A DNA stretch of 64,000 nucleotides from assembly GCA_000696115.1 (NCBI GenBank), contig JJOH01000003.1, positions 186,001 to 250,000 on the forward strand. The letters are read 5' to 3'. Position 1 is the stretch's first letter. Each line of letters begins with the position of its first letter. The position numbers and the translations under genes are program-made. Under the pieces are notes generated by a model. That model did not search any database, was not told where the DNA came from, and was given only the letters and a program-made list of their open reading frames with translations. The stretch comes from Streptomyces olindensis (lineage in GTDB: Bacteria; Actinomycetota; Actinomycetes; Streptomycetales; Streptomycetaceae). Positions 1 to 64,000 of this stretch are shown one piece after another.

Positions 1-10
1 CGACGGAACG

Positions 11-55
11 AAAGCTCCCGCCCCCTGTCACCTCCAGACAGGGGGCGGGAGCTTT
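11..55. terminator. Bidirectional transcription terminator
   Basis: Perfect inverted repeat with 19-base arms (11-29 and 37-55) around a 7-base loop. The stem is GC-rich inside and has AAA/TTT at its outer ends, so it can terminate in both directions. It could serve the minus-strand NmrA-like gene that ends at 258 or a gene left of the window. I see no supportable gene in 56-257. Confidence 0.8.
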
Positions 56-257
56 GCCGTCAGCCGGTCACACGGCCAGGCGGCGGAACCGGCTGCCGTG
101 GAACACCAGCCGTCACCCCGGAAGGGAAGCAGCCGAACGCCTGGCGCAGCATGGCGGGATCCGACGGTGTAGTAGTTGAAGGGTTGGCAGGCCGCCCGTC
201 GAACACGGCGGCCTGCCAGGCCTTGGCGAACTCGGCGGGAGCTGAAAGCGGTTGTGG

Positions 258-1103
258 TCAGAGGCCGATGTCGGCCAGCCACTGGCTTGTGGTCCGGGGA
301 GTGACTCCCAGCAGCTTCTGGGCGGAGGTCTCCGGCGCGATCGAGCGGCCGGGCATGGCGCTCATCGCCTGGTAGGCGCCTGCGATGTCAGCGGCGGCAC
401 TCGCCCCGATCAGGGGAGTCATCGAGGTGCGGAACTCCTCGGCGGTGATGTGGTCGAAGACCACCTCCCGTCCGAGCCGGGCGCCGAACGCCTCGGCCAG
501 ATCCGGTCCGGTGATGGCCGGGTACTGGCCGACAGAGACCACGCCGGTGACGTCCGTGCGGTCGAGCAGGGCGACGACGGCGTCGGCGATGTCCAGGTGG
601 GAGGCCCAGGAGACGGGGAAGTCGGCCCGGATCGGGTAGGGCAGTACGCCGCGTTCGCGGACGGAGCCGATGACGTGCGGCATGAGCAGGTTCTCGAGGT
701 AGAGCTCGGGCGCGATGACCGCGTGGGACACGCCGCCGTCGGACAGGCCGGCGGCCAGGGTCGCGGCGGCGCCGCCGATGGCGGGATCGATGGGGAAGCC
801 GCTGGTGGAGAACACGACGCGGTCCGGCCGGGTCTCGCGAACGGCGGTGAGGATGTTGTGCGCGTAGGTCTGGCGGTCCTCCTCCGAGGCCACCGGCAAG
901 TGGATGAAGACTCCCTCGGCGCCTCGGTAGGCGTCGGTCAGGTCGGCGGCGGAGGAGTATCCGGCGGCCAAGACGCGCTGCGCTCCGTGCACGACGGCGT
1001 CGGGGTTGCGGGTCAGGGCGGTCACGGTCTTGCCCGCGGCGGCGAGAGCGGCGACTACGGGGGCGCCCTGGGCGCCGGTGGCGCCATGAATCACGTAGGT
1101 CAT
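258..1103 (-). CDS. NmrA-like NAD(P)-binding protein (atypical SDR)
   Basis: 281 residues, the usual length for the NmrA/atypical short-chain dehydrogenase family. The N-terminus carries the dinucleotide-binding glycine motif (IHGATGAQGAPVV, residues 5-17) in a Rossmann fold. The classical catalytic YxxxK is not evident, as expected for this group, whose members are redox sensors or NAD(P)H-dependent quinone reductases. The ATG at 1101-1103 faces an HxlR regulator gene across a 64-base gap with a dyad operator, a common arrangement in which HxlR controls the reductase. The substrate is unknown. Confidence 0.82.
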   Translation of the reverse strand: MTYVIHGATGAQGAPVVAALAAAGKTVTALTRNPDAVVHGAQRVLAAGYSSAADLTDAYRGAEGVFIHLPVASEEDRQTYAHNILTAVRETRPDRVVFSTSGFPIDPAIGGAAATLAAGLSDGGVSHAVIAPELYLENLLMPHVIGSVRERGVLPYPIRADFPVSWASHLDIADAVVALLDRTDVTGVVSVGQYPAITGPDLAEAFGARLGREVVFDHITAEEFRTSMTPLIGASAAADIAGAYQAMSAMPGRSIAPETSAQKLLGVTPRTTSQWLADIGL

Positions 1104-1109
1104 GGCGCC

Positions 1110-1150
1110 ATTAGTGCATGTGATGCACCAGTTACATCAACTGCACTAAT
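1110..1150. promoter_or_regulatory. Dyad operator between NmrA-like and HxlR genes
   Basis: Outer arms ATTAGTGCA (1110-1118) and TGCACTAAT (1142-1150) are perfect inverted repeats. An inner pair TGATG (1121-1125) and CATCA (1135-1139) adds further symmetry. The site fills the divergent promoter gap and is unusually AT-rich for this genome. The likely binder is the HxlR protein starting at 1168, which would then control itself and the reductase; this is inference from position and symmetry. Confidence 0.75.
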
Positions 1151-1167
1151 GGGGTACGGTCGGAATT

Positions 1168-1503
1168 GTGACTGATCCCTGCCTGCCTGAGTGCGGTGTC
1201 GCCCGATTCCTCACGCTGCTCAACGGACCGTGGGCCACTTTGATCGTGCGCGAGCTGCTCCACGGCCCTCACCGGTTCAACCAGCTGCGCGAGGCCCTGC
1301 CCGGCATCAGTCCGCACACTCTGACCAGTCGGCTGCGTCAGTTCGAGCGGCACGGCATCGTCACCCGCACGACGTACGCTGAGATCCCGCCGCGCGTCGA
1401 GTACGCGCTGACTCCTCTCGGCGAGGGCTTGCGCGAGGTCCTGGAGGCCATGGGGACCTGGGCCATGGCGGTGCCGGATCCCGAGTCCGGCGTCACCGCC
1501 TGA
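1168..1503 (+). CDS. HxlR-family transcriptional regulator
   Basis: 111 residues with the DUF24/HxlR winged helix. Visible family marks are the N-terminal Cys pair (DPCLPECGVARFL), the helix segment GPWATLIVRELLHGPHRF, the recognition region GISPHTLTSRLRQFERHG and the wing PPRVEYALTPLGEGL. The start is GTG at 1168. HxlR proteins often sense electrophiles or quinones through cysteine; Cys5 and Cys9 are candidates here. It is divergent from the NmrA-like gene and faces the convergent radical SAM gene across 36 bases. Confidence 0.88.
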   Translation: MTDPCLPECGVARFLTLLNGPWATLIVRELLHGPHRFNQLREALPGISPHTLTSRLRQFERHGIVTRTTYAEIPPRVEYALTPLGEGLREVLEAMGTWAMAVPDPESGVTA

Positions 1504-1539
1504 CGTACGCCTGGCCCAGCGACCTGGTGACGGTCATGG

Positions 1540-2421
1540 TCACGCTGAGGATGCGAGCCTTGCCTGCAGGGCGTCATTGTCGTCGTGGTGAACGACCTCT
1601 TCGAAGCGCAGTCGCAGCCCGTGCCTGTTCAGTAGCTCCGTCACGATCACGTCGAGCTGTTCGCGGTGCTCCTTGGTCCGCGCCTGGAGGTACGCCTCGC
1701 GGACCTCTTCGGGCTCGTCGGCAAGGACCTGGTCCATGCGCTCGCGGATGTACCGCTTGAGGTTGATGTGCTCCATGAACACCTCGCGCACCCCGGCCTC
1801 GAGGAGCTGTCCGAAGAGGTCGTCGAGGAGTTCGGGCTGGGTGGCGAAGTGGGGCAGGAGCGGGCCGACGAAGGCGTAGGTGGCGATGCCGGCCTCGTTG
1901 AGTTCGGCCAGGGTGCGCAGTCGGCGGGAGGCGAGCGGGGCGCGGACCTCCAGCCAGCGGCTGACCTTGTCGTCGGTGGTGGTCACCGACATGCCGACCT
2001 CGGCGCGCGGCAGACCGCTGAGCAGGTCGATGTCGCGGGTGACGACGGGCGACTTGGTCAGGATGCGCACCAGGCCCGGGTACCCGACCGCTTGCAGTTC
2101 GCGCAGGATGCCGCGGGTGAGCCGGTACTTCGTCTCGTGGCCCTGGTAGGGGTCGGTGACCGAGCTGAGCAGCATCGTGCCTTGCCGCTTGTCCTGTGGC
2201 ATCTTCGCCAGCTCTGTGCGGGCGAGCTCGACCGCGTTCTTCTTCACGTACAGGTAGTCGCCCCACTCCTTGACGGACCGGCCGAACTGCCGCCCCGCGA
2301 AGGAGGCGAAGCAGTAGGCGCAGCCCAGCACGCATCCGGTGTAGGGGTTGATGACGTAGTCGTTCGACGGGGTCTTCGACTTCTGGATCAGAGTCTTCGC
2401 CTCGATCTCGACCGGTTCCAT
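1540..2421 (-). CDS. SplB-like radical SAM protein
   Basis: 293 residues. The radical SAM 4Fe-4S motif CVLGCAYC lies at residues 30-37 (Cys30, Cys34, Cys37), preceded by NPYTGC as in the spore photoproduct lyase-like group found widely in actinobacteria (Rv2578c type). Downstream segments resemble the SAM-binding beta strands (LLSSVTDPYQ, ILTKSPVVTRDIDLL, VGMSVTTTDD). Members are often annotated as DNA repair photolyase-like, but the reaction is not established outside Bacillus SplB. The start ATG at 2419-2421 has AAGGAAG about 5 bases upstream. No partner gene is evident. Confidence 0.85.
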   Translation of the reverse strand: MEPVEIEAKTLIQKSKTPSNDYVINPYTGCVLGCAYCFASFAGRQFGRSVKEWGDYLYVKKNAVELARTELAKMPQDKRQGTMLLSSVTDPYQGHETKYRLTRGILRELQAVGYPGLVRILTKSPVVTRDIDLLSGLPRAEVGMSVTTTDDKVSRWLEVRAPLASRRLRTLAELNEAGIATYAFVGPLLPHFATQPELLDDLFGQLLEAGVREVFMEHINLKRYIRERMDQVLADEPEEVREAYLQARTKEHREQLDVIVTELLNRHGLRLRFEEVVHHDDNDALQARLASSA

Positions 2422-2518
2422 GGCCGACTTCCTTCCTGCCGTTCACCGTCCGCCTCCTGGGCGGCCGGGCTCCTGGGCTGTCCATGGGACGGCCGGCGGG
2501 ACGCCGCCGGACCCACAC

Positions 2519-2558
2519 CCATGGAACAATAATCCCAGGAAGTTGATTCCATGGAACA
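2519..2558. promoter_or_regulatory. Direct repeat with palindrome upstream of the SplB-like gene
   Basis: The ten bases CCATGGAACA occur at 2519-2528 and again at 2549-2558, and the second copy extends into the palindrome TTCCATGGAA (2547-2556). The 280-base stretch 2422-2701 has no supportable gene and is AT-richer around this repeat, fitting a promoter with a regulator site. It does not match the actinobacterial LexA box, so SOS control is not indicated. Confidence 0.45.
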
Positions 2559-2701
2559 TAAATGGTTGGCTGGACGACAGCTGATCGAGGCTCGCGGCCA
2601 CGCTTCCCACGGGTCGGCTCGCCGAGTCGCAGCCGCAGAGCCGCCGTCACCCATCGAGTCCGATCCATCTCAGAGAGTTTCTGCGCGGCCCCCGGTATGG
2701 G

Positions 2702-3097
2702 GTGAGGAGTGAGTGTCATGACCGTTCCCGCTTCAACTCGGTCGCCTGGTTCGAGTTCGGCACCGACCAGCCCGAGAAGGTCAAGGAGTTCTACGGCGAA
2801 CTCTTCGACTGGAAGTACGTCCTCAACACCAACACCCCGGGCGTCACCTACCACTCGGTGATGACACCGGGCGCCCAGCAGCCGGCCGGCGGAGTGTGGG
2901 ACTCGGAAGGCGGCTTCCCCGACTACGCGGTCTTCTACGTCGTCGTCCAGAACGTCGCCGCGACCGTCGCCCACGCCGAACGACTGGGCGCTGAGGTGCT
3001 CATGGCGCCGGTCTCCGACTCCGCGGGCTTCACCTTCGCCCGGCTGCGGGACACGGCGGGCAACCACTTCGGCGTGTTCTCCGCACCCACCCCCTGA
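2702..3097 (+). CDS. VOC (glyoxalase/bleomycin resistance) protein, start region possibly frameshifted
   Basis: Single vicinal-oxygen-chelate domain of about 125 residues: RFNSVAWFEFGTDQPEK at the start, paired beta-alpha-beta-beta-beta modules, and LRDTAGNHFGVFS at the end. Role unknown; relatives are glyoxalase-like enzymes or binding proteins. In-frame translation must start at the weak GTG 2702. A better start, ATG 2718 with GAGGAG eight bases upstream, is out of frame. One extra C in the CCC run at 2727-2729 would give MTVPRFNSVAW, the normal family N-terminus. A one-base deletion or a sequence error is therefore likely. It may be co-transcribed with the two genes downstream. Confidence 0.75.
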   Translation: MRSECHDRSRFNSVAWFEFGTDQPEKVKEFYGELFDWKYVLNTNTPGVTYHSVMTPGAQQPAGGVWDSEGGFPDYAVFYVVVQNVAATVAHAERLGAEVLMAPVSDSAGFTFARLRDTAGNHFGVFSAPTP

Positions 3098-3146
3098 CCG
3101 GTTCCGCGGGGCCGCGTCCCGCCAGTACTCCGCCTGGAGGTTTCCG

Positions 3147-3929
3147 ATGCCCGGCGCCAGCGCCACCAGCGAACAGATCCCCGTCCGTGTCCACGGCGGA
3201 CCGACCACCGTGATCGAGTACGGCGGGCTCAGGTTCGTCACCGACCCCACCTTCGACCCGCCCGGCGAGTACCCCATGCCGCTCCCGGGCGACCACAGGC
3301 TCGTCAAGACAGCCCCTGCCGCCGTCTCCGCCGCCGACCTGGGTCGCGTCGATGCCGTCCTGCTCTCCCACGACGAGCACGACGACAACCTCGACCACGC
3401 CGGCCGCACCTATCTGTCCGAGGTTCCCGTCGTGTTCACCACGGTCAGCGGCTCCGGTCGCCTGGGCGGCAACGCCCGCGGGCTGGACGTCTGGCAGACC
3501 GCCGAGCTCAGGCGGCCCGATGCCGGCACCGTGACCGTCACCGGCGTGCCCGCCCGGCACGGCCCCGTCGGCTGTGAACCGATCACCGGTGACGTCATCG
3601 GTTTCATGCTCACCAGCGACGACCTGCCTCCGGTGTATGTCAGCGGCGACAACGCCGCCTTGGAGCACGTCAAGGAGATCGCCGAACGGTTCGCCCCGGT
3701 AGACACCGCGATCCTCTTCCTCGGCGGCGCCCGCATGCCCTTCGCCTTCGACGGCGCCCTGCTCACCCTCGACAGCGCCCAGGGCGCCGAGGCCGCGAAG
3801 ACGCTCGGCGCCCGCCGGGTCGTCCCCGCCCACTTCGACAGCTGGGCCCACTTCACCGAAGGCCGAAAAGAGATCGAAACCGCGTTCACCGACGCCGGCC
3901 TGGCCGGATTCCTGGACTTCGCCCGCTAA
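3147..3929 (+). CDS. Metallo-beta-lactamase fold hydrolase
   Basis: 260 residues with an MBL-fold layout: N-terminal strands (TVIEYGGLRFVTDPTFDPPG), the metal motif SHDEHDDNLDH at residues 74-84, a mid HGPVG loop, SGDNA near residue 168, and a C-terminal PAHFDSW histidine. The motif is H-x-x-H-D rather than the textbook HxHxDH, as in a group of UlaG-like bacterial hydrolases. Substrate unknown. It starts 49 bases after the VOC gene behind GGAGG and is followed 37 bases later by a SnoaL-like gene, so the three probably form an operon. Confidence 0.83.
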   Translation: MPGASATSEQIPVRVHGGPTTVIEYGGLRFVTDPTFDPPGEYPMPLPGDHRLVKTAPAAVSAADLGRVDAVLLSHDEHDDNLDHAGRTYLSEVPVVFTTVSGSGRLGGNARGLDVWQTAELRRPDAGTVTVTGVPARHGPVGCEPITGDVIGFMLTSDDLPPVYVSGDNAALEHVKEIAERFAPVDTAILFLGGARMPFAFDGALLTLDSAQGAEAAKTLGARRVVPAHFDSWAHFTEGRKEIETAFTDAGLAGFLDFAR

Positions 3930-3966
3930 CAGCCGTCCCCACACAACACTCTGGAGAACACACACC

Positions 3967-4362
3967 ATGACCAGCACGAACATCGACATCGCCCGCACTT
4001 ACTTCCAGGCCGTGCAGACCGGCGACATGGCCACCCTCGGAGAGCTCCTCGACGAGGCGATCGTCTGGCACCAGCCCGGCGCCAACCAGTTCTCCGGCGA
4101 GCACAAGGGCCAGGGCGCCGTCTTCCAGATGCTCGGCGGCATGATGGAGGCCAGCCAGGGCACCTTCGCCATCGACAAGATCCACTCCCTGATGGGCAAC
4201 GGCGACCTGGTAGCCGCCGCCATCCACTTCACGGGCCGCCGCGGCGACACGTCCATGGCCATGGACGGCGTGGATCTCCTGCGCCTCCAGAACGGCAAGA
4301 TCACCGAGATGTGGCTCTTCTCCGGCGACCAGAACGCCGAGGACGCCTTCTGGGGCCGCTGA
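3967..4362 (+). CDS. SnoaL-like (NTF2 fold) protein
   Basis: 131 residues with the NTF2/SnoaL-like pattern: helix DIARTYFQAVQTGDMATL, LLDEAIVWHQPG, then strands ending in DLLRLQNGKITEMWLF. This fold serves polyketide cyclases, ester and epoxide isomerases and many uncharacterised stress proteins, so no reaction can be assigned. ATG 3967 lies behind CTGGAGAA. It is the last gene before a strong hairpin at 4370 and probably belongs to the VOC-MBL operon. Confidence 0.8.
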   Translation: MTSTNIDIARTYFQAVQTGDMATLGELLDEAIVWHQPGANQFSGEHKGQGAVFQMLGGMMEASQGTFAIDKIHSLMGNGDLVAAAIHFTGRRGDTSMAMDGVDLLRLQNGKITEMWLFSGDQNAEDAFWGR

Positions 4363-4369
4363 CCCCCAC

Positions 4370-4412
4370 TTCGTCGTGCCCTGCGGCCGGGCCGGCCGCA
4401 GGGCACGACGAA
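4370..4412. terminator. Strong hairpin terminator
   Basis: Perfect inverted repeat with 21-base arms (4370-4390 and 4392-4412) that meet almost without a loop, so the tip must open by a few bases. It begins 8 bases after the SnoaL-like stop codon and closes the 2702-4362 operon. Confidence 0.85.
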
Positions 4413-4440
4413 CGGCCCCTACCAGAGTCAGAGGCATCGC

Positions 4441-4789
4441 ATGCGCAAGATGACTGACGAGCAGTGGCGGGCATTCGTCACGCACGGCACCCGCGACGAC
4501 GACCATCCCCCCTACGCGTTCACATCCTCCGAGGACACGCCGAGACCTCTACGCACCCCGACGAGATGCTGCACCGGGGCGGCCTCCTCGGTGCCCGCTA
4601 CATGGGCGAAGAGCGCACCCAGGAGTACGCCGCCCGCCATGGCGGCCCCGGCAACCTCCTCGTCCGCGCCCACATCGACAAAGTCATCGCTTTCACGGCA
4701 TCGCCCATTGGCGTGCCCGAGACGACCTGGCTCACGAGGCCGACCGGCCGGGCTGCTTCGGCGCCCGCATCACCGGAACCGGCGTCTGA
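4441..4789 (+). pseudogene. Broken PPOX-class F420-dependent oxidoreductase
   Basis: The gene opens with MRKMTDEQWRAFVTHGTR, the typical N-terminus of small split-barrel F420/PPOX proteins, then jumps to DDDHPPYAF, skipping about 45 residues of the barrel core. At about 4519 the frame changes and continues as VHILRGHAETSTHPDEM and GARYMGEERTQEYAARHGG. At about 4694 one C is missing, and a third frame gives HGIAHWRARDDLAHEADRP and runs to TGA at 4787-4789. An internal deletion and two frameshifts make function impossible. Its tail overlaps the end of the convergent MarR gene. Confidence 0.85.
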
Positions 4790-5247
4790 CCCGCGGCCTT
4801 CCGTTCCGCGTCCAGAGCACGTCCGGCCGCCCGCAGAGTGCTGAGGACCGCGGTCACCTCGCGTACCGACTCCTCGGGAATCACCGACCCGATCCGCAGT
4901 TCCAGCTCCTCCTCGAAGACCTTCAGCGCCCCGTCCACCAGCTTCCGCCCCTCAGGGGTGAGCTCGACGATCGAGGAACGCCGGTCGTTCGGATTGGCCT
5001 TCCGACCACACAGCCCCGCCGCCTCCAGACGGTCGACAACCTTGCTCGTGCCGCCCACCGTGATCGAGAACTCCTCCGCGATGTCCTGGATCCGCCGCCC
5101 AGGCCGCCTCAACAGCAGATGCAGCACCTCGAACGAGGTCAGCGCCAGGTCGTACTCCGCCCGCAACCGCTCCTCGATGCCGCCCCACAACTCGATCTCC
5201 AGCGAGACCAGCTCCCGGTACAGCAGCTTCAGGTCAGCGTCAGCCAT
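4732..5247 (-). CDS. MarR-family transcriptional regulator
   Basis: About 171 residues with a MarR winged helix: LTSFEVLHLLLRRPGRRI, the recognition helix region FSITVGGTSKVVDRLEAAG and the wing with DRRSSIVELTPEGRKL. ATG 5247 is preferred to the GTG one codon upstream because GGAAG is then at proper spacing. The upstream region has a perfect palindrome, so autoregulation is likely. The target gene is not obvious; the neighbouring oxidoreductase is a pseudogene and may once have been the target. The last 58 bases overlap that pseudogene. Confidence 0.86.
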   Translation of the reverse strand: MADADLKLLYRELVSLEIELWGGIEERLRAEYDLALTSFEVLHLLLRRPGRRIQDIAEEFSITVGGTSKVVDRLEAAGLCGRKANPNDRRSSIVELTPEGRKLVDGALKVFEEELELRIGSVIPEESVREVTAVLSTLRAAGRALDAERKAAGQTPVPVMRAPKQPGRSAS

Positions 5248-5254
5248 CACTCAT

Positions 5255-5290
5255 CTTCCAAAGAATTATCTTCCATAGACAATTAATTGT
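5255..5290. promoter_or_regulatory. Probable MarR operator
   Basis: ACAATTAATTGT at 5279-5290 is a perfect 12-base palindrome in a very AT-rich patch just upstream of the MarR start, with a second AT-rich stretch at 5261-5270. MarR proteins usually bind such short AT-rich palindromes over their own promoter. Assignment is by position only. Confidence 0.6.
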
Positions 5291-5392
5291 AGGTCACCGG
5301 TATCGGGACTCTCCGCGAATGCCGGGTGTACGTACCGACGTGGACGGGTTGAAGCCAAGCTTCTCAGCCGGTCGTCGGTGGCGAAGGGCCTG

Positions 5393-5665
5393 CTAGGGGC
5401 CGAGCGTGGCCTGCGTGCTGATCGCGCGGTGCAGATGGGCCAGCCGGGCATGATGGCCCGGGTCGCCGGCATCGGTGAGCCGGGCTCGAACGAGCGTGGT
5501 CCGGGCCGCTTCGACCGCGGCCGCAGCACCGGCAGCGATCACGGGCACTGCGCCCTGCCGGGCCTGTGGCTCGCGCAGCACATAGACCACGTCATGGGTG
5601 TCTTGGTTGTTTTGACCCGGCTCCCGGCGGTGCAGGACGTTGAGGGTGCGGCGGATGCGGCGCAA
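5393..5665 (-). CDS. Possible small protein or remnant, unknown
   Basis: A 90-codon frame from TTG 5665, rich in Ala and Arg with a plausible helical composition (GAVPVIAAGAAAAVEAARTT, LTDAGDPGHHARLAHLHRAI). I recognise no family and see no convincing ribosome site, so it may be chance or the end of a lost gene. The surrounding 5291-5876 stretch holds nothing else I can support. Confidence 0.2.
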   Translation of the reverse strand: MRRIRRTLNVLHRREPGQNNQDTHDVVYVLREPQARQGAVPVIAAGAAAAVEAARTTLVRARLTDAGDPGHHARLAHLHRAISTQATLGP

Positions 5666-5876
5666 CGGCGAACCAGGTCAGCCCTGTGAACGCCCCCACC
5701 GGTCCACCTGGTTGTCGGCAAGCCCGAGCCCGAACGGTCCCCACCCGCAGCCCCTGCCATGTGGAGCGACGGCGGCTGTCGGTGGCCTCCCGCCACGTTC
5801 CGAGGAACCCGTAACGCCATCCCGCGCCCGAAACACCCGCCACCTGGCCACACGCACGTCCCTTGAGATCCTGACC

Positions 5877-6740
5877 TCAGGCGGCCCGGTAGTCGAAGAA
5901 GCCCTGCCCCGACTTGCGGCCCAGCAGACCCGACTCGACCATGCGGCGCAGCAGCGGGGGAGGGGCGTACAGCGGTTCCCGGTACTCCTCGTAGAGCGCC
6001 TCGCCTATCGCCGCCACGGTGTCCAGTCCGATGAGGTCCGCCAGGCGCAGCGGGCCCATGGGGTGGGCGCAGCCGGCGGTCATGCCGGTGTCGATGTCCT
6101 CCGCCGTCGCGGTGCCGGAGCCGACCATCCGCACGGCGGCCAACAGGTAGGGGATCAGCAGGGAGTTCACCACGAAGCCGGCGCGGTCCTGCGCGACGAT
6201 CGTCCGCTTGCCCAGGGTCTCGCCCGCGAAGGCGCGCACGCGCTGCTCGGTGGCCTGCGAGGTGTGCAGTGAGGGGACGACCTCGACCAGCGGCATGACG
6301 GGGACCGGGTTGAAGAAGTGCAGCCCGATCACCGTCTCGGGGCGTCCGGCCGCGGCCGCGAGTCGGGCGATGGGGATCGAGGAGGTGTTGCTGGCCAGTA
6401 CGGTCGCCGGGTCGGTGACCTCGCCCAGCTGCCGGAACAGCGCCGTCTTGGCCCGCTCGTCCTCGACGGCGGCCTCGATGACCAGGTCCGTCCCGCCCAG
6501 GCGGGAGAGATCGCCGGTGACCGAGATGCCGGCCAGGGCCTGCGCGCGGTCCTCGGGCGCGAGGGCACCGCGCTTCTCCGCCCTCAGCAGGGAGTCCGCC
6601 ACGCCCGCCAGTCCGGCCCGGGCCCTGTCCTCGGTCACGTCGCACAACGTGACGCGCAACCCGGCCCGGGCGCACACCTCGGTGATGCCCCGGCCCATCT
6701 GGCCCGCGCCCACGACGCCCACGTTCTCGATCGCTGTCAT
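5877..6740 (-). CDS. 3-hydroxybutyryl-CoA (3-hydroxyacyl-CoA) dehydrogenase
   Basis: 287 residues from ATG 6740, which has GAGAGG at good spacing; earlier in-frame starts add a tail foreign to the family. The NAD motif VGAGQMGRG is at residues 9-17. The catalytic set is Ser117-Asn118 (SNTSSIP), His141 (HFFNPVPVMPLVE) and Glu153, and the C-terminal dimerisation domain ends in GLLGRKSGQGFFDY. The enzyme oxidises (S)-3-hydroxyacyl-CoA to 3-ketoacyl-CoA using NAD(P). Relatives are called hbd, fadB2 or paaH. Its gene follows the LysR gene on the same strand and has an inverted repeat in its own upstream region. Confidence 0.9.
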   Translation of the reverse strand: MTAIENVGVVGAGQMGRGITEVCARAGLRVTLCDVTEDRARAGLAGVADSLLRAEKRGALAPEDRAQALAGISVTGDLSRLGGTDLVIEAAVEDERAKTALFRQLGEVTDPATVLASNTSSIPIARLAAAAGRPETVIGLHFFNPVPVMPLVEVVPSLHTSQATEQRVRAFAGETLGKRTIVAQDRAGFVVNSLLIPYLLAAVRMVGSGTATAEDIDTGMTAGCAHPMGPLRLADLIGLDTVAAIGEALYEEYREPLYAPPPLLRRMVESGLLGRKSGQGFFDYRAA

Positions 6741-6815
6741 GTGCCTCTCCGCCTGTCTCCGTCGGGCGGCGGCCGACCGCCGCCACGGTGTGTGCAGCAG
6801 TGCCGAGCGTAGGGC

Positions 6816-6834
6816 GGTCAGACCCCCTCTGACC
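6816..6834. promoter_or_regulatory. Inverted repeat upstream of the 3-hydroxyacyl-CoA dehydrogenase
   Basis: GGTCAGA (6816-6822) and TCTGACC (6828-6834) form a perfect dyad around five C residues, 76 bases before the dehydrogenase start. It is compatible with a regulator site in the promoter. The adjacent LysR protein is one candidate binder, but nothing in the sequence proves it. Confidence 0.5.
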
Positions 6835-6950
6835 TGCTCGGACAGTGCGTCATCCGCGTACAAACGTGCGTCGGTTCGGTGGTGACCGGAGCCCCGGGCA
6901 TGCCGAGGGGGCGTCCGGATCGTGCCGGACGCATGACTTGGATCGACGGG

Positions 6951-7856
6951 TCAGGCTGAGGCCGTGGCGGCAGCGGCCTCCCGCAGTCGGCGGATCACGC
7001 CGCGCACCGCGGGCGAGGTCTCCCCCCGGCGGTAGGCGCCGACCAGCCGGGTGGTCGGCGCCACGTCCGCCAGCGGCCGGTACGCCACCCCAGGGATCCG
7101 CACGCGGCGCAGCGAGTCCGGGACCAGAGCCACCCCGAGACCACCGCCCACCATGGTCAGCGCCGCGATGAAGTCCCGAACCGGGGGAGCGCACCGGGGC
7201 GTGAAACCGCCTTGCTCCGCCACTTCGAGGATCTGGTCGCGGCAGCCGTACTCCTCGTCGAAGTGGGGGGCCACGAAGCACTCGTCGCGCAGTTTCGCCG
7301 CCGGTACCGTCTCGTACGCCGCGAGCGGAGCGGCCGCCGGCAGCGCCAGGACGACCTGCTCGCTGAGCAGACAGGTGGCCGTCACCTCGGGCGGGTACTC
7401 CGGCCGCCAGCGCAGGAAGCCGACGTCGACGTCCCCGCAGGCCAGCGCCTCCAACTGGGCCGGCGTCTCCAACTCACGTACCTGCACGGTCAGTTCGGTG
7501 CCGAGGGCCGCGCAGCGGGACAGGACGTCGGTCAGCACCCCGGAGAACGCGGCGGAGGCGACGTACGCGATGTGGGCGTGTCCCACCTCGCCGCGGCCGG
7601 CCCGCCGGCCCACCGCCTCGGCCCGGGCGGCCTGCGCTAGGGTCAGCCGAGCCTCCTCGAGGAACAGCCGCCCGGCACTGGTCAGCGCGGGGCGGGTGCG
7701 CCGTCCGCGGTCGATGAGCCGTGCGCCCAGATGGGACTCCAGCGCTCTGATCTGGGCGCTGAGCGCCGAGGGAGCCAGATGCAGACGGTCCGAGGCCCGG
7801 GCGAAGTGCAGTTCCTCCGCGACCACCACGAACGATTCCAGCCAGCGCAGTTCCAC
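6951..7856 (-). CDS. LysR-family transcriptional regulator
   Basis: 301 residues from GTG 7856, chosen because GGAGG lies 5 bases upstream and the protein then starts VELRWLESFVVVAEELHF, the standard LysR N-terminus. The helix-turn-helix is at roughly 18-37 (ARASDRLHLAPSALSAQIRA), followed by a periplasmic-binding-like effector domain with GDVDVGFLRW. LysR proteins usually activate nearby catabolic genes with a pathway metabolite as effector. It lies 96 bases downstream of the alcohol dehydrogenase on the same strand, so it may be the distal gene of the enolase operon. Confidence 0.88.
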   Translation of the reverse strand: MELRWLESFVVVAEELHFARASDRLHLAPSALSAQIRALESHLGARLIDRGRRTRPALTSAGRLFLEEARLTLAQAARAEAVGRRAGRGEVGHAHIAYVASAAFSGVLTDVLSRCAALGTELTVQVRELETPAQLEALACGDVDVGFLRWRPEYPPEVTATCLLSEQVVLALPAAAPLAAYETVPAAKLRDECFVAPHFDEEYGCRDQILEVAEQGGFTPRCAPPVRDFIAALTMVGGGLGVALVPDSLRRVRIPGVAYRPLADVAPTTRLVGAYRRGETSPAVRGVIRRLREAAAATASA

Positions 7857-7952
7857 CGGTACCTCCGTCGTACTCCGTCGTGCTGGGACCACCCCGCGGC
7901 GGCGTCAGGGCAGAACAGGACCGCCGCGGGGTGAGCAGGGGGGATCCGCGGT

Positions 7953-9062
7953 TCAGGGGATCACGACGTAGTTGCTGAATCCACCGTCGAGGTCCGTGGC
8001 CCGTCCGGAGATCGCTTCGTTGACCTCGGACAGCGGGAAGGGCTTGGTGATCAGGTACGACAGGTCCAGGGCCCCGGTCGCCACCATGTCGGCGACCTCC
8101 TGGCCCTGCGCGGTGGTGAACCAGTTGGACCCGATCAGCTGGACCTGCTCGTCCATGAGCCACTTCACGTCCACGGGCAGCCGGTCGGCCACGCCGCCGA
8201 CGTTGACGACCCTGCCGCCGCGGCGGACACCCTGCAGGGAGTCGAGCATCGTCTCCACCGGGGCCTTGGCGCCGAGCGCGCTGATGACGAAGTCCGCGCC
8301 CTCGCCGCCGGTGCGGGACTTGGCCCACTCGCCGGTGGAGCCGTCGCCCAGCCGCATCACCTCGATCCGGTCGGGAGCCAACTCCTTGACGCGTTTGAGG
8401 AGTTCCTCGTTGCGGCCCGTGCCGAGGACCCTGGAGACACCCGAGGCCAGGGCGAGGAGGGTGGAGGCGACGCCGAGCGTGCCCGTGATCCCGTCGATCA
8501 GGGCGACCTGGCCGGGGCCGGCCGCCGCGTGCCTGAGGGCGCCGTAGGAGGTGCCGATGTAGCCGAGCTTGCCGGCCTGCTCGAACGTCATGGTGTCGGG
8601 GATGTTGACGATCGCGTACTGCGGCGCCGTCATGTACTCGGCGAAGCCGCCGTAGGGGTAGAGGTCGAAGATGCGCTGGCCGTCGCGGGAGGTGCTGAAG
8701 TACCCGTTGAGGGTGAAGTAGCGGCACCGGCTCAGCTCGCCGCCGCGGCACACCTGGCAGCTGCCGCAGGACCGCAGGGGGCTGACGTAGACCCGGTCGC
8801 CGGGCCTGGTGTTGAGCACCGCCTCGCCGACCGCCTCGACCACGCCCGCCGGGTCCAGGCCGAAGATCGCGGGCAGCTTGGGCAGCGGCTGGTGCGGGTA
8901 CCAGGTGGGCCAGTTGTTGATCACGTTGGCCATGTTGGGGACGATTCCGCATGCCTTGACCCGCACCAGCACATCGGTCGGCCGTGGGGTGGGCACGTCG
9001 ATCGTGTCCACGGACATCGGCTCACCGAGCGCGTGCAGTCGTGCAGCGAGCATTTTCGCCAT
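7953..9062 (-). CDS. Zinc-type alcohol dehydrogenase (MDR family)
   Basis: 369 residues from ATG 9062, with GGAG nine bases upstream. The N-terminal GroES-like domain contains the catalytic-zinc Cys (VRVKACGIVPNM) and the structural-zinc cluster CGSCQVCRGGELSRC. The Rossmann domain has the glycine-rich stretch DGITGTLGVAST. These enzymes oxidise alcohols or reduce aldehydes with NAD(P). The context (extradiol dioxygenase, decarboxylase-like protein) suggests a step in catabolism of an aromatic or sugar-derived compound. A fragment closely related to its C-terminus occurs at 63079-63270. Confidence 0.88.
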   Translation of the reverse strand: MAKMLAARLHALGEPMSVDTIDVPTPRPTDVLVRVKACGIVPNMANVINNWPTWYPHQPLPKLPAIFGLDPAGVVEAVGEAVLNTRPGDRVYVSPLRSCGSCQVCRGGELSRCRYFTLNGYFSTSRDGQRIFDLYPYGGFAEYMTAPQYAIVNIPDTMTFEQAGKLGYIGTSYGALRHAAAGPGQVALIDGITGTLGVASTLLALASGVSRVLGTGRNEELLKRVKELAPDRIEVMRLGDGSTGEWAKSRTGGEGADFVISALGAKAPVETMLDSLQGVRRGGRVVNVGGVADRLPVDVKWLMDEQVQLIGSNWFTTAQGQEVADMVATGALDLSYLITKPFPLSEVNEAISGRATDLDGGFSNYVVIP

Positions 9063-9102
9063 TGAAATACTCCGGAATTGAGGGCCGTACGGTGCCGTGG
9101 AC

Positions 9103-9654
9103 TCAAGAATTCGGGAACGGGTGCGGGTAATTGTCCTCAAGGTCGATGTCCAGCAGCCCCATGATGCGGACGCCGGAGTTGTACCAGGCGATGGACAACG
9201 AGAGTTCCACCATCTGCCGGTCCGTGAGATGGCGGGCGGCGGCACGCCACGTCTCCTCCGAGACGTCGACGTGGAGGGTGGACTCCCGCGCGAGGCGCAT
9301 CACCGCCTTCTCCGTCTCGTCGAACAGGCCGGACGTCTCGAAGTCGGCCACCGCCGCGAGCTGTTCCCGGGTGAGCCCGGCCTTGAGGCCGTGCGACTGG
9401 TGGTGGGCGACCTCGTACGCGGAGCGGGTCGCGTGCCCCACGGTCAGGATGGCCAGCTCGCGCAGCCTGGGGCTGAGGTCGGCGGCCCGCAGCGCGTTGG
9501 CGTAGGTCAGGAAGGCGTCCAACTGCTCCGGCGCGCCCGCCAGGGCGAGGAAGATGTTCGCCGTCGGGACCTTGCGCTCGGCTTCGAGCCGGTCGTACAG
9601 GGGCTTGTGCGCCTCGTCCGCGTCCTCGCGGCGCAGGTAGGGAACGCGTGCCAT
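9103..9654 (-). CDS. Carboxymuconolactone decarboxylase (AhpD-like) family protein
   Basis: 183 residues, all-helical CMD fold: AILTVGHATRSAYEVAHHQS is the core segment. The CxxC of peroxidase-type AhpD is absent, and the conserved Glu/His (YEVAHH) of decarboxylase-like members is present. The C-terminal half has SIAWYNSGVRIMGLLDIDLE. Members decarboxylate 4-carboxymuconolactone or have unknown roles. It starts 24 bases after the dioxygenase gene and ends 40 bases before the alcohol dehydrogenase, so it is in the operon. Its reaction here is uncertain. Confidence 0.82.
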   Translation of the reverse strand: MARVPYLRREDADEAHKPLYDRLEAERKVPTANIFLALAGAPEQLDAFLTYANALRAADLSPRLRELAILTVGHATRSAYEVAHHQSHGLKAGLTREQLAAVADFETSGLFDETEKAVMRLARESTLHVDVSEETWRAAARHLTDRQMVELSLSIAWYNSGVRIMGLLDIDLEDNYPHPFPNS

Positions 9655-9678
9655 GGTGTCTCCTCGGGGACGGACGGG

Positions 9679-10683
9679 TCAGTGGGCGGACCGCTCGAGC
9701 AGGTACCGCTCGAGCGTCATCGGCTGCGGCGGCTCGGCGGGCGGCGTCTGCGGTGTCCCCACGAACGGCGACGCCTCGACGTACCACTTCTCCAGCGCCG
9801 GGAAGCCCCAGCGGACGTTGGTGCTCAGCGACCCGGCGTCCCACCGCACGGGCTCGATCTCCGTGTCGATGGTCTGGTAGTGGGCGTTGAAGACCTCCAC
9901 CCGGTGCCCGTCCGGGTCGCGGAGGTAGGTGAAGAGCATGCCGCCCGGGCCGTGCCGCCCGGGGCCCCGCTCGACGCCCTCGCCGTAGCCGAGGATGCCC
10001 GCCCAGTCGCAGGCGGTGAAGATGTCCCGGCTCTCGGAGACGGTGTACGCGAAGTGGTGCAGAGCGGGACCCGTGTTCTCCACGAGGGCGAGGTCCAGGG
10101 TGGTGCCCTTGCGGTACATGAAGGAACTCAGCAGCTTGTCGCCGTGCGCCAGGTACTCGGAGTTCCGGAAGCCGAGTTCGCCGTAGAACGCGGTGAGCTC
10201 GTAGGCGTTCGGCGCGAAGGTCTGGAAGTGGTCCAGCCGCTGGGCGTGGGCGCCCTTGTAGTGCTCGAAGGCGATGTGCAGCCGCGGCCGCGTCTCCATG
10301 TGCGCGCAGAGTTCCAGCGGCGTGCCGGCGGGATCGGTGACGTGCAGCGTGCGGGCCTGGTACGGCAGGTCGACCCACTCGGCGGGCAGCCCCCGGTCGC
10401 GGAACCACGCGTAGGCGACGTCCAGGTCCTCGTCGAGGAAGACCCGGAAACCGATCCTCCGGCAGGCGCCGGCCCCCTCCTCGTCCAGCTCCAGGACGAG
10501 GCTGTGGTGGCAGGCCTCGGCCAGACCGCGCAGATAGCAGGTGCGCTCGTCCTCGTCGCTGACGACGAGCCCGAGGGCGTTCGTGTAGAAATTCCGGCTC
10601 TCGGCGAGATCGGCCACGGTGAGACGCACATGGCTGGTTCGGGTGATGTTGAAACTCGGGCGCAGATTTACGGGGGGCAGCAT
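9679..10683 (-). CDS. Two-domain extradiol ring-cleavage dioxygenase (VOC)
   Basis: 334 residues with two tandem VOC domains, as in type I extradiol dioxygenases. The C-terminal domain keeps the Fe(II)/Mn ligands at the expected spacing: His152 (RLDHFQTF), His210 (ALHHFAYTV) and Glu263 (HRVEVFN). This matches the 2-His-1-Glu triad of BphC-like enzymes. It probably cleaves a catecholic ring, or a related enediol, next to the hydroxyls. The C-terminal tail of about 55 residues (WGFPALEKW) extends beyond the second module. Within the operon it follows the enolase paralogue by 60 bases. The substrate cannot be read from sequence. Confidence 0.87.
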   Translation of the reverse strand: MLPPVNLRPSFNITRTSHVRLTVADLAESRNFYTNALGLVVSDEDERTCYLRGLAEACHHSLVLELDEEGAGACRRIGFRVFLDEDLDVAYAWFRDRGLPAEWVDLPYQARTLHVTDPAGTPLELCAHMETRPRLHIAFEHYKGAHAQRLDHFQTFAPNAYELTAFYGELGFRNSEYLAHGDKLLSSFMYRKGTTLDLALVENTGPALHHFAYTVSESRDIFTACDWAGILGYGEGVERGPGRHGPGGMLFTYLRDPDGHRVEVFNAHYQTIDTEIEPVRWDAGSLSTNVRWGFPALEKWYVEASPFVGTPQTPPAEPPQPMTLERYLLERSAH

Positions 10684-10743
10684 GCTGGTCTCCGTGCTCC
10701 GATCGGCTCTGGATTTCGCTGACTCTAATACGGCTGGAATGTT

Positions 10744-12054
10744 TTACGACCTGGTGGTGGAAGGCGCGGAACCGGCGAACGGAAAGACGGACCAGCCGCT
10801 GAATTCCGCGGAATCTCCGAGGGACTCCTCAATGCGCAGGACCTCGTTCCACTTGGCCATGCGCTCGGAGCGCGTGAACGAGCCCACCTTCAGCTGGCCC
10901 GCGTCCCATCCCACGCTCAGGTGGGCGATGGTGACGTCCTCCGTCTCCCCGGACCGGGCCGAGACGATCGTGCCGAAGCCGGCGTCCCGCCCGGCGCGCA
11001 GGGCCTGGTACGCCTCGGTGACGGTGCCGGCCTGGTTCGGCTTGACGAGGACGGCGTTCGCCGCGCCGGCGGTGGCCGCGGCCTCCACCCGCTTGGCGTT
11101 CGTGACCAGGTAGTCGTCGCCGATCACCTGACAGCGGTGGCCGTGGCGCCGGGTGAACTCCACCATGCCGTCGGTGTCGTCCTCACCCACCGGATCCTCG
11201 ACGGACAGGATCGGGTACTGCTCGATCCAGCCGCCGAGCAGGTCGAGCAGCTCCGCGGTGTCCAGCGTGCGGTCGTCGAGCGCGAGGGTGTACCTGCCGC
11301 CGCTGCCGAACTGGGACGCGGCGACGTCCAGCGCGATGCCGACCTGGGCCGAGGGTGCGAAGCCGGCGGTCTCGATGGCGAGGGTCAGCGTCTCCAGGGC
11401 CTCTTCGTTGGAGTCGAACGCGGGCCAGAAGCCGCCCTCGTCGGCGACGCCCTGGGCCCTGCCCGCCCGGCGCATCAGGCTGCCGGCCGCCCGGTAGATC
11501 TCCGCCGTCCAGTCCAGGGCCTCGGCGAAGCTCCGCGCCGCGGGGCAGACCACCATGAAGTCCTGGACGTCGACACGGCGGTCCGCGTGGGCGCCGCCGC
11601 CGAAGATCTGGATCTCCGGCAGGGGGATGCGGACCGGCCGCCCCGCCGCGAGGTGCTGCCACAGGGGTACGCCCGCCGACGCCGCGGCGGCGTGCAGCAC
11701 CGCCATGGACGTGGCCACGATCGCGTTGCCGCCGAGGCGGCCGCGGTCGGGGGTGCCGTCGAGGTCCACCAGGAGCCGGTCGACGGCTTCCTGATCGGTC
11801 GCGTCGCGGTCCAGCAGGGCGGGCGCGATCTCCCGGTCGACCGAACCGACGGCGCGCAGGACGTCCAGCCCGCCGAAGCGCCGGCCGCCGTCGCGCAGAT
11901 CGAGCGCCTCGCCCTGCCCGGTCGAGGCCCCCGCCGGTGCGATGGCCCGGCCGACCGAGCCGTCCGCGAGGTGGGCTTCGACCTCCACGGTCGGTCGCCC
12001 GCGGGAGTCCCACACCCTGCGGCCGTGGAGCTCGGTGATCCGCGCGTCTGTCAT
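10744..12054 (-). CDS. Enolase paralogue with altered active site
   Basis: 436 residues from ATG 12054, full enolase length and fold. Retained: GASTG loop (42-46), His156 (GGAHAD), Glu206 (DEGGFW), metal ligands Asp243, Glu286 and Asp313, Lys338 (LVKPNQAG), Arg367-Ser368 and Lys389. Changed: the position equal to catalytic Glu168 of yeast enolase is Asp165 (DVQDFM), and the position equal to His373 is Ala366 (VSARSGETED instead of SHRSGETED). So it may be a slow enolase or act on another 2-phospho- or 2-hydroxyacid. It is the first gene of the minus-strand operon, next to a LacI-type operator. The housekeeping enolase should be elsewhere. Confidence 0.88.
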   Translation of the reverse strand: MTDARITELHGRRVWDSRGRPTVEVEAHLADGSVGRAIAPAGASTGQGEALDLRDGGRRFGGLDVLRAVGSVDREIAPALLDRDATDQEAVDRLLVDLDGTPDRGRLGGNAIVATSMAVLHAAAASAGVPLWQHLAAGRPVRIPLPEIQIFGGGAHADRRVDVQDFMVVCPAARSFAEALDWTAEIYRAAGSLMRRAGRAQGVADEGGFWPAFDSNEEALETLTLAIETAGFAPSAQVGIALDVAASQFGSGGRYTLALDDRTLDTAELLDLLGGWIEQYPILSVEDPVGEDDTDGMVEFTRRHGHRCQVIGDDYLVTNAKRVEAAATAGAANAVLVKPNQAGTVTEAYQALRAGRDAGFGTIVSARSGETEDVTIAHLSVGWDAGQLKVGSFTRSERMAKWNEVLRIEESLGDSAEFSGWSVFPFAGSAPSTTRS

Positions 12055-12205
12055 GGCGGTGCAACCTTTCGAAGTCCGAGGCGTAAGAGAGTCCTCGCCA
12101 CGCGACGGGCACGGGCCCGGTGGGGTGTGGGCCCGGTGGGGCGGCACCCGGGGGCGTACGGGACAGGGGAGCGGACGGGGGGAAGCGCATCCGCTGCGGC
12201 TCATT

Positions 12206-12221
12206 GTGCTATCGATAGCGC
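12206..12221. promoter_or_regulatory. LacI-type operator, copy 1
   Basis: GTGCTATCGATAGCGC, a CG-centred near-palindrome whose symmetry extends outward to 12203-12224. It lies 152 bases upstream of the enolase start. It matches four other copies in this island and the CG-centred operators of LacI-family repressors. Confidence 0.8.
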
Positions 12222-12321
12222 AATCGTGCGAAGGATTGACGGTTGTGTCAAGGGGTGGCGGGCGGCTGGACTTCCCGCACAAGGTGTTTGTTTCTGGCCT
12301 CCAGAGCCGTCCTGCGGTCCC

Positions 12322-12337
12322 GTGCTATCGTTCGCAC
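12322..12337. promoter_or_regulatory. LacI-type operator, copy 2
   Basis: GTGCTATCGTTCGCAC, differing from the consensus GTGCTATCGTTAGCAC at one base. It lies 127 bases upstream of the FMN reductase start. Confidence 0.8.
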
Positions 12338-12463
12338 ACTCCGTCGTGCGCTCCGTGGCGCTCCGGTGGAGACCCCGGCGGGCCCGCGCTCCTGGACGGA
12401 CGGACAGCACAGGCGGCGTGGGTCCGCCGGGCCGACCGCAGCCGGCAGGAAGGCGAGCACCCC

Positions 12464-13057
12464 ATGACATCCGACCCCAGCGCGGCGCCCCTGACCCTCA
12501 CCACCGTCGTCGGCAGCACGCGTCCCGGGCGGGTGGGCAGGTCCGTCGCGGACTGGTTCACCGCCCGGGTCGCGGAGCACGGCCGGTTCGCATCCCGCCT
12601 GGTCGACCTGCGCGAACTCGCCCTGCCGTTCCTCGACGAGCCGCATCCGCCGGCTCTGCGGCGGTACACCCAGAGCCACACCCACGCCTGGAGCCGGATC
12701 GTCGACGCCTCCGACGCGTTCGTGTTCGTCACCCCGGAGTACAACGGCGGCTTCCCGGCGTCCCTGAAGAACGCGTGGGACTTCCTCGCCGTGGAGTGGC
12801 AGCACAAGCCGGCCGGGTTCGTCGGCTACGGGGGTGTCTCGGCGGGCACGCGGGCGGTGCAGATGGGCAAGTCGGTCGTGGCGAACCTGCGGATGCTGCC
12901 GATCGGTCCGACCGTGAGCATCCCGTTCGTCGACGAACGCGTCGAGGACGGCGCTTTCCGCCCCGGCAAGATCCACGAGCGGGCGGCCGAGCGCATGCTC
13001 GACGAACTCGTGCGGACCGCAACCGTCATGCGGCGGCTGCGCGGCGGGGACCTCTGA
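12464..13057 (+). CDS. NADPH-dependent FMN reductase
   Basis: 197 residues, flavodoxin-like fold. The FMN phosphate loop is GSTRPGRVGRSV near residues 17-28, and the second family motif TPEYNGGFPASLKNAWDF near 87-104 stacks against the flavin. These enzymes reduce FMN or quinones and azo compounds with NAD(P)H. ATG 12464 follows GGAAGG. The gene stands alone on the plus strand, convergent with the LacI gene, and has a copy of the island operator upstream. It may supply reduced flavin or protect against quinones formed by the ring-cleavage pathway; that role is inference. Confidence 0.86.
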   Translation: MTSDPSAAPLTLTTVVGSTRPGRVGRSVADWFTARVAEHGRFASRLVDLRELALPFLDEPHPPALRRYTQSHTHAWSRIVDASDAFVFVTPEYNGGFPASLKNAWDFLAVEWQHKPAGFVGYGGVSAGTRAVQMGKSVVANLRMLPIGPTVSIPFVDERVEDGAFRPGKIHERAAERMLDELVRTATVMRRLRGGDL

Positions 13058-13118
13058 CACGGCCGCCTGGTTCCCTGCCGGCCGCGCCGCCATCGGCCCC
13101 GGCGGAACCGCCCGTGCC

Positions 13119-14150
13119 TCACGCGGACTTGGACGGACCCCTGCCGCCGGGCGGTGCCGTGCTGCCGCGCAGGATCAGTGAGCCGGGGGACACCGACGTG
13201 TACGGGCCGTCGTTGCTCGGCTTGGTCTTCAGGCGGCGCAGCAGCCACAGGGCGCAGCCGGTCGCCATCTCCTGGATCGGCAGGCCGACCGTGGTGAGGC
13301 CGGGGCCCCACCAGGAGAAACCGGGCTCGTCCCCGAAGCCGACCACCGACAGTTCGCCGGGCACCTTCACACCCTGCCGGGACAGCTCCTCCAGGATGCC
13401 CAGGGTGAGCTGGATCGACCCCGACACGAGCGCGGAGGGCGCGTCCGGTGCCTCCAGCAGCCTGCGCACCGCCTCGCGGCCGTGCTGAACCGACGACGGC
13501 GGCCCCAGTTCCGTGCGCCCGGCATCGTCCGGCAGGCCGCCTTCGCGCAGCGCGGTGCGGAAGCCGCGCAGGCGCTCCGCGCCCGTGGGCAGTTCCTCAG
13601 GGCCGCCGAGGTAGGCGATGCGGGTGTGGCCCTGGGCGACCAGGTGGGCCGTCGCCCGGCGCAGCGCCTCGTGGTCGTCCACCCCGAACCACTGGGAGCC
13701 GAGCGAGGGGTGCTTGCGCAGCAGCTGCAAGTGCGGCACGGCGCGCAGCAGTTTGACGGACTCACTGTGCGGGCGCGCGGTCGGCACGATGATGACGCCG
13801 GCCACACGGTTCGCGGACAGTTCCCGCAGGTGGCGCAGCTCCGCCATCCGGTCGTCGTCGGTCTCCGAGAGCATCAGCTGGAAGCCCTCGGCCTCCATGT
13901 TCTTGGACAGCTCGTGCGCGATGGTCGAGTAGAAGCTGTTGCGGATGTCCGGGATCACCAGCGCGACCACGTTGCTGGACGCCCCGCGCATCATCCGCGC
14001 CGCACGGTTGCCGACGTAGCCCAACTCGGACGCGGCCTGCCGCACCCGGCCCTTGGTCTCCTCGCTGATGCGGGGATCGTCGGCGAGCGCCCGTCCCACC
14101 GTCGACACGGAGACTCCGATGCGCTCGGCGATGTCCCTGGTGGTGATCAC
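13119..14150 (-). CDS. LacI-family repressor of the catabolic island
   Basis: 343 residues. The helix-turn-helix (TTRDIAERIGVSVSTVGRAL) and hinge helix (NRAARMMRG) are followed by a periplasmic-binding-like effector domain (VVALVIPDIRNSFYSTIAHE). The start is GTG or ATG near 14150, with the operator at 14198 just upstream. It is divergent from the FAH-family gene. Five near-identical CG-centred operators nearby, two in its own promoter gap, make it the obvious regulator of the surrounding catabolic transcripts. The effector is unknown. Confidence 0.9.
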   Translation of the reverse strand: MITTRDIAERIGVSVSTVGRALADDPRISEETKGRVRQAASELGYVGNRAARMMRGASSNVVALVIPDIRNSFYSTIAHELSKNMEAEGFQLMLSETDDDRMAELRHLRELSANRVAGVIIVPTARPHSESVKLLRAVPHLQLLRKHPSLGSQWFGVDDHEALRRATAHLVAQGHTRIAYLGGPEELPTGAERLRGFRTALREGGLPDDAGRTELGPPSSVQHGREAVRRLLEAPDAPSALVSGSIQLTLGILEELSRQGVKVPGELSVVGFGDEPGFSWWGPGLTTVGLPIQEMATGCALWLLRRLKTKPSNDGPYTSVSPGSLILRGSTAPPGGRGPSKSA

Positions 14151-14197
14151 GTGAAGGGGCCCCCTCGGCTGCCTGGTCCCATGCCGTCACTGTCCGT

Positions 14198-14213
14198 GTG
14201 CCAACGATAGCAC
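14198..14213. promoter_or_regulatory. LacI-type operator, copy 3
   Basis: GTGCCAACGATAGCAC, whose complement GTGCTATCGTTGGCAC differs from the consensus by one base. It is 48 bases upstream of the LacI start and probably mediates autoregulation. Confidence 0.8.
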
Positions 14214-14268
14214 TCTCGTTGCGCTCTGTGGTCGCCGACGGAGGGAGGCGCGGTTGATCTCCGCGCCT

Positions 14269-14284
14269 GTGCTAACGTTAGCAC
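14269..14284. promoter_or_regulatory. LacI-type operator, copy 4
   Basis: GTGCTAACGTTAGCAC, a perfect 16-base palindrome, 53 bases before the start of the FAH-family gene. Confidence 0.85.
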
Positions 14285-14336
14285 TGCTGAAGGGGCCGTG
14301 CAGCCGCCCACGGCTGCCTAGTCGCAGGAGGTTTCC

Positions 14337-15116
14337 GTGCGGATCGTCAGGTATGCCGTCGGCGGCGTGCGTCACTATGGGGAACTCGAATCCGGGAACG
14401 CGAGAATCGTCAGATTCCAGGGTGATCCCTTCACCGGATTGTCCCCGACGGGACATGTCGACGAAGTCGGCGACGTCATCCTTCTGCCGCCGGTCGAGAA
14501 ACCCCGGATCTTCGGATTCGCCTACAACTACGCCTCACATGTCGACGAGACCGACCGTGAGATTCCGGACGTTCCCGTGTGCTTCATGAAACCGAGCACC
14601 GCGGTGGTGGGGCCGGGGGACCCCATCGTCTATCCGGCGGACGGTGAGATCGTCCATTTCGAGGGCGAGTTGGTCGTCGTCGTCGGAAAGGAAGCCCGCC
14701 ATGTGAAGCCCTCCGAGGCCCATGAGTACATTCTCGGATACACCTGCGGCAACGACGTCAGCGATCGCGTCGTCCAGCGCAGGGAGAGCGCGTTCGGGAC
14801 GCTGCTGATCGGCAAGGGCCAGGACACCTTCGCGCCCCTCGGACCCGTCATCGCGACCGGGCTCGATTCCTCGGACCTGTCCCTGACGACCCGGGTGAAC
14901 GGCACCGTCGTGCAGGCGGCGAGCACGGCCGACCTGCTGCTCCCGGTTCCCGGCATCATCGCCTATCTCAGCCGCTATCTGACGCTGCTCCCCGGAGACG
15001 TGATCATGACCGGTACCCCGTCCGGGGTCGGTCCGATCCGCCCCGGGGACGAGGTGGAGGTCGAGATCGAGGGCATCGGCGTCCTGCGCAACCCGGTCGT
15101 CGCCGAGAACCGTTGA
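14337..15116 (+). CDS. Fumarylacetoacetate hydrolase (FAH) family protein
   Basis: 259 residues from GTG 14337, which has AGGAGG five bases upstream. A short N-terminal domain precedes the FAH catalytic domain. Metal ligands appear as Glu109 and Glu111 (HFEGELVVVVG) and Asp140 (CGNDVSDR). The C-terminal signature is TGTPSGVGPIRPGD. The family hydrolyses C-C bonds of fumarylpyruvate or acylpyruvates, or decarboxylates and hydrates ring-cleavage products. With an extradiol dioxygenase in the same regulon it is the natural next enzyme after ring opening. It is monocistronic, ending at a shared terminator. Confidence 0.9.
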   Translation: MRIVRYAVGGVRHYGELESGNARIVRFQGDPFTGLSPTGHVDEVGDVILLPPVEKPRIFGFAYNYASHVDETDREIPDVPVCFMKPSTAVVGPGDPIVYPADGEIVHFEGELVVVVGKEARHVKPSEAHEYILGYTCGNDVSDRVVQRRESAFGTLLIGKGQDTFAPLGPVIATGLDSSDLSLTTRVNGTVVQAASTADLLLPVPGIIAYLSRYLTLLPGDVIMTGTPSGVGPIRPGDEVEVEIEGIGVLRNPVVAENR

Positions 15117-15147
15117 CTCCGGACGCCCGCCGGGTGACCACGCACGA

Positions 15148-15180
15148 GGGCCTGCCCACCGCTCGGCGGTGGGCAGGCCC
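15148..15180. terminator. Bidirectional terminator between FAH-family and MFS genes
   Basis: Inverted repeat with arms GGGCCTGCCCACCG and CGGTGGGCAGGCCC around a five-base loop, placed between two convergent genes. Confidence 0.85.
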
Positions 15181-15205
15181 TTCGGTGTGCCGGCGGTGCA
15201 TCCCG

Positions 15206-16474
15206 CTAGCGGACCGCGTTGTTGAAATCGGCGGGCCGGACGAAGAGCAGGGCGGCGACCCCCACCAGCGGCAGGAGCGTGACCTGCAGCAGCCCGGCCC
15301 CGCTCCATCCGAAGGAGTCCACCAGGGCGGCGAAGAGCAGGCCGGAGAAGGCCGCCGGCCCGTAGTAGCTGGTGACGAAGAGACCCGAGGCGCGGCCGAT
15401 CTGCGAGGGACGGACGGCCCGCTGCATCGCGCTGTTGGTGTTCGGATAGACGAAGCCCAGCCCGAAGGCGCCCATGAGGAACGCGAACACGCACTGCACG
15501 CCGGCCCCCACCTGCGTCTCGTAGACGCACACGCTGATCGCGGAGACGGCGAGCAGGCTGACGGCCAGCAGGGAGCGCTGGTTCACACGGTCGCCGAGCC
15601 AGCCGCCGAGGACCGCCAGCATGCCGCCGAAGCCCAGGAAGCTCATGGCCAGCGCCGCCTGCTCGGCGGAGTAGTGCAGCGAGGAGATGAGGTACGTCGG
15701 GTAGAGACCGAGGAACCCGTAGATGGCCACGCCGCTCACCACCGCGTGGACGGCCAGCGCGAGGGAGTTGCGGTTGTAGGCGGAGGCGGGCATGGACTCG
15801 TGGGTGCCGGTGGCGACGGCTTTCGCCACGGAGCGCTCGGTCAGACCGGTCCTGACGAGGAACAGGGAGGCCGCGGCGATCAGGAGTCCGGCCGTGCCGA
15901 ACAGGTAGAACGGCGAGTGCCAGGTGCCGTGCATGGTCATCAGCCGGACGCCGATCAGCGGGGCGATGAACACGCCGACGGAGTAGCCGAGGCCGATGAC
16001 ACCGAACGCGAGGCCGCGCCGGTGGGCGAAGTAGGCGCCCATCGCCGCGAAGATGGCCGCGGACTGCATGCCCTCACCGAAGCCGGAGACGACCCGGTAC
16101 AGGGTCATGTCGGCGAAGCCGACGGCCAGCGGTGTGGCCATGGTGCCCAGGGAGTAGAGCACGATGCTGGCCAGGAGCACCGTCTTGCGGCGGAAGCGGT
16201 CCAGGAGGTAGCCCGCGGGCAGGCCGGCCAGGGCCATGCCGAGGGTGAAGTTCGTCGCCAGCAGCCCGCCCTGCTCCAGCGAGAACCCGTACTCGGCGCG
16301 GATGTCGGGCAGCAGCGGAGGGAAGACCTGGCGGTCCATCGCGTTGACCATGTACGAGAGGACGATCAGCACGAATCCCGTCACCACCATGGTGCGGGAG
16401 AGGGCGGGGGGACTGCTTTCCCGCGTTCCGTCGGCGGGCACCGCGCCGGTGTCGACGTGCGCTGCGTGAGTCAT
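15206..16474 (-). CDS. MFS transporter
   Basis: 422 residues with about 12 membrane segments. The cytoplasmic loop between helices 2 and 3 carries the MFS signature as GYLLDRFRRKTVLLAS, and the second half repeats it as GGWLGDRVNQRSLLAVS. An N-terminal MDRQVFPPLLPDI is typical of sugar-acid and aromatic-acid transporters. The start is ATG 16474 with a CAGGAG site upstream. It is divergent from the dehydrogenase-kinase-cupin set, with an island operator in the gap. It probably imports the substrate of the island pathway. The open frame extends far upstream only by chance. Confidence 0.88.
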   Translation of the reverse strand: MTHAAHVDTGAVPADGTRESSPPALSRTMVVTGFVLIVLSYMVNAMDRQVFPPLLPDIRAEYGFSLEQGGLLATNFTLGMALAGLPAGYLLDRFRRKTVLLASIVLYSLGTMATPLAVGFADMTLYRVVSGFGEGMQSAAIFAAMGAYFAHRRGLAFGVIGLGYSVGVFIAPLIGVRLMTMHGTWHSPFYLFGTAGLLIAAASLFLVRTGLTERSVAKAVATGTHESMPASAYNRNSLALAVHAVVSGVAIYGFLGLYPTYLISSLHYSAEQAALAMSFLGFGGMLAVLGGWLGDRVNQRSLLAVSLLAVSAISVCVYETQVGAGVQCVFAFLMGAFGLGFVYPNTNSAMQRAVRPSQIGRASGLFVTSYYGPAAFSGLLFAALVDSFGWSGAGLLQVTLLPLVGVAALLFVRPADFNNAVR

Positions 16475-17149
16475 GGCGGCTCCTGAGGAGGAATGGCCGC
16501 GGCGGGCCGCGGCGGATGCCGCGCCGGTACGGGGGCGTACGGGCGACGGTGAGAAAGGATGAACAGAACACGGACTCGATCGAGTCGGCGCGGCCGAGTC
16601 GGCCGCCGACTTGGCGGAAGGGGGCGAGGGGCTGCCGCGCGATCGGAAACCGCACGCGGAATTCAGCCGTATATCGCCCGTCGGGGACGTCCGTGGCTGT
16701 GGCGTCTTCGACAGCCGGGCCCCGTGGGCTCTTCTCGGGCCACACGGTCGGCGTTGGCAGAAACCATGAGGGGAAGTCCCCGGCGCGTCAAGATGTGAAC
16801 GCCGGATTTTCTTCGGCGGGACCTTGTTTTCCGTGGTGGCCGGGTTTTCCGCCATCGCTGTCGGGGCGCGCAGGGCCGCACATCGTGCTCTTGACGCCCT
16901 GAAGCCCCCCAGTGCTATCGTTAGCACCAGTGGCTGTGACAGAGTGAATTCGACATGCCCCGACATCGCGCGACCCGTCCCAGGGGCCCCCGCGGCGTCC
17001 GAACCGACCACAAGTCGACGAGCGCCGGCAGCCCTCCCGAGCCCGACGACCCTCTCCCTCCCGCCCCTGGCGCGTGCGGGCCTTCGGCCATGCCGTCGGC
17101 CCCCCCGCCGCCCGCCGCGGCCGCACGAAATCTGCGAGGACGACCTGCC
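16475..17149. promoter_or_regulatory. Long divergent intergenic region
   Basis: 675 bases with no supportable gene between the MFS transporter and the 2-hydroxyacid dehydrogenase. The only clear element is the LacI-type operator at 16912-16927. An AT-richer patch at about 16790-16830 could hold the transporter promoter. The long leader before the transporter (over 400 bases from the operator) is unexplained. Confidence 0.55.
16912..16927. promoter_or_regulatory. LacI-type operator, copy 5
   Basis: GTGCTATCGTTAGCAC, taken here as the consensus form; it is palindromic except at one pair. It lies 222 bases before the 2-hydroxyacid dehydrogenase start. Confidence 0.83.
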
Positions 17150-18154
17150 ATGACACCACCGAGCCGCCCCGGCACCGTGCTGCTCACCGACTACGCCTGG
17201 CCCGACGACTCCGTCGAGCGGTCGGTCATCGAGCGGGCGGGCCACACCCTGGTGACCGGTCCCGCCGAGCCCGCGTCCGCCGCGGCGATCGAGGACCTGG
17301 TCGCCGAGCACCGGCCCGCCGGGATCCTCACCTGCTGGGCGCCCGTCACCGCCACCGCGATCGGCGCTTCGCCGGAGCTGCGCATCGTCGCCCGGCTGGG
17401 GGTGGGGCTCGACAACATCGCCGTGGACGCCGCCACCGAGCGGGGCGTGTGGGTCACCAACGTGCCGGACTACTGCGTCGAGGAGGTTTCCGACCACGCC
17501 GTCGGCATGGTGCTGGCGTGGACGCGCGGCCTGGCGGTTTTCGACCGGGAGGTCCGGGCGGGCCGCTGGGACCCCGCGAGCGCGCGGCTGCGCCGACTGT
17601 CGACGCTGACGTGCGGCATCGTCGGCTTCGGGCGGATCGGCCGTGCCACCGCGGCCAAGCTCGGCGCGTTCGGCTGCCGGATCCTGGCCCACGACCCGCA
17701 TCCGCCGGCGGACGCTCCCGGAGTGGAGGCGGTGGGCCTGGAGGAACTGCTGCGCCGTAGTGACGCGGTGATCCTCCACGCGCCGCTCACCCCCGCCACG
17801 CACCACCTCGTCGGGGCGGGAGAACTGGCCCTGATGAAGCCCGGCGGCCTCCTCGTCAACGTCAGCCGGGGCGGCCTGGTCGACACCGACGCGGTCGTCA
17901 AGGCGCTGGACAGCGGGCATCTGGACGGCGCCGCCCTCGACGTCCTGGAGACCGAACCGCACGTCCCCGCCGCACTCCTGGACCAGCCGGGGGCCCTGCT
18001 CACCCCGCACGTCGCCTTCTCCTCCGACGCGTCGGTCACGGAACTGCGCCGCCGCGCCGCCGAGGAAGTCGTACGGGTCCTCGCGGACGAGGCGCCGGTC
18101 CACGCCCGCAACAACCCGCGCGGCCTGCCCGCCGGGCCGGAGGAGACGCGATGA
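17150..18154 (+). CDS. D-2-hydroxyacid dehydrogenase (NAD-dependent)
   Basis: 334 residues from ATG 17150 behind GAGGA. The NAD-binding motif is GFGRIGRATAAKLGAFG. The catalytic set is Arg in NVSRGGLVDTDA, Glu in VLETEPHVP and His in LTPHVAFSS. The overall pattern resembles the phosphoglycerate dehydrogenase/CtBP-like branch without the ACT domain. It interconverts a 2-oxoacid and a D-2-hydroxyacid. Its stop overlaps the start of the kinase-like gene (ATGA), so the two are translationally coupled. It sits behind an island operator, and its partners suggest a hydroxyacid intermediate in the pathway. Confidence 0.88.
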   Translation: MTPPSRPGTVLLTDYAWPDDSVERSVIERAGHTLVTGPAEPASAAAIEDLVAEHRPAGILTCWAPVTATAIGASPELRIVARLGVGLDNIAVDAATERGVWVTNVPDYCVEEVSDHAVGMVLAWTRGLAVFDREVRAGRWDPASARLRRLSTLTCGIVGFGRIGRATAAKLGAFGCRILAHDPHPPADAPGVEAVGLEELLRRSDAVILHAPLTPATHHLVGAGELALMKPGGLLVNVSRGGLVDTDAVVKALDSGHLDGAALDVLETEPHVPAALLDQPGALLTPHVAFSSDASVTELRRRAAEEVVRVLADEAPVHARNNPRGLPAGPEETR

Positions 18155-19281
18155 GCTCCGCTTCCGCGCGGACGGCCCCGGGATCCGCACCCGACACCGC
18201 GCTCACCGCGTTCCTGACCGCCCACCGGCTCGCCGAGCCCGGTGAGGCCGCACGCTGGACGCCGCTGGCCGGCGGCGTCTCCTCCGACCTGTGGCGGGTG
18301 GACCTCCCGGGCCGCTCCCTCTGCGTCAAACGCGCCCTGGCCCGGCTGAAGGTCGCGGCCGACTGGCAGGCGCCGGTGTCGCGCAACGCCTACGAGTGGG
18401 CCTGGATGCGATTCGCCTCCCGGTACCGCCCGGACAGCGTGCCGGAGCTGCTGGCCCACGACCCCGAGGCCGGCCTCTTCGCCTTGGCGTACCTGCCCCC
18501 CGAGCGGTACCCGGTGTGGAAGGCGCAGCTCCTGTACGGCGAGGTGCACGTGGCGACCGCGGCGGCCGTCGGGGAACTGCTCGGCAGCCTGCACGCGGCC
18601 AGTGCGGGCGACGCCGACCTCGCCGCCCGGTTCGCCACCGACGACAACTTCCACGCGCTGCGCATCGAGCCCTACCTGCTGGCGACGGCCGCCGCGCACC
18701 CGGCCCTGGGCCCCGTCCTTAAGGATCTCGCCGACCGCACGGCCGGGACCCGGCTGGCCCTGGTGCACGGTGACGTCAGCCCCAAGAACATCCTGGTCGG
18801 CCCGGTCGCGCCGGTGCTGCTGGACGCCGAGTGCGCCTGGTACGGGGACCCGGCCTTCGACCTGGCCTTCTGCGCCAACCACCTGCTCCTCAAGAGCCTG
18901 GTCGTGGCGGGACGCCGCGCCGAACTCCTGCGCTCGGCCCGCGTGCTCGCCGAGGAGTACGTCCTGCACGTCGACTGGGAGCCGCGGCCCGACCTCGAAG
19001 CACGAGCCGCGTCGCTGCTGCCCGCCCTGCTGCTCGCGCGCGTCGACGGCAAGTCCCCGGTCGAGTACCTCACGGACGAACGGCAGCGGTCGTTCGTCCG
19101 CACGGTGGCGACGGCGCTGCTGCGGGCGCCCGCCCCGACGGTGGCGGACGTCGTCGACGCCTGGCAGACCGCCCTGACGGTCTCGGCCGAGGCTGCCGAG
19201 TCCGCCGAGTCCGCCGAGTCAGTCCCGTCCCGACCGCCGGACGGGGCCAGTGGTCCCGAGCGAGGAGAGACGCATGCGTAG
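18151..19281 (+). CDS. Aminoglycoside-phosphotransferase-like small-molecule kinase
   Basis: 376 residues with a protein-kinase-like fold. The nucleotide loop is near AGGVSSDLWRVDL with Lys60 in SLCVKRAL. The catalytic loop is LVHGDVSPKNIL (Asp208, Asn213), and Asp225 in VLLDAECAWYGDP is the metal ligand. The family phosphorylates sugars, amino alcohols and similar small molecules; drug resistance is not implied. It is coupled to the upstream dehydrogenase by ATGA overlap. The C-terminus ends in a short Ala-Glu-Ser repeat whose DNA leads into the 21-base repeats before the cupin gene. Its substrate is probably a pathway intermediate. Confidence 0.85.
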   Translation: MSSASARTAPGSAPDTALTAFLTAHRLAEPGEAARWTPLAGGVSSDLWRVDLPGRSLCVKRALARLKVAADWQAPVSRNAYEWAWMRFASRYRPDSVPELLAHDPEAGLFALAYLPPERYPVWKAQLLYGEVHVATAAAVGELLGSLHAASAGDADLAARFATDDNFHALRIEPYLLATAAAHPALGPVLKDLADRTAGTRLALVHGDVSPKNILVGPVAPVLLDAECAWYGDPAFDLAFCANHLLLKSLVVAGRRAELLRSARVLAEEYVLHVDWEPRPDLEARAASLLPALLLARVDGKSPVEYLTDERQRSFVRTVATALLRAPAPTVADVVDAWQTALTVSAEAAESAESAESVPSRPPDGASGPERGETHA

Positions 19282-19350
19282 AGGGGACGAACGCATGCCT
19301 GGAGAGGACAGACGTATGGGTGGAGAGTACGGACCCATGCGCAGAGTCGT
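19267..19350 (+). repeat. Four 21-base tandem units, each with an in-frame ATG
   Basis: ATG codons occur at exactly 21-base steps (19274, 19295, 19316, 19337), each preceded by a purine-rich ribosome-site-like stretch (GGAGAG, AGGGGA, GGAGAGGA, GGAGAG). In protein they read as a heptad-length repeat (MRRGDER, MPGEDRR, MGGEYGP, then MRRVVTG). The unit looks like a duplicated initiation region at the kinase-cupin junction. Confidence 0.8.
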
Positions 19351-19894
19351 CACCGGCCATGACGGGAACGGCCGGTCGGTCGTCGTCAGCGACGGCCCGA
19401 TCCCGCGCAGCCGGGAGTTCACCAGCCTGCCCGGCTGGGTCTCCCGCCTGCCGTGGGCCACCGACCCCGGCGACCCTCCCAACCGGGCCGGGGAGGATCC
19501 CACGCCGAAGGTCACCAGCCTGCTCCCGGCGCCGGGCGGCACGCGCTTCATCGTCCTGACCTTCCCGCCGGACAGCGCGCTGGCCGACCCGGCGTTCGAC
19601 CCCGTCGCCTTCGACCAGGAGCAGCGCGCCGACTCGCCCGGCCTCGCCGAGCTCATCGAACCCGACGGCATGCACGCCACACCGACCGTGGACTACGGCA
19701 TCGTGCTCCGGGGCGAGATCCTCCTCGAACTCGACGACGGCCACCGCACCCGTCTCTCGGCCGGGGACATCGTGATCCAGAACGGCACCCGGCACGCCTG
19801 GCGCAACGACAGCGGCCGTCCGGTGACCATGGCCTTCGTCCTCATCGGCACGGAGCCCGAGGGATCCACGGAGCCCGAGACTCACGGCGCCTGA
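19274..19894 (+). CDS. Cupin-domain protein
   Basis: Up to 206 residues. The C-terminal half is a single cupin barrel: PTVDYGIVLRGEILLELDDG is motif 1-like and LSAGDIVIQNGTRHAWRND is motif 2 with its His. Such proteins are metal-dependent isomerases, dioxygenases or binding proteins; the reaction is unknown. Four possible starts lie 21 bases apart. The first (19274) overlaps the kinase stop codon and suggests coupling, and the last (19337) gives the most family-like N-terminus. It is the third gene of the plus-strand set. Confidence 0.82.
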   Translation: MRRGDERMPGEDRRMGGEYGPMRRVVTGHDGNGRSVVVSDGPIPRSREFTSLPGWVSRLPWATDPGDPPNRAGEDPTPKVTSLLPAPGGTRFIVLTFPPDSALADPAFDPVAFDQEQRADSPGLAELIEPDGMHATPTVDYGIVLRGEILLELDDGHRTRLSAGDIVIQNGTRHAWRNDSGRPVTMAFVLIGTEPEGSTEPETHGA

Positions 19895-19909
19895 GGGCTG
19901 ACGGGGCGA

Positions 19910-19955
19910 CCACCGCTGACCGGTCGGCCCGGGGCGCCCGGTCGGTCAGCGGTGG
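19910..19955. terminator. Bidirectional terminator between cupin and phosphatase genes
   Basis: Arms CCACCGCTGACCG (19910-19922) and its exact complement (19943-19955), with partial pairing in the loop. It overlaps the last codons of the minus-strand phosphatase gene. Confidence 0.75.
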
Positions 19956-21067
19956 GGAGAGCGGCGGACCGTCAGGACGGCGACGTCGTCGTGCCCGCCG
20001 TCGTCGTCGCCGAAGGCGCGGGCGTCCTCGTACAGGGCCCGGGGCAGTTCGGCGGGGGAGAGGCCGAGGTGCCCGGTCAGTCGTTCCTCGACCGGGTAGA
20101 ACGTGCCGTCGGCGGACCGGGTCTCGTCGAGCCCGTCGGTGGTCAGCAGCAGCGTCGAACCCTCCGGGAACGCGCACCAGTTGACCGTCGTGGGCGCGTC
20201 CGCCAACTCGGCGAGACCGAGCGGGACGCCGGAGTCCAGCGGCGGTGTGGAGACCACGCCGTCCCGCACCAGCCGGGGCGGGACGTGCCCGCAGTTGACC
20301 AGCTGCGCCTCCGGGCCGGCATCGACACCGACGACGAGCGCGGTCACGAAGCGCTCGTCGTCACCGGCCTGTTCGGCGTGCGAGTTGTGGCGCACCACGG
20401 CGGCGTCGAGGGCGTCGACGAGCGCGGTGAGCGTGGGCTCGCGGTACGCCGCCTCACGGAAGGCCCCGATGACGGCGAACGCGGCGCCGACCGCCGCCAG
20501 GCCCTTGCCCTGCACGTCCCCGATCAGCACGCGGCTGCCCCAAGGCGAGTCGACCACGTCGTAGATGTCACCGCCGACGAGACGGTCCTCCTGCAGGGGC
20601 TCGTAGACGCCGTTGACGAGGACGTCGTCGGTCAGGACGGGGAGGGGGTGCAGGATGTGCCGCTGCATGGCCGCGGCGGTGGAGCGCAGGCGGAGCATCT
20701 CGTGCTCGCGTCCGAGGCGCCGGCGGCAGGCGTAGACGGAGGTCGCGCCCAGGGCGAGGGTGAGCAGCACCAGCAGGGCCCGGTCGAGCCACCGGCCCAC
20801 GTCGGTGTCCCGCACCAGCACGGTGAAGGTGACGACGAGCGTGGTCCACACGGCGACGAAGGTCGTCTGCCGGACCGTGCACAGCGCCGACGCCGTTCCC
20901 GGCAGGAAGACCAGCAGCCCGAGGAGCCACACCTCGGATCCGGAGACCAGGCCGAGGAACTCCACCAGCACCGTCACCGACACCACGCCGACGAGCATCT
21001 GGACGGTGTCCGGGGGCTCGATGGCGTCCAGGGCGTCGACGGATCGGGTGCGGCGGATACGGGCCAT
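19946..21067 (-). CDS. Membrane-anchored SpoIIE/PP2C-type serine phosphatase
   Basis: 373 residues from ATG 21067. The N-terminal 130 residues hold about four membrane segments (VGVVSVTVLVEFLGLV, VWLLGLLVFLPG, FVAVWTTLVVTFTVLV, LLVLLTLALGATSVYA). Then comes a SpoIIE catalytic domain with the metal motif VGGDIYDVVDSPWGS, GDVQGKGLAAV, an NCGHVPP loop and LLLTTDGLDE plus DDVAVLTV at the end. Such phosphatases reverse anti-sigma-antagonist phosphorylation in partner-switching stress pathways, a large family in Streptomyces. No partner gene is adjacent. Confidence 0.88.
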   Translation of the reverse strand: MARIRRTRSVDALDAIEPPDTVQMLVGVVSVTVLVEFLGLVSGSEVWLLGLLVFLPGTASALCTVRQTTFVAVWTTLVVTFTVLVRDTDVGRWLDRALLVLLTLALGATSVYACRRRLGREHEMLRLRSTAAAMQRHILHPLPVLTDDVLVNGVYEPLQEDRLVGGDIYDVVDSPWGSRVLIGDVQGKGLAAVGAAFAVIGAFREAAYREPTLTALVDALDAAVVRHNSHAEQAGDDERFVTALVVGVDAGPEAQLVNCGHVPPRLVRDGVVSTPPLDSGVPLGLAELADAPTTVNWCAFPEGSTLLLTTDGLDETRSADGTFYPVEERLTGHLGLSPAELPRALYEDARAFGDDDGGHDDVAVLTVRRSPHR

Positions 21068-21252
21068 GGGGACTCCCGGACAAGTGGTGATCTCTCTGTA
21101 GTTGTACAGGTCGCGGGGTGTCCCGGCCGTCAGGGTCATCAGTCCGGCGGACAGGCGGCGGAGCGACGACTGTTCCGAGCGCGCCCCGCCCACGTCACCC
21201 GACTGCCTCCTCACCCTCGGGAGGGCCCGCAGACCAGGTCATCGGAGCACGC

Positions 21253-22233
21253 TCAGTCGGTGATCCGCAGCAGCAGCTTGCCCGTCGACGTGCGCCCGCC
21301 CATCAGGCGATGGGCCTCGGCCGCCTCCGACAGCGCGAACTCGGCCGTGACCGGAAGGCGCACCGTGCCGTCGGTGACCGTGCGGAACGACCGCTCGGCC
21401 AGCGCGCGCAGCGCCTGGGGCGCGGACTGCGCGAGGGCCAGGATGGAGAAGCCCGCGACGGAACGGCCCCGCGGATACAGCTCGGGCTGCCCGACGCGCC
21501 ACGGCTCCGCGCCGCTCGCGTTGCCGAAGGACACCAGCCGTCCGAACACGGCCAGGACGTCGAGGCCCTGGCGCAGGGTGTCGCCGCCGATCGGGTCGAG
21601 GACCAGGTCGACACCCCTGCCGCCGGTCGCACGGCGGACGTCGTCGGCGAAGGTGCCGGTGGTGAACACCTCGTCGTAGCCGTGTTCCAGGGCGTGCCCG
21701 GCCTTCGCCGCGGAGGAGACCACGCCGTAGACCGCGCCGGCTCCCGCCGCCCGGGCCAGCTGCCCGGCCACCGTGCCGATGCCCCCGGCGGCGCCGTGCA
21801 CCAGCACGCTCTCCCCGGCGCTCAGCCGGCCCACCTCGTGCAGCAGGGCGTGCGCGGTCGGCACCACGGTGGGGAGCGTGGCCGCCGTCCGCAGGTCCAG
21901 GCCCTCGGGGAGCGGGAAGACGGTCGCGGTGTCGGCGACGACCACCTCCGCGTAGGCGCCGCTGTCGACGAGGGCGGCGACCTCCTGCCCGGGGCGCAGT
22001 CCCTCGACGCCGGCGCCCACGGCCCGGACCCGGCCGGAGACCTCCAGACCCGGGCGGTAGGGCAGCGACTGCACGCGGTAGCCCTCGGCGCGGGCCTTGA
22101 GGTCCGCGAATTTCACGCCCGCGTAGGCGACGTCGACGGCCACCCGGCCCGGGCCGGGCTCGGGAACCTCGGTCTCGACGACCTTCAGCACCTCGGGACC
22201 GCCGTACTCCTCGAACTCCACCGCACGCATCAT
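21253..22233 (-). CDS. NADPH:quinone oxidoreductase-like MDR protein
   Basis: About 326 residues starting MMRAVEFEEYGGPEVL (ATG 22233 or 22230). It is a zinc-free medium-chain reductase: GroES-like N-terminus (PYRPGLEVSGRVRAVG), nucleotide motif GAAGGIGTVAGQLARAAGAG, and no zinc cysteines. It probably reduces quinones or enones with NADPH. It is divergent from an ArsR-type regulator, with a set of GTTC/GAAC half-sites between them, a common regulator-target arrangement. Confidence 0.87.
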   Translation of the reverse strand: MMRAVEFEEYGGPEVLKVVETEVPEPGPGRVAVDVAYAGVKFADLKARAEGYRVQSLPYRPGLEVSGRVRAVGAGVEGLRPGQEVAALVDSGAYAEVVVADTATVFPLPEGLDLRTAATLPTVVPTAHALLHEVGRLSAGESVLVHGAAGGIGTVAGQLARAAGAGAVYGVVSSAAKAGHALEHGYDEVFTTGTFADDVRRATGGRGVDLVLDPIGGDTLRQGLDVLAVFGRLVSFGNASGAEPWRVGQPELYPRGRSVAGFSILALAQSAPQALRALAERSFRTVTDGTVRLPVTAEFALSEAAEAHRLMGGRTSTGKLLLRITD

Positions 22234-22252
22234 CGGAACGCACCCCTCGACT

Positions 22253-22305
22253 GAGTGTTCAATGGAAAGCGAACACCCGGACTGTAAGATGTTCATCGAA
22301 CACTC
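22253..22305. promoter_or_regulatory. Probable ArsR operator cluster
   Basis: GAGTGTTC (22253-22260) and GAACACTC (22298-22305) are inverted. Between them lie GAACAC (22271-22276) and the palindrome TGTTCATCGAACA (22290-22302). The region covers both divergent promoters, so the ArsR-like protein probably represses both genes. Confidence 0.65.
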
Positions 22306-22363
22306 GGCAAGTGGCCCGGGTGCTCGACGGGGGCCGGCGAGGTCGCAGGGCAGGGAGAGGGGC

Positions 22364-22708
22364 ATGGCGAACCAGACCGCGGGCGGCAGTCACCGCGCCG
22401 CACCGGTGCACACGGATCCCGAGGACGTCTCCGTCCTGACCGCGCTGTCCGCGCTCGCCGACCCGGTGCGCCTCCAGTTGGTCCGCGAACTGGCGGGTTC
22501 CCCCGTGTGGACGCGCAGCTGCGGCAGTTTCGACGTGCCGGTCGGCAAGGCTGCGCTCAGTCATCACTTCTCCGTCCTGCGGGGCGCCGGCCTGGTCGAG
22601 CAGCGGGACGAGGGGCCGAAGCGGGTCAACCGACTGCGTCGCGAGGAGTTCGACGCGCGGTTCCCGGGGCTGCTCGACCTGGTGCTGCGCGCCGAGAACC
22701 GGCTGTAG
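22364..22708 (+). CDS. ArsR-family (HTH_20-like) regulator
   Basis: 114 residues from ATG 22364 with GGGAGAGG upstream. Winged helix: VLTALSALADPVRLQLVREL, the recognition helix GKAALSHHFSVLRGAGL and the wing EQRDEGPKRVNRL. Metal-binding cysteines of classical ArsR are missing, apart from one Cys in TRSCGSF, so a small organic signal is more likely than a metal. It is divergent from the quinone oxidoreductase. Confidence 0.85.
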   Translation: MANQTAGGSHRAAPVHTDPEDVSVLTALSALADPVRLQLVRELAGSPVWTRSCGSFDVPVGKAALSHHFSVLRGAGLVEQRDEGPKRVNRLRREEFDARFPGLLDLVLRAENRL

Positions 22709-22785
22709 AAACCGCAGGGCCGCACGCGCCGCTGCCCGCCCGGCCTTTCCGTTCCGCGTCACCGGAAAGAATCATGGCTCGTTAT

Positions 22786-22830
22786 ATGGACGGTGCGTTC
22801 ATATTCTGCTTATATGAACTCACCGTCCAT
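22786..22830. promoter_or_regulatory. Nested inverted repeat operator
   Basis: Outer arms ATGGACGGTG (22786-22795) and CACCGTCCAT (22821-22830) are perfect, and inner arms GTTCATAT (22797-22804) and ATATGAAC (22812-22819) are also perfect. The site lies just upstream of the SDR gene. The TetR encoded downstream in the same operon is the likely binder. Confidence 0.75.
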
Positions 22831-22851
22831 TTCTCGTGGAGGAGACAGACC

Positions 22852-23601
22852 ATGACCAGCACGCCCCGCGCCACCACCCCCCGCGTCGCGCTCGTCACCG
22901 GCGGCTCCGGCGGCATCGGCAAGGCCGTCGTCGAGCGGCTCGCCGCGGACGGCTTCGCCCTCGCCGTGCACTACGCCGGCAACAAGGCCAAGGCCGAGGC
23001 CCTCGTCGAGGAGATCACCGCATCCGGCGGGCAGGCCGTCGCCGTCGGTGGCGACGTGGCCGACGAGCAGGAGATGGAGGCCGCCTTCGACGCCGTCGAG
23101 ACGGCGTTCGGCGGGGTCGACGTGGTGATCAACACCGCCGGGATCATGGTGCTCGCGCCGATCGCAGAGCTGAACCTGGACGACCTGGACCGGATGCACC
23201 GCACCAACATCCGCGGCACCTTCGTCGTCGCCCAGCAGGCCGCCCGCCGGGTGCGCCGCGGCGGCGCGATCATCAACGTGTCCACGTCGGTCACCCGCAC
23301 CCAACTGCCCGGCTACGGGGCGTACGTCGCCAGCAAGGCGGCCGCGCAGAGCATCTCGCTGATCCTCGCCCGCGAACTGCGCGGCAAGGACATCACCGTC
23401 AACACCGTCGCCCCCGGCCCCGTCGCCACCCCGCTCTTCCTGGAGGGCAAGGACGAGGCCACCGTCGCTCGCTTCGCCCAGGCCACCCCGCTGGAGCGGC
23501 TGGGCGAACCGCGCGACGTCGCCGAGTCCGTCGCCTTCCTCGCCGGCCCCGCCCGCTGGGTCAACGGCCAGGTCCTCTACACCAACGGCGGGCTCGCCTG
23601 A
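22852..23601 (+). CDS. Short-chain dehydrogenase/reductase (classical SDR)
   Basis: 249 residues. The cofactor motif is VTGGSGGIGKAV (16-27), NTAG is present at residues 94-97, and the catalytic Ser lies in NVSTSVTR with YxxxK in YGAYVASKAAAQ. The C-terminus has the usual RWVNGQVLYTNGG. It acts on an unknown carbonyl/alcohol pair with NAD(P). The start has GGAGGAGA seven bases upstream. It is the first gene of an operon with a TetR regulator behind a nested inverted repeat. Confidence 0.9.
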   Translation: MTSTPRATTPRVALVTGGSGGIGKAVVERLAADGFALAVHYAGNKAKAEALVEEITASGGQAVAVGGDVADEQEMEAAFDAVETAFGGVDVVINTAGIMVLAPIAELNLDDLDRMHRTNIRGTFVVAQQAARRVRRGGAIINVSTSVTRTQLPGYGAYVASKAAAQSISLILARELRGKDITVNTVAPGPVATPLFLEGKDEATVARFAQATPLERLGEPRDVAESVAFLAGPARWVNGQVLYTNGGLA

Positions 23602-23651
23602 CCCCGGGCCAGGGAGCCGGCCCGACCTGGAACGAGCGAAGGAGAGACACC

Positions 23652-24266
23652 GTGACGCAGCAGGACGTGGGCACCGAGGAGCGCCCGGCCCGCCGGCGCG
23701 GGCGCCGCCCGGCCGACGAGGTCCGCGCGGACGTCTTCCGCGTGGTCGGTGAGGTGCTCCTGACCGAGGGCATCGCCGACCTGACCTTCGAACGGGTGGC
23801 CCGTCTGTCCGGCGTCAGCAAGACGACGCTGTACAAGTGGTGGCCCTCCAAGGGCGCCCTCGCCCTGGACGGCTACTTCCACGCCGTCGAGGAAACCCTC
23901 GCCTTCGAGGACACCGGCGACATCCGCGCCGACCTCACGCGTCAACTGCGGTCGTTCGCGCACCTGATGACCCGGACGCCGGCCGGGCGGGTGCTGACCG
24001 AGCTGATCGGCCAGTCCCAGACCGACGAGGACCTCGCCACGGCCTTCCGTTCCCTGTACTCCTCCGGACGCCGACGGCTGGCCGGGGAGCGGTTGCTGCG
24101 CGCCCGGGAGCAGGGGCAGATCCGCGACGACGTCGACGTCCAGGTCCTCGTCGACCAGCTCTGGGGCGCCGTCTACCACCGGCTGCTCATCCCGGACGAG
24201 CCCGTGACCGACGACTTCGTCGCCGCCCTGGTCACCAACCTGTTCGACGGCATCACCCCACCGTGA
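23652..24266 (+). CDS. TetR-family transcriptional regulator
   Basis: 204 residues from GTG 23652 with GGAGAGA upstream. The TetR helix-turn-helix is LTFERVARLSGVSKTTLYKW, followed by an all-helical ligand domain (TetR_C-like). It starts 50 bases after the SDR stop and is presumably co-transcribed, so it can regulate its own operon through the nested repeat at 22786-22830. The ligand is unknown. Confidence 0.88.
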   Translation: MTQQDVGTEERPARRRGRRPADEVRADVFRVVGEVLLTEGIADLTFERVARLSGVSKTTLYKWWPSKGALALDGYFHAVEETLAFEDTGDIRADLTRQLRSFAHLMTRTPAGRVLTELIGQSQTDEDLATAFRSLYSSGRRRLAGERLLRAREQGQIRDDVDVQVLVDQLWGAVYHRLLIPDEPVTDDFVAALVTNLFDGITPP

Positions 24267-24285
24267 CCAAGCGCCCGCGCCGTGC

Positions 24286-24331
24286 GCCGCGGTGCCGCAC
24301 GGCGACGACCTCCGCCGTGCGGCACCGCGGC
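24286..24331. terminator. Bidirectional terminator between TetR and GH39-like genes
   Basis: Perfect 19-base arms (24286-24304 and 24313-24331) with an 8-base loop, located between convergent genes. Confidence 0.88.
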
Positions 24332-24363
24332 CTTCGTCAGGGCACGGCCCGGTGATCCGCGGG

Positions 24364-27051
24364 TTACCTCCGGGTGAGCGGTGTGACGGCGACCCGGTCG
24401 ATGACCGGTGCGTACGGGGAGCGCTGGTCGTACTGGTTGAACGTGTCGCCGTCGAAGTCGGGCAGTTCCTCCGCGGTGAAGGTGAGCCGGTTGGTGCCCT
24501 TCTTCAGGGTGACCGGGACGGTCAGGTCCCAGAAGTTGTTGAAGTGGAAGGTCGTCGGGAACAGGATGCGCCGGGCCGGTCCGCCGTTGACCGAGAGGTC
24601 GGTGTGGCGGGCGATCGGGTCGGGGTTGTAGTGCGTGGCCGGCGCCTGTTCGGCGTTGGAGTAACGGATCGTCAGGGCGTGGCGTCCGGAGCGCTCGGCG
24701 ACGACGTCGAGGGTGAGGGCGTTGGCCTTCCCGTCGCCGATGCCGGTGACGGCCTTGCCGCCGGAGGCGAAGCCGTAGGCCTCGGTCACCTTGGCGGCGC
24801 CGCTGGGAGTGCCGGACTCCGCCTGGTACACCGTCGGCACCAGTACGCCGCTGGACGGTGTGACGCGCAGGCGGTCGAGCAGCAACGCGCCCGATGCACC
24901 GGTGACGGTGATCTTGTTGATGCCGCCGGACAGGAACAGCCGGAATCCGTCCGTGCCCTTCCTGGCACCACCGGCCTTGGGCAGGTCGAGCGGCTCCCCG
25001 TTGAGGGAGAGGGCCGCCCGGCCGCCGCCCAAGTGGTCGACGGACACGGTCGATTCACCGTCGGTGGGGGAGTGGACCCAGAAGGTCGCGGAGGCGCCCT
25101 TGGGCAGCGGTACCGTGCCGGGACCCGAGGCGCCGGGGTGGGTGTAGTCGGGCCGGGCTCCGGAGAGGGTGGCGTACTCGGCCTCGTAGATCGCGGGTGC
25201 GGTCACGCGCTCGTCGCGCAGGGCCAGGTCGATCTTGTCGATGATGGCGTCGCCCTTGGTGACACCGAGGTCGGGGTCCTGCGCGGCGAGCGTGATGCGG
25301 TGCTTGCCCGCGGTCAGCTTCACCGTGGTGTCCGTGTGGCCCCAGACCACCCACTTGTAGCCGAGCGGCAGGCGCAGCTCCTGCGGGTCTCTGCCGTCGA
25401 CGCGGAGGAAGACGTTGGTGGGGCCCTGCTCCTTCACCAGGTCGTACAGGTTGTAGGAGTTGGCGAAGACGCTGAGATCGTAGGTGCCGTCCTGAGGGAC
25501 CTCGACGTCGAAGGCGAGCACTCCGTCGGAGCCGGTGCGCAGGCCGCCGACGTTGTACATGCCGGAGGTCGCGAACTTGCCCACCTGGGAGGGCGATCCC
25601 TCGGGCCCGTTCTTCGAGTAGCCGCGGCCGGTGTACGTGGCGTTCTCCGCCTCGTAGGTCCTGCGCCAGCCGACGGACGGTTCGGCCGGTGTTCCGCCGT
25701 TGCCGCCGGGGGAGAGGATGACCTGGTACGCGGACATCTCGTTCATGCCGGTCATGGGGAGCGTGACCGAGCCGTCGGCGCCGACCGTCAGCTCCTGGTC
25801 GGACAGGCGCAGCGGCTGCGCGGAGTCGCCGACCTGCCCGGTCCAGGGGATCTCCTGGACGATCGCGCGCACGGTCTTCCCGAACAGCTTCGGGTCGACG
25901 TTCTCGAAGACGATGTCCGCGTCGCCGCTCTTGCCGCCGAAGAGCGCCCGCGACTGCCTCTTGTCCTCGTCGAGCGTGGCCACGCCCTGGAGGGTGTACT
26001 GCTGGTTGGGGTGCGGTGCGGTCACCTCGACGGTGTGGCCGGTCATCCGGCCGTAGGCGTTGAACAGCCACCACTGTCCGTTGCCTTTGTTGGCCTCCAC
26101 GGCCGAGTCGTTGAGGTTGCCGTCGATGTTCCAGTACGCCAGGTCCGCGTCGATCTTGGACTCCTCGATGGCGGAGACCCACTGGACGACCTGGCCGGGC
26201 ACGGACAGGTGGTAGTTGTGGCCGTACTCGTTGACGTTGATCGGCAGCGGGCCGACGCCGACGTCCTTCTCCATCTGCCGGTACCTGGCCACGTTCGTGC
26301 GGACGGCGGCGGGGCTGGACAGCTCGTGCCAGGTCATCACGTCCGGCACCACGTCGTTGGCCTTGGCGTACTCGAGGAAGCCCTTGACCTGGTCGTAGAG
26401 CACGCTGGTGTTGGGGCCGGCGATGCGGGCGTCCGGGTCGAGTTCCTTGATGAGCCGGTAGACCTCCTTCCAGGCCGCGAAGTAGTCCTTCGGGTCGTTC
26501 AGCCAGGAGATCTTGTTGTAGCTCCACGCGCCGGTGCCGAACATGTTCCCTTCGGGCTCGTTGAAGGGCACGTAGACGACGTGGTCCTTGTACTCGCCCA
26601 TGGTCAGGACCTGCCGGACCTGCTTCCTGATCTTCTCCTTGAAGTCGGCGAGCCGGGCCGGACCGTCCGCGCCCGGCCACTGGTACGGGAAGCCGCGGTA
26701 GATGTCGGTCATGTAGATGTAGACGTCCTTGCCACCGGAGTCCACGAACGGCGGCAGGATCTCCAGCGCGTCCGCTCCCGGGTGCTGGGGCCCGTCCTGC
26801 GCCTTCGTCGAGACCGTGCGGACGTGCATGCCCTCCAGGAGGTTGCGGGTGGGCACCCCGTCGCCGTAGACGCCGTACAGCGAACCCGACGCGCCTCCGT
26901 GGAAGGGGCCGGTGTCGGTGCCGAGATCCACGACGAGCCGCTCCGGCTCCGCCGCGCCGGCCGTGCCGGTGGTGCCGGCGAGTGCGGTGGCGAGGACCGC
27001 CACGGCCACCGCCGCGGCACCTGCTCCGGTGGTTCTTCTTCTGCGTGGCAC
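24364..27051 (-). CDS. Secreted GH39-like glycoside hydrolase with carbohydrate-binding modules
   Basis: 895 residues from GTG 27051 (GGAG six bases upstream). The signal peptide has an Arg-rich start, a hydrophobic Ala stretch and AGAAEP as cleavage zone near residue 34. A clan-A TIM barrel follows, with acid/base Glu165 (PFNEPEGN) and nucleophile Glu275 (NVNEYGHN), most like family 39-type enzymes. After about residue 475 come three beta-sandwich modules, each opening YEAENA-, YEAEYA- or YQAESG-like as CBM35/CBM6 do. It is extracellular and probably acts on a plant polysaccharide side chain. It is divergent from a LacI gene, with two CG-centred palindromes between. Confidence 0.8.
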   Translation of the reverse strand: MPRRRRTTGAGAAAVAVAVLATALAGTTGTAGAAEPERLVVDLGTDTGPFHGGASGSLYGVYGDGVPTRNLLEGMHVRTVSTKAQDGPQHPGADALEILPPFVDSGGKDVYIYMTDIYRGFPYQWPGADGPARLADFKEKIRKQVRQVLTMGEYKDHVVYVPFNEPEGNMFGTGAWSYNKISWLNDPKDYFAAWKEVYRLIKELDPDARIAGPNTSVLYDQVKGFLEYAKANDVVPDVMTWHELSSPAAVRTNVARYRQMEKDVGVGPLPINVNEYGHNYHLSVPGQVVQWVSAIEESKIDADLAYWNIDGNLNDSAVEANKGNGQWWLFNAYGRMTGHTVEVTAPHPNQQYTLQGVATLDEDKRQSRALFGGKSGDADIVFENVDPKLFGKTVRAIVQEIPWTGQVGDSAQPLRLSDQELTVGADGSVTLPMTGMNEMSAYQVILSPGGNGGTPAEPSVGWRRTYEAENATYTGRGYSKNGPEGSPSQVGKFATSGMYNVGGLRTGSDGVLAFDVEVPQDGTYDLSVFANSYNLYDLVKEQGPTNVFLRVDGRDPQELRLPLGYKWVVWGHTDTTVKLTAGKHRITLAAQDPDLGVTKGDAIIDKIDLALRDERVTAPAIYEAEYATLSGARPDYTHPGASGPGTVPLPKGASATFWVHSPTDGESTVSVDHLGGGRAALSLNGEPLDLPKAGGARKGTDGFRLFLSGGINKITVTGASGALLLDRLRVTPSSGVLVPTVYQAESGTPSGAAKVTEAYGFASGGKAVTGIGDGKANALTLDVVAERSGRHALTIRYSNAEQAPATHYNPDPIARHTDLSVNGGPARRILFPTTFHFNNFWDLTVPVTLKKGTNRLTFTAEELPDFDGDTFNQYDQRSPYAPVIDRVAVTPLTRR

Positions 27052-27119
27052 TGAGGTCTCCGAGTCATCCGTGAGAGGTGGGATGGAGCGTGGAGAGGGT
27101 GGGAGGTGAGACATGAGGA

Positions 27120-27135
27120 GTCGAACCGGTTCGAC
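27120..27135. promoter_or_regulatory. LacI-type operator near the GH39-like gene
   Basis: GTCGAACCGGTTCGAC, a perfect 16-base palindrome 69 bases upstream of the GH39-like start. Confidence 0.85.
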
Positions 27136-27284
27136 GGCTCGACGGAAGCTAGCACCGGCGATACGGGCCAGCAATACTCCGTACGCGAAGTCTGTGCCGG
27201 GTGTGCCGTGTTCTCGCAGGATGTGCCGGGAAGCGTGCGCAGACCATTGACAGTCGCGCGGTCAGCTCCTACCTTCCCTTCACG

Positions 27285-27296
27285 CGAACCGGTTCG
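27285..27296. promoter_or_regulatory. LacI-type operator near the LacI gene
   Basis: CGAACCGGTTCG, sharing the core of the 27120-27135 palindrome, 33 bases before the LacI start. Two sites of the same sequence 150 bases apart suit repression by looping or independent control of the divergent genes. Confidence 0.83.
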
Positions 27297-27328
27297 ACGA
27301 GCCGGATCAGTCCTGTGAAGGAGTCCCC

Positions 27329-28375
27329 GTGAACATCGGTGAGATCGCCCGGCGGGCCGGTGTCTCGCGGAGCACCGTGTCGTACGCGCTGAGCGGCAAG
27401 CGTCCGGTGTCGGACGAGACCCGGGAGAAGATCCAGCGGGTCATCGACGACCTCGGCTACCGGCCCAACGCGAGCGCACGCGCGCTGGCCAACGGCCGGA
27501 CCAGCACCATCGGCCTGGTCTTCCCGCCGGCCGGTGACCACTACACCGGAATGCAGCTCGACTTCATCGGCAGCGTGGTGGAGGCCGCGGCCACCTACGA
27601 CTACGACGTGCTGCTCTCGCCGAGCGGCGTGGACAGCGACCGCTCGTTCCAGCGGCTGCTGGGCGAGCGGCGCGTCGACGGCGCCATCCTCATGGAGATC
27701 CGGCTCCAGGACGACCGCGTCGACCACCTCCTGGCCGAGGACTTCCCCGCCGTCTGCATCGGCCGCACCGCGCGGCCGGAGGGCGACTGGTGGGTCGGCC
27801 TCGACCACACCGCACTGGCGGCGGCCTGCGTCCACCACCTCGCCGACCTGGGCCACCGCCGGATCGCGTTCGTCAACCGGCCCGAGCGGCTCCTGCGCGC
27901 CGGGTACGAGTCCGCCCACCGGGGACTGGACGGCTTCACCAAGGCCGCCGCGGAACGCGGGCTCACCGTCCGCACGTACACCTGCGGGGACGACGCACCC
28001 TCCGGCCAGGCCTGCCTGGAGCGGATCCTGCACGACGACCCCGCCACCACGGCCCTCGTCACGCTGAACGAGGCCGCGCTCGGAGGCCTCTACCGGGGCC
28101 TAGCCCACGCGGGCCGCCATGTGCCGCGCGACTTCTCCGTCACCGGTGTCGTGGCCTCGCGCTGGGCCGAGACGGTGACCCCACAGCTCACGGCGGCCGA
28201 CGTACCCGCGGCGCAGATGGGACGGCTGGCCGTGGACCTGCTCGTCGAGCGGCTCGACCACCCCGATGGGCCGCCACGCCACCACCTGCTCACCCCGCCG
28301 ATCTCCCTCCGCGCCAGCACCGGGCCCGCCGGCACGGTCGCGCCCCCGAGCCCCGCTTCCGAGCCGACCGCCTGA
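27329..28375 (+). CDS. LacI-family repressor of locus (a)
   Basis: 348 residues from GTG 27329 with GAAGGAG upstream. Helix-turn-helix IGEIARRAGVSRSTVSYALS, hinge NASARALANG, then a sugar-binding-protein-like domain (STIGLVFPPAGDHYTGMQLD). It should bind the two CGAACCGGTTCG palindromes in the divergent gap and control the GH39-like gene and probably the ABC importer that follows on the same strand. The inducer is likely an oligosaccharide released by the secreted enzyme. Confidence 0.9.
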   Translation: MNIGEIARRAGVSRSTVSYALSGKRPVSDETREKIQRVIDDLGYRPNASARALANGRTSTIGLVFPPAGDHYTGMQLDFIGSVVEAAATYDYDVLLSPSGVDSDRSFQRLLGERRVDGAILMEIRLQDDRVDHLLAEDFPAVCIGRTARPEGDWWVGLDHTALAAACVHHLADLGHRRIAFVNRPERLLRAGYESAHRGLDGFTKAAAERGLTVRTYTCGDDAPSGQACLERILHDDPATTALVTLNEAALGGLYRGLAHAGRHVPRDFSVTGVVASRWAETVTPQLTAADVPAAQMGRLAVDLLVERLDHPDGPPRHHLLTPPISLRASTGPAGTVAPPSPASEPTA

Positions 28376-28493
28376 CCGACCGTCCGACCGGCCGCCTCCC
28401 GGAGGGCGCCCCCGCCCCGGACCTGGTTCCCGGGTCGGGTCTTCTTGGCATGTCCACGTCCACCACGAGGCCGTACTACCCGAAGGAACACCC

Positions 28494-29738
28494 ATGACCA
28501 GACCCGCAAGACGCCGCCTCACCGCCACCGCCCTGACCGTCGTCGCCCTGACGGCCGGCGCCACCGCATGCTCCTCCGGCGACGGCACCACCACCGCGAC
28601 GGCGGAGGACAGCGGCACCTACACCGTCTGGGACCCGTACCCGCAGTTCGCCAAGGACTCGGACTGGGCGAAGCTGCTGGACGACTGCGGGGGCAAGGCC
28701 GGCGTCACGATCAAGCGGACGGCCTTCGACACCAGCGACCTGACGAACAAGGCGCTGCTGGCGGCGCAGCAGGACAACTCGCCGGACGTCCTCATCCTCG
28801 ACAACCCGGTGGTGTCGACGCTCGCCGAGGCGGGAGTGCTCACCACGACCGACGAGAACAAGGTCGACACCTCGAAGGCCGACCCCAACCTGCTGGCGGC
28901 CGGCCAGGCGGACGGCAGGACCTACGGCACGCCCATCGGCGCCAACACCCTCGCCCTCTACTACAACAAGGACGTCCTGAAGGCCGCCGGCGTCGACGTC
29001 GCCTCGATCAAGGACTGGGCGTCGCTGACGGCCGCGCTGGAGAAGGTGAAGAAGGCCGGGAAGAAGGGCATCACCTTCTCCGCGATCGGAACGGAGGAGG
29101 GCAGCTTCCAGTTCCTGCCCTGGTTCTGGGGATCGGGCGCGCAGCTGACCGACCTCGACTCCGCGCAGGGCGTCTCGGCCCTGTCCCTGTGGAACGACTG
29201 GCTGAAGAAGGGCTACGCCCCCAACTCGGTCATCAACAACACGCAGACCACCAGCTGGCAGGAGTTCGCGAGCGGCGACTACGCCTTCGCCGAGAACGGC
29301 ACCTGGCAGCTCGCGAACGCCGAGAAGGCCGGCTTCGACTACGGCGTCCTGCCCATCCCCGCGTCCGACGGCGGCAACGCCGCGGCCCCGACCGGAGGCG
29401 AGTTCGTCACCGTCCCCGTCCAGGGCGACACCGGACGCTACGCCACCACGCGGAAGCTGGTGTCCTGCCTGACCAGCACCGAGAACCTGTACGCCACGGA
29501 CACCACCCTGTCCTACGTGGCGCCCACCGCCGAGGTCCAGGACAAGCAGGTCGCCGAGAACGCCGGGTTGAAGCCCTGGGTCGAGGCGGTCAAGGCGGCC
29601 AAGGGACGGACCAGCGACGACCTCGGCACCACGTACCCGAAGATCTCCGAGCAGATGTGGAAGGCGGTCCAGTCCGCCCTCAGCGGGGCCGAGTCGCCCG
29701 AGGACGCGCTGGCCAAGGCCCAGTCCGCCGTCAAGTGA
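28494..29738 (+). CDS. Sugar ABC transporter substrate-binding lipoprotein
   Basis: 414 residues. Lipoprotein signal: Arg-rich start, hydrophobic stretch and a lipobox-like GATAC with Cys26. The body is a family-1-type (MalE-like) solute-binding protein, with GTPIGANTLALYYNKDVLKAAG and a Trp-rich central region (FLPWFWGSG). It captures an oligosaccharide outside the membrane and delivers it to the two permeases that follow 20 and 990 bases downstream. No ATPase gene is nearby, which fits a shared MsiK-type ATPase. Confidence 0.9.
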   Translation: MTRPARRRLTATALTVVALTAGATACSSGDGTTTATAEDSGTYTVWDPYPQFAKDSDWAKLLDDCGGKAGVTIKRTAFDTSDLTNKALLAAQQDNSPDVLILDNPVVSTLAEAGVLTTTDENKVDTSKADPNLLAAGQADGRTYGTPIGANTLALYYNKDVLKAAGVDVASIKDWASLTAALEKVKKAGKKGITFSAIGTEEGSFQFLPWFWGSGAQLTDLDSAQGVSALSLWNDWLKKGYAPNSVINNTQTTSWQEFASGDYAFAENGTWQLANAEKAGFDYGVLPIPASDGGNAAAPTGGEFVTVPVQGDTGRYATTRKLVSCLTSTENLYATDTTLSYVAPTAEVQDKQVAENAGLKPWVEAVKAAKGRTSDDLGTTYPKISEQMWKAVQSALSGAESPEDALAKAQSAVK

Positions 29739-29758
29739 CGGTATTCCAGGACCCGTCG

Positions 29759-30733
29759 ATGAGTCACACGACACAAGTGCCGCACCGCCGGCCCGCGCCC
29801 GGCCCCAGCGGGGCGGTCCCCGCGGAACCGCCCCGCGCACGGCGCCGCCGCCCCACGTCCCAGCAGCTCGCCGCCTGGGCCTTCCTCGCCCCGGTCGCCC
29901 TCTACCTCGCCCTCTTCTACGCCTATCCGCTCTACCGCAACGTCGACCTGAGCCTGCGCGACTACACCGTCCGCTCCTTCGTCCAGGGCGACGCGCCGTT
30001 CACCGGGCTGGAGAACTACCGGAAGGTCTTCGACGACCCGGCCTTCGGACCCGCCCTGACGCACACCATCGTGTTCACCGCCGTGTGCCTGGTCTTCCAG
30101 TACGCCATCGGCCTGGCCCTCGCGGTCTTCTTCAACCAGCACTTCCGGCTCTCCGCGACGCTCCGGGCCCTGTTCCTCGTGCCGTGGCTGCTGCCGCTGA
30201 TCGTGTCGGCCTCGACCTGGTCGTGGATGCTGAACAGCGACTCCGGGATCGTCAACGCCCTGCTCGGTGCCGTCGGCATCGGTCCGGTGAACTGGCTGAC
30301 GTCACCGGACTGGTCGCTGACGTCGGTGATCATCGCCAACATCTGGATCGGCGTGCCGTTCAACCTGGTCCTGCTGTACAGCGGCCTGCAGTCCATCCCG
30401 GCGAGCCTGTACGAGGCGTCCGCGCTGGACGGTGCGGGCCCCTGGCGGCGGTTCTGGAGCATCACCTTCCCGCTGCTGCGCCCGGTCTCCGCCATCACCC
30501 TGCTGCTGGGCCTGGTGTACACGCTCAAGGTCTTCGACATCATCTGGATCATGACCAAGGGCGGCCCGGCGGACTCGTCCACCACCTTCGCCACCTGGTC
30601 CTACCGCCTCGGCTTCGGCAACCTGCTCCCCGCCTTCGGCCCCGGCGCGGCCGTCGGCAACCTGCTCGTCGTCGCCGCCCTGGTGTTCGGCCTGGTCTAC
30701 CTGAGGGTCCAGCGAAAGCAGGCACCGGCATGA
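29759..30733 (+). CDS. Sugar ABC transporter permease (MalF-like)
   Basis: 324 residues, about six membrane segments, starting at ATG 29759. The EAA loop that contacts the ATPase reads EASALDGAGPWRRFWSITFP. It pairs with the next permease, whose start overlaps its stop (ATGA at 30730). Locus (a) importer. Confidence 0.9.
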   Translation: MSHTTQVPHRRPAPGPSGAVPAEPPRARRRRPTSQQLAAWAFLAPVALYLALFYAYPLYRNVDLSLRDYTVRSFVQGDAPFTGLENYRKVFDDPAFGPALTHTIVFTAVCLVFQYAIGLALAVFFNQHFRLSATLRALFLVPWLLPLIVSASTWSWMLNSDSGIVNALLGAVGIGPVNWLTSPDWSLTSVIIANIWIGVPFNLVLLYSGLQSIPASLYEASALDGAGPWRRFWSITFPLLRPVSAITLLLGLVYTLKVFDIIWIMTKGGPADSSTTFATWSYRLGFGNLLPAFGPGAAVGNLLVVAALVFGLVYLRVQRKQAPA

Positions 30734-31557
30734 ACTCCCCGCACCGCCGCCGCACGGGGTGGCAGACCGCCCTCGGCCTGGCGCTGACCGCCGTCATGCT
30801 CTTCCCGGTCTACTGGATGCTCAACGTGTCCTTCACCCGCGACCAGGACATGCGCAAGAGCCCGCCGGACCTGTTCCCCGTCCACGCCACGCTGGACGGC
30901 TACCGAGCCGTCCTCGACCAGCAGTTGCCCTACCTCGGCACGAGCCTGGTCGTCGGCCTGGGCACGGTCGTCCTGACCGTGGCGCTGTCCGCGCCCGCCG
31001 GTTACGCGCTGGCGAAACTCCGGCCGCGCGGCGGGGGCGTGATCGGCTTCCTGCTCCTGGTCGCCCAGATGATCCCCGGCATCATCATGGCGATGGGCTT
31101 CTACGCCATCTACCTCCAGCTCGGACTGCTCCAGTCCGTGCCCGGCCTGATCCTCGCGGACTCCACCCTGGCCGTCCCCTTCGCGGTGCTGATCTTCACC
31201 GCGTTCATGTCCGGCATCCCCGGAGAACTGCTCCAGGCCGCGCAGATGGACGGAGCCGGGCCCCTGCGCACCTTCCGGTCGGTGGTGCTGCCGATGAGCC
31301 GCAACGCCGTCGTCACGGTGTCGCTGTTCGCGTTCCTGTGGTCCTGGTCCGACTTCGTGTTCGCCGGCACCCTGGTCAACGGCGGCGCCCACGAGCCGAT
31401 CACCCTCGGCATCTACCACTACATCGGCAACAACAACCAGGAGTGGAACGCCATCATGGCCACCGCCGTCGTGGCCTCCCTGCCCGCCACGGTGATCCTC
31501 GTCCTCGCCCAGCGCTACGTCGCCGCGGGCGTGACGGCCGGAGCCGTCAAGGACTGA
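30730..31557 (+). CDS. Sugar ABC transporter permease (MalG-like)
   Basis: 275 residues, six predicted membrane segments, short cytoplasmic N-terminus, large first loop (MLNVSFTRDQDMRKSPPDLF) and the EAA-like loop LLQAAQMDGAGPLRTFRSV. It is translationally coupled to the first permease. Together with the lipoprotein it forms a CUT1-type importer. Confidence 0.9.
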   Translation: MNSPHRRRTGWQTALGLALTAVMLFPVYWMLNVSFTRDQDMRKSPPDLFPVHATLDGYRAVLDQQLPYLGTSLVVGLGTVVLTVALSAPAGYALAKLRPRGGGVIGFLLLVAQMIPGIIMAMGFYAIYLQLGLLQSVPGLILADSTLAVPFAVLIFTAFMSGIPGELLQAAQMDGAGPLRTFRSVVLPMSRNAVVTVSLFAFLWSWSDFVFAGTLVNGGAHEPITLGIYHYIGNNNQEWNAIMATAVVASLPATVILVLAQRYVAAGVTAGAVKD

Positions 31558-31617
31558 GACCCGGGTCGGCGCTCACCCGGAGCAGCAGACCACCGCAGAA
31601 GAAATGAGTCACGCCTG

Positions 31618-33360
31618 ATGACCGCCGCCCGATCCGGCCCGGCCTTCTCCCTCCACGACCTCCCGTTCAGCACGTACGGATCCTGGTTCGGTATCTCTCC
31701 CGTCCTCGCGGAGAAGACCCGGGCCGAGGACCTCCACCTCGTCTCGCACCAGAACGGCATGCACCCGGTCCTGCGCTTCACGCCGCTCGACGCGACGACA
31801 GGCGACCGGGCCGCGACCCACGTCGAGGCGACACCGGGCCTGCTCACCTGGACCGGCGCGGCAGGGCGCGTCGGCCTCGCCTACGCCTCACCGGACACCG
31901 TCCGCCTGCGCGGCGAAGGACTGGGCCTGCGCATCACCGCCGCGGCGGATACCCTGACCCCCTTCACGGGCACCTACTTCTACCGTGACCCGGTGGCCGG
32001 GGCGTACGTGTTCACCTCGTACGAGACCGGGCGCCGTTATCGGATCACCGTGCTGTCGGGCACCGTGACCGAGGAGTCCGGCACCCAGGCCCTCGCTGCC
32101 GGCGAACGCGGCGTCACCCTCACCGCGGAGGCCGGCGAGGCCTGGGAAGCGGCCGTCGAGGAACTGGACACCGCCCGCGCCCCCCACACCCCCACGGGAA
32201 CGTTCGACCAGATCGTGGCGGGCGCGCGGGCCGCGTTCGCCGCCTTCGCCGACGCGGTCGCCCCCTGGCGCTCGCCGGACACCCCGGCCGCCGAACTCGC
32301 CGTGTACGTCCTGTGGTCGGCGACGGTCCGCCCGGCGGCCCTCGTCACCCGCCCGGCGGTGCTGATGTCCAAGCACTGGATGGACAAGGTCTGGAGCTGG
32401 GACCACTGCTTCAACGCCCTCGCCCTGGCGCCCGGGGCACCCGCGCTGGCCCGGGACCAGTTCTCGCTGCCGTTCGACCACCAGGACGAGTCCGGCGCCC
32501 TGCCCGACTCGGTGACCCACTCCGAGGTCCTCTACAACTTCGTCAAACCCCCCATCCACGGCTGGACCCTCTCCCGGCTGCGCAGCCGGCTCTCCGAGCC
32601 CCTCGGCCGGACGGAACTCGCCGAGATCTACGGCAGGCTGGCGCGGTGGACGGACTTCTGGCTCACCGCCCGCCGGGCACCGGGCGCCGCCCTGCCGCAC
32701 TACCACCACGGCAACGACAGCGGCTGGGACAACGCCACCACCTTCGACCCCGAGCGCGTCGTCGTCACCGCCGACCTGGCCGCCTTCCTCGTCCTCCAGC
32801 TCCGCGAACTCGCCCGTCTGGCCACCGAGCTGGGCCTTCCCGACGACGCCCGCCGCTGGACCCGTACCGCCGAGGCGACCCAGGCGGCGATGGTCGACGA
32901 ACTGTGGACGGGGGAGCGGTTCGTGGCCCGCGGTGTCGCCAGCGGGCGGACGTGGGGCAGCTCCGGTCTGCTGGATTTGATGCCGATGGCCCTGGGCGAG
33001 CACCTGCCCGAGAACATCGGCAAGGCCCTGGCCGCCCGGATCGAGACCCACCTGACCGCGTACGGCCTGGCCACCGAACGGCCCGACTCCCCGCACTACC
33101 TCTCCGACGGCTACTGGCGCGGCCCGATCTGGGCGCCCGCCACCGTCCTCGTCGAGGACGGGCTGCGCCGCGCCGGCCACCACCGCCTCGCCGACGCCAT
33201 CAGCGCCCGATTCCGGGCCCTGTGCGAAACCCACGGCTTCGCGGAGAACTTCGACGCCCTCACCGGTACGGGCCTGCGCGACCGCGCCTACACCTGGACC
33301 GCGGCCGGCTACCTCCTCCTCGCCGAAGCCCACGCACTCCGGCGCACCACGACCGCTTGA
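31618..33360 (+). CDS. GH63-like (MGH1-type) glycoside hydrolase
   Basis: 580 residues, cytoplasmic (no signal peptide). An N-terminal beta domain is followed by an (alpha/alpha)6 barrel with signature segments KVWSWDHCFNALAL, HGNDSGWDNATTFD and SDGYWRGPIWAPA, as in glucosidases and mannosylglycerate hydrolases of clan G. The general acid is probably the Asp in the SGWDNAT segment. It probably hydrolyses the disaccharide or oligosaccharide brought in by the upstream importer. A four-codon frame overlaps its start (ATG 31604 to TGA 31616-31618). Confidence 0.82.
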   Translation: MTAARSGPAFSLHDLPFSTYGSWFGISPVLAEKTRAEDLHLVSHQNGMHPVLRFTPLDATTGDRAATHVEATPGLLTWTGAAGRVGLAYASPDTVRLRGEGLGLRITAAADTLTPFTGTYFYRDPVAGAYVFTSYETGRRYRITVLSGTVTEESGTQALAAGERGVTLTAEAGEAWEAAVEELDTARAPHTPTGTFDQIVAGARAAFAAFADAVAPWRSPDTPAAELAVYVLWSATVRPAALVTRPAVLMSKHWMDKVWSWDHCFNALALAPGAPALARDQFSLPFDHQDESGALPDSVTHSEVLYNFVKPPIHGWTLSRLRSRLSEPLGRTELAEIYGRLARWTDFWLTARRAPGAALPHYHHGNDSGWDNATTFDPERVVVTADLAAFLVLQLRELARLATELGLPDDARRWTRTAEATQAAMVDELWTGERFVARGVASGRTWGSSGLLDLMPMALGEHLPENIGKALAARIETHLTAYGLATERPDSPHYLSDGYWRGPIWAPATVLVEDGLRRAGHHRLADAISARFRALCETHGFAENFDALTGTGLRDRAYTWTAAGYLLLAEAHALRRTTTA

Positions 33361-33446
33361 CGTCCGAACCGATCCCCTCAGCGCGCCGACGTCCGGCGCA
33401 GCCCACCGGCGATCGAACGGACATCGTATTACCGTCGGCCGTCACA

Positions 33447-33490
33447 GCATGCTCCAACTCTACCTAGCCCTAAGTAGAGTTGGAGCATGC
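33447..33490. promoter_or_regulatory. Perfect 17-base inverted repeat covering the PadR start codon
   Basis: Arms 33447-33463 and 33474-33490 are exact complements with a 10-base loop. The downstream arm runs through the ATG of the PadR gene (33487). As DNA it is a good operator for a dimeric regulator, and as RNA it would hide the start codon in a hairpin. The centre is AT-rich (CTAGCCCTAA). Confidence 0.8.
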
Positions 33491-33831
33491 CTCACGAGCC
33501 GTCGAGTCCACGGATGACGCTGCCGACCCAGTTGGTGCTGCGCGCGTTCCTGGAGGAGCCCACCGAAGAGTTGTACGGGCTGGAGGTCTGCGCCAGAGCC
33601 CAGCTGGCCAGCGGCACGATCCACCCGATCCTGGCCCGCCTGGAGTCCGTCGGCTGGCTGGTGTCCCGCTGGGAGGAGGCGGATCCGCACGAGCAGGGCC
33701 GCCCCCGGCGGCGTTACTACCGACTCAGCCCGGACGGCTGCGTATCGGCCAGGGCCGCACTGGCCCGCGCCACGGCCGACAGGAACGCGCTCGGCGTACT
33801 CCGGCCCGGCCTGGCCGGAGGCGCCGGCTGA
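33487..33831 (+). CDS. PadR-family transcriptional regulator
   Basis: 114 residues. Winged helix with TQLVLRAFLEEPTEELYG, the recognition region LASGTIHPILARLESVGWL and the wing PRRRYYRLSPDG. It lacks the long C-terminal coiled coil of some PadR members. The start codon lies inside a perfect inverted repeat, so tight autorepression is likely. Its stop overlaps the start of the next gene (TGATG), so the two are coupled. Confidence 0.87.
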   Translation: MPHEPSSPRMTLPTQLVLRAFLEEPTEELYGLEVCARAQLASGTIHPILARLESVGWLVSRWEEADPHEQGRPRRRYYRLSPDGCVSARAALARATADRNALGVLRPGLAGGAG

Positions 33832-34532
33832 TGAACGCGGAGCCCCTTCCCGGCGGTCCGAGCCTCGCCGCCGAGTCCCCCTACAGTCACGCGGTCAGCC
33901 TGGCAGGCGACCTCGTCCGCACGCTCGCCCGCGCCGACATCCGCGCCAAGGACCTGGCGCACGGCCTCGCCCTTCGGCGCTCCAGGGTCATCAGCAGCGA
34001 CATCGACCTGGCGCTCGACCTGGCCGAGGCCGTCGGCAACCTCCATATCGCCGCCGTCCGGCTCCCGTCCGTGATCGACAGGCCCCGGGTCGTCGCGGCC
34101 CGCACCGCCTACCTGGTCAAGGGACTGGCCTACGCCTCCACGGCCGCCGGCGAACTCGCGCTGCAACTCGACCGCGTCGACCCGCGCGGGGGTGCTCAGG
34201 CCCGCCGCGTCGCCCAGGCCTGCGGCGAAGCGACGACGCTCCTCGACCGGTTCACCACCGCCCTGCACAGTCCGGGAGAGGCCGCCGCCCCCCTCACCAC
34301 TCGGCGCCGGGTCAGTCCGGCGGCGCAGTGGCTCATCGGCTCCGCGGCGCTCGTCCTCCCGGCCGCGGACCGGGCGCGGTACGCCGAGGAGTGGCGCGGC
34401 GAGCTGTGGGACCTCGCGGCGGAGCCGCGCCGCCGCCACCTCCTGCACGCCCTCCGCGTCGCGTTCCACGCCTGGTCCACGCGCCGGGCGGTCCTGTCCG
34501 CGCGGCGCGACGACGACGGCGGGGAGTGGTGA
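33831..34532 (+). CDS. Hypothetical protein coupled to PadR
   Basis: 233 residues, mostly helical, no signal peptide. The N-terminal 130 residues are amphipathic helices (LVRTLARADIRAKDLAHGLA, LDLAEAVGNLHIAAVRLPSV). After a proline-rich link comes one hydrophobic stretch (AAQWLIGSAALVLPAADR) and a YAEEWRGELWDLA motif often seen in actinobacterial membrane proteins next to PadR genes. In such pairs PadR controls the downstream partner. Function not recognised. Confidence 0.7.
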   Translation: MNAEPLPGGPSLAAESPYSHAVSLAGDLVRTLARADIRAKDLAHGLALRRSRVISSDIDLALDLAEAVGNLHIAAVRLPSVIDRPRVVAARTAYLVKGLAYASTAAGELALQLDRVDPRGGAQARRVAQACGEATTLLDRFTTALHSPGEAAAPLTTRRRVSPAAQWLIGSAALVLPAADRARYAEEWRGELWDLAAEPRRRHLLHALRVAFHAWSTRRAVLSARRDDDGGEW

Positions 34533-34582
34533 GAGGAGGGAGTGGGGCGGGGAGGCTCGGATGCGGTCGCCCGGCGCGCGCC

Positions 34583-34808
34583 GCGGCGGGACGGCGGGCA
34601 CCTCGATCGCGTTCTCGATGTCCGTCGCGGTCATCCTGAACTCCTCCGGGTACGCCTGGCGCGTGGTGCGGCGGGCGGGCTCGGTGGCGCGCCAGGTGTA
34701 GAGGCACCGCTCGCACTGGCGGACCAGCCACACGTCCGCCACCGGCGAGGCGGCGAGCGTCCGAACGGCGTCGAAGGCACAGCGGGGGCACACGGCGTCG
34801 GTGGTCAT
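34583..34808 (-). pseudogene. vdcD: VdcD-like small subunit of a hydroxyarylic acid decarboxylase, no proper stop
   Basis: From ATG 34808 (AAGGAG five bases upstream) the first 75 residues match the small D subunit of vanillate/4-hydroxybenzoate decarboxylases: a zinc ribbon CPRC and CERC, then LYTWRATEPARRTTRQAYPE and FRMTATDIENAIEVPAVPP. The normal stop is missing, and the frame stays open to 33717, antisense to the neighbouring gene. The upstream vdcC homologue is only a remnant, so the product has no partner here. I call it decaying, although the domain itself is intact. Confidence 0.75.
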
Positions 34809-34839
34809 GAGAGCTCCTTGAGTGGGCCAGGGGGGCGGG

Positions 34840-34990
34840 TCACCGGGCAGAGGCGGCGCGCAGCTGACGGAGCCTGGCCGTCCAGTCCCGGACCTCCGGC
34901 AGGTCCCGCACGTGCGTCGAGAAGGTGCCCCGCGCATCGGGGAAGCGGGTTCGACGACGGAGAGGTTGGGGACGACGACCACGTCCTGGA
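34840..34990 (-). pseudogene. vdcC: 3' remnant of a VdcC-like UbiD-family decarboxylase
   Basis: On the minus strand a segment reading DVVVVPNLSVVEP is followed, in another frame and after a gap of roughly two dozen residues, by DARGTFSTHVRDLPEV and WTARLRQLRAASAR with a stop at 34840. This is the C-terminal end of vanillate decarboxylase subunit C (UbiD family). More than 400 residues upstream are missing. The break at about 34990 coincides with the broken 5' end of the divergent AraC gene. Confidence 0.75.
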
Positions 34991-35686
34991 CTTCGTCGAG
35001 CACGAGCTGCCGCCCGGCGCCTGGCTGTGGATCCGCCCCGGGCAGGTGCAGCGGTTCGGACGGGACCCGCCGGCCGCCGAGGGGACGATCGTGGTGTTCC
35101 GGCCGGGGTTCCTGCCGCCCGCGACCCTCGCCGCCGGCGGCATGGACCCGCCGTACCGGCAGGCGCCGGTGCTGCCCTCGGGGCAGGACGCGCGGGCGCT
35201 GGGACTGGGCCTGGAACACCTGGCGTTCGAGTACGCCGCGCTGACCTCGCTGCCGCTCGCCGCGCACGTCGAGGTGCTCCGGCACCTGGTGTCCGTGCTG
35301 GTCCTGCGCCTGGCCAAGGTGACGGGCGGGTCCGCCGCACCGGCCCCCGCGACGGAGGTGTTCCGGCGCCTGTCCGACGCGGTGGAGCGCGACCACCGGG
35401 TGACGCGGCGGGTGGAGGACTACGCCGCCGCCCTGGGCTACAGCCCCCGCACCCTGTCCCGCGCGAGCCTGGCGGTCACCGGGATGAGCGCGAAGAAGTA
35501 CATCGACGAGCGGGTCCTGCTGGAGGCGAAGCGCCTGCTGCTGCACACCGACCGCGCGGCGAAGGACGTGGCCGCGGAGCTGGGGTATTCGCCGATCCCA
35601 GCGACTTCACCAAGTTCTTCCGGCTGCGGACGGGCACGACGCCCGGAGCGTTCCGGGCGGGAACTCCCCGCGCCGGCAGCACCTGA
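34990..35686 (+). pseudogene. AraC-family regulator, 5'-truncated and frameshifted
   Basis: The cupin-like sensor domain starts abruptly with EHELPPGAWLWIRPGQVQRF, lacking its first part. The DNA-binding domain follows (VEDYAAALGYSPRTLSRASL, KKYIDERVLLEAKRLLLHTD). At about 35596 the frame slips between AELGYS and DPSDFTKFFRLRTG, which lies in another frame and ends at 35686. Both HTH motifs are recognisable, but no intact protein can be made. It is divergent from the vdc remnants and was probably their regulator. Confidence 0.82.
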
Positions 35687-35692
35687 ACGCCC

Positions 35693-36730
35693 CTACGCGG
35701 GCGGCCGGTCCGTGGTGCGGCGCGCCACCAGCGTGGGGGAGAGCCTGACCTGGACCGAGCGCCTGCCGCGGTCCGCGATGCGCTCCAGGAGCAGCCGGGC
35801 GGCGTTCCGGCCGATCTCCTGGCCCGCCTGGTCGACGCTGGTCAGGGAGATCTGACCGAGCGCGGCGAAGGTGGTGTTGTCGTAGCCCGCCACCGAGAGG
35901 TCGCCGGGCACCGAGAGGCCGGCCTCGGCGACCGCCTCCAGCACGCCCATGGCGACGATGTCCGCGCCCGCGAAGACGGCCGTGGGCCGGTGGGGGCGCG
36001 CGAGCAGCTGCTTCGCGCCCTCGTAACCGCCCTGCTGGGTGTAGCTGGTGGAGACGACGTCGATCTCCCCGTCCAGGCCGAGGTCCCGCATGGCGCGCCG
36101 GTAGCCGTCGGCGCGCTGGGCGTTCGGCATCTCGGTGGCGCGCGTCGGGTCGGTCTCGTGGTGCTCGATGTGGGCGATCCGGCGGTGGCCGAGCTCCGCG
36201 AGGTGACGGACCACCAGGGCCGCGCCCGCGCGGTCGTCGTCGGCGACGGTGTCGTACACCGGGGAGTGCCCGTGGCGGCCGACCACGACGGTCGGCACGG
36301 CGGAGGCGACGTGTTCGAGACGGTCGCGCGGTGACACGGGGGCGACGAGGACGAGGCCGTCCATGCCACGGTCGATCATGGCGTCGGTGACGCGGACCTC
36401 CTCCTTCTCGCCGTTGCCGCCGGGGCCGAGCAGGACCTGGTAGTCGGTGCCCTCCAGGCAGCCGGTGACGCCGTCGAGGATCTCGGGGAAGAACGGGTTG
36501 CGGATGTCGGGCAGCATCACGCCGATCGTGTACGTCTGGCCGCGCAGCCCCCGGGCGGCCGCCAGCGGCCGGTAGCCCAGCTCGTCGATCGCCCGCCGCA
36601 CCTTGGCCCGCATCTCCGGGCTCGCCCCGTAGGCGTTGCGCAGCACCTTGGAGACGGCGGTGGTCGACACGTTGGCGTGCCGGGCCACGTCGACGATGGT
36701 GACGCGACGGGGTGCTGCGGGCGGCTCCAT
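35693..36730 (-). CDS. LacI-family repressor of locus (b)
   Basis: 345 residues from ATG 36730 with GGAGGAA upstream. Helix-turn-helix VTIVDVARHANVSTTAVSKV, hinge AARGLRGQ, effector domain starting TYTIGVMLPDIRNPFFPEIL. It is divergent from the rhamnoside importer, and three AACGTT-centred palindromes lie between the two starts. It probably represses the importer and the GH78 gene in the absence of a rhamnose-containing sugar. Confidence 0.9.
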   Translation of the reverse strand: MEPPAAPRRVTIVDVARHANVSTTAVSKVLRNAYGASPEMRAKVRRAIDELGYRPLAAARGLRGQTYTIGVMLPDIRNPFFPEILDGVTGCLEGTDYQVLLGPGGNGEKEEVRVTDAMIDRGMDGLVLVAPVSPRDRLEHVASAVPTVVVGRHGHSPVYDTVADDDRAGAALVVRHLAELGHRRIAHIEHHETDPTRATEMPNAQRADGYRRAMRDLGLDGEIDVVSTSYTQQGGYEGAKQLLARPHRPTAVFAGADIVAMGVLEAVAEAGLSVPGDLSVAGYDNTTFAALGQISLTSVDQAGQEIGRNAARLLLERIADRGRRSVQVRLSPTLVARRTTDRPPA

Positions 36731-36750
36731 GCGGCTTCCTCCGGGTGCCG

Positions 36751-36766
36751 TGGGCAACGTTGGCGA
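36751..36766. promoter_or_regulatory. LacI-type operator near the locus (b) regulator
   Basis: TGGGCAACGTTGGCGA, an AACGTT-centred imperfect palindrome 21 bases upstream of the LacI start. Confidence 0.6.
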
Positions 36767-36910
36767 GAAGTGTACGGATCCAGCCCGGACCGGGTAAGGG
36801 GCCTCCCCCACTACGTCTCCGGGCGAGGCGGCCGCAGCGCGTGACGACAGTGCAGCGTGCGCGACATCTTGACGCCCCGTGGAGGGCTCTCTAGGGTCTG
36901 GCCCACCCTA

Positions 36911-36926
36911 TGGGAAACGTTACCCA
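36911..36926. promoter_or_regulatory. LacI-type operator upstream of the importer, site 1
   Basis: TGGGAAACGTTACCCA, palindromic except at one pair, 52 bases before the permease start. Confidence 0.78.
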
Positions 36927-36948
36927 TCAGCTTGCCCGCAGCGAGTGC

Positions 36949-36960
36949 TGAAACGTTTCA
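36949..36960. promoter_or_regulatory. LacI-type operator upstream of the importer, site 2
   Basis: TGAAACGTTTCA, a perfect 12-base palindrome of classic CcpA/LacI type, 18 bases before the permease start and so overlapping the leader. Confidence 0.82.
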
Positions 36961-36977
36961 AGGAAGCAGGTCCGCCC

Positions 36978-37928
36978 GTGACCCTCGCCCCGAACGAGCA
37001 TCTACCGGATCGTGACCGTCCCCCGGACCCCGTCCCGGTCACGACCGCCCGCCGCGACGCGCGCACCACCCCGCCCTGGTGGTTCGCCGCGCCGGCGCTC
37101 CTGCTGTTCGCGTTCGTCGTCCTCGTACCGAGCGCCCGCGGTGTGTACTACGCGTTCACCGACTGGGACGGACTCGATCCCCACTACGCCTTCGTGGGCC
37201 TCGGCAACTTCGCCGACATGCTCCGCGACGCCGACGCGATGCAGGCCATCTGGCACACCCTGCTGATCGCCGTGTCGATCACGGTCGTCCAGAACGGGGT
37301 GGGGCTGCTGCTGGCGCTGGGCGTCAACACGGCCATCCGGTCCCGGAACCTGCTCAGGGTGTTCCTGTTCGCCCCGGCCGTTGTCACCCCGATCGTGACC
37401 GCCTACCTGTGGCGCAACCTGCTCGGCCCGGACGGAGCCGTGAACAGTCTGCTGGGCGCGGTCGGACTGGACAGCTGGGAACAGGACTGGCTGGGCGATC
37501 CCGACCTCGCCCTCTGGGCCGTCGTCGGAGTCGTCGTGTGGCAGTTCGCCGGCTACTCCATGGTGATCTTCCTGGCCGGGCTCCAGTCGGTGCCCAAGGA
37601 GGTCCACGAAGCCGCCGCGATGGACGGCGCCGGTCCCGTACGGCGCTTCTGGTCGGTGACCCGGCCGCTGCTGGCCCCCGCCCTCACCATCAACCTGATG
37701 CTGTCGATCATCGGCGGAATCAAACTCTTCGACCAGGTGTACGCGCTGACCGGCGGCGGCCCCGGACACGCGACCGACACGCTGTCGACCCTCATCTACA
37801 AGGACGCCTTCACCCTCGGCGAGTTCGGCTACAGCATCGCCCTCGCGGTGGTCCTGACGGTCATCGTGGCGGTCGCCTCCACGGGGCAGTACCTGCTGCT
37901 CTCCCGCAACGAGAGGGCCGCGTCATGA
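36978..37928 (+). CDS. Sugar ABC transporter permease (MalF-like), locus (b)
   Basis: 316 residues from GTG 36978. About six membrane segments after a 38-residue cytoplasmic N-terminus. The EAA loop reads EAAAMDGAGPVRRFWSVTRP. It shares the ATGA overlap with the next permease. Unlike locus (a), the permeases here precede the binding-protein gene. Confidence 0.9.
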   Translation: MTLAPNEHLPDRDRPPDPVPVTTARRDARTTPPWWFAAPALLLFAFVVLVPSARGVYYAFTDWDGLDPHYAFVGLGNFADMLRDADAMQAIWHTLLIAVSITVVQNGVGLLLALGVNTAIRSRNLLRVFLFAPAVVTPIVTAYLWRNLLGPDGAVNSLLGAVGLDSWEQDWLGDPDLALWAVVGVVVWQFAGYSMVIFLAGLQSVPKEVHEAAAMDGAGPVRRFWSVTRPLLAPALTINLMLSIIGGIKLFDQVYALTGGGPGHATDTLSTLIYKDAFTLGEFGYSIALAVVLTVIVAVASTGQYLLLSRNERAAS

Positions 37929-38746
37929 ACCGCTACCGTCCCCGCACGTTCGCCCTGGAACTGGCGATGATCGCCGCTGCCCTGTTCGTGGCGTTCCCGC
38001 TGTACGTCCTGGTCAACCTGGCCGTGCGTCCGTCCTCCGACACCTCCTCGCCCATCAGCCCGACCGGCTCGCCGACCCTGGACAACTTCACCCAGGCCTG
38101 GCAGCAGGGCGCGCTCGGCGGGGCACTGGCCAACAGCCTGCTCGTGACGGTGTGCAGCGTCGCGATCGTGCTGGCCGTCTCCTCCCTCGCCGCCTACCCG
38201 CTGGCCCGCGTCACGGCCCGCTGGTCACGGGGCACCTACCTGCTCGTCCTGCTGGGCCTGGTGCTGCCCTTCCAGCTCGCGTCCCTGCCGCTCTACCAGA
38301 CCTTGCGCGACCTCGGTCTGCTGGGCACCCCCTGGGCGCTGGTGCTGTTCTACTCCGGGCTGCAGGTGCCGTTCACCGTCTTCCTCTACGTCGGGTTCCT
38401 GCGCGCATTGCCCCGGGACTTCGAGGACGCGGCGCTCATCGACGGCTGCACACCGCTGCAGGCCTTCCGGCGCGTGGTGCTGCCGATGCTCAAACCCGTC
38501 ACCGTCACGGCTCTGGTGCTCAACACGGTCGCCGTGTGGAACGACTTCTTCACCCCGCTGCTGTATCTGAGCGGCAGCGCCCAGCAGACCATGCCGGTCG
38601 CGATAGCGGGCTTCGTCGGCCAGTACGTCACCGACTGGAACCTCATCTTCGCCGCCCTCGTGATCAGCGTCCTGCCCGTCCTGCTCGTCTACTTCCTCCT
38701 GCAACGCAGCATCATCAACGGCTTCGCCGGAGGGCTGCGGGGATGA
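37925..38746 (+). CDS. Sugar ABC transporter permease (MalG-like), locus (b)
   Basis: 273 residues, six membrane segments, first-loop pattern VNLAVRPSSDTSSPISPTGS and an EAA-like loop EDAALIDGCTPLQAFRRVVL. Coupled to the first permease; the lipoprotein gene follows 32 bases later. Confidence 0.9.
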   Translation: MNRYRPRTFALELAMIAAALFVAFPLYVLVNLAVRPSSDTSSPISPTGSPTLDNFTQAWQQGALGGALANSLLVTVCSVAIVLAVSSLAAYPLARVTARWSRGTYLLVLLGLVLPFQLASLPLYQTLRDLGLLGTPWALVLFYSGLQVPFTVFLYVGFLRALPRDFEDAALIDGCTPLQAFRRVVLPMLKPVTVTALVLNTVAVWNDFFTPLLYLSGSAQQTMPVAIAGFVGQYVTDWNLIFAALVISVLPVLLVYFLLQRSIINGFAGGLRG

Positions 38747-38778
38747 TCCCCGCCTTTCTTCTCCGTAAGGGAGACCTC

Positions 38779-40047
38779 ATGAACACACGCAACCTCACCG
38801 TCCTGGTGGCCGCGACGACGGCCACCGCCCTCCTGGCCGCGTGCAGCGGCGGGACGAAGGCGAGCGACTCCGGCGGAGGCGGTTCCAAGACGCTGACGCT
38901 GGCCTCGGTCGACCAGGGCTCCGTCGAGGACGTCGTCAAGGCGTTCGAAAAGGCCAACCCCGGCGTCAAGGTCCGCTACACCACCAGCGGCGCCGACCAG
39001 TACCAGCAGCAGATCCGTACCCAGCTGTCCTCGGGTACCGCACCGGATGTGATGTCGGTCTGGCCGGGCAACGGCAACCCCGGCGCCACCTATGTCCTGG
39101 CCAAGCCGGGCTATCTGCGTGACCTTTCGGACCAGCCGTGGGCCGCGAAGCTGCCGGACGCGGTCAAGAGCGTGGCTCAGTACGAGGGGAAGACCTACAA
39201 CGCGGTCTTCGGGCTGAACGGCATCGGCGCCGTCTACAACCAGCAGGCGATGGAGAAGGCCGGCCTGACCCCGCCGGACACGTGGAAGGAGCTGCTCGCC
39301 TTCTGCCGGGACGCGAAGGCCAAGGGCACCCCGGCCTTCGCGCTGGGCATCCAGGACAACTGGGTCACGCAACTCGTGCTCTATTCGATGGTCGCCACGA
39401 CGGTCTACGGCGACGACCGCGACTTCGATCAGAAGATGCAGGCGGGACAGGCCACCTTCGCCAAGTCGGCGTGGACCACCGCCGTCGACAAGTACCTGAC
39501 GATGGAGAAGACCGGCTGCTTCCAGAAGAATCCTCTGGGCACCAACTACGAGGCCAGCCAGCAGCTCGCCGCCACCGGCAAGACGCTCGGCATCGTCCAG
39601 GGCAACTGGGTGATCGCCCTGCTCAAGGGCAAGAACCCCAAGGGCACGTTCACCTTCAAGGCGCTTCCGGCCACCGACGACCCGGCCGCGACCCTCATCC
39701 CGGCCGCGGCGGGTGCCGGCTACGGCGTCAACGCCAAGGCGAAGAACCCGGAACTGGCCCTGAAGTTCGTGAACTTCGTGATGTCTCCCGAGGGCATGAA
39801 CCTCTTCGTCAAGAAGCAGGGGAGTCTGCCCTCCCTGCCCGACACGGGCCACAAGGTCGACCCGTCCCTGACCGAACTCTCCACGTTCATCCAGGATGAC
39901 CGCACGGTGCCCTTCATGGACCAGCTGTGGCCCAACCCCAAGGTGCAGCAGACCATGCTCAGCGGCCTCCAGGAGATCTTCAGCGGCCAGACCACATCCG
40001 CGGAGCTCCTCGCCGAGATGGACGCCGACTACAAGGCCGGCTCGTGA
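38779..40047 (+). CDS. Sugar ABC transporter substrate-binding lipoprotein, locus (b)
   Basis: 422 residues. Clear lipobox LLAAC with Cys22, a Gly/Ser linker, then a family-1 solute-binding fold (VVKAFEKANPGVKVRYTTSG, QIRTQLSSGTAPDVMSVWPG). Third gene of the importer operon and followed by a GH78 alpha-L-rhamnosidase, so the ligand is probably rhamnose or a rhamnose-containing oligosaccharide. No ATPase gene nearby. Confidence 0.9.
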   Translation: MNTRNLTVLVAATTATALLAACSGGTKASDSGGGGSKTLTLASVDQGSVEDVVKAFEKANPGVKVRYTTSGADQYQQQIRTQLSSGTAPDVMSVWPGNGNPGATYVLAKPGYLRDLSDQPWAAKLPDAVKSVAQYEGKTYNAVFGLNGIGAVYNQQAMEKAGLTPPDTWKELLAFCRDAKAKGTPAFALGIQDNWVTQLVLYSMVATTVYGDDRDFDQKMQAGQATFAKSAWTTAVDKYLTMEKTGCFQKNPLGTNYEASQQLAATGKTLGIVQGNWVIALLKGKNPKGTFTFKALPATDDPAATLIPAAAGAGYGVNAKAKNPELALKFVNFVMSPEGMNLFVKKQGSLPSLPDTGHKVDPSLTELSTFIQDDRTVPFMDQLWPNPKVQQTMLSGLQEIFSGQTTSAELLAEMDADYKAGS

Positions 40048-40081
40048 GCGCGACGCCAGCCCCGACCGAAGGGACGACGGA

Positions 40082-43000
40082 GTGACGAAGGACGTGCGCG
40101 AACCCGACGACGCGGAACCCGGGAACCGGGGACCTCGCCGCCGGACCGTGCTCGCGGCGAGCACCGGCGCGGTGCCGGTGCTCGCCGAGGTGATGAGCGC
40201 CGGCGCCACCGCGCAGGCAACACCGACTCGCCCCCCGGAAGGCGGCACCGTGTACGGACTGACCGTGGAACACCGCACCGACCCGCTCGGCGTGGACGCC
40301 GCGCGCCCCCGCTTCGGCTGGCGCATGCGAGCCGACGGACGGGGGCGGAGCCAGGGCGCGTACGAGATCCTGGTGGCGACCTCGCCCGGCAAGCTGACCA
40401 GTGGCCGCGCGGACGTCTGGACCAGCGGCCGCGTCCGCTCCGACCGGTCGGTGGCCGTCCCGTACGCGGGCGAACCCCTCAAGCCCTCGACCCGCTACCA
40501 CTGGACCGTCACCGTCTGGGACACCGATGACCGAAAGGTCGGCAGCGGGCCCGTCGCCCGGTTCGAGACGGGCCTGATGAGCACCGACGGCGTCACCGGC
40601 TGGGACGGCGCGCAGTGGATCGGCATGCGGGGCAAGGCCCCCAACTCCCCGGGCGCGCCGATGCTGCGCACCGAGGCACCATTGACGGGCCGGGTCCGCG
40701 AGGCACGGCTCTACGTCTCCGCCCTCGGCGTCTACGACGCCTACGTCAGCGGGCACCGCGTGACCGTCCCCCAGGACGACGGCACCACCCTCGAACTGCT
40801 GCCCCCGGGGTGGACCAACTACGACGCACGCGTCACCTACCTCACCTACGACGTCACCCACCTCGTGGCCCGGGAACCGACCGTCACCCTCGCGGCCGTC
40901 CTCGGCAACGGCTGGTACAACGGCCGCATCTCCGAGGGCAGCACCTACTACTCCGAGAGCGGCAACGCCCTCGCCCTCAAGGCCAGGCTGCTGATCCGCT
41001 ACGCCGACGGCACGACCCAGTCCGTCGTCACCCGCCCGGACGGCTCCTGGAAGGCCAACGACACCGGCCCCTGGCGGGCCGACGACATCTACGACGGCGA
41101 GACCTACGACGCCCGCCTGGAACTGCCGGGCTGGACCTCCTCGGGCTTCGACGACTCCGCCTGGTCCGACACCGAACGCGTCCCCTTCGAGACGAGGTAC
41201 CCGCGGGCACAACTCCTCGCCTACCCCGCCGAGACCGCCCGGCTGATGAGCCGCTGGGACCGCCGGCCCCGGTCCGTGACCGTCTACACGGGAGTGACCG
41301 GCGAGGGCCGGGGCCGTATCGTCGTCGACCCCGACCGGACCGTGACCGACCCGCACCGGGCGGCCTCCGCGCCGGTCACCATCGGAGCCGGCGACACCGC
41401 CGTCTTCGACCTCGGACAGAACATGGTCGGCGTACCCCGCTATACCCTGCGCGGGCCGGCCGGCGCCCAGGTCACCTTCCGCTTCGGCGAGATGCTGAAC
41501 GACGACAGCGCCGGCGCCGACGGGCCCGAAGGGTCCGTGTACCTGGCCAACCTGCGCAGCGCCAAGGCCACCAGCACCTACGTCCTCAAGGGCGACCGCG
41601 ACGGCGAGACCCACCAGGACTCCCTGACCTTCTACGGCTTCCGCTACGTCTCCGTCACGGCGACATCCACGGTCACGATCACCGGACTGACCGGCAAGGT
41701 CGCCACCTCCGCGATCCGGGAGACCGGCACCCTCACCACGAACGACCCCGACACCAACCGGCTCGTCAGCAACATCCGCTGGGGCCAGCGCGGCAACTAC
41801 CTCTGGGTCCCCACCGACTGCCCGCAGCGCGACGAACGCCTCGGCTGGACCGGCGACACCCAGGTCTTCGCCGCGACGGGCCTGTACAACGCGGACTCCG
41901 GACCCTTCCTCGCCCACTTCCAGAACACCGTGATCGACTCGCAGACCATCTACGGGGAGGACAAGGACCAGTTCACCGGAGTCGCCCCCGGGGGCCGCTA
42001 CAACTTCCCCGGCGGCGGCAGCGGTTGGGCGGACTGCGGCGTCGTCCTCCCGTGGACCCTGTGGCAGATGACCGGCGACCCGGCCGTCATCGAGAGCAGC
42101 TGGCCCGCCATGACCCGCTACCTCGACTGGATCCGGCGGCAGACCGGCGACACCTACGCCGGGCAGGGCTCCCTCACCGGCGACTGGCTCGCACCGCAGA
42201 AGACCAGCGCCCAGCTCATGAGCGACGTCTACTACGGCTACTCCGCCCGGCTCATGGCCCACATGGCCCGAGCCGTCGGCCGTCCCGCGGAGGCCACGGC
42301 GTACGAACGGCTCTTCGGAGACATCAGGAAGGCGTTCATCAAGAAGTACCTCGCCACCGACGGCGGCACGGTCACCGTCAGGTCCAGCCTCGGTGACGCC
42401 TCCCCGATCGAACCGGGCGCGGACCCCGACGAGAAGACCGAGGACAACTCCCAGTCGGCCCTGCTGTGGGTGCTCAAGCTCGGCTTCTACGAGACCGAGG
42501 CCCAACGCCGCGCCCTCGTCGAGGCCTTGGCGGACAACATCGGCAACGACGCCGCCTACAAGGCGGCCCACCCCGACAGCAGCCGGGTCAAGTACGCCGA
42601 GAACACGCTGTCCGTCGGCTTCCTCGGCGTCAACGTCCTCGCCCCCGTCCTCACCGACGAGGGCCGCGCGGACCTGGCGTACAAGCTGCTGCACCAGGAC
42701 GCCATGCCGTCCTGGCTGTTCTCCGTGCGGAACGGCGCCACCACCGTCTGGGAGCGCTGGAACTCCTACTCCGCGGAGGCCGGCTTCGGCCCGGTCAGCA
42801 TGAACTCCTTCAACCACTACGCCTACGGCGCCGTCATGGAGTGGATGTACGCCTGCATGGCGGGCATCGCCCGGGATCCGGAGAGCCCCGGCTTCAAGCA
42901 CTTCGTCCTGCGGCCGTACCTCGACCCCACCGGGAGGATCACGCACGTCACGGGCTCGCACGTCTCGCCGTACGGCGAGATCAGGAGCGAGTGGAGCGTG

Positions 43001-43213
43001 CCGGACGGCGGCGGGCGGCTGTCGTACGAGGCGGTCGTGCCCGCCAACAGCGAGGCCACGCTGTACCTTCCGGCGGTCTCGGCCGACGCCGTACGCGAGG
43101 GGCGCACCCCACTGGCGCGTGCGGACGGCGTGCGGTTCCTCGGGCACAGCGGCGGTGTGGCCTCGTTCCGGCTGCCGTCCGGCTCGTACCGCCTGACGAG
43201 CCTGCTGCGCTGA
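40082..43213 (+). CDS. GH78 alpha-L-rhamnosidase, secreted
   Basis: 1043 residues from GTG 40082. A twin-arginine-like signal (RRRTVLAASTGAVPVL) precedes an Ala-rich cleavage zone. Family order is visible: fibronectin-like N-terminal domain (VTVWDTDDRKVGSG), CBM67-like and beta domains, then an (alpha/alpha)6 barrel with PTDCPQRDERLGWTGDTQVF holding the acidic residues, WADCGVVLPWTLWQMTGD, and a C-terminal beta domain. It releases terminal L-rhamnose from plant glycosides and pectin side chains. It lies 34 bases after the lipoprotein gene in the same operon. Confidence 0.92.
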   Translation: MTKDVREPDDAEPGNRGPRRRTVLAASTGAVPVLAEVMSAGATAQATPTRPPEGGTVYGLTVEHRTDPLGVDAARPRFGWRMRADGRGRSQGAYEILVATSPGKLTSGRADVWTSGRVRSDRSVAVPYAGEPLKPSTRYHWTVTVWDTDDRKVGSGPVARFETGLMSTDGVTGWDGAQWIGMRGKAPNSPGAPMLRTEAPLTGRVREARLYVSALGVYDAYVSGHRVTVPQDDGTTLELLPPGWTNYDARVTYLTYDVTHLVAREPTVTLAAVLGNGWYNGRISEGSTYYSESGNALALKARLLIRYADGTTQSVVTRPDGSWKANDTGPWRADDIYDGETYDARLELPGWTSSGFDDSAWSDTERVPFETRYPRAQLLAYPAETARLMSRWDRRPRSVTVYTGVTGEGRGRIVVDPDRTVTDPHRAASAPVTIGAGDTAVFDLGQNMVGVPRYTLRGPAGAQVTFRFGEMLNDDSAGADGPEGSVYLANLRSAKATSTYVLKGDRDGETHQDSLTFYGFRYVSVTATSTVTITGLTGKVATSAIRETGTLTTNDPDTNRLVSNIRWGQRGNYLWVPTDCPQRDERLGWTGDTQVFAATGLYNADSGPFLAHFQNTVIDSQTIYGEDKDQFTGVAPGGRYNFPGGGSGWADCGVVLPWTLWQMTGDPAVIESSWPAMTRYLDWIRRQTGDTYAGQGSLTGDWLAPQKTSAQLMSDVYYGYSARLMAHMARAVGRPAEATAYERLFGDIRKAFIKKYLATDGGTVTVRSSLGDASPIEPGADPDEKTEDNSQSALLWVLKLGFYETEAQRRALVEALADNIGNDAAYKAAHPDSSRVKYAENTLSVGFLGVNVLAPVLTDEGRADLAYKLLHQDAMPSWLFSVRNGATTVWERWNSYSAEAGFGPVSMNSFNHYAYGAVMEWMYACMAGIARDPESPGFKHFVLRPYLDPTGRITHVTGSHVSPYGEIRSEWSVPDGGGRLSYEAVVPANSEATLYLPAVSADAVREGRTPLARADGVRFLGHSGGVASFRLPSGSYRLTSLLR

Positions 43214-43255
43214 CCCGCCGGTCCGGCCACACCGCCCTGGTCACCGGCGCCCGGC

Positions 43256-44992
43256 TCAGGCGGGGGTGCCGGTGACCGTGGTGCCGGTCCTGGTGACGTG
43301 GTAGGCCACCTCGGCGCCGCTCCAGAAGTGGAAGGTGAGCGTCACCCGGGAGCCGTCCTTGAGGGAGTCGAGGAACGCGGAGGTCAGCTTGATGGAGTCG
43401 GGGGTGTACGCCGTGAAGGAGGTGTCCCACTGCTGGAAGGGGGTCCAGTCGGCGGGGCCGGCGTTGCTCCCGTCGTCGTACCGGGACTCCATCGTCGCCA
43501 GCATGTCGCCCCGGAACCGAGTGGGTATCGTCAGGCCGCCGGTGTCCCCGGTGGCGTTCGACAGCACCGGCGTGTCGGACGTGATCACGTCGATGCGCCA
43601 GGGGACGCCCCGGGAGAACCTGGCCTCCAGGGTCGCGTTGACGCCGTACGCGCGGTCGCCGGCGAGGGTGGTGAGCGCGCCGGCCGTCAGCGTGAGCTGG
43701 TTGCCGGAGACGGTGTAGTCCCGGCCCTTCACGAGGGTGCGGGTGCCGTGCCGCAGGCCCTGGAAGTCGGTGCCGTTGGGGTTCAGGGTGAGCGTCCGGC
43801 TCGTGATCGCCTCCGACTTGGGGAGGAACACCAGGTCGCTGGAGGCCGTTCCCGAACGGGTCGTCCAGCTCGACCTGATCTGGGCGAACAACTCCGGATC
43901 CCGCCACTGCAGGGTGGTGCGGTTCAGGAACTGACCGGCGTCCCACAGCATGGTGGTGAGCCGGCGCTCCCGGGCGTAGTTGCCGAGGAACTCGAAGTAC
44001 TTGCGCTGCTCGCCCCGCTCGATGATGCCGGGACGGTTGTGGTCGTAGGCGAGCAGGGCGTACTCCCCGACGACGACCGGGATGCCGCGCGCGACGAAGG
44101 TGTTGTACACGCGGTCGAACTGCGCGGTGAGGTCCTGCTCGGACGTGGCGTCGAACCGGGTGTAGCCGGCGATGTTCACGCTGAACGGCCACCACCCGTA
44201 GAAGTGGATGGTCGTCGCCACCATCGGGTCGCGCAACTCGGTCAGTTCCGCGGCCAGCGCGTCGAGCCGGCCCTGTTCGGAGTTGGTGTACAGGGTGGGC
44301 AGGACGAGCAGCCGGTCCGCGTTCCGGCCGCCGGACTCCCGCACGATCCGGTGGAACGCCCTGTTGAGCTCCGCCAGCAGCCGGTAGTTCTCCTCGTCCC
44401 CCGACGTGCCGCTGAAGGTCGGCTCGTTGATGCTCTCCAGCACCAGCTTCGACGGCCGGTCGCGGAACTCCGCGGCGATCTGCGTCCAGGTCGCCTCGTA
44501 CCGGGCGAGGACGGCGTCGTGGTCGGTGGCGAGGTTGTTGACCCACATCCAGGAGTCGTGGTGCATGTTGAGCAGCACGTACAGGTCCTCGTCCAGCGCC
44601 CAGTCGACGACCTGGCGCACCTTCGCCATCCAGGCCGGGGCGATCGTGTAGCCGGGCGCGCCGCCCTGGTGGATGCCCCAGGTGACGGGCAGCCGGATGC
44701 TCTTGAAGCCCTGTGACTTCACCTTCCTCAGGAGCTCCCGGGTCACGGGCGGGTTGCCCCACGAGGTCTCGTCGGGGATGGCGTCGTAGGTGTTGCCCAT
44801 GTTCCAGCCGGGCTGCATGGCCGCCACCGCGCTGCGGGCGGCCGGGGCGCTGGGCGGGGGCGGATCGGCGGCCCGCGCGGTCGCGGGCAGCAGGGGGAGC
44901 AGGGCGATCGCCAGGAGGAGCGCTGCCAGTCTCCGTGGGGGGCGCGACGATCGGCGTCGTCGCGGAAGCAGTCGAGCCAGTCTCCTCGTCAT
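43256..44992 (-). CDS. Secreted GH5 endoglucanase with C-terminal Ig-like and CBM46-like modules
   Basis: 578 residues from ATG 44992. The signal peptide has many Arg, a Leu/Ala core and ATARAADPP. The GH5 barrel has GWNMGNTYDAIPDETSWGNP, HHDSWMW, acid/base Glu190 (ESINEPTFSG) and nucleophile Glu310 (VVVGEYALL). Residues from about 380 form an Ig-like CBM_X2 module (TDFQGLRHGTRTLVKGRDY) and a CBM46-like end (VTLTFHFWSGAEVAYHV). It cleaves beta-1,4-glucans outside the cell. Its gene is divergent from the LacI regulator of locus (c). Confidence 0.88.
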   Translation of the reverse strand: MTRRLARLLPRRRRSSRPPRRLAALLLAIALLPLLPATARAADPPPPSAPAARSAVAAMQPGWNMGNTYDAIPDETSWGNPPVTRELLRKVKSQGFKSIRLPVTWGIHQGGAPGYTIAPAWMAKVRQVVDWALDEDLYVLLNMHHDSWMWVNNLATDHDAVLARYEATWTQIAAEFRDRPSKLVLESINEPTFSGTSGDEENYRLLAELNRAFHRIVRESGGRNADRLLVLPTLYTNSEQGRLDALAAELTELRDPMVATTIHFYGWWPFSVNIAGYTRFDATSEQDLTAQFDRVYNTFVARGIPVVVGEYALLAYDHNRPGIIERGEQRKYFEFLGNYARERRLTTMLWDAGQFLNRTTLQWRDPELFAQIRSSWTTRSGTASSDLVFLPKSEAITSRTLTLNPNGTDFQGLRHGTRTLVKGRDYTVSGNQLTLTAGALTTLAGDRAYGVNATLEARFSRGVPWRIDVITSDTPVLSNATGDTGGLTIPTRFRGDMLATMESRYDDGSNAGPADWTPFQQWDTSFTAYTPDSIKLTSAFLDSLKDGSRVTLTFHFWSGAEVAYHVTRTGTTVTGTPA

Positions 44993-45103
44993 CACGTGGA
45001 CCTTCCCTGGGGAGCGACGGAGGAAAACTTTCGCAGTGCGCGGCGGAGAAATTAACATGAAGGGGTGTGCCAGGCCACAGCTGTGACGGAAGGAGATGCG
45101 AGA

Positions 45104-45214
45104 ATGGCCCGCGCCCACGCAGACACACTGTCCAAGCCGCTTTCGCGCCCGGTTCCGGTCGTGCGGCGGCTGCTCGACGACCGGGAAGGCGACCTTGGCG
45201 GACCACACAGCTGA
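45104..45214 (+). CDS. Leader peptide frame upstream of LacI
   Basis: 36 codons from ATG 45104, which has the best ribosome site of the area (GGAAGGAG, 6-7 bases upstream). The peptide is basic at first (MARAHADTLSKPLSRP), then RRLLDDREGDLGGPHS. Its TGA (45212-45214) lies just past the proposed TTG start of the LacI gene (45195), so the frames overlap by 20 bases. This suits translational coupling; it may have no function as a peptide. Confidence 0.45.
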   Translation: MARAHADTLSKPLSRPVPVVRRLLDDREGDLGGPHS

Positions 45215-46262
45215 CGGGCCGGCGGACGACGGCGGCGGGGCGGGTGACGCGTCCCGGCCGGTCACCATCGCGTACATCGCCGAGTCGGCGGGGGTCTCGG
45301 TCCCGACCGTGTCCAAGGTGATCAACGGCAAGTCGGGGGTCTCCGCGGACACGCGCGCCCGGGTCGAGGAACTGGTCAACCGCTACGGCTACCGCAAACC
45401 CGGCGCGTCCCACCGCAACAACGTGGTGGAGCTCGTCTTCCGCGAGCTGAAGGACATGTGGGCGGTGGAGATCATCCGGGGCGTCGAGCGGGTGGCCCGC
45501 CGGCATCGCGTCGGCGTCATGGTCTCCGAGTTCGGACTGCACGACACTCCCGCACCCCACTGGGACGACACCGTCTCCCGGCGCCCGAGCTGCGTGCTGT
45601 CGGTGGCCCAGCTCTCCGAGGCCGAGCGGGCGCAACTGAAGGCGAAGGGCATCCCGTTCGTCGTCTTCGACCCGACCACGGAGCTGCCGGACGACGTCCC
45701 CTTCGTCGGCGCCACGAACTGGTCCGGCGGCCGTGCCGCGACCCGGCACCTCACCGAGCTCGGGCACCGCCGCATCGCCATGATCAGCGGGCCCGAGGAC
45801 GTCCTGTGCTGCGCCGCCCGGCTGGACGGATACCGCTCCGCGATGCAGGCCGCCGGCCTGCCGGCCGATCCGGACCTCGTCGTCCACGCGCCGCTCACCC
45901 GGGAGGACGGCTGCGCCGCGGCGCGTTCCCTGCTGGCCCGGCCCGACCGGCCGACGGCGATCTTCACCGCCAACGACCTCCAGGCGCTCGGCGTCTACCA
46001 GGCGGCGCGCGAGGCCGGCCTGCGCATCCCCGACGACCTGAGCGTCGTCGGCTTCGACGACCTGCCCGTCGTCGCCTGGGTGGACCCGCCCCTGACCACC
46101 GTCCACCAGCCGCTCACCGAGATGGCCGTGGCCGCCACGGAACTGGCGCTCACCCTCGGCCGCGGGGAGGAGGCCCCCCAGGTCGGCCTGGAGCTCGCCA
46201 CCACCCTCACCGTCCGGTCCAGCACCGCTCCGCCGCCCGCCACCGACGCTCGAGGCCATTGA
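45195..46262 (+). CDS. LacI-family repressor of locus (c)
   Basis: About 355 residues from TTG 45195, chosen because GGAAGG lies 5 bases upstream; an in-frame ATG at 45096 has its ribosome site with no spacing. The N-terminal tail is Asp/Gly/Ala-rich, then helix-turn-helix VTIAYIAESAGVSVPTVSKV, hinge and effector domain (VVELVFRELKDMWAVEIIRG). Usual for cellulose and xylan regulators of actinomycetes. It lies between a GH5 and a GH43 gene, and GAAAC/GTTTC dyads are upstream of the GH43 gene. Confidence 0.87.
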   Translation: MADHTADGPADDGGGAGDASRPVTIAYIAESAGVSVPTVSKVINGKSGVSADTRARVEELVNRYGYRKPGASHRNNVVELVFRELKDMWAVEIIRGVERVARRHRVGVMVSEFGLHDTPAPHWDDTVSRRPSCVLSVAQLSEAERAQLKAKGIPFVVFDPTTELPDDVPFVGATNWSGGRAATRHLTELGHRRIAMISGPEDVLCCAARLDGYRSAMQAAGLPADPDLVVHAPLTREDGCAAARSLLARPDRPTAIFTANDLQALGVYQAAREAGLRIPDDLSVVGFDDLPVVAWVDPPLTTVHQPLTEMAVAATELALTLGRGEEAPQVGLELATTLTVRSSTAPPPATDARGH

Positions 46263-46289
46263 TTTTCCCGGGCGCCCATCGCTAGCCTC

Positions 46290-46336
46290 GTGGAAACTGT
46301 CCACGGATCGAGCGCGAAACTTTCCGCGAAAGTTTC
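46290..46336. promoter_or_regulatory. Operator region upstream of the GH43 gene
   Basis: GAAACTTTC (46316-46324) and GAAAGTTTC (46328-46336) form a perfect dyad with three bases between. A second dyad, GTGGA and TCCAC (46290-46304), lies just upstream. A related half-site, GAAAACTTTCGC, occurs at 45023-45034 in the GH5 promoter. The locus (c) LacI protein is the likely binder of both. Confidence 0.7.
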
Positions 46337-46353
46337 TCCGGCGAGAGGACCCG

Positions 46354-47898
46354 ATGAGAGTGCCGAGCACACCCGACCCGGGCGCCACCCTCAGCAACCC
46401 CGTGATCCCCGGCTTCCACCCGGATCCGAGCGTCTGCCGGGCCGGCGAGGACTACTACCTCGCGTGCTCCAGCTTCGAGTACTTCCCCGGCGTGCCGATC
46501 TTCCACAGCCGCGACCTGGTGCACTGGACCCAGATCGGCAACGTGCTCGACCGGCCGGACCAACTGCGCCTGCCCCCCGGTTCGCCCTCCTCCGGCGGGA
46601 TCTACGCCCCCACCCTGCGCTACCACGACGGCCGCTTCTGGCTGATCGTCACCAACGTGAGCGGCGACGGGAACCTGCTGGTCACGGCCACCGACCCGGC
46701 CGGGCCCTGGTCCGACCCGATCCGGCTGCCCGGGGTGCAGGGCATCGACCCCGACCTCGCCTGGGACGACGACGGGAACTGCTGGTGCACCACCGCCGGA
46801 GTCACCCAGGTGCGTCTCGACCCGCACACGGGACGGACGTTCGGTGAGCCGCGGCGCCTCTGGTCCGGCACGCCCGGCGCCAAGGCGCCGGAAGCACCGC
46901 ACCTCTACCACATCGGCGACTACTGGTACCTGCTCATCGCCGAGGGCGGCACCGAGCGGTGCCACGGCGTCTCGATCGCCCGCGGCAGCGGGCCGCAGGG
47001 CCCGTTCGAACCCTGCCCGGCCAACCCGATCCTGACCCACCGCGGCACCGACCACCCCATCCAGAACACCGGCCACGCCGACCTGGTGCAGGGCCCGGAC
47101 GGCTCCTGGTGGATGGTCCTGCTCGGAGTCCGGCCGCAGGGCGGCACCCCCGGCTGGCACGTCCTCGGCCGCGAGACCTTCCTGGCCCCGGTGACCTGGT
47201 CCGACGGCTGGCCGGTGGTCGGCGAGCTCACGCCGGACCTGCCCCGGCCCCCGTGGCCGCTCCAGGAGCCCGCGCCCGCGCCGGTCCGGGAGGACTTCGA
47301 CGACAGCGAACTGGCCCCGGCCTGGATCTCCCCCCGCTCCCGCTCCGCGGAGCACTGCACCACCAAGGAGCGGCCCGGCTCGCTCACGCTCCGCGCCCGG
47401 GGCGAGTCGCTCGACGACCCCGAGGTCACCTTCGTCGGCCGCCGCCAGCAGCATCTGTCCTTCCGCGCCCGGGTGCTGGCCGACCCGGCCGAAGGACGCG
47501 GCGGACTGGCCGTCCGCCTCGACGAGCAGCACCACTACGAGATCGAGGCGACGGCGGGTGAGGTGCGGGTCCGGGCCCGCGTCGGCTCGCTGCTCTCGTC
47601 CGTCGCGTCCCGTGCGGTCCCCGCCGGTCCGGTGGTGCTGAGGATCGAGGCGGCCGCCACCCGGCAGGTCAGCGACGCGCGCCAGGGCCCGGACACCGTC
47701 ACCCTCGGCCTGGAGGACGCGGACGGCACGTTCACCGAACTCGCCACGCTCGACGGCCGGTACCTGTCCACCGAGGTCGCGGGCGGCTTCACGGGCCGGG
47801 TCATCGGCATGTACGCCGCGACCGGGACCGTCCACTTCGACTGGTTCGACTACGAGCCGCTGGACGCCGACGCGGCCGCGTCCCCGTCGGGGAGCTGA
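46354..47898 (+). CDS. GH43 beta-xylosidase / alpha-L-arabinofuranosidase
   Basis: 514 residues, no signal peptide. Five-bladed propeller with the GH43 triad: Asp24 (GFHPDPSVCRAGEDYYLACS), Asp132 (QGIDPDLAWDDDGN) and Glu180 (KAPEAPHLY). Residues from about 315 form the beta-sandwich domain of subfamily 11-type xylosidases (REDFDDSELAPAWISPRS, QHLSFRARVL). It probably acts inside the cell on xylo- or arabino-oligosaccharides. ATG 46354 has GAGAGG upstream. It follows the LacI gene by 91 bases with its own operator. Confidence 0.9.
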   Translation: MRVPSTPDPGATLSNPVIPGFHPDPSVCRAGEDYYLACSSFEYFPGVPIFHSRDLVHWTQIGNVLDRPDQLRLPPGSPSSGGIYAPTLRYHDGRFWLIVTNVSGDGNLLVTATDPAGPWSDPIRLPGVQGIDPDLAWDDDGNCWCTTAGVTQVRLDPHTGRTFGEPRRLWSGTPGAKAPEAPHLYHIGDYWYLLIAEGGTERCHGVSIARGSGPQGPFEPCPANPILTHRGTDHPIQNTGHADLVQGPDGSWWMVLLGVRPQGGTPGWHVLGRETFLAPVTWSDGWPVVGELTPDLPRPPWPLQEPAPAPVREDFDDSELAPAWISPRSRSAEHCTTKERPGSLTLRARGESLDDPEVTFVGRRQQHLSFRARVLADPAEGRGGLAVRLDEQHHYEIEATAGEVRVRARVGSLLSSVASRAVPAGPVVLRIEAAATRQVSDARQGPDTVTLGLEDADGTFTELATLDGRYLSTEVAGGFTGRVIGMYAATGTVHFDWFDYEPLDADAAASPSGS

Positions 47899-47910
47899 CG
47901 GCCGACCCCC

Positions 47911-47939
47911 GGCATGCGGTCAGCAGCTGACCGCATGCC
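47911..47939. terminator. Terminator after the GH43 gene
   Basis: Perfect 13-base arms GGCATGCGGTCAG and complement with a three-base loop, 13 bases after the stop codon. Confidence 0.85.
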
Positions 47940-48016
47940 CTGGGACGGTGGTCGCGCATGCCGCCCGGACCCCCCGACCACGGGCCGGCCCTCGACGCGA
48001 AGGCCCAGATGCCGCC

Positions 48017-49117
48017 ATGACCGTTCTCGACACCCGGGCGCTCAACCGCGCCACCCTCGCCCGGCAGCTGCTGCTCGACCGCGCCGACCTGCCGGTGCTC
48101 GACGCCGTCGCCCACCTGTGCGGCCTCCAGGCGCAGGAACCGCAGGAGCCGTACGTCGGTCTCTGGTCCCGGCTGCGGACGTTCGACCCGGCGGCGCTGT
48201 CGGACCTGCTGACCGGGCGGCGCGTGGTGCGGACCCACCTCATGCGCCGCACCGTCCACATCGTCACCGCCGACGACGTCCTGGCCTGGCGGGCCCGCCA
48301 CCACGACATGCTGCGCACGCGGGTGCTCGGGACCTACCGCCGAGAACTCGACGGCGTCGACCTCGGAGAACTCGCGGCGGCCGGCCACGAGGTCATGGCC
48401 GACGACGAACCCCGCTCGATGTCCGACCTCGCCCGGGCCGTCTCCGACCGCTGGCCCGCCCCGGGGAACCGCCCCCTGGGCGAGATGCTGGCCGCCGCCC
48501 TCCTCTCGACGGCGCAACTGCCGCCGCGCGGGCTGTGGCGCACGACGGCGGGAGCACGCTACGCGCTGCTCTCCTCCTGGCTGGGGCGCGAGATCGACCC
48601 GCCCGCCCCGGACGGCTCCGACCCCGTGGGACAGGCGCTGGTACGGCGCTACCTGGCCGCGTTCGGACCCGCCGCCTCGGCAGACCTGCGCGCCTGGTGC
48701 GGCCTGGCCGGACTGCCGGCCGCGGTCTCCGCCCTGCGCGGCGAACTGGTCGCCTTCCGCGACGAACGCGGCCGGGAACTGCTCGACCTCCCCGACGCCC
48801 CCCGACCCGACCCCGAGACCCCCGCCCCCGTCCGCTTCCTCCCGGCGTTCGACAACGCGATCCTCGGCTACCACGACCGCGGCCGGATCATCGGCGACGC
48901 CCACCGCGGCCTCTCGGTCGCCGGTGCCCGGGTCGTCCTCGTCGACGGACGCGTCGCCGCGACCTGGACCGCCGAGGCCGGCACCGGCACCGTCCTGGTC
49001 ACGCCGCTGCGCCGCTTCTCCCGGGCCGACCGCGCCGCCGTCGAAGGAGAGGGCCGGGCGCTGGCGTCCTTCCTGTCCGACGGCGCCGGCGACCGGGTAC
49101 GCGTGGCCGCCCCCTGA
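48017..49117 (+). CDS. Winged-helix (HTH_42/AlkZ-like) protein
   Basis: 366 residues of the YcaQ/AlkZ-like superfamily. The N-terminal region has LCGLQAQEPQEPYVGLWSRL; the Q-A-Q at about residues 36-38 matches the QxQ motif that AlkZ DNA glycosylases use to remove alkylated or crosslinked bases. RTVHIVTADDVLAWR, WLGREIDPP and the final LPAFDNAILGYHDR are also family segments. So either a DNA glycosylase for bulky adducts or a related resistance protein of an antibiotic producer. ATG 48017 chosen, as upstream residues do not match. Monocistronic. Confidence 0.8.
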   Translation: MTVLDTRALNRATLARQLLLDRADLPVLDAVAHLCGLQAQEPQEPYVGLWSRLRTFDPAALSDLLTGRRVVRTHLMRRTVHIVTADDVLAWRARHHDMLRTRVLGTYRRELDGVDLGELAAAGHEVMADDEPRSMSDLARAVSDRWPAPGNRPLGEMLAAALLSTAQLPPRGLWRTTAGARYALLSSWLGREIDPPAPDGSDPVGQALVRRYLAAFGPAASADLRAWCGLAGLPAAVSALRGELVAFRDERGRELLDLPDAPRPDPETPAPVRFLPAFDNAILGYHDRGRIIGDAHRGLSVAGARVVLVDGRVAATWTAEAGTGTVLVTPLRRFSRADRAAVEGEGRALASFLSDGAGDRVRVAAP

Positions 49118-49222
49118 CGCCGGACACCAGTCACCTGCCGATACGCGATAGGCGGTCGGCCCCGCGGGTACGGACCGGTGGGCCGGCTGACGTGGAGGGA
49201 GCACACTGGAAGGGAGCTGCCG

Positions 49223-49828
49223 GTGCTCACGAGGGGGTGTCGGCCGATGAAAGCGTCAGGGCGTACGACCGTGCGGTGCTGGCGGTGGCGGCACAACGCG
49301 CTCAAGCGGCGCATCGACGTCGTCGAGGCGTGGGTCGTGCTCGCCGGCTGGGCGTTCGCCCTGCTCGGCGGGCTGCTCGCCGGCGCGATGGCGGCGGGCG
49401 CCGTCGAGCGGGCCGTGGAACGGCAGCGGGCCGAGAGCCGCAAGGTCACGGCGGTCCTCGTCGAGGACGCGCCCGGCCCGTCCCCGGCGCGCGCGGCGAG
49501 CGACCACCGGGTCTGGGGCAAGGTGCGCTGGACCGCGCCGGACGGCTCGGCCCACCGGGAGGAGGCACGGGTGCCGCCCCGGGCTCCCGCCGGGAGCACG
49601 ATCCCCGTGTGGGTGGACCGCGGCGGTGACCTCACGACCCCACCGGTCTCCCCCGGAGAGGCCTGGCTGCACACCACCGTGGGCGGCGTCCTGGCAGGAG
49701 CCCTGACGGGCGGGGCGGTACTGGGAGCCGCCTGGGTGGCCCGACTCTGTCTCGACCGGCGGCGGATGGCGCAGTGGGACGCGGAGTGGGAGCGGATCGA
49801 CACGCGGCGGGGGTGGAAGACGGGCTGA
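49223..49828 (+). CDS. Rv1733c-like membrane protein
   Basis: 201 residues from GTG 49223 (AAGGGAG six bases upstream). Two membrane segments: VVLAGWAFALLGGLLAGAMA near residue 40, and TTVGGVLAGALTGGAVLGAA near 155. Between them lies an extracytoplasmic domain with RKVTAVLVEDAP, KVRWTAPDGSAHREEARVPP and VWVDRGGDLTTPP. This pattern is common in Streptomyces and mycobacteria; the role is unknown. Confidence 0.82.
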   Translation: MLTRGCRPMKASGRTTVRCWRWRHNALKRRIDVVEAWVVLAGWAFALLGGLLAGAMAAGAVERAVERQRAESRKVTAVLVEDAPGPSPARAASDHRVWGKVRWTAPDGSAHREEARVPPRAPAGSTIPVWVDRGGDLTTPPVSPGEAWLHTTVGGVLAGALTGGAVLGAAWVARLCLDRRRMAQWDAEWERIDTRRGWKTG

Positions 49829-49854
49829 ACGCGCGGTCGTCCCGCCGCCCTCCC

Positions 49855-49917
49855 TCGATCACGGGCGGCCCACCGTGTCCTGCCTTCTCGATCACGCGCG
49901 GCCGACCGTGTCCTGCC
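49855..49917. repeat. 30-base direct repeat at the 3' end of the antiporter gene
   Basis: A 30-base unit starting TCGATCACGGGCGGCC occurs at 49855-49884 and, with two mismatches, at 49888-49917. The second copy contains the last codons and stop of the antiporter gene, and the first lies just outside. It looks like a small tandem duplication of the gene end. Confidence 0.7.
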
Positions 49918-51148
49918 CCTCGATCGTCTCGTGGTCGCCGGAAGGGACCGGCGCCGCCGACCCGGCCGCCTTGACCCGCCGCCGACGTGCGCGGCGGCCG
50001 GTCAGGCGGGTGGCCAGGGGCTCGGTCCAGCGGGCGGTCAGCGGACCGAGGAGGACCAGGATGAGGACGTACGCCGTGGCCAGCGGGCCGAGGGACGGCT
50101 CGATGCCGGCCGTGACGGCGAGCCCGGCGATGACGATGGAGAACTCGCCGCGCGCCACCAGCGTCCCGCCCGCGCGCCAGCGGCCCTTGGGCCCGATCCC
50201 GGCACGGCGCGCGGCCCAGTAGCCGGTGGCGATCTTCGTCGCGGTGGTGACGGCGGCCAGCGCGAGAGCGGGCAGCAGCACGGGCGGGATGCTGGCCGGG
50301 TCGGTGTGCAGGCCGAAGAAGACGAAGAACACCGCGGCGAACAAATCCCGCAGCGGCGCGAGCAGGCTCGACGCGCCCTCGGCGACCTCACCGGACAGGG
50401 CGATGCCGACCAGGAACGCGCCCACGGCCGCGGACACCTGCAACTGCTGGGCGACCCCGGCTACCACGAGGGTCACTCCCAGCACGACCAGCAGCAGCTT
50501 CTCCGGGTCGTCGCTGGAGACGAAGCGGGAGACGTGTCGGCCGAAGCGCACCGCGAGGACGAGCACGAGGGCCGCCACCCCGAGGGCGATGGCCAGCGTG
50601 AGCGCGCCCGCGGCGAAGCTCACCCCGGCCAGCAGGGCGGTGACGATGGGGAGGTAGACCGCCATGGAGAGGTCCTCGAGGACCAGGATGCTCAGGATGG
50701 CCGGGGTCTCGCGGTTGCCGAGCCGCCCCAGCTCGCCGAGGACCTTGGCGATGACGCCGGAGGACGACACCCAGGTGACGCCGGCCAGCACGACGGCCGC
50801 GACCGGGCCCCAGCCGAGCAGCAGGGCGAGGGCCGCGCCGGGCAGCGCGTTGAGGACGGCGTCGACGATCCCGGCGGTGTAGTGGGTCCTGAGGTTGGAG
50901 ACGAGGTCGGCGGCCGTGTACTCCAGGCCCAGCATGAGGAGCAGCAGGATGACGCCGATCTCGGCACCCACCGCCACGAAGTCCTCGCTGGCGCCCAGCG
51001 GCAGCAGCCCGCCCTCGCCGAAGGCGAGCCCGGCCAGCAGGTAGAGGGGGATCGGCGAGAACCGGAAGCGCCCGGCGAGGCGGCCGAGCAGCCCGAGCCC
51101 GAGGATGAGGCAGCCGAACTCGATCAGGAAGACCGCGGAGGAGTGCAT
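49892..51148 (-). CDS. CPA2-type cation/proton antiporter, membrane subunit
   Basis: 418 residues with about 12 membrane segments. N-terminal IEFGCLILGLGLLGRLAGRF, FSPIPLYLLAGLAFGEGG, then GVILLLLMLGLEYTAADL and SSSGVIAKVLGELGRL, as in KefB/KhtU-like Na+(K+)/H+ exchangers. The ion-site acid is in LVLEDLSMAVYLP. There is no TrkA domain in the chain; that function is on the next gene upstream, which ends 6 bases before this start. It exports K+ or Na+ against H+. Confidence 0.9.
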   Translation of the reverse strand: MHSSAVFLIEFGCLILGLGLLGRLAGRFRFSPIPLYLLAGLAFGEGGLLPLGASEDFVAVGAEIGVILLLLMLGLEYTAADLVSNLRTHYTAGIVDAVLNALPGAALALLLGWGPVAAVVLAGVTWVSSSGVIAKVLGELGRLGNRETPAILSILVLEDLSMAVYLPIVTALLAGVSFAAGALTLAIALGVAALVLVLAVRFGRHVSRFVSSDDPEKLLLVVLGVTLVVAGVAQQLQVSAAVGAFLVGIALSGEVAEGASSLLAPLRDLFAAVFFVFFGLHTDPASIPPVLLPALALAAVTTATKIATGYWAARRAGIGPKGRWRAGGTLVARGEFSIVIAGLAVTAGIEPSLGPLATAYVLILVLLGPLTARWTEPLATRLTGRRARRRRVKAAGSAAPVPSGDHETIEGQDTVGRA

Positions 51149-51154
51149 GGCGGG

Positions 51155-51640
51155 TCACTCCCGCCCGAGTATCGCGGCGGCCGCCTCCACGCCCTCGCGG
51201 GTGCCGATGACGATGAGGATGTCACCCCCGGCGAGCCGGAAGTCCGGGGCGGGGGAGGGGATCGCCTCGGCCCGGCGCAGCACCGCCACGACGGACGCGC
51301 CGGTGTCGGTGCGGAGCCGGGACTCGCCCAGCAGCCGGCCGTTCCAGTGCGAGGAGCCGGGCAGTTCGATCCGCTCGGCGACGAGCCCCAGGTCGGTGGT
51401 GGACAGCAGGTTCGGCGTGTGGTGGGCGGGCATCAGCGCGTCGATGAGGGTCGCCGCCTCCTCCGCCGTGAGACGCACCGACAGGTCGCAGGCGTCGGGG
51501 TCGTCCTCGCGGTAGGCGCTGATCGTCCGGTGTCCGTCGCGGTGGGCGACCACGGACAGGCGGCGGCTGTCCCGTGTCGTCAGGTCGTAGCGGACCCCGA
51601 TGCCCGGCAACGGTGTGCTGCTGAGGCGTGGCGCGCTCAT
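51155..51640 (-). CDS. TrkA-C-domain regulatory subunit of the antiporter (KhtT-like)
   Basis: 161 residues. The N-terminal half is a small domain (LPGIGVRYDLTTRDSRRLSV, ISAYREDDPDACDLSVRLT). The C-terminal half is a TrkA-C domain (GRLLGESRLRTDTGASVVAV, RLAGGDILIVIGTREG) that would bind a nucleotide such as c-di-AMP or sense ions. It is co-transcribed with and probably gates the antiporter. Confidence 0.88.
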   Translation of the reverse strand: MSAPRLSSTPLPGIGVRYDLTTRDSRRLSVVAHRDGHRTISAYREDDPDACDLSVRLTAEEAATLIDALMPAHHTPNLLSTTDLGLVAERIELPGSSHWNGRLLGESRLRTDTGASVVAVLRRAEAIPSPAPDFRLAGGDILIVIGTREGVEAAAAILGRE

Positions 51641-51771
51641 CTCGTCCCCCTTCGGTCGGCGTGCGCGTTCCGGTGACTCGCCTGCGGGGGGCCTCGCCCG
51701 GACGAACGCCCAGATCCGGCCTGTGCGCTCATCCTAGGCGGCCGTGCCGGACCGTACCCGTCCTGCGTGTG

Positions 51772-52227
51772 CTACCTGGACGGCTCCGGGACGGGGGATC
51801 CGGACGGGAAGGGAGTGGTCGTGGGCTGCCGCGCGGTCGCCCCCTCGACCTGCCGCACGGTGTCCGTCCCCGGCCGGTGGCCGGAGCCCGTGCCCGTGGA
51901 CAACTGGCACCAGGCCCCGAGGGCCAGGGCCACGGCGGCGGCGGTCGCGACGACACGTCCCACGCGCCGGACCTTGGCGCCGCGGTCCAGGTCCCGCCAG
52001 GCGACGCGGACCCACAGCTCCTCCGGCTGCCACAGGTCACCGACGGTGTGCGGGGGCTGCGGCCGCCGTCCCGCCGCCCTCTCCTTCGCGGAGGGTTCCC
52101 TGGGGGCCGAGGCGCGTATGGCGGACTCGCTGTCCGTCAGGAACCGCAGCCACACCTCGTCCGGGACCGGGGGAGCGCCGTCGGGCTCGTCGGGCGTTCC
52201 CCGTCCGCCCGGTCTTTCGGTGGTCAC
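51772..52227 (-). CDS. Hypothetical single-pass membrane protein
   Basis: 151 residues from GTG 52227. A cytoplasmic N-terminal part has PVPDEVWLRFLTDSESAIRA and WQPEELWVRVAWRDLDRG, followed by one membrane segment (VGRVVATAAAVALALGAWCQ) and a Ser/Thr/Pro-rich outside tail. I do not recognise a named family; similar small proteins occur in Streptomyces. It lies between the antiporter pair and the permease, all on the minus strand. Confidence 0.6.
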   Translation of the reverse strand: MTTERPGGRGTPDEPDGAPPVPDEVWLRFLTDSESAIRASAPREPSAKERAAGRRPQPPHTVGDLWQPEELWVRVAWRDLDRGAKVRRVGRVVATAAAVALALGAWCQLSTGTGSGHRPGTDTVRQVEGATARQPTTTPFPSGSPVPEPSR

Positions 52228-52378
52228 GTCCCGTCATCCCCTCTCCGCCCGTCGGTCTGGTCACCGGGCAGCGAAGATCAGTATGCCGCCCGGCCTCGGA
52301 AGCCGCTGCCCAGGAGAGAGGGGTGGTCGCCTGCCGTGCCGTGGGGCGGGAGCGACGCGCGCCGTCCCGCCCCGGGGG

Positions 52379-54043
52379 TCAGACGGCCGCCGGCAGCACG
52401 TGGTCGCCGACCTTGTCGGTGCTCAGGCAGAGGGAGCAGACGACCGCGTCGTGCGTCTGGCACGCGGTCACGTCCGGCCGCTCGAACCGCTGCCGGCACA
52501 CATGGCAGTCGTAGGTGGTGGCGCTCGGGTTGCCGTCCTCGTCCAGGAGCGGTTCGGCGATGCCGTCGTCGGTGCGGCGCAGGTAGTACCGGCCCTGGGT
52601 GACCACGGCCATCAGCGGCGTGAGGACGAAGGCGATGACGGCCGCGGCGACGGGGGAGTACGGCTGGAGCGTGTCGCCCAGAGCGTGGAAGTACATGGCG
52701 ATGGACAGCCCGGACGCGGCGACGAAGGCCACGACACCGACCGGGTTGACGGCGTACAGCATGCCGCGGCGGAACTCGGGGGCGTGCGGGGACAGCTTCA
52801 GCACGTACTTGTTGATGCCGATGTCCGTGGCCACGGTGACCACCCAGGCGATCGCGCAGTTCGAGTAGAAGCCCAGGATGCTGTTGAGGAAGCTGAACAT
52901 GTCGGCCTCCATCAGGGCCAGCGCGAAGCCCAGGTTGACCAGGACGAAGACCATCCGGCCCGGGTAGCGCTTCGTGACGCGGGTGAAGGAGTTCGTCCAG
53001 GCGAGGGAGCCGGAGTACGCGTTCGTCACGTTGATCTTGATCTGGCTGATCACGACCAGCGCCACGGCCAGCGGGACGACGATCCAGGACGGCAGCATCG
53101 CGTCGAACGCGTGCTTGAACTGCTGGATCGGCTCGGGCGCGGCGGCCGCGCCGACCTCGGCGATGATGTAGACCGCGAGGAACACGCCGATGGCCTGCTT
53201 CAGCGCGCCGAGCACCACCCAGCCCGGGCCGGCCATCACCACGGCCGTCCACCAGGCACGCTTGTTGGCCTCGGTCCTGGGCGGCATGAAGCGCAGGTAG
53301 TCGATCTGCTCGCCGATCTGCGCGATCAGCGACAGGCAGACGCCGGCGCCCAGCAGCACGGAGGCGGTGTTGACGCCGCCGTCGCCGTCGGTGCCCGCGT
53401 AGGCGAGGAAGCGGTCGACGCTCCCGGGGTCGGTGGCGACGAGGTAGACCAGTGGGCCGACCATGAGTAGCAGCCAGATCGGGGTGGTCCACACCTGGAG
53501 CTTGCTCAGCGCCGTCATGCCGTAGATGACGAGCGGGATCACCATCAGCGTGGAGACCAGGTAGCCCAGCCACAGCGGCAGCCCGAGGCCCAGCTTCAGG
53601 CCCTGCGCCATGATCGAGCCTTCGAGGGCGAAGAAGATGAAGGTGAAGCTCGCGAAGATGACGCTGGTGAGGACGGACCCGAAGTAGCCGAAGCCGGAAC
53701 CGCGGGTGATCAGGTCCAGGTCGATGTTGTACCGGGCCCCGTAGTAGGCGAGCGGGAACCCGGTCACGAAGATGACGACCGCGGCGACGGCGATCGCCAG
53801 CAGCGCGTTGCCGGTGCCGTGCGCGAGGCCGATGCCGGCGCCGATGGAGAAGTCGGCCATGTAGGCGATGCCGCCGAGCGCGGTCGTCGCCACCACCATC
53901 GGACTCCAGCGCCGGTAACTCCGGGGCGCGAAGCGGAGGGTGTAGTCCTCCAGGGTCTCCTTGACGGCCTGGTCCGTGCCCCGCGCTGCCTTCTGCGCGG
54001 GGTCCGGCTCGACGACTTCTGCCAGTCGTGGCTCCGTACTCAT
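52379..54043 (-). CDS. NCS1-family permease with C-terminal zinc ribbon
   Basis: 554 residues. About 12 membrane segments of the nucleobase:cation symporter-1 family: LEDYTLRFAPRSYRRWSPMV at the N-terminus, GARYNIDLDLITRGSGFGYF, LKINVTNAYSGSLAWTNSF-like segment near the middle. The last 45 residues form a separate cytoplasmic zinc ribbon with Cys513/Cys516, Cys528, His531 and Cys536/Cys539. Typical members take up cytosine, purines, hydantoin or thiamine precursors. The added ribbon is unusual and may sense metal or bind a partner. Its substrate is unknown. Confidence 0.87.
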   Translation of the reverse strand: MSTEPRLAEVVEPDPAQKAARGTDQAVKETLEDYTLRFAPRSYRRWSPMVVATTALGGIAYMADFSIGAGIGLAHGTGNALLAIAVAAVVIFVTGFPLAYYGARYNIDLDLITRGSGFGYFGSVLTSVIFASFTFIFFALEGSIMAQGLKLGLGLPLWLGYLVSTLMVIPLVIYGMTALSKLQVWTTPIWLLLMVGPLVYLVATDPGSVDRFLAYAGTDGDGGVNTASVLLGAGVCLSLIAQIGEQIDYLRFMPPRTEANKRAWWTAVVMAGPGWVVLGALKQAIGVFLAVYIIAEVGAAAAPEPIQQFKHAFDAMLPSWIVVPLAVALVVISQIKINVTNAYSGSLAWTNSFTRVTKRYPGRMVFVLVNLGFALALMEADMFSFLNSILGFYSNCAIAWVVTVATDIGINKYVLKLSPHAPEFRRGMLYAVNPVGVVAFVAASGLSIAMYFHALGDTLQPYSPVAAAVIAFVLTPLMAVVTQGRYYLRRTDDGIAEPLLDEDGNPSATTYDCHVCRQRFERPDVTACQTHDAVVCSLCLSTDKVGDHVLPAAV

Positions 54044-54161
54044 GCCACGCCTCCTTGCTGCGGGTTGGGGACCGACAAGGCAGGCACGGTAGGCAGCGGT
54101 CGTTACCCCTAAATACTTCCTGCGTGAAGGGAATGTTTCGGAGGCATCTCACGGACACCCC

Positions 54162-54579
54162 CTAGGGCACCCCCAGTTCGAACAGCACGTACCCCGCGTA
54201 CGACCCGGAGGCCAGTGGGTTCTTCTTCCGGAAGTCGCCCGCGGAGTCCAGCAGGTACAGGAAGACGGCGAAGCCGACCAGCTCCAGCACGCCGTACGTC
54301 AGCAGCACGGGACCGTAGCGCGCAGGGCCAGGGCCGCCTCCAGCGCCGCCGCGCCGAACGCGCCGCCATCCGCACGAGCACCGTGCGGACGTACGCCTCC
54401 GGGGCCTGCTCGGCGACCTTCGGCCAGGCGAACCAGAACTTGACCAGGGCCTCCTGCACCACGTCCTCGGCCCGTTGCCGGTCGCCGCCCGTGAGCAGAC
54501 ACGCGACATGGAGCAGCGCCGACCAACGGGCGGCCGCGAACTCGTCGAAGCCGTCCGCCGGAACCTGCTCCCTCCTCAC
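54162..54579 (-). pseudogene. SigE-family ECF sigma factor fragment joined to a membrane-protein tail
   Basis: From GTG 54579 the frame gives region 2 of a SigE-family sigma factor (VPADGFDEFAAARWSALLHV, GDRQRAEDVVQEALVKFW, APEAYVRTVLVRMAARSARR). It then loses similarity. From about 54320, in another frame, comes an unrelated hydrophobic end (LLTYGVLELVGFAVFLYLLD, SAGDFRKKNPLASGSYAGYV) with a stop at 54162. Region 4 is missing. This is a deletion joint of two genes, not a working sigma factor. Confidence 0.72.
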
Positions 54580-54688
54580 CGTCCCGCGTCTCAGTGGCCT
54601 CCTACACCCCTCGAAAGACGCTGGACCCCCCTCCACGCTGCACCCCAGCCCTGTGATCCACCTCACTGCCGACGGGTCGCGGGCATGA

Positions 54689-54721
54689 CGAAGGGCCCGC
54701 GCACGAGGCACGGGCCCTTCG
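54689..54721. terminator. Hairpin terminator
   Basis: Arms CGAAGGGCCCG (54689-54699) and CGGGCCCTTCG (54711-54721) with an 11-base loop. It lies downstream of the minus-strand gene ending at 54775. The gap 54580-54774 shows nothing else. Confidence 0.75.
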
Positions 54722-54774
54722 AGACCCCTCGGCTGGGAGCACGCGGCCGAGCGGGGGGCTCAGGCGGGTGACGC

Positions 54775-55125
54775 CTACGTCCGGTCGCCCTTCGGCTTGC
54801 CGGGCTGGTCCGGCGTACCGTGCGGCGGCGCGCTGAACGGCTCGGGCGACGTGGCGGGCGACACCGGCGAGCCGCCGTGCCCCTCGCCCGTCTCGGGACG
54901 CAGGGCGCCCGGGTCGCCGGACGTCGGCTCCGCGCCCGCGCGCAACTGCTCGAGCCGGGACCCCAGCAGCTCCGTCACCGGCAGGCGGTCGGCGTGCGAC
55001 CGCTCGTACGCCAGCAGTTCCTCGACCTCCTCCGCCGACAGCGACCGCACACGGCTCTCCAAGCCGCCGATCGGCAGATGGTCGTAGTCGGGCAGCGGCA
55101 GAGTGTTGCGGGCGGGATCGGCCAT
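54775..55125 (-). CDS. Small acidic protein with an ELLxYE motif, function unknown
   Basis: 116 residues from ATG 55125. The first 60 residues contain LPLPDYDHLPIGGLESRVRS and LSAEEVEELLAYERSHADRL, a conserved module of small actinobacterial proteins (DUF8129-like in my memory). The rest is Pro/Gly-rich and disordered, with many charged residues. Probably soluble. First of three short minus-strand genes that may be stress-related, as they sit next to a ChaB protein. Confidence 0.68.
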   Translation of the reverse strand: MADPARNTLPLPDYDHLPIGGLESRVRSLSAEEVEELLAYERSHADRLPVTELLGSRLEQLRAGAEPTSGDPGALRPETGEGHGGSPVSPATSPEPFSAPPHGTPDQPGKPKGDRT

Positions 55126-55214
55126 GGTTCTCACTTCCCTGTGTACGACGTGATGTACGACCGGGGCGGGGTGGCTCGGGCGGCTGGGTCAGGGCGGGTG
55201 CCTCAGCGGATGCC

Positions 55215-55580
55215 TCAGCGGGCGCCCGGTCCGCCGCTGCCGAAGCCGCCGCTGCTGCCCTCGCTCCAGCGCGGACGCTCCTGCGAGGCGCTCGTCCGGT
55301 CGCTCTGGCGGCCGTTCGTCTTCAGCTCGTGCGGCGTCAGACGCTCCTCGCTTCTCGGCACCTCGTCGGGCTCGCGGCGCTCACGTGTCTCGCGGACCGG
55401 GCCGCCGGCGGGCATCCGCGGCTGTTCCTCCGGGCGGGGTGTGGGCAGTTCCCTGCGCTTGCTGCGGAAGCCGAGGACGAAGGCGCCCAGCAGCAGGCCC
55501 ACGACCACCACGCCCGCCACGACCAGCCCGATGCCGAGGGCGCCACGGCCCGCGGCCAGCTCCATCCATGCGGTATTCAT
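55215..55580 (-). CDS. DUF6479-like membrane-anchored small protein
   Basis: 121 residues. One N-terminal membrane helix (LGIGLVVAGVVVVGLLLGAF), then a basic stop-transfer segment (FRSKRRELPTP) and a charged, disordered cytoplasmic tail ending in a Gly-rich stretch. Common in Streptomyces, role unknown. Confidence 0.68.
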   Translation of the reverse strand: MNTAWMELAAGRGALGIGLVVAGVVVVGLLLGAFVLGFRSKRRELPTPRPEEQPRMPAGGPVRETRERREPDEVPRSEERLTPHELKTNGRQSDRTSASQERPRWSEGSSGGFGSGGPGAR

Positions 55581-55617
55581 GGCTCGCGGGTACCCCTGGT
55601 CCTCCCCGTGAACCGGC

Positions 55618-56142
55618 TCACCTCGATCGCGAGGACGTGCGCGACGACGAGCCCGAGGACGACCGGGACGAGGAGCGCGAGGACGAGCCCGTGGACGACC
55701 GGGACGACGAGCCCGACGACGACCGGGACGACGAGCCCGAGGACGGCTGCGAGGACCTGGTCCGCGCGCGGTTCTCCTTGCGGACGGCGTCCAGCAGCTC
55801 CGCCTTCGACATGCGCGACCGCCCCTCGACCCCCATCCGCCTGGCGAGGTCGTAGAGGTGCTCCTTCGAGGCCTGCTCGTCGACGCCCTCGCCGCTGCGC
55901 CCGCCCTGCTGCCGGGGCCGGGCCGACCGCGGGTCGGAGGGGCCCTTGCGGCCGCCCTCCTTGCGCTCCCAGTGGTCGCCGACCTTCTCGTGGGTGTGCT
56001 TCAGCGCGCCGAACGCCGTGCGGTGCGCGCGCTCGCCCTCGCCGTACTGCTCCACGGCCGAGTCGTGCGCCTTGATCCAGGTGCGCTGCGCCTCCTTGGA
56101 GGACCGTTCCAGGGTCGACGGAAGCTCCTCTCGCCCGGGCAT
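55618..56142 (-). CDS. ChaB/Rho-N domain protein with Arg/Ser repeat tail
   Basis: 174 residues from ATG 56142. Domain 1 is ChaB-like (REELPSTLERSSKEAQRTWI, KAHDSAVEQYGEGERAHRTA). Domain 2 is a Rho N-terminal or SAP-like helix-extended loop (SKEHLYDLARRMGVEGRSRM, SKAELLDAVRKENRARTR) that may bind nucleic acid. The last 45 residues are almost only Ser, Arg and Gly in SSSRSSSGSS-like repeats. It is probably a nucleoid-associated or stress protein, by domain analogy only. Confidence 0.78.
   Translation of the reverse strand: MPGREELPSTLERSSKEAQRTWIKAHDSAVEQYGEGERAHRTAFGALKHTHEKVGDHWERKEGGRKGPSDPRSARPRQQGGRSGEGVDEQASKEHLYDLARRMGVEGRSRMSKAELLDAVRKENRARTRSSQPSSGSSSRSSSGSSSRSSTGSSSRSSSRSSSGSSSRTSSRSR
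55621..55757 (-). repeat. Low-complexity repeat encoding the Arg/Ser tail
   Basis: Short units of the type GACGAGCCCGAGGACGACCG recur across this stretch. They encode the Ser/Arg/Gly tail of the ChaB-type protein and are likely to vary in number between strains. Confidence 0.75.
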
Positions 56143-56267
56143 GTGACTCACCTCCGTGCGTGGTCGTTCCGGGGTCGGCCGGGTGCCCGGCCGTGAGGCC
56201 GGAAAACGGGGCGCAGCCCTTGGGAACACCGGGTTTGACCGGCAGGTCCGGGGGCTACCCGCGCGGT

Positions 56268-56642
56268 GTGACTTCGACGACATCCCAGCAGGAGCTGTTC
56301 CGGTTCCTGGAGGACCGCTTCGCCTGCGCGCAGGCGTGCACCGAGTGCGCGCGGGCCTGTGCGCTGCGCGCGAGCCTCGTGGATCCCGACGGCACCGAGA
56401 ACCAGGAACTCGTACGACGCAAGGGCATCATGTGCGCGGAGGTCTGCGATGCGACCTGCCGCGTGCTGTCCGAGCAGAACCAGGTGGACGAGAGCAGCAT
56501 CCGCGTCCAGGTGGAGTGGTGCCGGACCGTGTGCCTGGAGGCCGCCCACGCCTTCGACCGGCAGCCGGGGGCGGAGGACTCGGCGGAGGCCTGCCGCGCG
56601 TGCGCGCGGGCGTGCACGGACTTCCTCGCGACCCTGAACTGA
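56268..56642 (+). CDS. Cys-rich four-helix copper-binding protein (Csp-like)
   Basis: 124 residues from GTG 56268. Thirteen or so Cys lie in helical spacing: ACAQACTECARACALRASL, MCAEVCDATCRVLSEQ, EWCRTVCLEAAHAF and CRACARACTDFL. This is the DUF326/Csp pattern, in which cysteines inside a four-helix bundle store many Cu(I) ions. No signal peptide, so a cytosolic store. It stands alone in front of the acyl-CoA dehydrogenase. Confidence 0.85.
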   Translation: MTSTTSQQELFRFLEDRFACAQACTECARACALRASLVDPDGTENQELVRRKGIMCAEVCDATCRVLSEQNQVDESSIRVQVEWCRTVCLEAAHAFDRQPGAEDSAEACRACARACTDFLATLN

Positions 56643-56746
56643 CCCGCACGCGCCCCCGCACCCGACAGCGGTACCCGTACCCGACACCGGCACCCGCGCC
56701 GTACGCGGGAACACGACACCGAGGAGGCATCGCCATTCCCAATTTC

Positions 56747-56760
56747 TGAAACACGTTCTA
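56747..56760. promoter_or_regulatory. KstR-type operator
   Basis: TGAAACACGTTCTA fits the actinobacterial KstR consensus TNNAACNNGTTNNA at every fixed position. It lies 43 bases before the acyl-CoA dehydrogenase start, where a repressor would block transcription. Confidence 0.7.
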
Positions 56761-56803
56761 CGGTGTGCGCCGACAGGACCGGCCTGGGGAGCCTGGAGGC
56801 GCC

Positions 56804-57982
56804 GTGCACCTCGAATACACGCCCGAGCAGCAGCGGCTGCGCAGCGAACTGCGCGCGTACTTCGCCGAACTGGTCCCGGACCACGCCTACGCGCGGCACG
56901 GCGACCCGGCCGACCAGAAGCGGTTCTACCGCGAGACCATCAGGCGGCTGGGCGCCGACGGCTGGCTGGGCGTGGGCTGGCCACGGGAGTACGGCGGGCG
57001 CGGTCTGACGGCGATGGAGCAGTTCATCTTCTTCGACGAGGCCGCCCAGGCCGGCGTCCCCCTGCCGCTCATGGCCCTGAACACCGTCGGCCCGACGATC
57101 ATGCAGTACGGCACCGACGAGCAGAAGGCGTACTTCCTGCCCAAGATCCTCTCCGGGGAGATCGACTTCGCCATCGGCTACAGCGAGCCCGGCGCGGGCA
57201 CGGACCTCGCGTCCCTGCGGACCCGCGCGGTACGGGAGGGCGACGAGTACGTCGTCGACGGCCAGAAGATCTGGACGACCAACGGCGACACCGCCGACTG
57301 GGTGTGGCTGGCCGTGCGCACCGACCCCGACGCCCCGCCGCACAAGGGCATCACCATGCTCCTGGTGCCGACCTCGGCCCCCGGCTACTCCTGCACCCTC
57401 ATCAACACCCTCGCCTCGCACGACACCACGGCGAGCTACTACGAGAACGTCCGCGTCCCCGTCTCGCACCGGGTCGGCGCCGAGAACCAGGGCTGGCGGC
57501 TGATCACCAACCAGCTCAACCACGAGCGCGTCACCCTGGCCGCCCACGGCACCATGGCGATCCGCGCCCTGCACGACGTGCAGCGCTGGGCGAGGGAGAC
57601 CAAGCTCGCCGACGGCCGCCGCGTCGCCGACCTGGCCTGGGTCCGCCGCCTGCTGGCCCGCACCCATGCCCGGCTGGACGCGCTGAAGCTCCTCAACTGG
57701 CGGATGGTCGGCGCCGTCCAGGACGGCACGCTCACCCCGCAGGAGGCCTCCGCCGTCAAGGTCTACGGCTCCGAGGCCCGGCGCGACGCCTACGCCTGGC
57801 TGATGGAGATCGTCGCCGCCCCGGGCGCGCTGAAGGAGGGCTCGGCGGGCGCGGTCCTGCACGGCGAACTGGAACGCGGCTACCGCTCGGCGGTCATCTT
57901 CACCTTCGGCGGCGGCAACAACGAGATCCAGCGGGAGATCATCTCGTGGATCGGGCTGGGGATGCCTCGGGTACGGCGCTGA
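56804..57982 (+). CDS. Acyl-CoA dehydrogenase (FadE-like)
   Basis: 392 residues from GTG 56804 (GGAGG five bases upstream). N-terminal helical domain (LEYTPEQQRLRSELRAYFAE), FAD/substrate strands with IGYSEPGAGTDLASLRTRAV and DGQKIWTTNGDTADWVWL, and a C-terminal domain ending FGGGNNEIQREIISWIGLGM. It introduces an alpha,beta double bond in acyl-CoA. A KstR-type box upstream links it to sterol or related side-chain catabolism. No adjacent partner subunit is present, although many steroid FadE enzymes are heteromers. Confidence 0.9.
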   Translation: MHLEYTPEQQRLRSELRAYFAELVPDHAYARHGDPADQKRFYRETIRRLGADGWLGVGWPREYGGRGLTAMEQFIFFDEAAQAGVPLPLMALNTVGPTIMQYGTDEQKAYFLPKILSGEIDFAIGYSEPGAGTDLASLRTRAVREGDEYVVDGQKIWTTNGDTADWVWLAVRTDPDAPPHKGITMLLVPTSAPGYSCTLINTLASHDTTASYYENVRVPVSHRVGAENQGWRLITNQLNHERVTLAAHGTMAIRALHDVQRWARETKLADGRRVADLAWVRRLLARTHARLDALKLLNWRMVGAVQDGTLTPQEASAVKVYGSEARRDAYAWLMEIVAAPGALKEGSAGAVLHGELERGYRSAVIFTFGGGNNEIQREIISWIGLGMPRVRR

Positions 57983-58247
57983 CATCGTGTGCGACGAGGC
58001 TTTTTAGTTGGCATAAAAGCGGGATAGTTGGCACTGAGCGGAGCGCTTGGCCTGACGCGCGATGGGCTTGGCTTGTTGGCGTCCTGAGCCCGCTGACCTG
58101 CTAATTCCTCAGCCGCCCAGGGCCAGCGCAACTGGGCCGTGCGGGGCTGAGGCGGCGGCCGATACTGAGGTCGCCGGCGTCCCGGATGTTGAACGGCGCC
58201 AGGCCGATCCTCTGGGCGCCCTCGCCGCCCATCTGTGTCAGGCGGCG

Positions 58248-58650
58248 GTGGCCGACGTCGTGAACGTGACCAACGCCGACGAGAACGTACGGACGACGGT
58301 CGCACTGCTCCTGGTCGGACTCGTCGCCGTCCTGTGGCCGGCTGAGCGGCACCCCGCCTGGCTCACCCCTCAACTGCGCACCGCCGTACCGGCATTGTGT
58401 TCCCTGCTACTCGGTGGGCACGCTGCTCGCCGGGCCGCAGGCCCTGTTCGGCCCGGGCGAGACCGCGATCCTGCTGTCCCTGCTCTTCATCGCCGTACGG
58501 CACTACAGGCCGCTGTGGGCCGTGGTGTGCGGCACGCTGAACGGCGTCGCCCTGCTGCTCACGCCGGTACGCTACTCGCACTCGCTCAAGGACGACGGCA
58601 CCCTCGCACTGGCGCTAGAGACCTTCAAAGGTCGACGTTACGGCGGCTGA
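58248..58650 (+). pseudogene. Remnant of a membrane sensor (histidine kinase-like), frameshifted
   Basis: Reading from 58248 gives VNVTNADENVRTTVALLLVG and LTPQLRTAVPALCSLL, then at about 58410 one extra G shifts the frame. The continuation VGTLLAGPQALFGPGETAIL, LSLLFIAVRHYRPLWAVV and YSHSLKDDGTLALALETFK gives further membrane helices and ends at 58650. This looks like the membrane part of a sensor protein without its catalytic part; the family call is weak. The 57983-58247 stretch upstream holds no gene. Confidence 0.5.
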
Positions 58651-58660
58651 AGGTCCTCTG

Positions 58661-59338
58661 TCATTTCCGAGGATTGCGGAGCTTCGCGCCCCTGGCTTTG
58701 GCCCCGCTGCGAGCCGGAGGGGCACCCTCCTCTCGTGTCGGGGTTCCTGTCGGCGCGACTGCGCCCAACGCGCGGAGCAGACTGGTGTGGAGTGCTTCCG
58801 CTGCCTCCTCGCTGGACATCCGGCCGGCGTCTACCTCGCCGCTCGCAGCGTGGCCGAGGTTGATGGTGACAGCTACGAGCCAGTCCGGTGAGAGTCTGCC
58901 GTCGAATTCCCCGGTCTCCTGGCCGCGCTGGATCACCCGCTTCAGCCGGTCGGCGACCGGCGCGTGGCGTTCGTGGTCGGTGTGCGGATCAACGGGCAGC
59001 AGGCTGATCTTCTGGAGCAGGACGGGGTATTGCCCGGCTGTCCGGTTGCTGGCATCGAGCAGTCGCAGCAGTGCATCCGCAGCAGGCCCCGTGTCAAGGT
59101 CGGCGGCGTCCATCGCGGCGACCGCTTCCTCGGTGATCCGGTCGAGGGCTGCTGTCAGCAGTTGTTCCCGCGAGGGGAAGTGGGCGTAGACGGTCTGGCG
59201 AGTCACGCCTGCGGCGGTGGCGATGGCTTCGACGCTGGTGTCGGGATGGGTGTTCAGGAGCTGGACCGCCGCGTCCAGGATGGCGGCCCTGCTGCGCTGG
59301 GCGTCGGCACGGCGATGCGGCGCCTGGCGTGGAGTCAT
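58661..59338 (-). CDS. TetR-family transcriptional regulator
   Basis: 225 residues. The N-terminal HTH is SVEAIATAAGVTRQTVYAHF, followed by an all-helical effector domain. The start at 59338 lies directly beside two CTTACA/TGTAAG dyads and faces the SnoaL-like gene, so it probably represses itself and the SnoaL-HMA pair. Basic Arg/Lys-rich tail of unknown role. Confidence 0.87.
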   Translation of the reverse strand: MTPRQAPHRRADAQRSRAAILDAAVQLLNTHPDTSVEAIATAAGVTRQTVYAHFPSREQLLTAALDRITEEAVAAMDAADLDTGPAADALLRLLDASNRTAGQYPVLLQKISLLPVDPHTDHERHAPVADRLKRVIQRGQETGEFDGRLSPDWLVAVTINLGHAASGEVDAGRMSSEEAAEALHTSLLRALGAVAPTGTPTREEGAPPARSGAKARGAKLRNPRK

Positions 59339-59339
59339 T

Positions 59340-59391
59340 TCTTACACCTTGTAAAGATTACGGGAGGGTGCATATCTTACAGACTGTAAGA
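59340..59391. promoter_or_regulatory. Two TetR-type operators
   Basis: TCTTACACCTTGTAAAGA (59340-59357, one mismatch) and TCTTACAGACTGTAAGA (59375-59391, perfect) share the arms TCTTACA and TGTAAGA. They fill the gap between the divergent TetR and SnoaL-like genes. Confidence 0.82.
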
Positions 59392-59426
59392 GGTAGTACG
59401 CTGACCAGCAGCGTGACGGGAGCACC

Positions 59427-59870
59427 ATGAGTCCGTTCAGCGACACCGACCCCAAGCAGTTCATCGCCGATTTCTATGCGTCCTTCCACAACGACCTCCT
59501 GGACAGCGACGAGGACCCTGGACTGATCGTCGACCGCTATCACACACCGGACATCGTCCAGATCGCCGACGGACACCGGATGGACCGGGACAAGCTCATC
59601 GCGCACACTCGCCCGGTGCGCAAGAACCGTCCCAGCGGCCGCTGGGATGTGCACGAAGCACTGGTGGACGGGGATCGGATCGCCGTCCGGTCCACCTTGT
59701 ATGTACAGAACCGCAAGAGAGCCCTCGCCATCGAGACGCACATGTTCGCTCAGTTCACGGATGACGGGCGGATGCGCCAGGCACACATTCTCACCCGCAC
59801 CCTCCCAGCGGACGCCGGCCCGGGACAGCCGACGCCAGAGGTGTCCGAGGGGCAGGTGCGGCCGGCGTGA
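59427..59870 (+). CDS. SnoaL-like (NTF2 fold) protein
   Basis: 147 residues: DPKQFIADFYASFHNDLLDS, VDRYHTPDIVQIADGHRMDR, then strands WDVHEALVDGDRIAVRSTLY and ETHMFAQFTDDGRMRQAHIL. A SnoaL-like/ketosteroid-isomerase fold, reaction unknown. Its stop overlaps the GTG of the HMA gene (GTGA), so both are co-translated. Regulated with the divergent TetR through the 59340-59391 operators. Confidence 0.8.
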   Translation: MSPFSDTDPKQFIADFYASFHNDLLDSDEDPGLIVDRYHTPDIVQIADGHRMDRDKLIAHTRPVRKNRPSGRWDVHEALVDGDRIAVRSTLYVQNRKRALAIETHMFAQFTDDGRMRQAHILTRTLPADAGPGQPTPEVSEGQVRPA

Positions 59871-60082
59871 CCGAGAGCACCTACACCGTGAGCGGAATGG
59901 TCTGCGACCACTGCGCAGGCTTTGTCACCGAGGAGATCGAACACGTCGCCGGCGTCACCGCCGTGGCGGTGAACGTCGACAGCGGCACGGTCACGGTGAC
60001 CAGCGACAGGGATCTCGACATCGCAGACGTGCGCGCTGCGGTCGAGGAAGCCGGCTACGAACTCGATGACCGGTTTGGCTAG
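59867..60082 (+). CDS. Heavy-metal-associated (CopZ-like) chaperone
   Basis: 71 residues, one HMA ferredoxin-like domain with the metal motif GMVCDHC (Cys13, Cys16) and the end ADVRAAVEEAGYELDD. It should carry Cu(I) or a similar metal. The final stop TAG is partly formed by the IS630 element (TA target plus G), but the sequence right of the IS also begins TAG, so the protein end is probably unchanged by the insertion. Confidence 0.85.
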   Translation: MTESTYTVSGMVCDHCAGFVTEEIEHVAGVTAVAVNVDSGTVTVTSDRDLDIADVRAAVEEAGYELDDRFG

Positions 60083-60098
60083 AGACCTTCAGCTGGCG

Positions 60099-60695
60099 TT
60101 ATGGCGGCTGCTCGAGGCCGGTCTTGGTGATGAATCCGGCGATGAGGGCGGGACGGTACTGCATCCGTTTGAGGCGGGTCTTCACGATCCTGGCGAGCTG
60201 GTCGATGGTCCGCTTGGCGAGCTTGGCCAGGGATCGCTTCAGGTGGGACCACACAGCTTCCACCGGATTGAGTTCCGGCGCATAGGAGGGCAGTTGGTAG
60301 ACGACGAGCCACGGCCGGGCAGCGATCAGCTGCTGCATGGCCTTGCTGCGGTGAGTGTTCAGATTGTCCCAGATCAGGACGATCGGGCCGCCGAGCTGCT
60401 GATGGGCGGCGTCGAGTAATCGCGCGTAGTCGGTCTCGGCGAAACCCTTCTTCTCGCCCTTGCGGGCGCGGTGCAGGCGGGTGCGGTAGATGAGCCGCGG
60501 CGCCCGGGCGGGGCGAGTGGCAACCAGACCGGCCAGCGAAATGCGGCCGGAGCCAGCGGCGGAAACCCACACCAGCGGGGTGCGGCCACGCCGACCCCAG
60601 GTGCGACCCTTGGGCGGCCTCAGGCCCTGGCCTGCCTCGTCCTCGAAGCACAGCCAGGCCCCAAGGTCCGCCGCCGTCCGTTTATGACGGGCCAC
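60099..60695 (-). CDS. IS630 transposase, catalytic part (second frame)
   Basis: 198 codons from GTG 60695, carrying the DDE domain: Asp19 (CFEDEAGQG), Asp110 ([14 protein letters not shown]) and Glu146 ([15 protein letters not shown]); the 35-residue spacing of the last two is typical of IS630. It overlaps the upstream frame by 76 bases and is probably made as a fusion by frameshifting. Confidence 0.87.
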
Positions 60696-61165
60696 TGTTC
60701 GTCCCTCCAGGCGGCGGTCTTCTCCTCATCGCGTTCGGCGGCCCGCCTGGCGGGGACCTGCACGCTCCAGCCGATACGGTGCAGCAGGGCGTTCACCCCG
60801 CCGAGGGTGTAGCCGACACCGAACTTCGCCTCGATGAGCTCGGTGATCCTCGCCAGGTTCCAGCACTGGTCCTCATCCCAGCCGTGCGCGACAGGCCCGG
60901 CCTCCAGTTCCTGTTTCAGGGCCCGTAACCGGGCCTCGTCGAGCTTGCAGCGCGCGCCGCCCGGCCCCTTCGAGGCCAGCGCCTCGACGCCGCCTTCGGT
61001 GAAGGCCCGATGCCAGCGGTTCGCCGACATCCTTGAGACTCTGAACTGCCGGGCGACCTCCGGCTCGCTCGCCCCTTGGGCAAACATCTCGGCTGCTGCG
61101 AACCGCACCCGCTCCCGCCGAGCCCGTTCCGCAGCGGTCAGACCACCACCGTCGGGATACCTCAT
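60620..61165 (-). CDS. IS630 transposase, DNA-binding part (first frame)
   Basis: 181 codons from ATG 61165. Helix-turn-helix domains: [20 protein letters not shown] and the winged Tnp region [39 protein letters not shown]. The reading passes into the catalytic frame in the overlap near [12 protein letters not shown], where a one-base shift gives the DDE part. Confidence 0.85.
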
Positions 61166-61250
61166 GGAACCGGCATAGCCGACGCCACGTCAGCCGTCAC
61201 CACCCCGCGCTCGACATAACCCCGAAACTTGAAGGTCTCTAGATCTCGGC

Positions 61251-61571
61251 ATGACCCTGACGTACTGGCACGACCACGGCGACACGTACCGGGAACTGAT
61301 CCCCGTGGCCGTGGGAGTCACCACGCAGCGAGGCTTCCCCACCAGCCGTGAAGTGGCGGAGAAATACGCCGCGTTGACCGGCCGGGACCTGAGCCTGCTG
61401 CCTTTCTACCTGGCCTTCAGCTCGATGAAGCTCGCCGTGATCTTCGAAGGCGTCCACGCCCGCTACATCCGCGGCCAGACGGTGAGCGAAGGCTACGAAG
61501 GCGCCGGCGCGGCGGTCCCGGTCCTGGTCTCGAAGGCTCTCCGCGAACTGCGCGCGCTCGCGGGGGCATAG
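61251..61571 (+). pseudogene. C-terminal remnant of a phosphotransferase (APH-like)
   Basis: 106 codons that correspond only to the last third of an ACAD10/11-type APH phosphotransferase: TYWHDHGDTYRELIPVAVGV, RGFPTSREVAEKYAALTGRD, LLPFYLAFSSMKLAVIFEGV. The kinase core with the HGD loop is absent, so it cannot be active. It begins 12 bases right of the IS630 end; loss of the front may predate the insertion. Confidence 0.72.
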
Positions 61572-61655
61572 GCGGGGGTATGGCCGCGGGACGAACGCCT
61601 GCTCCCTGGAGCAGAAGCTCGCCGGAACCACGGCCATCCCCACCCCGTCAGCACC

Positions 61656-62216
61656 GGTGACGAGGCCGCAGGCCCGAGCGACGCAGAAGCGGGCCGCGAC
61701 ATGCGCGACGAAGTCTTCGAGCCAGGCGGGTGGGTCGGCCATCTGGTCGTGGAGGTGTTCACCGCGGATGAAAGGGCGTCCGGGGTGGCCCTGCCAGCAG
61801 GCCGAGCACAGACCCAGCCCGGCATGCCGACGCAGCTGGCCGCACTCGTGGCAGATCCGGGGCGGCTGCTTGGGCGGGCCTGGGCGGGAGCACGACCCAC
61901 ACCAGCCGGTGTCGTCCCGCAGATAGCCCGGCTTGCCGCAGCGAGGGCAGGGCTGCTGGACGGCGAGTCGCTCGGCTTTGCGGCGGCAGTCCCGTCAGAG
62001 TCGGTTGCCGGCCGAGCGGACCGGATGGCCGCACTGGTCGTATACGCGTGAGCAGGTGATGCACCGGCCCGTGTCCTCCTGGAGGACGCGGTCCTTGCCG
62101 CAGGACGGACACACCGTCTTCGTGGCCTGCTCCTGCATCCGGCGCCGGCATCGGCAGCAGTGCTGGCGGTCGCGATAGCCGACCGGCCCGCCGCAGGTGA
62201 TGCAGTCCCGCGGAGT
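61656..62216 (-). pseudogene. Zinc-ribbon recombinase-like protein remnant with in-frame TGA
   Basis: One minus-strand frame with repeated CxxC zinc ribbons: CITCGGPVGYRDRQHCCRC, CPSCGKDRVLQEDTGRCITC, CPRCGKPGYLRDDTGWCGSC, CHECGQLRRHAGLGLCSAC, then PAWLEDFVAHVAARFCVARA. This is the N-terminal part of a class of Streptomyces proteins that end in a tyrosine-recombinase-like domain, which is missing here. At 61995-61997 a TGA stands where the pattern expects a Cys codon (xRDC follows). The plus-strand luciferase remnant abuts its start. Confidence 0.68.
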
Positions 62217-62227
62217 ACATCGCCTCG

Positions 62228-62989
62228 TGCCGCGCTTTGCTCGACGGCGAGGAGACCACCCACCCGGCGGGCGACACCTCGCGGTGGGTGCGGATGGCGC
62301 ATGCCCCCGAGGATCGTTACGTCGACAGGGACGGTGTCCCGATCTATGTCGCAGCCGACGGCCCACGGGCGCGCGGTGTGGCATACGAGCTCGGCGACGG
62401 GTGGATCATGGGACTTCAGGGCTGCAACGCGATGGTGAACGCGCCGGAGGTGCTCGGAGCGTCTCTGGCGGCGGGGCGAGCAGCAGCGGCGGCTGCGGCC
62501 GGCAAGGGTCCCGATGACTTCTACACGATGTGTTCGCTGGGGCTGTGCGTCCTCGAGGAGGGGGAATCCCCGATGTCGCCGCGCGCACTCGAACGGGTCG
62601 GCCCAGTCGCGATGCTGCCGTTCCATGCGTACGCCGACAACCCGGCTATAGGTGCACACCTTCCTTCCCCGATACGCGACCGCCTGGACATCTACGAGCG
62701 CAGGGTGCTGTCCCGCCTCGACGTCCCCCGTGACCGGCTGTACCAGGAGACGCACCGGGGTCACCTCTCGCATCTGCTCCCCGGCGAGGAGGACGTGCTG
62801 ACCGAGGAGATCATCCGCATGACGACCCTGACGGGCACGGCGCGCGAGATTGCCGACGTCCTTCGAGGGCTCCAAGCAGCAGGGCTGCGGAACGTCACGC
62901 TCAACCCGCCGCCGCACCTGGCGCGTGAGGCGGTCCGGGAGTACGCCGAGAAGATCGCGCCGCTGCTCGACGCGGGAGGCCGAGTTTAG
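62228..62989 (+). pseudogene. C-terminal part of an F420-dependent luciferase-like oxidoreductase
   Basis: About 250 codons beginning CRALLDGEETTHP, a mid-protein segment of LLM-class flavin/F420 oxidoreductases; VPIYVAADGPRARGVAYELG and IADVLRGLQAAGLRNVTLNP are C-terminal family segments. The first half, including the cofactor-binding front, is missing at the joint with the zinc-ribbon remnant. The rest is intact to TAG 62989, so it is a recent truncation or an odd short protein. Confidence 0.72.
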
Positions 62990-63078
62990 TCACACCCAAG
63001 CAGCCGCAGACGGCTGCGACGAGCGCATCCACTCGCGGCGGAGCCGTTCTTGGTGCGTCGCCACCGAGCTGCCTGGCC

Positions 63079-63270
63079 ATGATCGGCTCGGCATGGTTCA
63101 CCTCGGGGGAGGGGCAGGCGATGGCCGACATGGTGGCGGCCGGACCGCTCGACCTGAGCCCGCTGGAACACGTTGTCCATCCCCCACGCGTCAACGAGGC
63201 CATCAGCGGCACGGCGCGGCGCAGCGGCGGCTTCAGCAACTTCTTCGTGAGTCCCCTCGCGACCGCGTAG
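63079..63270 (+). pseudogene. C-terminal fragment of a zinc-type alcohol dehydrogenase
   Basis: 63 codons: MIGSAWFTSGEGQAMADMVA and VNEAISGTARRSGGFSNFFV. They align with the end of the complete alcohol dehydrogenase at 7953-9062 (LIGSNWFTTAQGQEVADMVA, VNEAISGRATDLDGGFSNYV). The rest of the gene is absent. Region 62990-63078 has no identifiable content. Confidence 0.8.
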
Positions 63271-63389
63271 CGGCTCTGCGGAGTCCGGTAGCACAAGGAG
63301 CCTGTGGGCCCCACACAAACTACTGTGGGTTACGTCGGGCTCGCGGCCGTGCTCCTGTGCGGTCAGGGCGCGAGCCAGCTGGAGGCGAT

Positions 63390-64000
63390 GTGTCGGCTCA
63401 ATCCGCGGAGCGTGCGAGCCATGCCGGGGCGGCGGTGCCGACGCGGCTGGCGCTGCTGGCGTCGGCGGCCGCAGGACTGCCCGGCGACCGGGCCCTGCTG
63501 CTGGCCCTGCAGCAGGCGACCGCAGGTCTGGGGGGACTCGGCGGCGTGGTACACCGGCGGGACCCCGGATCCGGAGCGCTGAGGCTCATGGCGGTCAGCG
63601 GGCTCGCTCCCGCGGTCACCGAGGCATGGGCCGGTCTCCCGGAGGACGGTGACAGCGCGCCTGCCCGCGCCGTCCGGGGTGTCTCCGAGGTCTGGCTGAC
63701 CGGGGATGTCGCCGGGGTCGGGGCATCAGGTACGGCATCCGTGCCGCTGCCCGGCCCCGACGGGCCGGTGGGCGCGCTGTCGGTGTTCACCGTGGCATCC
63801 GCGGCACCGGACCCCGACCAGTGGTCCCTGCTCCGGTCGGTGGCGGCATGGGCCGTCGAGCACCTGGACACACCGGCATCCGACGGCACCTACGTGCCGC
63901 ACGAGCCGTTCCTCCGTACGCTGCGCGGCCTGCGTGTCGGCTTCGTGACGGTCGACGACGACTGGCGGGTCACCTTCGCCAACGAGGAGGCCGAGCGCCT
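63390..64000 (+). CDS. GAF-PAS sensor protein, partial at the window end
   Basis: Open from GTG 63390 (GGAGG four bases upstream) through the window end with no stop. It reads VSAQSAERASHAGAAVPTRL, then a GAF-like domain (LALQQATAGLGGLGGVVHRR, SVPLPGPDGPVGALSVFTVA), a linker, and the start of a PAS domain (LRGLRVGFVTVDDDWRVTFA, NEEAERL). In Streptomyces such fronts belong to SpoIIE-type phosphatases or histidine kinases; the effector domain lies outside the window. Confidence 0.75.
   Translation, partial: MSAQSAERASHAGAAVPTRLALLASAAAGLPGDRALLLALQQATAGLGGLGGVVHRRDPGSGALRLMAVSGLAPAVTEAWAGLPEDGDSAPARAVRGVSEVWLTGDVAGVGASGTASVPLPGPDGPVGALSVFTVASAAPDPDQWSLLRSVAAWAVEHLDTPASDGTYVPHEPFLRTLRGLRVGFVTVDDDWRVTFANEEAER

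Follow-up and report, generated by a model that had tools for sequence, protein, structure and literature searches.

The window analysed here is a 64,000-nucleotide stretch of Streptomyces olindensis DNA (G000:C3:186001-250000), taken from a draft genome of 9.37 Mb in 112 contigs. Near its middle lie parts of genes that elsewhere form a regulated decarboxylase operon. Specifically, a sequence resembling VdcD, a small zinc-ribbon protein, is preceded on the minus strand by the end of a vdcC gene, which abuts the back part of a plus-strand araC gene. The four features below were delimited largely by comparison with L068, the intact vdc locus of genome G221.

34579-34808, minus strand: vdcD remnant with a whole zinc-ribbon domain and its native stop codon missing (NF041205 profile, alignment with L068, list of open reading frames)
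34840-34987, minus strand: 3′ remnant of vdcC, spanning codon 408 to the stop codon (blastn and alignment with L068)
34986-34988, no strand: deletion joint between the vdcC and araC remnants (alignment with L068, joint-pattern search)
34987-35686, plus strand: araC 3′ remnant, beginning within codon 66, with its first whole codon at 34989 (blastn, HTH_18, alignment)

The remnants and their joint

The VdcD domain starts at 34808, ends near 34579 and matches all of the NF041205 model (positions 1-70 of 70; 108.8 bits, cut-off 30). Its translation retains the motifs CPRC and CERC, whose four cysteines are predicted to bind zinc, and the sequence AAGGAG is preserved upstream of the start codon. 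Since most of vdcD is undamaged and this upstream sequence is kept, a chance promoter might still drive some expression. A first-pass annotation had called the VdcD-like domain intact, which holds for the domain but not for the gene. Having no stop codon of its own, the open frame continues to 33717, antisense to a gene at 33837-34532. The missing stop, together with the end of similarity to G221 at window position 34579, marks the 3′ end of vdcD as a second breakpoint, and the relic was probably cut back here by another rearrangement.

Both of the other remnants are damaged internally, as the same annotation had reported. The vdcC tail has a net out-of-frame loss of 61 bp at 34942-34944, which is 43 bp from the joint. 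The in-frame part of araC matches HTH_18 (3.1e-15; profile positions 1-57 of 80), and a 2-nt frameshift near 35587 falls inside the helix-turn-helix part. The remnant does not carry in one frame the ligand-binding and helix-turn-helix parts that define an AraC-family regulator. An araC-like gene elsewhere in the genome (G000:C95) was considered as a moved copy and rejected, being a relative of 41.5% with no vdc match in the surrounding 14 kb.

On one side the relic is flanked by a PadR-like regulator gene and then a gene with no match to any family (33487-34532), and on the other by a LacI regulator gene and sugar ABC transporter genes. The LacI gene is whole in the window (35693-36811), and only its C-terminal part lies by araC in G221 (L068 8996-9190). 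The presence of this C-terminal part beside araC in G221 too supports orthology of the two loci. No vdc gene was found in the 11-12 kb surrounding the LacI loci of G343, G001, G204, G377, G391 and G278, the six genomes to which this comparison applies; 21 further LacI loci and additional matches lie outside it.

Three blastn segments relate the window to L068. Positions 34579-34941 (363 window bases) correspond to L068 5661-6032 with 84.7% nucleotide identity, positions 34945-34987 correspond to L068 6097-6139 with 90.7% identity, and positions 34987-35881 (895 window bases) correspond to L068 8305-9190 with 85.4% identity. The joined remnants are not a chance juxtaposition, because both flanks align within a single locus (at 84.7% and 85.4% identity). 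Relative to L068, blastn and alignment place an absence of 2,166 bp at window position 34987. The missing G221-like stretch comprises vdcC codons 1-407, the entire vdcB gene, the divergent promoter region and araC codons 1-65 (plus 1-2 bases), and in the alignment a single T at 34987 fits both sides, giving a 1-nt overlap. Because G221 is only about 85% identical on both sides, 2,166 bp is the length in G221 rather than in the true ancestor. Thus the locus has the marks of a deletion relic, with both sides aligning to an intact locus, the middle missing and further lesions in the reading frames. These results refine the first-pass annotation, which had recognized that a VdcC-like gene survives only as a tail upstream of VdcD, had set the junction with a front-less AraC gene at about 34990 and had proposed one deletion behind both truncated 5′ ends; the 2,166 bp loss suffices for both.

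A draft assembly might instead have misjoined a locus that is intact in the strain, by an error of assembly or sequencing. The joint, however, lies at position 220,987 of a contig of 493,026 bases, away from the contig ends, and the joined genes come from a single locus, keep its native order and orientation and are short of its inner part alone. Furthermore, profile searches of the assembly identified neither VdcC nor VdcB at another site, a search with the DNA of intact vdcBC (two best candidates scored per genome) recovered from this genome solely an 82-bp vdcC tail, and the additional lesions flanking the joint on either side fit decay. We therefore regard an artefact as extremely improbable.

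Intact and damaged vdc loci in the genus

The comparison with relatives that the first-pass annotation had proposed was carried out on 392 genomes of the genus. VdcD occurs at at least 50 places in at least 47 of these genomes, and above the cut-off in at least 45; these counts are lower bounds, with up to 14 candidates scored per genome. Among 14 control genomes, the VdcD model found a match in one, Bacillus subtilis. The 50 places found were classified with four reference proteins, and 39 carry a complete araC-vdcB-vdcC-vdcD set with araC divergent from vdcBCD. A locus was called complete when each gene stood in one frame without a stop; coverage was at least 88.7% for VdcD, 99.1% for VdcC, 91.3% for VdcB and 97.9% for AraC. 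The G221 locus and L088, L089 and L090, which belong to named Streptomyces species, have the genes, order and orientation of the operon in the window. In G221 the 2,166 bp missing from the window are present, araC has 295 codons and VdcC 477, and the flank beyond vdcD differs from that of the window.

Of 66 named loci recovered with the araC remnant as query, 32 carry the complete four-gene locus by this criterion, for example those of S. longisporoflavus JCM 4396 (L088) and S. cellulosae NRRL B-2687 (L090); among the rest are distant relatives of AraC and loci at contig ends. At L129, L131 and L132, an AraC-like gene (45-47% identity) is divergent to a UbiX-like gene (75-76%) with VdcC absent from view. 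These contigs end about 0.1-0.6 kb from the UbiX gene, which indicates either a different operon or a contig edge.

Eight of the 50 places are damaged, namely the window itself (G000), G014, G069:C12, G069:C41, G170, G318, G372 and G240. They carry different lesions, and seven of them retain no whole vdcC, the exception being G069:C12. Finding vdcD in a genome scan is therefore not evidence of a decarboxylase. G069 has two vdc loci (L214 and L213), both damaged but differently, one being decayed throughout and the other having an internal loss in vdcB and no vdc-type araC. The search with intact vdcBC DNA added G165, where about 100 bp of vdcC remain and VdcD is absent. The survey was seeded on VdcD, and losses that took vdcD along are mostly unseen by it. 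Three other places fit neither class.

G287:C8: araC, vdcC and vdcD whole; vdcB absent
G213: vdcB, vdcC and vdcD present; no araC of the vdc-locus kind
G308: VdcD scoring under the cut-off (23.7 bits), with DNA that matches no intact locus

At the first of these (L188 3616-6434) the gap between araC and vdcC is only about 190 bp, and a complete second locus in the same genome (L187) could supply VdcB.

A conserved short arrangement in relatives, which the first-pass annotation had named as the counter-case, was not seen. The joint pattern without mismatch occurs only in the window's own genome among the 392, and the joint is absent from the 49 remaining VdcD places found. Allowing up to three mismatches, the pattern matches in 19 of 392 genomes and the same pattern read backwards, used as a control, in 7 of 392. 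The 19 other matches (18 genomes) carry two or three mismatches and none lies at a listed vdc place, and a short form shared with relatives was rejected.

The damaged locus of G014 (L036) resembles that of the window. It too has an araC 3′ part fused to part of vdcC, with vdcB and the promoter region gone and the VdcD domain whole; 1,734 bp are missing relative to L086, with a 3-nt overlap at the joint. In contrast to the window, vdcC is kept from about codon 185, only about the last half of araC remains, and vdcC has a further internal loss and a stop codon. Because G014 keeps vdcC sequence that the window lost and is without araC parts that the window keeps, neither locus derives from the other, and the G014 deletion is an independent event. 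Fusions of araC to vdcB are found in G170 (about 1,281 bp missing relative to L216) and G318 (about 967 bp missing relative to L195). The vdc operon is repeatedly lost in the genus, with independent losses in other species.

The four mapped deletions (G000, G014, G170 and G318) all cover the promoter region, for which the probability is 0.115 when each is given a random position in the G221 locus, from vdcD as far as the end on the araC side, a design in which both locus ends are kept by construction. This test used lengths of 2,165 bp for G000 and 1,731 bp for G014 (2,166 and 1,734 bp after correction for overlap) and left out G069:C41, where a loss in vdcB spares the promoter region, as well as G069:C12, G372 and G240. 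The coverage is within chance, and we do not claim a deletion hot spot across the araC-vdcB promoter. Recurrent negative selection on the operon, under which promoter-spanning deletions would be favoured for silencing regulator and enzyme together and VdcD would be spared for another role, appears improbable. Such selection might arise, for example, if the operon diverted vanillate to guaiacol or did harm when misregulated.

The joint in the window could also be the product of two or more overlapping or successive deletions. Overlapping deletions would look identical to one, a 61-bp net loss lies close by, and vdcD has a further breakpoint at its 3′ end; one event is nevertheless enough for the main joint, and no mapped damaged locus represents an intermediate that shares an endpoint. 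A multiple origin is therefore unlikely, if somewhat less so than the other alternatives considered here. From the observed arrangement, the mapped joint, the missing parts and the intact relatives, we infer a single deletion.

Decarboxylase genes in the rest of the genome

We found no second copy of the lost subunits. Only one UbiD match was found in the genome, on G000:C17; it corresponds to the menaquinone decarboxylase of TIGR03701 (656.7 bits, cut-off 495.9) and adjoins an MqnP-type prenyltransferase gene. The only UbiX match above the cut-off lies about 3 kb from this menaquinone UbiD gene, and a second match to the UbiX model, on C94, is weak (21.9 bits, cut-off 108.9). A backup decarboxylase was rejected, given that the UbiD match and the above-cut-off UbiX match are both in the menaquinone neighbourhood.

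At the vdc locus itself, the UbiD-type VdcC is without codons 1-407 and its tail is out of frame, and the UbiX-type VdcB that would provide prenylated FMN is absent. Because the only UbiD found is the menaquinone enzyme, the vdc decarboxylase has probably been lost, and judged from gene content the strain is probably without this activity. The earlier suggestion that a phenolic-acid decarboxylase had probably disappeared gains from the failure to find a second VdcC or VdcB in the genome; the enzyme is better named a non-oxidative vanillate/4-hydroxybenzoate decarboxylase of the UbiD type. The genome also encodes two proteins that match VanA_C above its cut-off and a PobA-like protein whose score of 520.6 bits falls short of the cut-off (538.7); these proteins may offer oxidative routes for the same acids.

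Age of the deletion and history of the operon

Pairwise comparison with G221 gives a dS of 0.35 and a dN/dS of 0.17 for vdcD (76 codons), and a dS of 0.33 and a dN/dS of 0.23 for the araC part (198 codons). These ratios indicate that most of the divergence between the window and G221 arose under selection. Changes were then assigned to branches by means of four intact loci (G201, G147, G359 and G161), dropping sites where these disagree. The window branch has 3 synonymous and 10 nonsynonymous changes and the G221 branch 12 and 4 (Fisher p 0.009); for araC alone the corresponding numbers are 3 and 7 against 10 and 2 (p 0.027), and all of these counts are small. A nonsynonymous excess on the window branch is as expected if selection was relaxed late. 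The deletion postdates the split from the G221 lineage.

These data also bear on the idea that the short arrangement is a conserved working unit, in which a small VdcD-type protein and a shortened AraC have taken on a new role. In its favour, VdcD retains its whole domain with both cysteine pairs, and matches spanning the full VdcD model also survive at damaged loci elsewhere, for example in G014 and G318. This survival is partly an artefact of a survey seeded on VdcD, however, and the joint occurs at a vdc locus in no other of the 392 genomes. Moreover, the front of araC is gone and its DNA-binding part carries a frameshift, the vdcD stop is missing, and amino acid changes are in excess on the window branch. 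A working unit of this kind is highly improbable.

We conclude that the locus is very probably a deletion relic of a regulated vdc operon, produced by one loss of about 2.2 kb after the split from G221 and by subsequent decay. The ancestor would have had araC and, divergent from it, vdcB (a UbiX-type flavin prenyltransferase), vdcC (the UbiD-type catalytic subunit) and vdcD (the zinc-ribbon accessory subunit), an operon for the regulated non-oxidative decarboxylation of hydroxyarylic acids. A single 2.2-kb deletion, sealed by end joining with almost no shared sequence, would have had its endpoints at codon 66 of araC and codon 408 of vdcC and would have taken with it the promoter region and vdcB between them. 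The remainder would have been without a catalytic subunit or the native promoter region and with only part of the regulator. The 61-bp loss in the vdcC tail, the araC frameshift, the loss of the vdcD stop and the excess of amino acid changes would represent later decay.

The vdcBCD genes of Streptomyces sp. D7 are a described intact operon for non-oxidative vanillate decarboxylation. Clustered B, C and D genes are reported as predicted in two Saharan Streptomyces (PMC8317367). In the VdcCD systems of Sedimentibacter hydroxybenzoicus and Bacillus subtilis, VdcD is reported to be a small accessory subunit of the zinc-ribbon type, with four conserved cysteines that bind zinc, and VdcC and VdcD are both required for activity (PMC8379154). 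VdcC is present in those systems, whereas in the window the catalytic subunit is gone. Among the matches listed for the open-access literature (titles and the starts of abstracts) we found no report of vdc relics in Streptomyces, and we found none in the open-access literature of a vanillate decarboxylase pseudogene.

The loss is of an ordinary kind, a deletion that reduced a known operon to a relic. Its value lies in being well mapped, with an intact relative whose neighbourhood is partly shared, a joint placed to the base and no backup copy found in the genome. The strain is predicted to be unable to convert vanillate to guaiacol, or 4-hydroxybenzoate to phenol, by the UbiD route. Of mild interest beyond this strain is the repeated loss of the vdc operon.
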